IMG/VR virus record: IMGVR_UViG_3300005593_000011
Span: 1 to 23,433 of that record
DNA length: 23,433 nucleotides
Strand: one strand, 5' to 3'
Source of the DNA: a virus
How positions within the stretch are numbered: position 1 is the first letter of the stretch; every line of letters starts with the position of its first letter. The notes beneath the pieces were generated by a model. It worked only from the letters and a program-made list of their open reading frames with translations. It was not told the origin of the DNA and made no database searches. This document shows, in pieces, positions 1 through 23,433 of the stretch. Made by a program: the position numbers and the translations under genes.

Positions 1-1833
1 GCATGGAGAGTTAATATTGGGCAAACTACATTAACATTAGATGAAGAAACTGAATTTCAACAGGGAGAATTCCAAAAACATTTTGATCGTTTAGGAGAAC
101 TGGCTTTTAGTTTTGACAGTGGAACCTCTCCAGCTGTTAAGCAAATGCGTGAGAAATTACTACTAGCTTCTGCAGGTTCCATGAATCTGGAACTAGATGA
201 AGTCGGATCAAATATGTCCGCAAATGCTGATGTATTAAATGTATTCCTTGAACTTTACGACATAGGCCTTGTAAAACAAAAACTTATAAAAAATACACAA
301 GAAAACATTAGATCAGAAGAGTTACCAGGAAACACTCCTACTAATCTAATGATGTTTGGTACTCCAACCAAGCTACTAGATGGTGGAAAGATAGAGGAGG
401 AATTTAAACAATTTCTCGAAACTGGATATGCTCGTAGATTGTTATTCGGGTATACGACAGATAGTCATCGAACTAAGTATGCATCTGCACAAGAACGTTA
501 TCAGCAGATGGTTGATCCTAATTTGGCCAAGGACATGTTAGCAATTCAGCAGGAATTTACTAACTTTGCTAAAAGATCCTTCAATCCAGTACTGCAAGTA
601 TCGGAAGCTGACCATATTCATTTAATTGAGTACCAGTTAAAATGCGAAGAACTAGCTGATGATATGAAAGACCATATGAGTCTTCACAAAGCAGAAATGA
701 TACATAGATACTATAAAGCTATTAAATTAGCGGGTGCCTATGCATTTGCAGATAATTCAACAAAAGTAACACAGGATCATCTGAATTACGCTATTAGCGT
801 TGTTGAGGACTCAGGAGAAGCCTTTCATCAATTAATGCGTAAACAAGGCCCTTACGAGCGTCTAGCGCATTATTTAGCCGATTGTGATAATGACGTGACT
901 CAGCATGAGTTGATGGAAGAACTGCCATTCTACAAAGGCTCAGAGGGCCAGAGAAAGGATTTAATGACTCTAGCTATGTCTTTTGGGCATAGAAACAACA
1001 TTATTATCAAAAGGCGAATGTTAGACGAAATTGAATTTTTTAATGGAGAAACTTTGGCAGAAACGGATCTTACGCATCTAACTGTAAGCATTAGTAAGGA
1101 TATAGCATATCATTATCAAACAGATAATCCTCCATTTGATCTATTGCATAAGTTAACTACTGCAGATGGATATCATTATACAGCTCATGGATTTATCAAT
1201 GGGCATCGTAAGAATGAGAATGTAATCCCTGGATTTGATTTGCTTATTCTTGATTGTGATGGGGATATCAATATGTCCACAGTTAAGGTGTTATTAGAAG
1301 ACTACACGTTTCTTATGTCTACAACTAAACGACATACTCCAGAAATTAATAGATTTAGGCTTATTTTACCTCTATCTCATAGAATTAAATTAACCACCGG
1401 AGAATACTCTAGATTTATGATGAATGTATTCGAATGGTTACCATTTCCAGTAGATGAAGGTGCCAAGGATATAGCTAGAAAGTGGGCTACTCATCCTGGA
1501 AAGTACGAATATAATAAAGGAAATATTATTGACGCTACGATGTTTATTCCAGAAACTAAACGATCAGACGAAACAAAAGCACGTATTAGTGCTACTGGTT
1601 TCGATAATATCGAACGATGGTTTAGGGCACACACAGCTAAAGGTAATAGAGCCAACCATTTATACAGATACGGTATGGTATTGATAGATGGAAACTACTC
1701 ATTAGGTGAAATAGTAGAAAAACTAGAGACGTTTAATAACTCTTTAGAAGTACCTTTACCAGAGGAACAATTTAGGAATAGTACAATTAAATCAATTAGT
1801 AAAGAATTCCAAAAAAGAGAGGAAAATGCATGA
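1..1833 (+). CDS. Helicase/AEP-type primase, partial (5' end outside window)
   Basis: The reading frame is open from base 1, so the ATG at 145 is internal and the true start lies upstream. The first part looks like the end of a DUF3987-type helicase/ATPase: a Walker-B-like stretch ending in LELDEVGS (181-216), a sensor-like block PTNLMMFGTPTKLLDGG (337-387) and ETGYARRLLFGY (418-453). The Walker A region would be upstream. The second part looks like an archaeo-eukaryotic primase (AEP) core. It has a metal-binding LDCDGD motif with aspartates at 1252, 1258 and 1264, then TKRHTPEINRFRLILPL (about 1324-1374), which fits the sxH/RFR motif, and then VDEGAKDIARKW, which fits the third motif. The family primes DNA synthesis and unwinds DNA at the phage fork. 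It overlaps the next gene by 4 bases. Its place in the operon matches the N4 gp42 primase. Helicase and primase roles are inferred from motifs. The helicase-first order is unusual. Confidence 0.8.
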   Translation, partial: AWRVNIGQTTLTLDEETEFQQGEFQKHFDRLGELAFSFDSGTSPAVKQMREKLLLASAGSMNLELDEVGSNMSANADVLNVFLELYDIGLVKQKLIKNTQENIRSEELPGNTPTNLMMFGTPTKLLDGGKIEEEFKQFLETGYARRLLFGYTTDSHRTKYASAQERYQQMVDPNLAKDMLAIQQEFTNFAKRSFNPVLQVSEADHIHLIEYQLKCEELADDMKDHMSLHKAEMIHRYYKAIKLAGAYAFADNSTKVTQDHLNYAISVVEDSGEAFHQLMRKQGPYERLAHYLADCDNDVTQHELMEELPFYKGSEGQRKDLMTLAMSFGHRNNIIIKRRMLDEIEFFNGETLAETDLTHLTVSISKDIAYHYQTDNPPFDLLHKLTTADGYHYTAHGFINGHRKNENVIPGFDLLILDCDGDINMSTVKVLLEDYTFLMSTTKRHTPEINRFRLILPLSHRIKLTTGEYSRFMMNVFEWLPFPVDEGAKDIARKWATHPGKYEYNKGNIIDATMFIPETKRSDETKARISATGFDNIERWFRAHTAKGNRANHLYRYGMVLIDGNYSLGEIVEKLETFNNSLEVPLPEEQFRNSTIKSISKEFQKREENA

Positions 1834-2555
1834 ATAATAATCATTTAGTACTAGTTTCAGGTAAATCCAGTTCAGGTAAAAGTGCCAGTTTAATGAATAT
1901 GGATAAGCCTGAAGGAGTTATGTATTTAAATTGTGAGAATGGGAAGAAGTTACCATTCAAAAGTAAATTTAAAGAATACACCGTTGTTGACCCAAACCAA
2001 GTATACGAAGCTTTTGATAAAGCTGAAAAAATGAAAGATATACATACTATCGTCATCGATAGTCTTACATATCTAATGGATATGTATGAAAGTACTAAAG
2101 TACTAAGCTCAACAAATACGATGCAAGCATGGGGGCAATACGCTCAATACATGAAAGTATTAATGTCTCAGACAGTAGCTAAATCTACCAAGAATGTGGT
2201 ATTTCTAGCTCACACCACAGATGTTCTTAACGAGGCCGAAATGGTAAATGAGACTTTGGTTAAAGTTAAAGGATCCTTGATGAATCAAGGTATTGAGAGT
2301 TTCTTTACTTGTGTTATATCTACTAAAAAAGTAGCTATGGGTAAATTAGAGGATAAGATAGCTAAATCTCCGCTATTTAAAGCTACCCCAGACGATACAG
2401 ATAACGGATTTAAATACGTATTTCAAACTCGATTAACTAAAGAAACTGTTAATGAGAGAATTCGTAGTCCTATGGGAATGTGGCCTAGAAACGAAACTTA
2501 TATCGATAATAACTTGCAAAACGTTATTAATCGACTTCATGAATACTATAAATAA
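1830..2555 (+). CDS. RecA/Sak4-like P-loop ATPase (phage AAA nucleotide-binding protein)
   Basis: This 241-residue cytoplasmic ATPase has Walker A GKSSSGKS at residues 11-18, a Walker B strand TIVIDS with Asp77, and a sensor-like strand FLAHTT around His128. This layout fits the RecA-fold phage ATPases related to Sak4, which act with SSB in single-strand annealing and recombination-dependent replication. The length of about 240 residues is usual for that group. The start codon overlaps the primase stop (ATGA, 1830-1833) and has an AGAGGAAA ribosome-binding site, so translation is probably coupled. The neighbouring primase, SSB and resolvase support a replication/recombination role. N4-like phages carry an ATPase gene next to the primase in a similar place. 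The ATPase fold is well supported; the annealing role is inferred. Confidence 0.78.
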   Translation: MNNNHLVLVSGKSSSGKSASLMNMDKPEGVMYLNCENGKKLPFKSKFKEYTVVDPNQVYEAFDKAEKMKDIHTIVIDSLTYLMDMYESTKVLSSTNTMQAWGQYAQYMKVLMSQTVAKSTKNVVFLAHTTDVLNEAEMVNETLVKVKGSLMNQGIESFFTCVISTKKVAMGKLEDKIAKSPLFKATPDDTDNGFKYVFQTRLTKETVNERIRSPMGMWPRNETYIDNNLQNVINRLHEYYK

Positions 2556-2556
2556 G

Positions 2557-2565
2557 TGATATAAT
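2557..2565 (+). promoter_or_regulatory. Extended -10 sigma70-type promoter
   Basis: TGATATAAT is a perfect match to the extended -10 consensus TGNTATAAT. It lies just after the stop codon of the ATPase gene, at the head of the only sizeable gap in the rightward operon. No good -35 is seen (TTCATG at 17-base spacing is weak), but extended -10 sites often do without one. The predicted start of transcription is near 2572. It would be read by host RNA polymerase. Confidence 0.55.
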
Positions 2566-2571
2566 ATGTGC

Positions 2572-2694
2572 GATAGGGTTGTAATATGCCTTTCTTATAG
2601 GGAATTCCCCTCCTTGAGTTCCGTATGGGAACCTGTCCTAACTGAAGAGTTATAAATTACTAGTCCTCTCCCTCGGGAGAGGCATTTTATTTTA
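2572..2694 (+). ncRNA. Candidate small structured RNA between promoter and terminator
   Basis: The gap 2556-2714 holds no convincing gene. It begins with an extended -10 promoter and contains an intrinsic terminator, so it could give a transcript of about 120 bases. Three local hairpins are visible: AGGG/CCCT (2599-2602 with 2608-2611), GTTCC/GGAAC (2618-2622 with 2628-2632) and the terminator stem (2665-2682). The sequence CCTCCTT at 2609-2615 equals the anti-Shine-Dalgarno core of 16S rRNA and is complementary to the AAGGAGG at 4355-4361 in the same operon. It resembles no RNA family I recognise. It could also be an untranslated leader with attenuation rather than a free RNA. Confidence 0.35.
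2665..2694 (+). terminator. Intrinsic (Rho-independent) terminator within the operon
   Basis: CCTCTCCC at 2665-2672 and GGGAGAGG at 2675-2682 are perfect inverted complements. They form a GC-rich stem of about 7 base pairs with a CTCG loop, followed by ATTTTATTTT. Its position inside the rightward operon, 33 bases before the next start codon, would reduce read-through into the SSB and resolvase genes or end a small RNA started at 2572. Confidence 0.65.
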
Positions 2695-2695
2695 T

Positions 2696-2708
2696 AACCT
2701 AAAAGGTT
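2696..2708 (+). promoter_or_regulatory. Small hairpin covering the ribosome-binding site of the 52-residue gene
   Basis: AACCT (2696-2700) and AGGTT (2704-2708) form a perfect 5-base-pair stem with a 3-base AAA loop. The AAAAGG ribosome-binding site of the gene starting at 2715 lies in the loop and 3' arm, so folding would hide it. A 5-pair stem with a 3-base loop is also the geometry of the single-stranded hairpin promoters used by N4 virion RNA polymerase. Whether this is a promoter is not known. Confidence 0.3.
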
Positions 2709-2714
2709 CAACCA

Positions 2715-2873
2715 ATGAAATACTGGGAAGAAATAGTTGATAAAATTATACTTTGGCGATTCAGAAGACGAGTTAGAGGCACAACCCACCTTGAGAAATT
2801 ACAAACAATTATTAAAGAGTTAGATAAAGAGTTTATTATTACTAAAAGAACTAAAGAGAAAGGAGACCCATGA
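2715..2873 (+). CDS. Small basic hypothetical protein (52 aa)
   Basis: This short frame begins with ATG at 2715, preceded by AAAAGG at a spacing of 8 bases, and ends at TGA 2871-2873, which overlaps the next start codon (ATGA). The product starts MKYWEEIVDKIILWRFRRR. It is rich in Lys, Arg and Glu, looks wholly helical, and has no membrane segment or known motif. The 4-base overlap with the next gene and the suitable ribosome-binding site favour a real gene, and with it the stretch 2715-2873 is coding. The function is unknown. Confidence 0.6.
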   Translation: MKYWEEIVDKIILWRFRRRVRGTTHLEKLQTIIKELDKEFIITKRTKEKGDP

Positions 2874-3112
2874 GTCACGAAGGTAATGATAAAATTATAG
2901 ATAACAAACGTGATGACATTGTTATAGATGATGCAAGAATTGCCCAAATAAACAAGATGGTACACGTTGCTACGGAAATGGGCTTTGGAATAGTACAGGA
3001 AATTGCCGCAGAAACTCTAAAGCGAAAACCTGGCTGTTCTGTTAAAGAATTTATGAAAGTATTAGACGATTATCTTGAAAAACAGAAAATTCAAGCTAAT
3101 AGTAATGGCTAG
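2870..3112 (+). CDS. Small hypothetical protein (80 aa)
   Basis: The start at 2870 has an ideal AGGAG ribosome-binding site and overlaps the stop of the 52-residue gene by 4 bases, so the two are probably translated together. The product is soluble, starts with a charged Asp/Lys-rich stretch, and has a helical second half (residues 24-75) ending in a VLDDYLEKQK helix. No catalytic motif or named family is recognised. It lies directly before the SSB gene in the replication operon, so a helper role in DNA replication or in the takeover of the host is possible but not shown. Confidence 0.65.
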   Translation: MSHEGNDKIIDNKRDDIVIDDARIAQINKMVHVATEMGFGIVQEIAAETLKRKPGCSVKEFMKVLDDYLEKQKIQANSNG

Positions 3113-3158
3113 TTACAGGCCGTGTATTTTAACACTTAAATAAGAAAGGATATAACTT

Positions 3159-3905
3159 ATGGGCGAATGGGAACTTCCTAAAGATGTAGAGACACAGTCT
3201 ATTGAAAGAGCAGGCGGTGGATTTGCATGGGAATCTGGTGTATACGATACTACCGTTAAAATGGTGTATCTAAACCAGACAAAATCAGAAGCACAATTTT
3301 TTAACGTTATTCTAGCAAAGAATGGCGGTAACATGGCAGAACTTCGAGAGAATTTCTGTATCAAATCTGGTAAAGCTAAGGGCCATAAAACTTACTATGT
3401 AACTAAAGAAGGTAAGAAACGTCCTCTTCCTGGATACCAAATTGCAGAATCCATGTGTATAGCCGCTACAGGCGAAGATCTAGATACATGTATGAAATCT
3501 TTAGAGAACAAAACTGTCAAAGTTTGGAATCCTGAGAAAAAACAAGAAGCACCTGCAGAACGTCCAGTAGTAATGGGGCTAGTTGGTAAACCTGTCAAAG
3601 TAGCTGTTCATCAAGTTATTGAAGACAGAACTGCACCAAATGCTAAAGGTGAATACCTACCTACCGGTGAGGTTCGTACTGTAAATCAGTGTAAATTCTT
3701 TGGTAATACCGAAGGCAAAACTGCTGAAGAAATTACTAAGAAAGAAGCAGCTACGATGTTCAATAAGTGGGCCAATAAGAATACTGGTGCGGTTATTGAT
3801 AAATCCACTAAAAGTCAAGGTAGTAACTCTGCAGCTTCTATTATGGGTAGTACACCCACAGAAGAAACTACAGGATCATTATTTGATAAAGAACCTCTTA
3901 TTTAA
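3159..3905 (+). CDS. Probable single-stranded DNA-binding protein (N4 gp45-like position)
   Basis: This 248-residue protein fits a phage SSB. The N-terminal 130 residues are rich in beta strands of OB-fold type, with many Lys and aromatic residues (FAWESGVYDTTVKMVYLNQ, then KTYYVTKEGKKRPLPGYQ). A second strand-rich segment follows (VGKPVKVAVHQVI), and the C-terminal 45 residues are disordered, Ser/Thr-rich and end in an acidic/hydrophobic tail (GSLFDKEPLI), as SSB tails do. The length is near that of N4 SSB (about 265 residues). The ribosome-binding site is AAGGAT. The neighbours (ATPase before, resolvase after) support the call. In N4 the SSB also activates host RNA polymerase at late promoters, so this protein may control the leftward operon. 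The assignment rests on composition, tail and position rather than on a diagnostic motif. Confidence 0.6.
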   Translation: MGEWELPKDVETQSIERAGGGFAWESGVYDTTVKMVYLNQTKSEAQFFNVILAKNGGNMAELRENFCIKSGKAKGHKTYYVTKEGKKRPLPGYQIAESMCIAATGEDLDTCMKSLENKTVKVWNPEKKQEAPAERPVVMGLVGKPVKVAVHQVIEDRTAPNAKGEYLPTGEVRTVNQCKFFGNTEGKTAEEITKKEAATMFNKWANKNTGAVIDKSTKSQGSNSAASIMGSTPTEETTGSLFDKEPLI

Positions 3906-4372
3906 TGAGAGTCTGTGGAATAGATCCTGGAACTAATGGAGCAATCGCTGTTCTGGATTCAAAGAATCCAGACAGCGTTGCTCTGTTAGATTTAAATAAA
4001 AATAGTATTTATGAAACTACCGAATGGTTACACAACAAAAAAGTAGATACTATTTGGTTAGAGAATGTACATTCATTATATGGAATGTCTGCAAAATCTA
4101 ATTTTGGATTTGGTAGAAATTTTGGCATAGCATTTGCAATCGCCAAATTAGCAGTCTCCGATGGGCCTGTTCAACAAGTTACTCCTAAGGTATGGCAAAA
4201 ATACATAGGTGTAACTGCTAAAGGTAAAGCTATTAAAAAACAAGTTGCTGAGATAGCTAACATATTATACCCCATAGCAAATCTATATGGTAAACGAGGT
4301 GGGTTATTAGATGGCAGGGCTGACGCCCTAATGATTGCCCATTATGGATTAAATAAGGAGGAGAAAGTATGA
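3905..4372 (+). CDS. RuvC-like Holliday junction resolvase
   Basis: This 155-residue protein has the RNase H fold pattern of RuvC. It starts with the strand CGIDPGTNGAIAVLD, in which Asp7 is the first metal ligand. WLENVH carries Glu53, and LLDGRADALMIAHY near the end gives Asp136 and Asp140. The basic middle segment (TPKVWQKYIGVTAKGKAIKK) matches the K-rich region seen in RuvC-like phage resolvases. The enzyme cuts branched DNA made during replication and recombination, clearing it for packaging. The start ATG shares its A with the TAA of the SSB gene (TAATG) and has no clear ribosome-binding site of its own, which points to translational coupling. The stop overlaps the next gene by 4 bases. 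All four acidic residues are present, so it is probably active. Confidence 0.85.
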   Translation: MRVCGIDPGTNGAIAVLDSKNPDSVALLDLNKNSIYETTEWLHNKKVDTIWLENVHSLYGMSAKSNFGFGRNFGIAFAIAKLAVSDGPVQQVTPKVWQKYIGVTAKGKAIKKQVAEIANILYPIANLYGKRGGLLDGRADALMIAHYGLNKEEKV

Positions 4373-4851
4373 AGATAGAAATAGATATAGATGTTGAATC
4401 TATAGTAAGAGAAGCACTTAAGAACCAACAATCCGAAGATGTAATTCCTGTAGAAGCTACTTCAAATAGTAGATCTAAATGGGAATACGGACGTAAGAAT
4501 GGAAGACGACGTACTACAGAAGAGATGGCTTTACACGACCTAGAGAAAGAAAAGGGTCGTAGATTAACTCCTGAAGAAAAAGGAGAAGCTAAAGCAATCG
4601 TTCAAATAGATGAAACTACTGAGAATGAAGTTAAAGAAGCTGCTATTAAGAAAGATCGTATAGATAAGATAGCTGCTGAAGGTATGGCCGCAGCAGAAAA
4701 AGAGCTTGCTGAAGAACGCAGAGATCCTGATTCTGTAAATGGAAATGGGATAATGGAAAGAGAAGGAGAAGAGGATAAAAAAGAAGACCCTGAATCTGAG
4801 ATTCCAGAAACAAAAGATTTAAATGATATTAACTCTCTATTTTCAAAATAA
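4369..4851 (+). CDS. Highly charged hypothetical protein (160 aa)
   Basis: This gene has the strongest ribosome-binding site in the window (AAGGAGG at 4355-4361) and overlaps the resolvase stop by 4 bases. The product is very rich in Glu, Lys and Arg. After a short strand of alternating Ile and acidic residues at the N-terminus comes a basic segment (residues about 38-72) with two related units, GRRRTTEEMALHD and GRRLTPEEKGEAKA. A helical region follows, and the C-terminal 40 residues are acidic and disordered. It has no membrane segment or catalytic motif. The basic units could bind nucleic acid, but this is a guess. The function is unknown. Confidence 0.65.
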   Translation: MKIEIDIDVESIVREALKNQQSEDVIPVEATSNSRSKWEYGRKNGRRRTTEEMALHDLEKEKGRRLTPEEKGEAKAIVQIDETTENEVKEAAIKKDRIDKIAAEGMAAAEKELAEERRDPDSVNGNGIMEREGEEDKKEDPESEIPETKDLNDINSLFSK

Positions 4852-4854
4852 ATT

Positions 4855-5082
4855 ATGAGACCAACTTACTTAAATCCAAAAAAACCAACAACGAAAGATC
4901 ATCTAAAATCATTATGGTTAAATGCGCGAAGTTTAATCTATGCAGGATTAACTTTGGGAGGGATCTTAGTTGTACTATTGGGATCTATTCTTTTATTACC
5001 ACTAGTACTTATATTAATAGTTGGTGCTATCCTATTTTTTACTTATAAGTTAGGAATATACGATGATAAGGAAAATCTCTAA
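4855..5082 (+). CDS. Small two-helix membrane protein (75 aa)
   Basis: After a basic N-terminal 26 residues come two hydrophobic helices, about 27-48 and 50-64, split by a proline (LLLPLVL), and then a short acidic tail (YDDKENL). This forms a tight membrane hairpin with both ends probably cytoplasmic. The gene follows its neighbour by 3 bases with no good ribosome-binding site, so it is likely translated by coupling. It is the last gene of the rightward operon, and its stop overlaps that of the giant polymerase gene on the other strand. The size and shape would suit a pinholin-type or other small phage membrane protein. No endolysin gene is seen next to it, so a lysis role is not supported by context. 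Confidence 0.6.
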   Translation: MRPTYLNPKKPTTKDHLKSLWLNARSLIYAGLTLGGILVVLLGSILLLPLVLILIVGAILFFTYKLGIYDDKENL

Positions 5083-8000
5083 TTAAATATCTGTCCCAGC
5101 GCTTGTTCTAATAGATCAGCTCCTGTTGGATTATTAGCCTCGTCAAATAACTCATCTAAATACATCGTAGTAGGCATTATATCCCCAACTATAAATCCAC
5201 TGTCTAAATTTCCTAACGTTGGTATACCAGTAGAATATTGAATTGCTCCAGATATAGCTACTCCAGTAGGATGTCTCATAGCCATTTGACGTGATGTTCT
5301 TTGATTACGTAAAAAGTACGATAGAAATACAGTAGCACCAAGAGATTCTAAAGTCTCTAAAGCAGGAGCTAATGCTTCATCAAATAATACAAATGCGTCT
5401 AGTGCTTCATGCATAGCTGTATTAAAATCTACCCCACGTATTTCCGTAGCATGCTGTATCATCACATACCTACCCAAGAAATCTGTCATTTGTACAATCT
5501 GACGCATAATCTGATAGGGCCCCGTACTTTTAGTCATAAAAATATTAGCTGCTATAGAATGCCCTGTATTAGATAATTTATCTGACGCGTTATACCACTT
5601 GTTTGTTTTCAAAAATCTCCGTCCACGATTGATATACCCATCCAATGAAGCATCATTCAGATCCTCCACAATAAGCGAATTCAATCCTGCAGCACTCATA
5701 GCATGAATTTTGTTATTCTCTATACGTACTGTTAATGCTGCTACCTGTATAGCTTCTGGACTATTTTTTTTATCTAAATTTTTAATATTAATAGTATTTG
5801 TAAGCTCTCTACGTTCTTCTGTATCTTTACGATATGCTTGGTATTCATGAAATCCTTCAATAGTCTTATGAATTATATAAGATAGAGGAATGTTCCTCAT
5901 CATTAGCTGCATTACGTTAGAATACGCGTTATATAACCATACCTGCGGCATAGCTATAACTATACGATCCTTTCCATAACCAATAATTTGTCTGAGAATA
6001 TAGTGGAATAGTCCTGCAAACCTTTTTATATGAACCATACTAGGGTGATTGAGCCCTGGTATATTTCTCAAGTCTCTTGCTTGATACCCAAATATTTTAT
6101 TAACAGCATCCTTCCTAACCATAAATTTACCGTCTTTGGTAAATCTATCCATATACATTCTAACTTCTTTAGGTAGCCTGTAATAACGATCAATAAATCC
6201 ATTTGCAGGATCTAAGAAATCAATGAACTCATCACGGTGAGATGGTAATCTTTCTCTTTGTTCATATACTAATAGCTCAATAGTTCTTTTATCATTCTTA
6301 ATAGTAGCTACGCGATCAATATAAGACGATTGCATATGTGCGAATACGTTTTGTATTTCTATATCTGGATTTAGTAGCTGTTTCCGAGTTACGTGGTTCA
6401 TGATTACTCGATAATCAGTAACATTTTCTTTCTCATCTAGAACAGGGCGTAATCGTAATTTGTCATTGAATTTTAATTTACGTCGAGAAGCCAGTTTTTC
6501 CTGTTCTTTATGAATATCACGAATAGCTTGTTTTATTTTTGGTACATCAGGTACGCCAGGAGATTTTTGGTAGTGAGGACTCTCTGATAAAATCTCTGTT
6601 AAAGTAGTACCGATATTACGTTTATTGGTCGTAGACATAATGGCAGAAACATAAGGAATAGGAGGCGCATGTCGTCCGATAAATAGTTTATCGTTTATTC
6701 TTTGACCAGCTTTAAGTCCTGGAATGTCTCCTAATCCATACATCTCTGGATAACCCTCGTTTTCCATATCTTTTTGTTGATACTCCTGCCCGAATTTCAT
6801 ATCCGTTAGGTTATCCATCCTCTCTACGACATAGCCTTTAATCATTTGTGTAGGATTACCGCCAAAATTCCCTTCTCTTGATCGGTCAACAAATTCAATA
6901 TGGCTATCTAATAAATCTATAAATCCATTCTGCGTAGCATCCACAGCAAATTCCGCATCAACAAGTTCCTTAACAGCAGCAGTTTCATCATATCTGGTCG
7001 CTCTTAAGGCTGTTAATGTAGCGTATGCTTCTATTAGTGCCAGATCACCGGCTTCTGGTTTAGCTAAATATTTTCTTGCGATAGTAAACGCATTCATATG
7101 AGCCACTTCTAAACCAGTATCTCCAATAGCCATGTATTCACCAAGCTCTTTAGCATAATCCACTGCGTGGTCAATATACTTTCCCTTAGCAGGTCTTTTA
7201 TTTAATATTTGTCTTTCAAGGTATCTTAATCTTGCATCAATTTTGTTTCTGTCACCTATAAAACTAGCTATCTCTGCGTGGGAAAGACCCATGTGCTTTA
7301 GACTGGACAAATCAGTTCTGAATATTACATTGGTTAGATTTTCTCTTAAATCTACAGACATTCCTTTAGGTTTGCTAGCATCTACTGATTTCCAGATCCC
7401 GTTAAACCATTTAATAGTAAACCTTTCAGCCTCCTGACGTGCTTTAGATACGTTTACTTTAGAGAACAATAATTGTTGGATTAGTTGTTTGCCAAGTATT
7501 CCTTCACCTACCTCTAATGCTAAATGGCGTAAAGTATCGCTCATGGCGTTATATACTATTTGCCGAGTCTTCAGAGTCTGGGCGTTTTTACTAATAGCAA
7601 GATAACCGGCACCTACAGCAACTCTACCTACGCGCTCAAGGAAATTAGCTGGTTCACTCTCTATTATCGCTAATGCCTGTTCATCACCAAATTTTCTTAT
7701 AAATTGATCAGAATCACCTAAATTTTTATAGAACTTATCTTGCAACCGCTCTAATCGATTTCTATTGTTACTCTGTATCCTTATTAATGTCTCGAAAACG
7801 GCCAACATTTCATGATTAGCTTTAGCACCAAAACCCCCTCTTCTATTAAACGCTCTTAATACAGTATCTACAGCAAGTTCTACAAAATACTCAAATACAT
7901 CTATTGCTCTAGTGAAGACAGTCTCTTCTTTTCTGTACTTGTAGTGTATTTTAGTTTTAGTGCCGGATAGATAATTTACAAGTTGCCTGTTTGTTACAGC

Positions 8001-11000
8001 GTAAGCTAAAAATTCACCTAACTTGTGTGTCTCGTTCTTTGGATTGTTAAATAAAAAGTCATATTGTTCTTTTGCCATTTCCTTTGCTGCTCTGTCTTCA
8101 CTCTTAGGATCATTTAAAAATATCCTGTATCCGTCGTTAGCAGCTAAATCTTGTTTAGTCTGTCGGTATAGTTTTTCTACTCTACGTCTTAACAAAGGAT
8201 TTTTAGCTAATGCAACAGTAATTATGGCGTGTACAAGTTCATGAACATATACTTCCTGAGGAGATTGTGCATTCGTAGATAAAGGGCCCTGTCTACTTAA
8301 AGATACTCTTATTCTCTTACTGACCGGATCAAATTCTCCTTGAGTAGTTCCGTCTATCTCTTCTTGAGTAAACCGAATAGCTGAGGAATCTTTCAACCCG
8401 TCAGCTACTTTAGTAAGTACTCTTATTAATATTCCTGCATGTTTAGTTTGATCCTGATCATTTTCATAGTAATTCTCAGAATGCTCTTGCATATCTGCAA
8501 AAGTAGATAATATATTTTCTTTTGTAATATCTCCTACTAACTTTGTTATAGGATTATCTCTTTTTTGGTCAGGTAATGAAGAATAAAGAAGTCCTTTACC
8601 TTTTTTAGCTTTTTTAATCTCTTTCCTAAATGCTTCACTAATAGCCTGCTCTTCTTTTTCAAATTCTGAAGGTGTATTTCGAACGTCTTTAGGAACATCT
8701 TTAAAAAGTAAATCTACTAGATTAGATATTTTTAATCGGAGATTTTTTTCTTTGTCTAAGATTAGTTGCGTAGCTTCAAAGATAGCTTTTCTAGCCATAT
8801 ATAATTGACTAGAAATAACTCTCCCGCCTCGTTCAGAGATTTCGTCCTCTACTTTTTTTCGTTCTCTTTGGACGGCTTTATTTACATCATTAATATCTTG
8901 AACAATAAATTCTCTAGATTTTTTATCGCTTGATCTTGCATATTTATTTATGAATGCTTTAGTTAGTAGCCAGTTATCTACATCCTTCATTAGATTATTA
9001 TTGCCGTTCTCTATGTCCTTGGCTTTTGTTTTAGCAATAACAGCGTTCATTCGTTTTGTAATAGAATCTAGTACACTATATTCTCTGTTAAGCTTTACGT
9101 ACCACTTGCCATATGTAGTATTGGCTGCTTCTAATGTATTAGGATCTCCCATTACAGCGTCATGGAGCATGAGCACATGTGGGTGAGCTGCTAAAGTTTT
9201 AGTTAATATAGCCGCATCCATATTAATGATCATACGAATTAGTGAACTAACGCCAGGGGAAGTAAAAGTCATACGCTTCGGCCTAGTTCTAGCTGTACTT
9301 GTTCCCCCTGCAGAATTCCTAAACTCAATAGCAACTCTCTCGCTTGTACTATCAGACTCGGAGGGTTCTCGTTTAGTCAGATCTATAAAAGACTGGCCTG
9401 TTTGCTGTAAAGGTCCCTTGTATTGCGGTAATAGACTAATTAGTTCTTTTTTAATAAGTTCGTTAATTTCTTTTTCAGTTAAATTTGGTCTCTTCTTTCC
9501 AGTATCTTTTCCATTTTTATCACGAATAATCCGTGCTTCTTCTTGAGCCTTTTCGAAATGAGCCATGAACACAGCATGTAATACCTCTCCTGCTTGTATT
9601 GCCGCATCTCTAGCGTCTTTTGTGCCTAATAGAATACTTTCCAGTCCTAGTTGTAATCTTGGGCGTAATAAAGTAGATATTCGAGTAATGGCTACTGCAT
9701 CGTTAAGTAGCTCTTCTTTTACTTTTTTCGGGTTTACAAATGCTCCTCTAAATATTGCGACGTTATCAATAGCCCCTACTACTCTTAAATGTCCCAGAAA
9801 CGGTAGGACCTCTTCTTTTAGATAAGTATTCTTAGCTTTTTGAGTTTTAAGTTTGTGGTAGTATCTTTGATGTAAATCTAGTTGTACATACAATTCAGAT
9901 AGTATATCTCCTGCAATGCCTTCAGAGATACTCTTAGGACCGCCACCATACATAAAAATAAGAAATGGGTATTTAATAAGGTTACGCATATCCCCATTTT
10001 TAAGCGTGGGATACAATTCATTTAATGAATTATTTCTATCTATGTACTGACGACGATTAAAAGGTTTTTTGCTCTTTTGATCAGTATGAAAGGCTTCAGC
10101 CGTATCAACTCCGGAATATTCCTCAACCTTAGTTCCTACATCCTGATAAATATCAGGTTGATATGGATCATAAATAGTAGACGATTCTGTAAGACCAATA
10201 TGTGTACCTGTTTGTTGGCGCCGTAATTCGTTCCCTTCTTTCCCATACATAGGAAACTGAAGAGCGTTTTGAGCAAATCCACTAGATATGCCATCAATTT
10301 CTAAAACTACATCTGATTCAAAGTCTGTTTTTAGTATTCCCAGTTTGGTTGCCTTGACTGATTCTCCGGCTTCTGTAACATTACTACCTACTGTTAGTCC
10401 TTGAGCTAATCCTGTTAATCCATTCAATATGGATGATCCGTGATCCGCTTCGCCTAGGACTTCTTTGTTTTTAATGATTAATAGAAGCTTTGCTAATTTA
10501 GCTGGTTGACCTTTTTCATCTATATTTTGTATTGCGCTTACAGCTTCTAAAACATCTCCATCAGCTATTAAATAATCAAAAGCATCCAAAGCAGATGTCA
10601 GGTCATTTTTATCTATTTTAAATCCAAGGTTACCAACAACAGATAACTTGAATTTCCATAGATCTTTTTCGGTATATTTAACAGAAGCTTTCGTGGGCCT
10701 TACATAGTATCTATCAACTCCACTGGCTTGTGGATTAATAGTTCCAGAAGACTGCATCATAATGCGGTTTTGAATTTGCAGCTTATATCTAAAATAAAAC
10801 TTCTTTAATAGATTACCGTCTTCGTGATTGTGTGCATCTAAAAGACCATCAATTGCGTTAGTTTTATCTGCATTGGAGGCCTCAATAGATTCTCGGCGTA
10901 CATTATGATAAGTATCATCGACATGCTCTACTCCAGCAAGCTTATAAAGTGTGTCTTTCTCGCCTGCTTCATCTAATTTAACTGCTATACCTAAAGACTG

Positions 11001-14000
11001 TGTCCCTGTCCATGAAACATGTTGGTTTTCATCATTTCCCTGGAGGACACTAAGTACATCTTTAATTTCATTAGCTACTCCACCTAAAGAATTCTTTATA
11101 TTGTCAACAACTTTAGGAAATGGTTTTTGAGCTGGCTTACCTCCTTCTGTATCTACATCCGCATCTATAACTGTTAATATTTCTTTACTAGCATCAACAG
11201 TTGCTTTAGGAAGTTTAAGAGGAATTTCTTTTCCATTACTAGTTTTTTTAAGATTAAGTTTAATATGTTTGTATTTGTGATCATCGGCGTTATTAAAAAG
11301 ACGCCCTTCTCTCTCGGCAGGCTTAAAGTTCCACGATTTACCTTCTATATGAAGTCTAGATTCGTCTCCTTCAAATTCTACGGTTGGTTGTGTATACGAG
11401 GTTTTGTCTGTAAGAGTAAGTTTTTGGGGTCCGTGTTCTACCTGCAAGGCTAACTGTCCTAAAGCTACACTTAAATTATTATAGTAAACATCCGTATCAA
11501 TATCTTTTCCTGATATTTTTAAAATACTGATAATATTATTACCAATAGTAGACACCGCCTCCGTGTAAGAGTGTCCAATATTCCTTACTTGGCCCCGTTC
11601 ACTAGGAGAGAGCTGAGCATGATCTCCATATAAAAATATTTCTCTATCAAGATCACCCTTAAATCTAATATTAGTTGGATTTTGTTGAAGCCAAGTAATG
11701 GTGCCTAACATCATTCCAAATATTATTTGAGGCGGGAATTCTGTTACATTTTGATCTTCACTATAAAGTATAGATAACGGCTTATTAATAGCGGTATTGC
11801 CTTGTGGATTACCTTCTTTATCTAAAATTCTACCGTCTACACGTATGGCTTCATATTTTCTAGCATATCTTGAATATTCTTCTACTAGTTCAGCAGCACC
11901 TTCTTCTGATACACCTAAAGTGATAAGAGCTCTTTCTAGAGTCTTATACTGTTTTTTACCTGATGCATCTGTGATTGGAAGACCGCTAAATGCATGAGTA
12001 TCCTCAAATACAGCATCCGGGAGAGTATGAATACCATTGAGAGCTTTTTTATCTCGTATCTTACGAATAGTAATTAACTTATTAGCGTATACGCCTAAAA
12101 TGCCAAAGACATTTTCTAGGTTTTCAGCTACTCGCTCAATTACGCTTTTCCCACCTATACTTGCATGTTGTTTTGTTTTAGCTTTCTTTAATTGTTCTTC
12201 AGTAATAGTAGTTTCAAGCTGTCTAGTCTCAATTTTTGCTTCTAGAAAATCTTTATTGTCTGGTAATGCTTTTAAAGCCTCCTCAATATCTTTTCTCTCC
12301 GGGGATTTTAATCCTAATGCAGTAGCTAATGATTCTAATATTTCAAAATGTTTAGCTAGTACACTATCTTCTGCTAAGGTCCCATCTTTTGTAATAATTT
12401 CCGGGTATAAAACATGGAATGCCTGTTTACTTTGGGATTCCTTAGGTAAATGTCGGCTAATTGGTTTTTGTTTAGTTTTCTTAGCTTCAGGCTTTTCTAT
12501 TAGTATATCTGCGCTTTCGACTATCTGATCAAATAGTGTTGGAGGATACTTTTCGGTATCTTCCATTCCCACTAATTCGCGAATAGCCATTACAAATTCT
12601 GACCATAAAGATTTATATTCAGTCTCAAGAGCAGGAAGCGACATCATCAGCGCTTTAGCGTGTGGGCTAGTTAAAGCATATGTTATTAATTCTTCTACTC
12701 CAGGGTTGTTTCGAGTTTTTTCATCTCCAGGAACATCTAGACCTCTCATAAGATCTAGCAAGCGCAGTTGATCCGGATTTAACTGCATTCCCTTAATCTC
12801 TTTAGCATCACTAATAGTCTTTAAATGTGTAGCTATATCAAGTAATTGTTGTTTAGCAGCTTTTTGTTTACGGGTTATTGGCGATACAAAAAGAGCTGCT
12901 ACAGCTACATGAAAAAGTTCGTGTAGTAATGTTGTTTCGTTTACTCCTTGTCTAGCTAATTCAATAGAAATATTGGTGGTGGATATGCCTTCCTCTGTCG
13001 CCTCATAGTTACGCTGTGCTACACCAGCTGCTGTACTGCCATCCGGTAAAGGTATGCGGTCTTTATCAATAAATATAATAGGGATAGGAGGAATACTATC
13101 TTTAATTCGTTGGGCAAGTCTCTTATACAATACACCATCAGTATTATTAATTAACCATTCAACAGCATCCTGTGCTGTTTTAAACCCCTTTACTATTTCT
13201 GGTGTAAGTTTACCGTATTGTGTTTTATCTTCTGTAGGTGCCTCTTTAGTTGGACTGTAATCTTCGCTAAGTGATTCAATAAAGCCATCAGGTATAATAT
13301 CTTTTGCTTTAATTCCTTTAAAGTTCGTTTTTTTGTCTTGTACTGCCTTTCTTTTTGCAAGTTCTTTCCGAACAACGTTCCATATCGTTCGAACAATATC
13401 CCGTTCTGGTAGTACTTCGTAGTTCCAAGTTTCATTACCTTCTGGGGCTTTCTGTTCTTGCATTTCAGTAATTGCTTGCATAAGGACTGCAGTTGATTCT
13501 TTTTCACTTTTTTTCTCCGCTAAAGCAGTAAGTTTTACAAGCACATTCTCATAAGCTTTTTCAAAGTCTTCAGAAACATGAAACCATTCAGCACTATCTT
13601 TTACTTGTCGAGTTAAGGATTTTAATATCTGTAAAACGTTGCTGATTGTTACGTTTTTAGCAGCATTTAATATTTCAGCATCTTTAGCGGGACCTTGTTG
13701 CTGTTTCCAAACACCTGTCTCACCTTGTCTCTCATATCCTTTCTTCGTTAAGTATTTAGCTAACTGCACTTCTCCTATATTGTAGTTAGACTCAGCTAAA
13801 TGACCTGCCGTATCCATAATAATAGTGGCGCCTGCTTCTATTGCTAGATCTACATTCTTATAGTCCTCTTGTAATTTTCCGTATTTATCAACAGGTACAA
13901 CTCTGTTATTCCGTCTACCATTAGATGCTATAAAAATAATATCTTCAGCAGTGTATTCTCCTGTATTAGCTAATCCTTTCTCTTCATATATTGTTTTATA

Positions 14001-17000
14001 ATGACGTGTGGCTGAATTACCCCACCCATGACCAATAAATTGTGTAGCTACTTTAGTTTTAACTTGTTCTTTCTTTATGTGTTTGATTGCTGCAGGTAGT
14101 TTCTCTGTAATTATTTCAGCAAGTCTTCTCGTCATGTAGTCTTGTATTGACTCTGACTTGGTAGTTTCTGTTACTTTAACTCCGCGCCGTTTAAGTTCGG
14201 CAGTCATACTATCAATGTTCTTTTGCCACGTTTTATAAAAATTAGGCTTTCTATTCTCTTTATTAGCTTTATCTATCTGTTTTTGTAATGTAGCGATAGT
14301 CTCTTTAAGTCTCTTTATCGGCCATACTTTTTCATTAGAAAGGATATTATCTGGTTTAGGCTTGCTCTCTTTCTTTTTCTTCTTCTTTTTCTCTGGTGTA
14401 CGTGCATTAAATGCTAAGACTGCATATGCAAGTACTGCTTCTTTCTGTGCTTTCTCACTAATATTTTTAATTTGTTTTATTTCTTCTCTTTTTTCAACTA
14501 TGTACTTCTGCAGTTCTTTATTAGATTTAGTTTTAAATAATGCATCAAGACTATCTTGAGTCTTCTTGTTAAGAAGAAGAGCCTTCTTTAATTTAAATCT
14601 AACTTTAGCAGCTTTTGCTTGTTTTTCTTTTAATGCTTTACGCCTCGCATCCAGCTCCGCTGCTGCGAGGCTAAAAGAGGTTTCTCTAAATCCCTCAACA
14701 ACAGTTAGAAATTCGTTACCATATTCTACTTCAAGCCCTACTTTTTTAATTAATCTTTCTGATGTGTAATCAAATCCTTTTTTCTTTTCTTTAAAAATAG
14801 CAGTGACATACTCATTCTTTTTACGTGCAGCTCTAAAATCTTTAACAGACATAGTCTCTTCTGTGTACTTCATTACTCGTTCTTCGCCAACTGTTCCTCT
14901 TACAACACGAATACCTCTCTTTAACGCAGGTTTATTATAAGCAGCAGTAAATGCTTCCTGTTTTCTTTTGAGATTATCTACATGGGTACTCATTCTTTGT
15001 ATTGTTTTAGTAACTGCTTCTTCTGCTATTACTTTGTCTTTAACTTCAGCTACTGTCTTTACTATTTCATTATAGTATGTACGTATTCCTTTCCATCTAG
15101 TCCCAGGACCATCTACTACCTGAGAGTGAACTTCCCCCATTGTTGTTTGCTTCTCTATCTTCTCAAGTTCAGCTTGTTTATCCCTTCTGTTAAGCTCAGC
15201 ATTAATAAGTTTTATATCTTTAGCTTTCTTATTCTTTTTAGCAATTTTGAGTAGTTTTCTTAACTTAGCAGGTGTTTCATTAACTACTTTCCTAATACTA
15301 GTTAAAGGACCCTCTTTAAATCTAGGATCTACCTGGGCAAGCTCATCTTTAATTTTACTTAATATTTGATCTTGGGAATCCGTTAATTCTTTATATTTAT
15401 GGATCTCAGCTATTTTATTAAGAGCTTCATCTAATTCTGCGGGATCAGTGGCGGGATCTGTAAGTTTCCCAACGTCTATGGATTTTACTAGCTTATTGAA
15501 TTCTGTTTCTTTTAGTTCAGTGTATGTTCTATCATCTACCGGTTCTTGAGGGTCCTTGTCCTCGATAAATGTTCGTTTTACTCTAGTAGCTAATGGATCT
15601 AATCCTTCAGTTAACCCTTGTTTTTCCTCTTCTAATTTTCTTATTGCTTCAGAATCAATGAATCCTTCTTTAGCTCTAACTGCTTCTATTTCTTCATTAA
15701 TCTCAGCTATACGTGCTTCTTTACCCTCTTTAGTTTTTAAGAGCTTATTTTTATCTTTAGTCTCTTGTCTTTCTTTTTGTTCAGCTAATATAGCGGCTTT
15801 TCGTTTCTCAAATACTTCTTTAGGTAAAACCTTTTCTAAAGTAGCAGTAAGTTCATCCCGTCTTTTAACATCTTCTGCTATGTATTCTTCAAGTGTAGCC
15901 TCTGCCCCAGAATCATCTTTTCCTGCTTTAGAAAGCTTCTGTCTAATTTGTTCTAATTTTATCTCTCGTTGTTCTGGATCTTTAATATTTTCAAGACCTT
16001 CGTTTAACTCGTCTATTTCTCTTTGAATTAGTGGACCTTGGCCAGTTTCTTTAACTTTAATTGGCTTTTCAGAAGCTATTGCTTTATCTAAATAAGCTAA
16101 TTCCTCCTTTACCCTCCGTTCCTCTCTAGAGGGCGTAAAAGGCAGTTTAGCGGTGTTATAAAGAGCTTTACCAGTAACCATACCTCCAATACCGCCGACA
16201 GTACCTACAGCCTCAGCTAGCGCATCAAACCCTATTTGAGCTGGATCTGTTATTTTACCTGATTCAGCTAGTTGATCGAAAGTTGCAGTAAAACCTCCTG
16301 ACAGTCCTTCACCACCAAGAGCTAATGCAGCATTGCCCAGTCCTTTACCTACTTTACGTGTAAAGCTAGTTTTACTAATAGCTTTTTTAACAGCGTCTGA
16401 AGATGTATCAGTTATTTGTTTTAATATACCGGTAGCTCTACCAAATCTAGCAAATGGTATAGCTCTGACAGCAGCCATATCACCAAACTTTTCAGCTACA
16501 GTAGAAGCACCTGCAAAGAACTCAATACGCATACGCTCTTCAGTAGTAGGATCTTTGCCATGCTCTTTTATAAAAGTAGTTGTAATTTCTCTAGCTTTAG
16601 ATACTGCTAAAGTATATAAAACAGCAGCTTGAGTCATAGGGCCCCCAGCTGTAAAAGCAATCATATATGGGATACTTTCAAAACCCTGTTGGACTAAATG
16701 TTGCCAATCTTGGGTTAATGTCTTCCATAAAGCCGCAGGAATTCCTTCTTCTTTAGCAACTCGTTTATATGCTAAAGATACAGCTGTATCATCTGCGTGT
16801 TTGGTGGGGATATGAGATTGTACATTCTTTGATATTTCTTCAATTTTATTGTATGTTTTTGAAGACCTATGGACTTTGGCTTCTAATTCAGCAATAGTAT
16901 TAAATTTTTCAGATGTATTTACATATTCTGTATCAGCAGAAGAAAGTGGAACATCTTCTCTCATCGCTTTCTTTACTTTTTGGTATTTGGCTAGCTCTTC

Positions 17001-17627
17001 TTTAGAGATAGTGGGAGTTGTGCTAGGCGTTCCAGAACCTTGACTCATTCCTTCCATAAAAGTTCTAGGAGCTGGATTAAGAATTTCCTGGTTATGCTTA
17101 TCAACTTCTTCGGTAAGAGTTTGGGCAGAAGTTCCTATCTGAGTAATGTCTGAACCTATTTCAGCTGCTCCACTAATTATCTTTCCTGTAACATCAACCC
17201 CAACAGCGCCTAATCCAGTCAAAGGGGTTGCTTTCATTCCAAGCCGTTCTTGCTTTTCTAGATCTTTAAGTCGTACTTCTTCAATACGTAATAGATCCGG
17301 GAGTTCTTCCTTACTTACATTACGTAAAATTTCCCCTGTAGCACTAATTAGATTGAATGTGCCGTCAGCAAGAAACTGGATATTATCCTCTGTTTTAACA
17401 ACCCTTTTTGGGTCAGGAAGACTTTCAAGAAAATCTTTACGTGCTTTAATTGCAATATCGGAGAATTTCTGTCTTTGAAGGTGCTGAGATAGGGGGCTAG
17501 GTACAGATTCGCGTAATAAAGAGGATTTTGCTTCAGCTATGGCTATAGCTGCATCTTGTTTAGCTCTAGCAAGGTTAGGACTAAAGCTAGCCTTGGCAGC
17601 TGCAATGTCATCGGCAATACTGCCCAT
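5079..17627 (-). CDS. Giant virion-encapsidated RNA polymerase, N4 vRNAP-like polyvalent protein
   Basis: This 4182-residue protein is larger than N4 vRNAP (about 3500). Polymerase motif A is LEIDGISSG (Asp2445), motif B is RNLIKYPFLIFMYG (Arg2548, Lys2552, Tyr2560) and motif C is MLHDAVMG (Asp2823). The K-to-Y spacing is 8, as in T7 and N4. The A-to-B and A-to-C distances (107 and 378) are close to N4 (111 and 392). In order the protein has a helical N-terminus; hydrophobic glycine-rich segments (about 315-490) that could meet the membrane; long coiled coils (about 500-1080); a seven-lysine tract (1080-1086); an unnamed module (about 1195-1310); a zincin motif HELFH (1569-1573); the polymerase; a second zincin motif HELVH (3129-3133); and a C-terminal part with more hydrophobic helices (about 3880-4150). 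In N4 it is injected with the DNA and transcribes early genes from hairpin promoters. The start has AGGT 8 bases upstream, 9 bases after the 823-residue gene. Confidence 0.9.
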   Translation of the reverse strand: MGSIADDIAAAKASFSPNLARAKQDAAIAIAEAKSSLLRESVPSPLSQHLQRQKFSDIAIKARKDFLESLPDPKRVVKTEDNIQFLADGTFNLISATGEILRNVSKEELPDLLRIEEVRLKDLEKQERLGMKATPLTGLGAVGVDVTGKIISGAAEIGSDITQIGTSAQTLTEEVDKHNQEILNPAPRTFMEGMSQGSGTPSTTPTISKEELAKYQKVKKAMREDVPLSSADTEYVNTSEKFNTIAELEAKVHRSSKTYNKIEEISKNVQSHIPTKHADDTAVSLAYKRVAKEEGIPAALWKTLTQDWQHLVQQGFESIPYMIAFTAGGPMTQAAVLYTLAVSKAREITTTFIKEHGKDPTTEERMRIEFFAGASTVAEKFGDMAAVRAIPFARFGRATGILKQITDTSSDAVKKAISKTSFTRKVGKGLGNAALALGGEGLSGGFTATFDQLAESGKITDPAQIGFDALAEAVGTVGGIGGMVTGKALYNTAKLPFTPSREERRVKEELAYLDKAIASEKPIKVKETGQGPLIQREIDELNEGLENIKDPEQREIKLEQIRQKLSKAGKDDSGAEATLEEYIAEDVKRRDELTATLEKVLPKEVFEKRKAAILAEQKERQETKDKNKLLKTKEGKEARIAEINEEIEAVRAKEGFIDSEAIRKLEEEKQGLTEGLDPLATRVKRTFIEDKDPQEPVDDRTYTELKETEFNKLVKSIDVGKLTDPATDPAELDEALNKIAEIHKYKELTDSQDQILSKIKDELAQVDPRFKEGPLTSIRKVVNETPAKLRKLLKIAKKNKKAKDIKLINAELNRRDKQAELEKIEKQTTMGEVHSQVVDGPGTRWKGIRTYYNEIVKTVAEVKDKVIAEEAVTKTIQRMSTHVDNLKRKQEAFTAAYNKPALKRGIRVVRGTVGEERVMKYTEETMSVKDFRAARKKNEYVTAIFKEKKKGFDYTSERLIKKVGLEVEYGNEFLTVVEGFRETSFSLAAAELDARRKALKEKQAKAAKVRFKLKKALLLNKKTQDSLDALFKTKSNKELQKYIVEKREEIKQIKNISEKAQKEAVLAYAVLAFNARTPEKKKKKKKESKPKPDNILSNEKVWPIKRLKETIATLQKQIDKANKENRKPNFYKTWQKNIDSMTAELKRRGVKVTETTKSESIQDYMTRRLAEIITEKLPAAIKHIKKEQVKTKVATQFIGHGWGNSATRHYKTIYEEKGLANTGEYTAEDIIFIASNGRRNNRVVPVDKYGKLQEDYKNVDLAIEAGATIIMDTAGHLAESNYNIGEVQLAKYLTKKGYERQGETGVWKQQQGPAKDAEILNAAKNVTISNVLQILKSLTRQVKDSAEWFHVSEDFEKAYENVLVKLTALAEKKSEKESTAVLMQAITEMQEQKAPEGNETWNYEVLPERDIVRTIWNVVRKELAKRKAVQDKKTNFKGIKAKDIIPDGFIESLSEDYSPTKEAPTEDKTQYGKLTPEIVKGFKTAQDAVEWLINNTDGVLYKRLAQRIKDSIPPIPIIFIDKDRIPLPDGSTAAGVAQRNYEATEEGISTTNISIELARQGVNETTLLHELFHVAVAALFVSPITRKQKAAKQQLLDIATHLKTISDAKEIKGMQLNPDQLRLLDLMRGLDVPGDEKTRNNPGVEELITYALTSPHAKALMMSLPALETEYKSLWSEFVMAIRELVGMEDTEKYPPTLFDQIVESADILIEKPEAKKTKQKPISRHLPKESQSKQAFHVLYPEIITKDGTLAEDSVLAKHFEILESLATALGLKSPERKDIEEALKALPDNKDFLEAKIETRQLETTITEEQLKKAKTKQHASIGGKSVIERVAENLENVFGILGVYANKLITIRKIRDKKALNGIHTLPDAVFEDTHAFSGLPITDASGKKQYKTLERALITLGVSEEGAAELVEEYSRYARKYEAIRVDGRILDKEGNPQGNTAINKPLSILYSEDQNVTEFPPQIIFGMMLGTITWLQQNPTNIRFKGDLDREIFLYGDHAQLSPSERGQVRNIGHSYTEAVSTIGNNIISILKISGKDIDTDVYYNNLSVALGQLALQVEHGPQKLTLTDKTSYTQPTVEFEGDESRLHIEGKSWNFKPAEREGRLFNNADDHKYKHIKLNLKKTSNGKEIPLKLPKATVDASKEILTVIDADVDTEGGKPAQKPFPKVVDNIKNSLGGVANEIKDVLSVLQGNDENQHVSWTGTQSLGIAVKLDEAGEKDTLYKLAGVEHVDDTYHNVRRESIEASNADKTNAIDGLLDAHNHEDGNLLKKFYFRYKLQIQNRIMMQSSGTINPQASGVDRYYVRPTKASVKYTEKDLWKFKLSVVGNLGFKIDKNDLTSALDAFDYLIADGDVLEAVSAIQNIDEKGQPAKLAKLLLIIKNKEVLGEADHGSSILNGLTGLAQGLTVGSNVTEAGESVKATKLGILKTDFESDVVLEIDGISSGFAQNALQFPMYGKEGNELRRQQTGTHIGLTESSTIYDPYQPDIYQDVGTKVEEYSGVDTAEAFHTDQKSKKPFNRRQYIDRNNSLNELYPTLKNGDMRNLIKYPFLIFMYGGGPKSISEGIAGDILSELYVQLDLHQRYYHKLKTQKAKNTYLKEEVLPFLGHLRVVGAIDNVAIFRGAFVNPKKVKEELLNDAVAITRISTLLRPRLQLGLESILLGTKDARDAAIQAGEVLHAVFMAHFEKAQEEARIIRDKNGKDTGKKRPNLTEKEINELIKKELISLLPQYKGPLQQTGQSFIDLTKREPSESDSTSERVAIEFRNSAGGTSTARTRPKRMTFTSPGVSSLIRMIINMDAAILTKTLAAHPHVLMLHDAVMGDPNTLEAANTTYGKWYVKLNREYSVLDSITKRMNAVIAKTKAKDIENGNNNLMKDVDNWLLTKAFINKYARSSDKKSREFIVQDINDVNKAVQRERKKVEDEISERGGRVISSQLYMARKAIFEATQLILDKEKNLRLKISNLVDLLFKDVPKDVRNTPSEFEKEEQAISEAFRKEIKKAKKGKGLLYSSLPDQKRDNPITKLVGDITKENILSTFADMQEHSENYYENDQDQTKHAGILIRVLTKVADGLKDSSAIRFTQEEIDGTTQGEFDPVSKRIRVSLSRQGPLSTNAQSPQEVYVHELVHAIITVALAKNPLLRRRVEKLYRQTKQDLAANDGYRIFLNDPKSEDRAAKEMAKEQYDFLFNNPKNETHKLGEFLAYAVTNRQLVNYLSGTKTKIHYKYRKEETVFTRAIDVFEYFVELAVDTVLRAFNRRGGFGAKANHEMLAVFETLIRIQSNNRNRLERLQDKFYKNLGDSDQFIRKFGDEQALAIIESEPANFLERVGRVAVGAGYLAISKNAQTLKTRQIVYNAMSDTLRHLALEVGEGILGKQLIQQLLFSKVNVSKARQEAERFTIKWFNGIWKSVDASKPKGMSVDLRENLTNVIFRTDLSSLKHMGLSHAEIASFIGDRNKIDARLRYLERQILNKRPAKGKYIDHAVDYAKELGEYMAIGDTGLEVAHMNAFTIARKYLAKPEAGDLALIEAYATLTALRATRYDETAAVKELVDAEFAVDATQNGFIDLLDSHIEFVDRSREGNFGGNPTQMIKGYVVERMDNLTDMKFGQEYQQKDMENEGYPEMYGLGDIPGLKAGQRINDKLFIGRHAPPIPYVSAIMSTTNKRNIGTTLTEILSESPHYQKSPGVPDVPKIKQAIRDIHKEQEKLASRRKLKFNDKLRLRPVLDEKENVTDYRVIMNHVTRKQLLNPDIEIQNVFAHMQSSYIDRVATIKNDKRTIELLVYEQRERLPSHRDEFIDFLDPANGFIDRYYRLPKEVRMYMDRFTKDGKFMVRKDAVNKIFGYQARDLRNIPGLNHPSMVHIKRFAGLFHYILRQIIGYGKDRIVIAMPQVWLYNAYSNVMQLMMRNIPLSYIIHKTIEGFHEYQAYRKDTEERRELTNTINIKNLDKKNSPEAIQVAALTVRIENNKIHAMSAAGLNSLIVEDLNDASLDGYINRGRRFLKTNKWYNASDKLSNTGHSIAANIFMTKSTGPYQIMRQIVQMTDFLGRYVMIQHATEIRGVDFNTAMHEALDAFVLFDEALAPALETLESLGATVFLSYFLRNQRTSRQMAMRHPTGVAISGAIQYSTGIPTLGNLDSGFIVGDIMPTTMYLDELFDEANNPTGADLLEQALGQIFN
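7983..8390 (-). other. Zincin-like metallopeptidase module 2 within the giant protein
   Basis: This covers residues of about 3080-3215. The helix VHELVHAIITVAL carries HExxH (His3129, Glu3130, His3133), and LGEFLAYAVT carries Glu3205, 76 residues after the first histidine. The layout repeats that of module 1 on the other side of the polymerase domain. All apparent zinc ligands are present, so it may be active. Confidence 0.6.
8688..11960 (-). other. Single-subunit RNA polymerase domain within the giant protein (approximate limits)
   Basis: This covers residues of about 1890-2980, set by placing motif A and motif C as in N4 mini-vRNAP (about 1106 residues with catalytic residues at 559 and 951). 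Catalytic Asp2445 is encoded at 10293-10295, Tyr2560 at 9948-9950 and Asp2823 at 9159-9161. The DxxGR region is changed to QIQNR with Arg2288 (10764-10766), followed by TINPQASG, which parallels the FNPQG of T7 polymerase. The motifs are seen directly; the domain edges are estimates. Confidence 0.8.
12648..13130 (-). other. Zincin-like metallopeptidase module 1 within the giant protein
   Basis: This covers residues of about 1500-1660. The helix LHELFHVAVAALF carries HExxH (His1569, Glu1570, His1573), and a downstream helix VEELITYALT carries Glu1646 as a likely third zinc ligand, 77 residues after the first histidine. Zincin-like modules of this sort occur in polyvalent phage proteins that are injected with the genome. 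The substrate is unknown; it could be self-processing, a host protein or a cell-envelope protein. Confidence 0.6.
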
Positions 17628-17636
17628 TTTATTTAC

Positions 17637-20108
17637 CTAGTTTTTCGTTTTACGTAGTTTCTTGTTTGCTTCCTCGGCTCTTGCTATTTCATCTTTAAGC
17701 ATCTTAATGTTATCTGCACTACTTCTTGGGGCCAGAGTAGCTATACCACCTAAATCTCTAACTACGGATTTATAATTAGAATCTGTATAACTATCGTCTT
17801 TCTTGCGGGAAACTCCATATTTTAATAGTTCAGCTGTCGCTTGTTTAATTATCTCTTTATTATCTTCGATTTTTCCCTTATCTATAATGCTTTGGTACTT
17901 GCCCATTTTCTTTGCAGATTGCTGCAGCATCATCCTAAAAAGCTGATTGTCAGCACTTGCTGGTGCATCAGTAATTTCTTGATCACTTGTCGCACCAAAT
18001 ATTTGACTTATTATAGGCCAGTTGTACCCCTCGTTTACAAAATCATCTTCATTCGAATCATATATAACTTCTGTTGTTGGACCTGAAGCATCTGTTCCAG
18101 CAACATTACTTCGTAAAAAGTTTAATATAAGATCAGCTTTTTCAAATTTAGTTGCTGTACCGCCCATTTTTTTATGTAAAATCTTTTCGAGACGAAGTAC
18201 TGCATTATTTATAGCTTCTGGTTTAGGTATTTCATAATTATTATCCTTTAACCATTTTACATATGAAGGTTTAACGCCTTGGGATATTCCTTCCAACTTT
18301 ACGAGAGCATGCATATCTGCAGTTGTCGCTGCTTGTTTAGCTTCAGCTTCTGCGAGTGCTGTTTCTTCTTTTACCATAGCTGCACTAGTTATATCTGCAA
18401 TCTCTACACCATATCCTATAAGTTTACTAGCTGCCGTAAATTTAGCAGCTATACCGCCACCAGCAATGTCCTGATTTCTAGCTTTAATCTGATCAAATTC
18501 CGCTTGTGTAATATTTCTAAGCCCATACCCTTCTTTTATTTGTTTCATCAAATCTCTGTCATAGCGTTTTAGATCATCGACAGTCATTTGACTAGCTGGT
18601 TTATCAATAATACGTTCTTTTTTTGCTTTTTTTGGATCATAGCCATCTTCGAATTCTGTACCTTCGTCTCCTGGAAACTTAGTCTCCGTATTACTTTCAA
18701 GCCCTAAATTTAAATCAATAGCGTCTAAAGCAGTCTTTCGATGTCGATCATTAAAAGCTTGGACATCATCGGGATTACGTGTTTGTAATTTTTTTAATTC
18801 TTTCTTATACGCATTAACTATGCTTTTATTCCTCAGACTCTCTAATATACGTACTTCTTTCTCACTACTGCCCGTCATTGCAGAACTAGGTATTGGAGCA
18901 ATAGCTGTTTCCATTGCTACATCCGCATCAATTAACGGATTATCAAATTTTTCTGCATAAGCTGAACTAGAAACAGACTTCTTCGCCATTTCTTTAAGTT
19001 TGGTAGTAGTACTGGCGGTCTTAGATTTATATTTTGATTGTAATCTACGGAAAACAGCATTCTCTAACCGAGTTCTTCCAGCAGTTGTGTAAGCTATTTT
19101 TTTAGTTTTTGGGAAAGCTTTATCTATATCGGCTTGTGTAACGTAGAGTCCTTTTTTATCTGCTAAAGTATCGCTATCAAGAAAGACATTATATTGATCG
19201 ATTAAAGGTTTTAGATCTGTTTCACTAATACCAGCATCCTTACCCTGTGTAATAGAAGTTTCAAGGTGTCTACGTACAGCTTCATCGCCGCTGATTGCGT
19301 TACCTTTCTTATCAAACCATTTCGTTGGATCATTTTTTATTGCTGCAATAGCATCTACGCTATCTCGAACTGCATTGAAGTGCTTGACTTTTCTTTTTTC
19401 CTTTACAGATTTTCTTTCAAGGTCCTCTAACGCTAACCTTCGATTTTTTTCTTTATCCCTATACTTCTGTTGCTCCCACTCCAATTTAGCTTCGTGCCTT
19501 AAATCTGCACGTTCAAATCCTTCTGTTTGTGTCTCACGATCTTTTATTTGACTTATAATTTTTGATTTTTCTTGTTCTTCTTTAAAAGCTTGTTCTATTC
19601 CAAATTGCTCTTCAGCTGTGCTCAGCTCTTGATATTTTTGTGCTATTTGTTCATTCAATCGCGCGGCTTCATTTGCCTCATTTATCATTAATTGTTTATG
19701 TCTTTTATCAGCTCGTAGATTATCTGCTATTATATCGTCGCGTTTACTTTTTTGAGTTAACAAAAGATCTGCAGCTTGAGCTGCTTGTTCGTCACGTCGA
19801 GTTCTTGCAAAATCATGGAGTTCCGCAGCACGTAGACCTTTTCTAACTTTACCTACATTAATAAGGTTAAATCCTTCCCTGGCTTGCTGTAATGCCGCAT
19901 TACGTGCTTCAGCAGTTGGGAGAGCATCTGCTCCAGCAAGAAACGCTTCTGTGTCCCTAGTTGATTTACGCTGTAGCATGTCATCAATAGACGTACCTAT
20001 CCCTTTAAGTGCATCACCTGCACCGCCAGAATATTTAGCGTAAGCCATTAGCTCATCAGCAATGCTGATGGGTGCTACGTTTCTCCAAGTAATAGGATCA
20101 GATGCCAT
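17637..20108 (-). CDS. Coiled-coil internal virion protein (823 aa)
   Basis: The start has a good AGGAG ribosome-binding site (TAGGAGATTACG before ATG). The N-terminal 60 residues (ITWRNVAPISIADELMAYAK, then a GGAGDALKGIGTSIDDML helix) resemble the beginnings of podovirus internal or ejection proteins. Residues of about 90-245 form a long, highly charged coiled coil rich in Lys, Arg, Glu and Gln, and the rest is mostly helical with no membrane segment and no catalytic motif. It lies directly before the giant polymerase gene (9-base gap), so the two are likely co-expressed and co-packaged. In N4-like phages proteins next to the virion polymerase are also virion parts. A role as an ejected or tunnel-forming protein is inferred from position and helical character. 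Confidence 0.6.
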   Translation of the reverse strand: MASDPITWRNVAPISIADELMAYAKYSGGAGDALKGIGTSIDDMLQRKSTRDTEAFLAGADALPTAEARNAALQQAREGFNLINVGKVRKGLRAAELHDFARTRRDEQAAQAADLLLTQKSKRDDIIADNLRADKRHKQLMINEANEAARLNEQIAQKYQELSTAEEQFGIEQAFKEEQEKSKIISQIKDRETQTEGFERADLRHEAKLEWEQQKYRDKEKNRRLALEDLERKSVKEKRKVKHFNAVRDSVDAIAAIKNDPTKWFDKKGNAISGDEAVRRHLETSITQGKDAGISETDLKPLIDQYNVFLDSDTLADKKGLYVTQADIDKAFPKTKKIAYTTAGRTRLENAVFRRLQSKYKSKTASTTTKLKEMAKKSVSSSAYAEKFDNPLIDADVAMETAIAPIPSSAMTGSSEKEVRILESLRNKSIVNAYKKELKKLQTRNPDDVQAFNDRHRKTALDAIDLNLGLESNTETKFPGDEGTEFEDGYDPKKAKKERIIDKPASQMTVDDLKRYDRDLMKQIKEGYGLRNITQAEFDQIKARNQDIAGGGIAAKFTAASKLIGYGVEIADITSAAMVKEETALAEAEAKQAATTADMHALVKLEGISQGVKPSYVKWLKDNNYEIPKPEAINNAVLRLEKILHKKMGGTATKFEKADLILNFLRSNVAGTDASGPTTEVIYDSNEDDFVNEGYNWPIISQIFGATSDQEITDAPASADNQLFRMMLQQSAKKMGKYQSIIDKGKIEDNKEIIKQATAELLKYGVSRKKDDSYTDSNYKSVVRDLGGIATLAPRSSADNIKMLKDEIARAEEANKKLRKTKN

Positions 20109-20125
20109 CGTAATCTCCTAAATTA

Positions 20126-21349
20126 TCAAACAGGGATATTCTTTAAGAAGTCTGTGTTTCGACCGCCTTGAGTTTTATAAATGTAGTCTTTTCTTGTATC
20201 AATTACGTTATTAAGTGAAGTAGCTTGAGCTAAATAGTTCCGGTCATCGGCTGCATATTTCTTATCCATTGCCTCTTTAGTTAGTTCTAAGCCTTTCATA
20301 TTAGAAAAATAGTCCAGTATACCCCCAGCACCTTGGAGTAATCCGGTACCAATACCTGCCCAACCTAACCAATCAGTTTTATCATTAATACCGCCACCTT
20401 CTCCTAAATTAAATCTCAGAGTATCTTCGGGAGTAAAGCCCATGCCCTGGTCTCTTAAGTATCTTGAGCCAGCATCGTCATCAAAATATGATTCTAGAGG
20501 AACTAGCCCAGTTGGATTCGAATCATTATTAACTTCCAGTCCTTGCATACTAGTACTAAAGGAAGGTACAGAATTTCCTCTTTCGGTAATGTAATCGTTT
20601 TTACCCTTCCAAAATTTATTCAAATCTTGTTGACCAAAATATGATTCACCGGGAGCGCCCTCTAAAGTTCTTCCTTTATACCCACTAAATACGTCATTTA
20701 GTTTAGGTAAATCCATACTGGTCCCCTCGTTACTTGGTGGAACCCTCAAATTATTTAAAGAATTATACTTATCTATTAAAGCATTTCCACCTTTAATAGC
20801 ATTCATAGCTCTAAGTTGAGTCAATACCTCTTCAGATGGTTCATCATCCCAAAATGTATTTCTAGGTGTACTAGATTTAGGAGTTCCGTAGTATAGGTTC
20901 CCATCTATATCACTAGCTCCGCTGGGAGAACTTGATCCACCATCATAATTCCACGGCCAGTATAGGTTCCCAGCGCGGACATCATCAAAGTAGTGGTCTA
21001 CTTGATCAAAGAAAGGCTCCTTGTCGGATACTGGTTTTCCATCATTCCAGAAAAAGGGATCATCAGATATTAATTTATCGTTTCCTCTTGATGGAACACT
21101 TAAATTATTTAAAGAATTATACTTATTTCTAGGAGTTCGTGTACTAGATCTGGTATTACCCTTCCTTGTTGGAGTCCGACTGGGGTAGTAGGGGTCCACT
21201 AGCTTACCAGTTGTCATGCTAAAATAATTATTATCGTCATCAACCCTATATTCTACGCCGTCTATCTCTTCGGTTTGATACATTGAACCACTTTCTCTTG
21301 CTATCCGCTGGTTCTTTCGTATTAAGTCTAATCTTTCTTGTTCTGTCAT
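20126..21349 (-). CDS. Putative virion protein with duplicated segment and C-terminal membrane-type helix (407 aa)
   Basis: The first 300 residues are low-complexity and disordered, rich in Asn, Ser, Gly, Pro, Asp and aromatics. They hold two copies of KYNSLNNLxVP, about 118 residues apart. The C-terminal 90 residues are different: a glycine-rich hydrophobic helix (WLGWAGIGTGLLQGAGGIL) followed by a charged helix (KGLELTKEAMDKKYAADDRN). A hydrophobic helix followed by a charged helix near the C-terminus is a pattern seen in several podovirus internal or ejected virion proteins. The ribosome-binding site AAGG lies about 8 bases before the start, and the gene lies between two other late genes with small gaps. 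No enzyme motif is seen. A structural role is inferred from context. Confidence 0.5.
   Translation of the reverse strand: MTEQERLDLIRKNQRIARESGSMYQTEEIDGVEYRVDDDNNYFSMTTGKLVDPYYPSRTPTRKGNTRSSTRTPRNKYNSLNNLSVPSRGNDKLISDDPFFWNDGKPVSDKEPFFDQVDHYFDDVRAGNLYWPWNYDGGSSSPSGASDIDGNLYYGTPKSSTPRNTFWDDEPSEEVLTQLRAMNAIKGGNALIDKYNSLNNLRVPPSNEGTSMDLPKLNDVFSGYKGRTLEGAPGESYFGQQDLNKFWKGKNDYITERGNSVPSFSTSMQGLEVNNDSNPTGLVPLESYFDDDAGSRYLRDQGMGFTPEDTLRFNLGEGGGINDKTDWLGWAGIGTGLLQGAGGILDYFSNMKGLELTKEAMDKKYAADDRNYLAQATSLNNVIDTRKDYIYKTQGGRNTDFLKNIPV
20748..20772 (-). repeat. Direct repeat copy 1 (encodes KYNSLNNL)
   Basis: This 25-base stretch is identical to 21102-21126. With a few mismatches the likeness extends outwards on the low-coordinate side (TGGTGGAACCCTC against TGATGGAACACTT). 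Both copies lie in the same frame of the 407-residue gene and encode KYNSLNNLxVP. Near-identity at DNA level suggests a recent duplication or gene conversion. Confidence 0.8.
21102..21126 (-). repeat. Direct repeat copy 2 (encodes KYNSLNNL)
   Basis: This is the second copy of the 25-base identical repeat, 354 bases from the first (118 codons, so in frame). Recombination between the two would delete 118 residues without a frameshift. Confidence 0.8.
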
Positions 21350-21359
21350 TTTTAGTACC

Positions 21360-22010
21360 TTATTTCCAGTCTTTCATTTCATTATTCCAGCCGCGGCTAT
21401 TAAAATTGTCTATTCCGCTACCTGGTCTATATGATTTAAGATAATTGCTCTTTGTTCGGTTGTATCGACTTATTGGATCATACATACTCGGTATATTTTG
21501 TTCTTCTATACCGCCAGATTCTCTTGCATAATTTAATTCTGGAAGTTCTCTAAGAATATCGCTAGGTACAGGTATAGCCTCTCCAACGGGGGTATTAAAT
21601 AGTCCTTCCATACCTAACCAAGGAGTTTGCCGAGGTTTCCATTGGGCTGGTTCCCAGAATCCTTTTCCTCCAAAGAAATCATCATTTCCAAACTCTTTTT
21701 CTATTTGTTCAAACTTTGAGAGAGGTGCGTTTGGATCTCTTACAAATCGGTTTCCTTTACGATCATAAGGAAACTTATCATAGTCCATCTCATAATTAAG
21801 TCTATCTTCTCTTTGTCCTCTACTTAAGCTTTTATCCCTAGGATAATTATAATCCCACCCGCCTCTTTCATTTTGTATAAGCTGATCTTTACCAAAATAT
21901 CGAAACAAATCGTCTATGGATACTGGGTTTCCTCCATCCCACCATCCACCATCTCTTTGTTCGTATGAATGTCCTCTACGTCCGTGTCTTCTTATTCGCC
22001 CATTAGCCAT
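21360..22010 (-). CDS. Aromatic/glycine-rich hypothetical late protein (216 aa)
   Basis: The start at 22010 has a good AGGAG ribosome-binding site (ATAGGAGTAATGTT before ATG). The N-terminus is basic (MANGRIRRHGRRGHSYEQR). The rest is rich in Gly, Trp, Tyr, Phe, Asp, Asn and Arg, with little predicted regular structure, no membrane helix and no known motif. The segment WWDGGNPVSIDDLF resembles FFWNDGKPVSDKEPFF in the neighbouring 407-residue protein, so the two may share a binding motif or common origin. It lies in the late operon 10 bases before its neighbour. A virion or assembly role is likely from position only. Confidence 0.55.
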   Translation of the reverse strand: MANGRIRRHGRRGHSYEQRDGGWWDGGNPVSIDDLFRYFGKDQLIQNERGGWDYNYPRDKSLSRGQREDRLNYEMDYDKFPYDRKGNRFVRDPNAPLSKFEQIEKEFGNDDFFGGKGFWEPAQWKPRQTPWLGMEGLFNTPVGEAIPVPSDILRELPELNYARESGGIEEQNIPSMYDPISRYNRTKSNYLKSYRPGSGIDNFNSRGWNNEMKDWK

Positions 22011-22036
22011 AACATTACTCCTATTGTAATACGTAA

Positions 22037-22065
22037 ATACTACCTTTATTTATTGTAATAGTCTA
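22037..22065 (-). promoter_or_regulatory. Possible late promoter for the leftward virion genes
   Basis: On the minus strand TAGACT (22060-22065) and TAGTAT (22037-22042) stand 17 bases apart, each matching four of six consensus positions of a sigma70 promoter. It lies in the only larger gap (60 bases, AT-rich) of the leftward operon, upstream of the 216-residue gene. The score is modest in very AT-rich DNA. Confidence 0.25.
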
Positions 22066-22070
22066 TTTTT

Positions 22071-23433
22071 TTATGCAAATGCTATCTGACTTGAAGGAGA
22101 TACCTGTTGCTGTATTATAAGCGAATTATTTGTTTGCATATATTGGATATCGTAGAAGCGGTCCATTGCGTAATTATATCTTTCAGCTCCTATAACTGCT
22201 GATGTATTTCTAAATGCATATACTACGCTTGCAAGCAGTTCTGGATTTGCTGGGTTTAAATCGTCTCTAATTTTTTCTAAAGCATCCCATTTATTGATCG
22301 ATAGTTGCTTACGTTCTTGCATCTCTCGTTCTAAATCAACTCGCATATCCCTTGTTTTATGAACTAAAATAGTATTACCAACACTCAGTGCTTTTAAAGC
22401 TACTTTAGCGTAGTCAAGAGCGGTAAAATCAGATAAGCTTTTGTAATTAAAGGTTGTAAGCGATTCAGTATTAAGACCTGCTTCCCAATTAATTGAATAA
22501 TCAGGATTTAATTCAAAGCCAAGTTCTCCGCCTTCCCATCCTGACAGAGCTGCCATAGAAACTATGTTAAGTAGTAGAGCCAGCATCTCATTATCACCGG
22601 CTATTTCAGAAATGATTAGCTGAATAAAGTACTGAACAACCATATCTACAAGTAAACCAGGCAAAGCAGCAAAGAAAGTAGTTACTACTGCACTCATGCC
22701 CCCTGCTCCAAATGCTGCAACCATTTCACCTAGTAAAGTATCTCCAAGCAGTTCACCTAATTCTGGAGCCAGCTTCCATGCAACTACAATAATTACAACA
22801 ATAATAACAATAACTACAAGAGCTTGAAGAAAGCTCATACCCGCATGATGAATAACTTCATAATGCGCTATGTATATAGATACATGGGCTCCTGCTAAAA
22901 ATAGTTTACTAACTTCGGAGTTAGAAAAATCCTTAATAAAATTATGAAACACAGGGGCCATTAAATCCCCTTTGTTTCCAAGATTAAACTTAACCATATT
23001 AAAACGACCAGTAGCTCCATCAATAACTTTTACAGCTCCAATCGGGGCAACTACTGTATAAGCAGCTAATCCTGAAGGTTTGCAATAGTAATAAGTAATT
23101 GATTGCCCTACAGTTGTCTCTTCTGAAGCTGATTCGACTAGTCGTAATACACCTGAGCCGTTATTTTCATACACCATATCAGGAGTTAAATAGATTAAAT
23201 CACTAACAGAACCATCAGCGTCTTGTAAAACAGGAGTGTTATTGTTATAGACCATTCTTTCAGTTACTTGTAACCAGTTAGCAGCTTCTGTTGTAGTAGT
23301 ACCTGGGTTAACTACTCCGTTGCCGTCTAGAAAGTCCTGTACTTCATCCAGATCATCTGCTTTATAACCTACGTTATAGGTCCCTTTTCCAGAAGAAACA
23401 TAATAGTTGTATACTAGAATGTCATCAGCATCG
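22071..23433 (-). CDS. Virion/tail protein with hydrophobic membrane-type helices, partial (N-terminus outside window)
   Basis: The frame stays open on the minus strand from 23255 to the right edge, so the ATG at 23255 is probably internal (no good ribosome-binding site precedes it) and the gene starts beyond 23433; 453 residues are visible. Counting from the Met at 23255, a very hydrophobic helix lies at about 142-162 (VVIVIIVVIIVVAW), followed by glycine/alanine-rich helices and a second hydrophobic helix at about 195-215 (LLVDMVVQYFIQLIIS). The last 100 residues are charged and helical. The upstream visible part is strand-rich. The hydrophobic core after a strand-rich part suggests a virion or tail-associated protein that could meet the membrane. 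It is the first visible gene of the leftward operon. The family is not recognised with certainty. Confidence 0.55.
   Translation of the reverse strand, partial: DADDILVYNYYVSSGKGTYNVGYKADDLDEVQDFLDGNGVVNPGTTTTEAANWLQVTERMVYNNNTPVLQDADGSVSDLIYLTPDMVYENNGSGVLRLVESASEETTVGQSITYYYCKPSGLAAYTVVAPIGAVKVIDGATGRFNMVKFNLGNKGDLMAPVFHNFIKDFSNSEVSKLFLAGAHVSIYIAHYEVIHHAGMSFLQALVVIVIIVVIIVVAWKLAPELGELLGDTLLGEMVAAFGAGGMSAVVTTFFAALPGLLVDMVVQYFIQLIISEIAGDNEMLALLLNIVSMAALSGWEGGELGFELNPDYSINWEAGLNTESLTTFNYKSLSDFTALDYAKVALKALSVGNTILVHKTRDMRVDLEREMQERKQLSINKWDALEKIRDDLNPANPELLASVVYAFRNTSAVIGAERYNYAMDRFYDIQYMQTNNSLIIQQQVSPSSQIAFA

Follow-up and report, generated by a model that had tools for sequence, protein, structure and literature searches.

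What would two peptidase-like modules do on the two sides of the polymerase in a single giant virion protein? The question is raised by the window, the whole 23.4-kb stretch analyzed here, which is the record of an uncultured virus. On its minus strand (5079..17627), the window encodes a 4,182-residue protein that we assign to the N4-like virion RNA polymerases (vRNAPs) by family match (phrog_2206, "virion RNA polymerase," E 2e-175), polymerase motifs, and a stereotyped neighborhood. The single-subunit (T7/N4-type) RNA polymerase core occupies about residues 1898 to 3050 (8478..11936, minus strand), and its R, DG, R..K...YG, and HD motifs are intact and align with those of N4, DEV, and JA-1. 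Genes for primase, Sak4, SSB, and Holliday junction resolvase on the opposite strand, together with virion genes, reproduce the gene order of N4. Pfam searches with the whole protein, with ten overlapping pieces of it, and with both modules yielded no family above the cutoff, and at the DNA level no GenBank phage came close to the window.

Only two HExxH motifs are present in the 4,182 residues. HELFH (residues 1569–1573; 12909..12923, minus strand) lies in an N-side module (residues 1483–1712; 12492..13181, minus strand) with Glu1646 (12690..12692, minus strand) as the predicted third metal ligand; HELVH (residues 3129–3133; 8229..8243, minus strand) lies in a C-side module (residues 3045–3263; 7839..8495, minus strand) with Glu3205 (8013..8015, minus strand) in the same role. 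These positions are exactly those of the first-pass annotation, whose description of two modules bracketing the polymerase in one polypeptide is likewise borne out. HExxH motifs by themselves would be weak evidence: 0.12 per protein are expected from the composition, and 15 of 2,000 shuffled sequences had at least two. All 64 aligned family members have Glu as the third ligand, a position that played no part in picking the sequences, and the full set of four ligands is kept in every one of these modules. The near-equal distances from HExxH to Glu (77 and 76) had also been read as a sign of kinship. Because this spacing runs from 54 to 101 across the family, we attribute the near equality to coincidence and do not count it as evidence.

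Homology between the modules is carried by profile comparison. Alignment of the N-side and C-side family profiles with hhalign gave a probability of 98.2% (E 3.4e-14), with HExxH placed on HExxH and Glu on Glu. That N-side profile has ten rows, one of them a type I module from the C side of the L038 vRNAP; a pure N-side profile of four rows gave 97.3% (E 1.8e-11), and a control against the polymerase profile gave 0.3%. Compared directly, the two sequences are only weakly similar, with 31% identity across 59 residues (E 0.007 for a single comparison), and two-sequence profiles lacked the depth for alignment (probability 5%). AlphaFold models of the C-side module (pLDDT 84, pTM 0.85) and the N-side module (pLDDT 72, pTM 0.72) have the same order of elements, namely helices, three strands, the HExxH helix, further helices, and the Glu helix. 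This agrees with the zincin core (helix, three strands, HExxH helix, Glu helix) described by Iyer et al. 2017 (PMC5512222). In a Foldseek search of a viral library, the N-side model gave E 1.2e-6 (TM 0.58) with an internal virion protein of the phiKMV-like kind and E 8e-6 with the Vibrio phage phi 1 vRNAP. Against the PDB, neither model had a match at E ≤ 0.001, which counts against the peptidase mechanism proposed below; zincins were among the weak top matches. Judged from sequence and predicted structure, both modules are homologous zincin-type domains with an intact HExxH and Glu site, as the first-pass annotation held, and they would be expected to bind zinc and to act as peptidases. The same motif could instead bind iron, making the domains oxygenases of the alphaKG-HExxH type. 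The cryo-EM study of N4 gp50 (PMC12633501) does name a related class beside zincins for the C1 domain (radical SAM enzymes, citing fused alphaKG-HExxH proteins), but the third ligand Glu on the following helix and the order of elements fit the zincin description in PMC5512222, and we consider the oxygenase reading very improbable.

The two modules fall into different families. We define type I as the group that unites the N-side module of the window with the live zincin of N4 and of DEV and with the zincins found in internal virion proteins of phiKMV-like phages, and type II as the group of the C-side module. The type I profile was trained on the N-side and internal-virion sets and the type II profile on the C-side set, with N4-type sequences in neither; the window modules match at E 1e-67 (type I) and E 2e-76 (type II), the window row being in the training set in both cases. 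With the catalytic columns masked, the tree separates type I from type II (support 100/99), and N-side modules lie nearest to the zincins of internal virion proteins and N4/DEV-type polymerases, away from their own C-side modules. With 50 rows, the tree unites the N-side module of the window with those of three relatives (95/87). The six N-side rows do not form one group in the best 64-row tree, where the AU test does not reject such a group (p 0.43), and they are again one group with 71 rows (99/98).

These trees bear on the earlier suggestion of a duplicated peptidase domain, of which the homology stands and the local duplication does not. A recent internal copying of the downstream module would account for motifs identical in type and for their similar spacing. 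The AU test, however, rejects a clade joining N-side modules with their own C-side modules (p 0.0014 in the 50-row set and 0.00017 in the 64-row set) and so rules out recent local duplication. Direct comparison gives only the 31% identity over 59 residues noted above, and within the window's clade the N-side tree broadly mirrors the C-side tree. We give recent duplication almost no weight. By phylogeny, the two modules are paralogs from an old pair of families found together across N4-like polymerases; an ancient duplication may have yielded types I and II.

Profile searches found the pair to be widespread, in many N4-like polymerases and in several arrangements. Vibrio phage PG11 and contig L031 carry types I and II in tandem downstream of the polymerase with all ligands in both, the type I match of L031 being weak (E 8e-6). 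In N4, DEV, 98PfluR60PP, K479, L038, L041, EcP1, and Horatius, a live type I is followed by a type II without HExxH and Glu; the ligand positions read FQMVT/T in N4 and LEQVE/R in DEV. Type II occurs singly in MS02, JA-1, pVco-5, phi50-12, and most metagenome contigs, and type I singly in EE36phi1 and R7L. An additional HENMH at residue 1538 of K479 was discarded as a chance match, being located within the polymerase.

The eight dead copies scored 99.8% (E 4e-30) in alignment to type II, against only 57% for type I. After masking of the four catalytic columns, they form one clade (97/83) within type II (100/99). When a type II profile (25 rows, one of them, L041, an N4-like type I sequence) was searched against all PDB sequences, N4 gp50 was the top match (7e-18), with the best stretch at residues 2440 to 2613, above the known HExxH stretch. 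These comparisons make it well supported that about residues 2440 to 2613 of N4 gp50 are a dead type II zincin, previously unrecognized.

How far catalytic residues are conserved can be read from contigs retrieved through the polymerase, which were therefore not chosen for HExxH; contigs retrieved by the HExxH pattern are a biased sample. A live type II is present in every polymerase-retrieved contig extending into the region, and each of five isolates retrieved in this way has at least one live zincin copy. An exception is Alteromonas phage AD45-P1, in which type II reads EEVVH and the polymerase and C-terminal part are on separate ORFs. The domains might be mainly structural, with catalysis dispensable, and serve in packaging, unfolding, refolding, or docking of the polymerase and C-terminal domain. 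Ligand-free type II domains are retained in N4, DEV, EcP1, Horatius, K479, and others, and AD45-P1 keeps a recognizable domain despite EEVVH. The N4 C-terminal domain is reported to be necessary for encapsidation, and the C1 domain of N4 touches the polymerase (PMC12633501). Against such a role, at least one copy with all ligands is found in all sampled region-complete vRNAPs except that of AD45-P1, and scaffolding would not need these ligands. We regard a mainly structural role as a serious rival, although quite unlikely.

An upstream type I together with a downstream type II, both intact, was found in the window and its near relative, in L052, in L054/L055, in L012/L013, and in L019. By these sequence comparisons, the upstream type I appears only in the window's clade, in five lineages. 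It is absent from L014 to L018, L058, L064, L068, L072, L073, and L076, each with at least 1,000 residues before the polymerase. In the window, the N-side zincin directly follows a fast-evolving segment, here termed cargo, at about residues 1101 to 1480 (13188..14327, minus strand). Relative to the closest relative, residues 1101 to 1700 or so are the fast part of the protein, with pN of 0.09 to 0.18; pN is 0.00 to 0.08 in nearly all intervals elsewhere, two single intervals also exceeding 0.1. In the same comparison, the cargo has an omega of 0.74 and the N-side zincin one of 0.44, with the polymerase at 0.27 and the C-side zincin at 0.26. The rest of the C-terminal domain, the counterpart of N4 C2 (residues 3300–4182; 5082..7730, minus strand), is under the strongest purifying selection (omega 0.20). 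By these ratios, both zincin modules are under purifying selection.

In the closest relative, the cargo segment contains DUF7831, an AlkB-like oxygenase, and a further region with HExxH, and the same place upstream of the N-side zincin is taken by AlkB in L052 and by an SF1 helicase in L019. Four contigs that lack the upstream zincin (L018, L064, L072, and L073) have a helicase between the polymerase and the C-side zincin, joined in L064 by DUF7831. From these positions, cargo tends to directly precede a zincin; the association of cargo with the N-side zincin is seen in few lineages. An upstream zincin beside variable cargo suggests an injected megaprotein organized for delivery and release.

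The rapid change around the type I module also fits live metallopeptidases that cut host proteins (envelope, defense, or regulatory), with the polymerase as delivery vehicle only. Type I domains occur in phiKMV-like internal virion proteins, which are not polymerases, type II stays live in split-gene lineages, and attack on the host is among the options listed by Iyer et al. (PMC5512222). No host target is known, however, and type II evolves slowly and occurs almost throughout, which would be atypical of an arms-race effector. This second serious rival is, in our estimation, unlikely.

Building on the homology, the two types, the intact ligands, the position of the modules, and the purifying selection, all of them read from sequence and models, we favor at roughly 45% a live metallopeptidase pair that becomes active once ejected and refolded in the host and cuts at domain boundaries. 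The window protein would be an ejected N4-type virion RNA polymerase with two zincin-fold domains. Type II stands directly after the polymerase, as in most sampled N4-like phages; type I, which is behind the polymerase in N4 and DEV, here stands ahead of it, closing the fast-changing segment that holds accessory domains in relatives. Both modules would most likely be live metallopeptidases, switched on only after ejection and refolding in the host. Type I would then cut the boundary between cargo and polymerase, and type II would cut at or near the boundary between the polymerase and the C-terminal domain, lifting an inhibition of the kind that this domain imposes on the N4 polymerase.

The proposed timing draws on N4. 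According to PMC5512222, the N4 vRNAP is packaged unprocessed, which disfavors release of the polymerase before ejection and leaves room for cutting afterward. Purified recombinant gp50 showed no degradation, and in vitro transcription falls in the presence of the C-terminal domain of N4 (both PMC12633501). Taken together, these three observations favor action after ejection over release in the virion. In L033, L040, and L042, a natural gene split separates the polymerase from the zincin, with own start codons and HELVH intact. Since the zincin motif persists there, freeing the polymerase is not the zincin's sole job. The retention of a live type II in lineages whose polymerase is encoded separately counts against the proposal, as do the loss of HExxH in AD45-P1, the unprocessed packaging of the N4 vRNAP, and the intact state of recombinant gp50.

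A broader scheme, put forward tentatively, is that N4-family virion polymerases were built on an ancestral zincin pair. One member would have become a pseudopeptidase in the branch of N4 and DEV (in N4, about residues 2440–2613 of gp50) beside a live partner; in the window's branch, the other would have moved upstream of the polymerase to serve swappable cargo, the pair acting as a control element that splits an inert, thread-like virion protein into working parts after ejection. Should this somewhat speculative scheme be true, the zincin pair would be the switch from an inert virion protein to separate working parts. The findings also matter for N4 itself, where a second, dead zincin can now be recognized at the start of C2, a part for which no likeness to known structures was reported. 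Two live copies, one live copy, split genes, and a dead copy all occur among the lineages, and these natural variants are at hand for asking if the peptidase is required, what is cut, and when.

To the extent that the literature was searched, the two-type pair, the dead type II in N4 and its relatives, and the type I upstream beside variable cargo are new; a search for crAss-phage zincin papers gave nothing useful. Iyer et al. 2017 (PMC5512222) already report a zincin in the N4 vRNAP and more than one MPTase per polyvalent protein, and propose for such domains either the processing of injected multidomain proteins, before or after ejection, or an attack on proteins of the host. The zincin-like MPTase domains of those phage polyvalent proteins belong to the same superfamily as the window modules; the two types, the dead N4 copy, and placement on both sides of the polymerase are not mentioned in the sections consulted. 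The phiKMV-like internal virion protein (PDB 9sfn chain G, 1,337 residues; PAXYB1 and relatives) has a type I zincin (profile E 7e-17), and a homologue of it is the protein matched by the N-side model at E 1e-6. Unlike the window protein, it has no polymerase, and its surrounding domains are different. The Vibrio phage PG11 vRNAP resembles the window protein in carrying both types with ligands intact in one polypeptide, but has them in tandem after the polymerase rather than one on each side. Closest in overall design is Escherichia phage N4 gp50, a giant single-subunit RNA polymerase that is ejected; the window protein, predicted to be ejected as well, shares with it a live zincin with HExxH and the surrounding gene order. 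Solved structures of gp50 include PDB 9pnr, 9pnt, and 11gp, and the histidines of its HExxH are H2228 and H2232. The cryo-EM work (PMC12633501) delimits its C1 as residues 2124 to 2375 and its C2 as residues 2376 to 3500, reports no structural relative for C2, and gives the role of the C-terminal domain in early transcription as unknown. In N4, the live type I follows the polymerase and type II is dead, whereas in the window type I precedes the polymerase, type II follows it, and both are intact.

In N4-type polymerases, we found a type II zincin without its ligands immediately 3′ of the live zincin. This arrangement is present in N4, DEV, 98PfluR60PP, EcP1, Horatius, and K479 (among the compared loci, L003, L009, L006, L086, L087, L007, L038, and L041). 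In N4 gp50 (L003), the ligand-less domain spans residues about 2440 to 2613 and falls within the C2 domain, which is reported to lack any structural relative (PMC12633501). In Alteromonas phage AD45-P1 (L080), EEVVH replaces HExxH. The giant polymerase gene of this phage is also naturally broken, into a polymerase and a zincin plus C-terminal part with its own start codon; its record annotates the split as a "potential frameshift." The same break, again with a separate start codon, occurs at L033:9113, L040:9347, and L042:9320.

Further HExxH-type motifs were observed elsewhere. The virion RNA polymerases (vRNAPs) of roseophages EE36phi1 (L083) and R7L (L084) carry HETGH/HETAH at residues 1332 and 1182, respectively, with the polymerase downstream; this motif perhaps marks another kind of zincin. 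A 1173-residue ORF lacking a polymerase (L046:7028–10546) contains two type I zincins in tandem (HELIH and HESVH).

Other domains are also fused to these polymerases. The closest relative of the window vRNAP (L051, on a contig shared with L001 and L002) has additional inserts at ORF residues about 1150 to 2090, comprising an HEKSH...E region of a different zincin-like kind, DUF7831, and an AlkB-like 2OG-Fe(II) oxygenase. The 5963-residue vRNAP of L064 (4043–21931) has HERAH immediately 3′ of the polymerase, and an SF1 helicase and DUF7831 between the polymerase and C-side zincin. RecD/Pif1-like SF1 helicase domains lie upstream or downstream of the polymerase core within the vRNAPs of L018, L019, L072, and L073. 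An SLT transglycosylase or LysM domain, possibly with a peptidoglycan function, is located near the vRNAP N terminus in L015, L016, and L021.

The fast-evolving cargo segment of the window vRNAP contains a compact, unnamed domain (FIGHGWGNSATRHYKTIYEE...; window 13680–14010, residues about 1207–1315), for which Pfam gave no match. Three virion-side ORFs of 823, 407, and 216 aa (window 17637–22010), with weak or no matches in PHROG comparison, occupy the position of N4 gp51–gp53.
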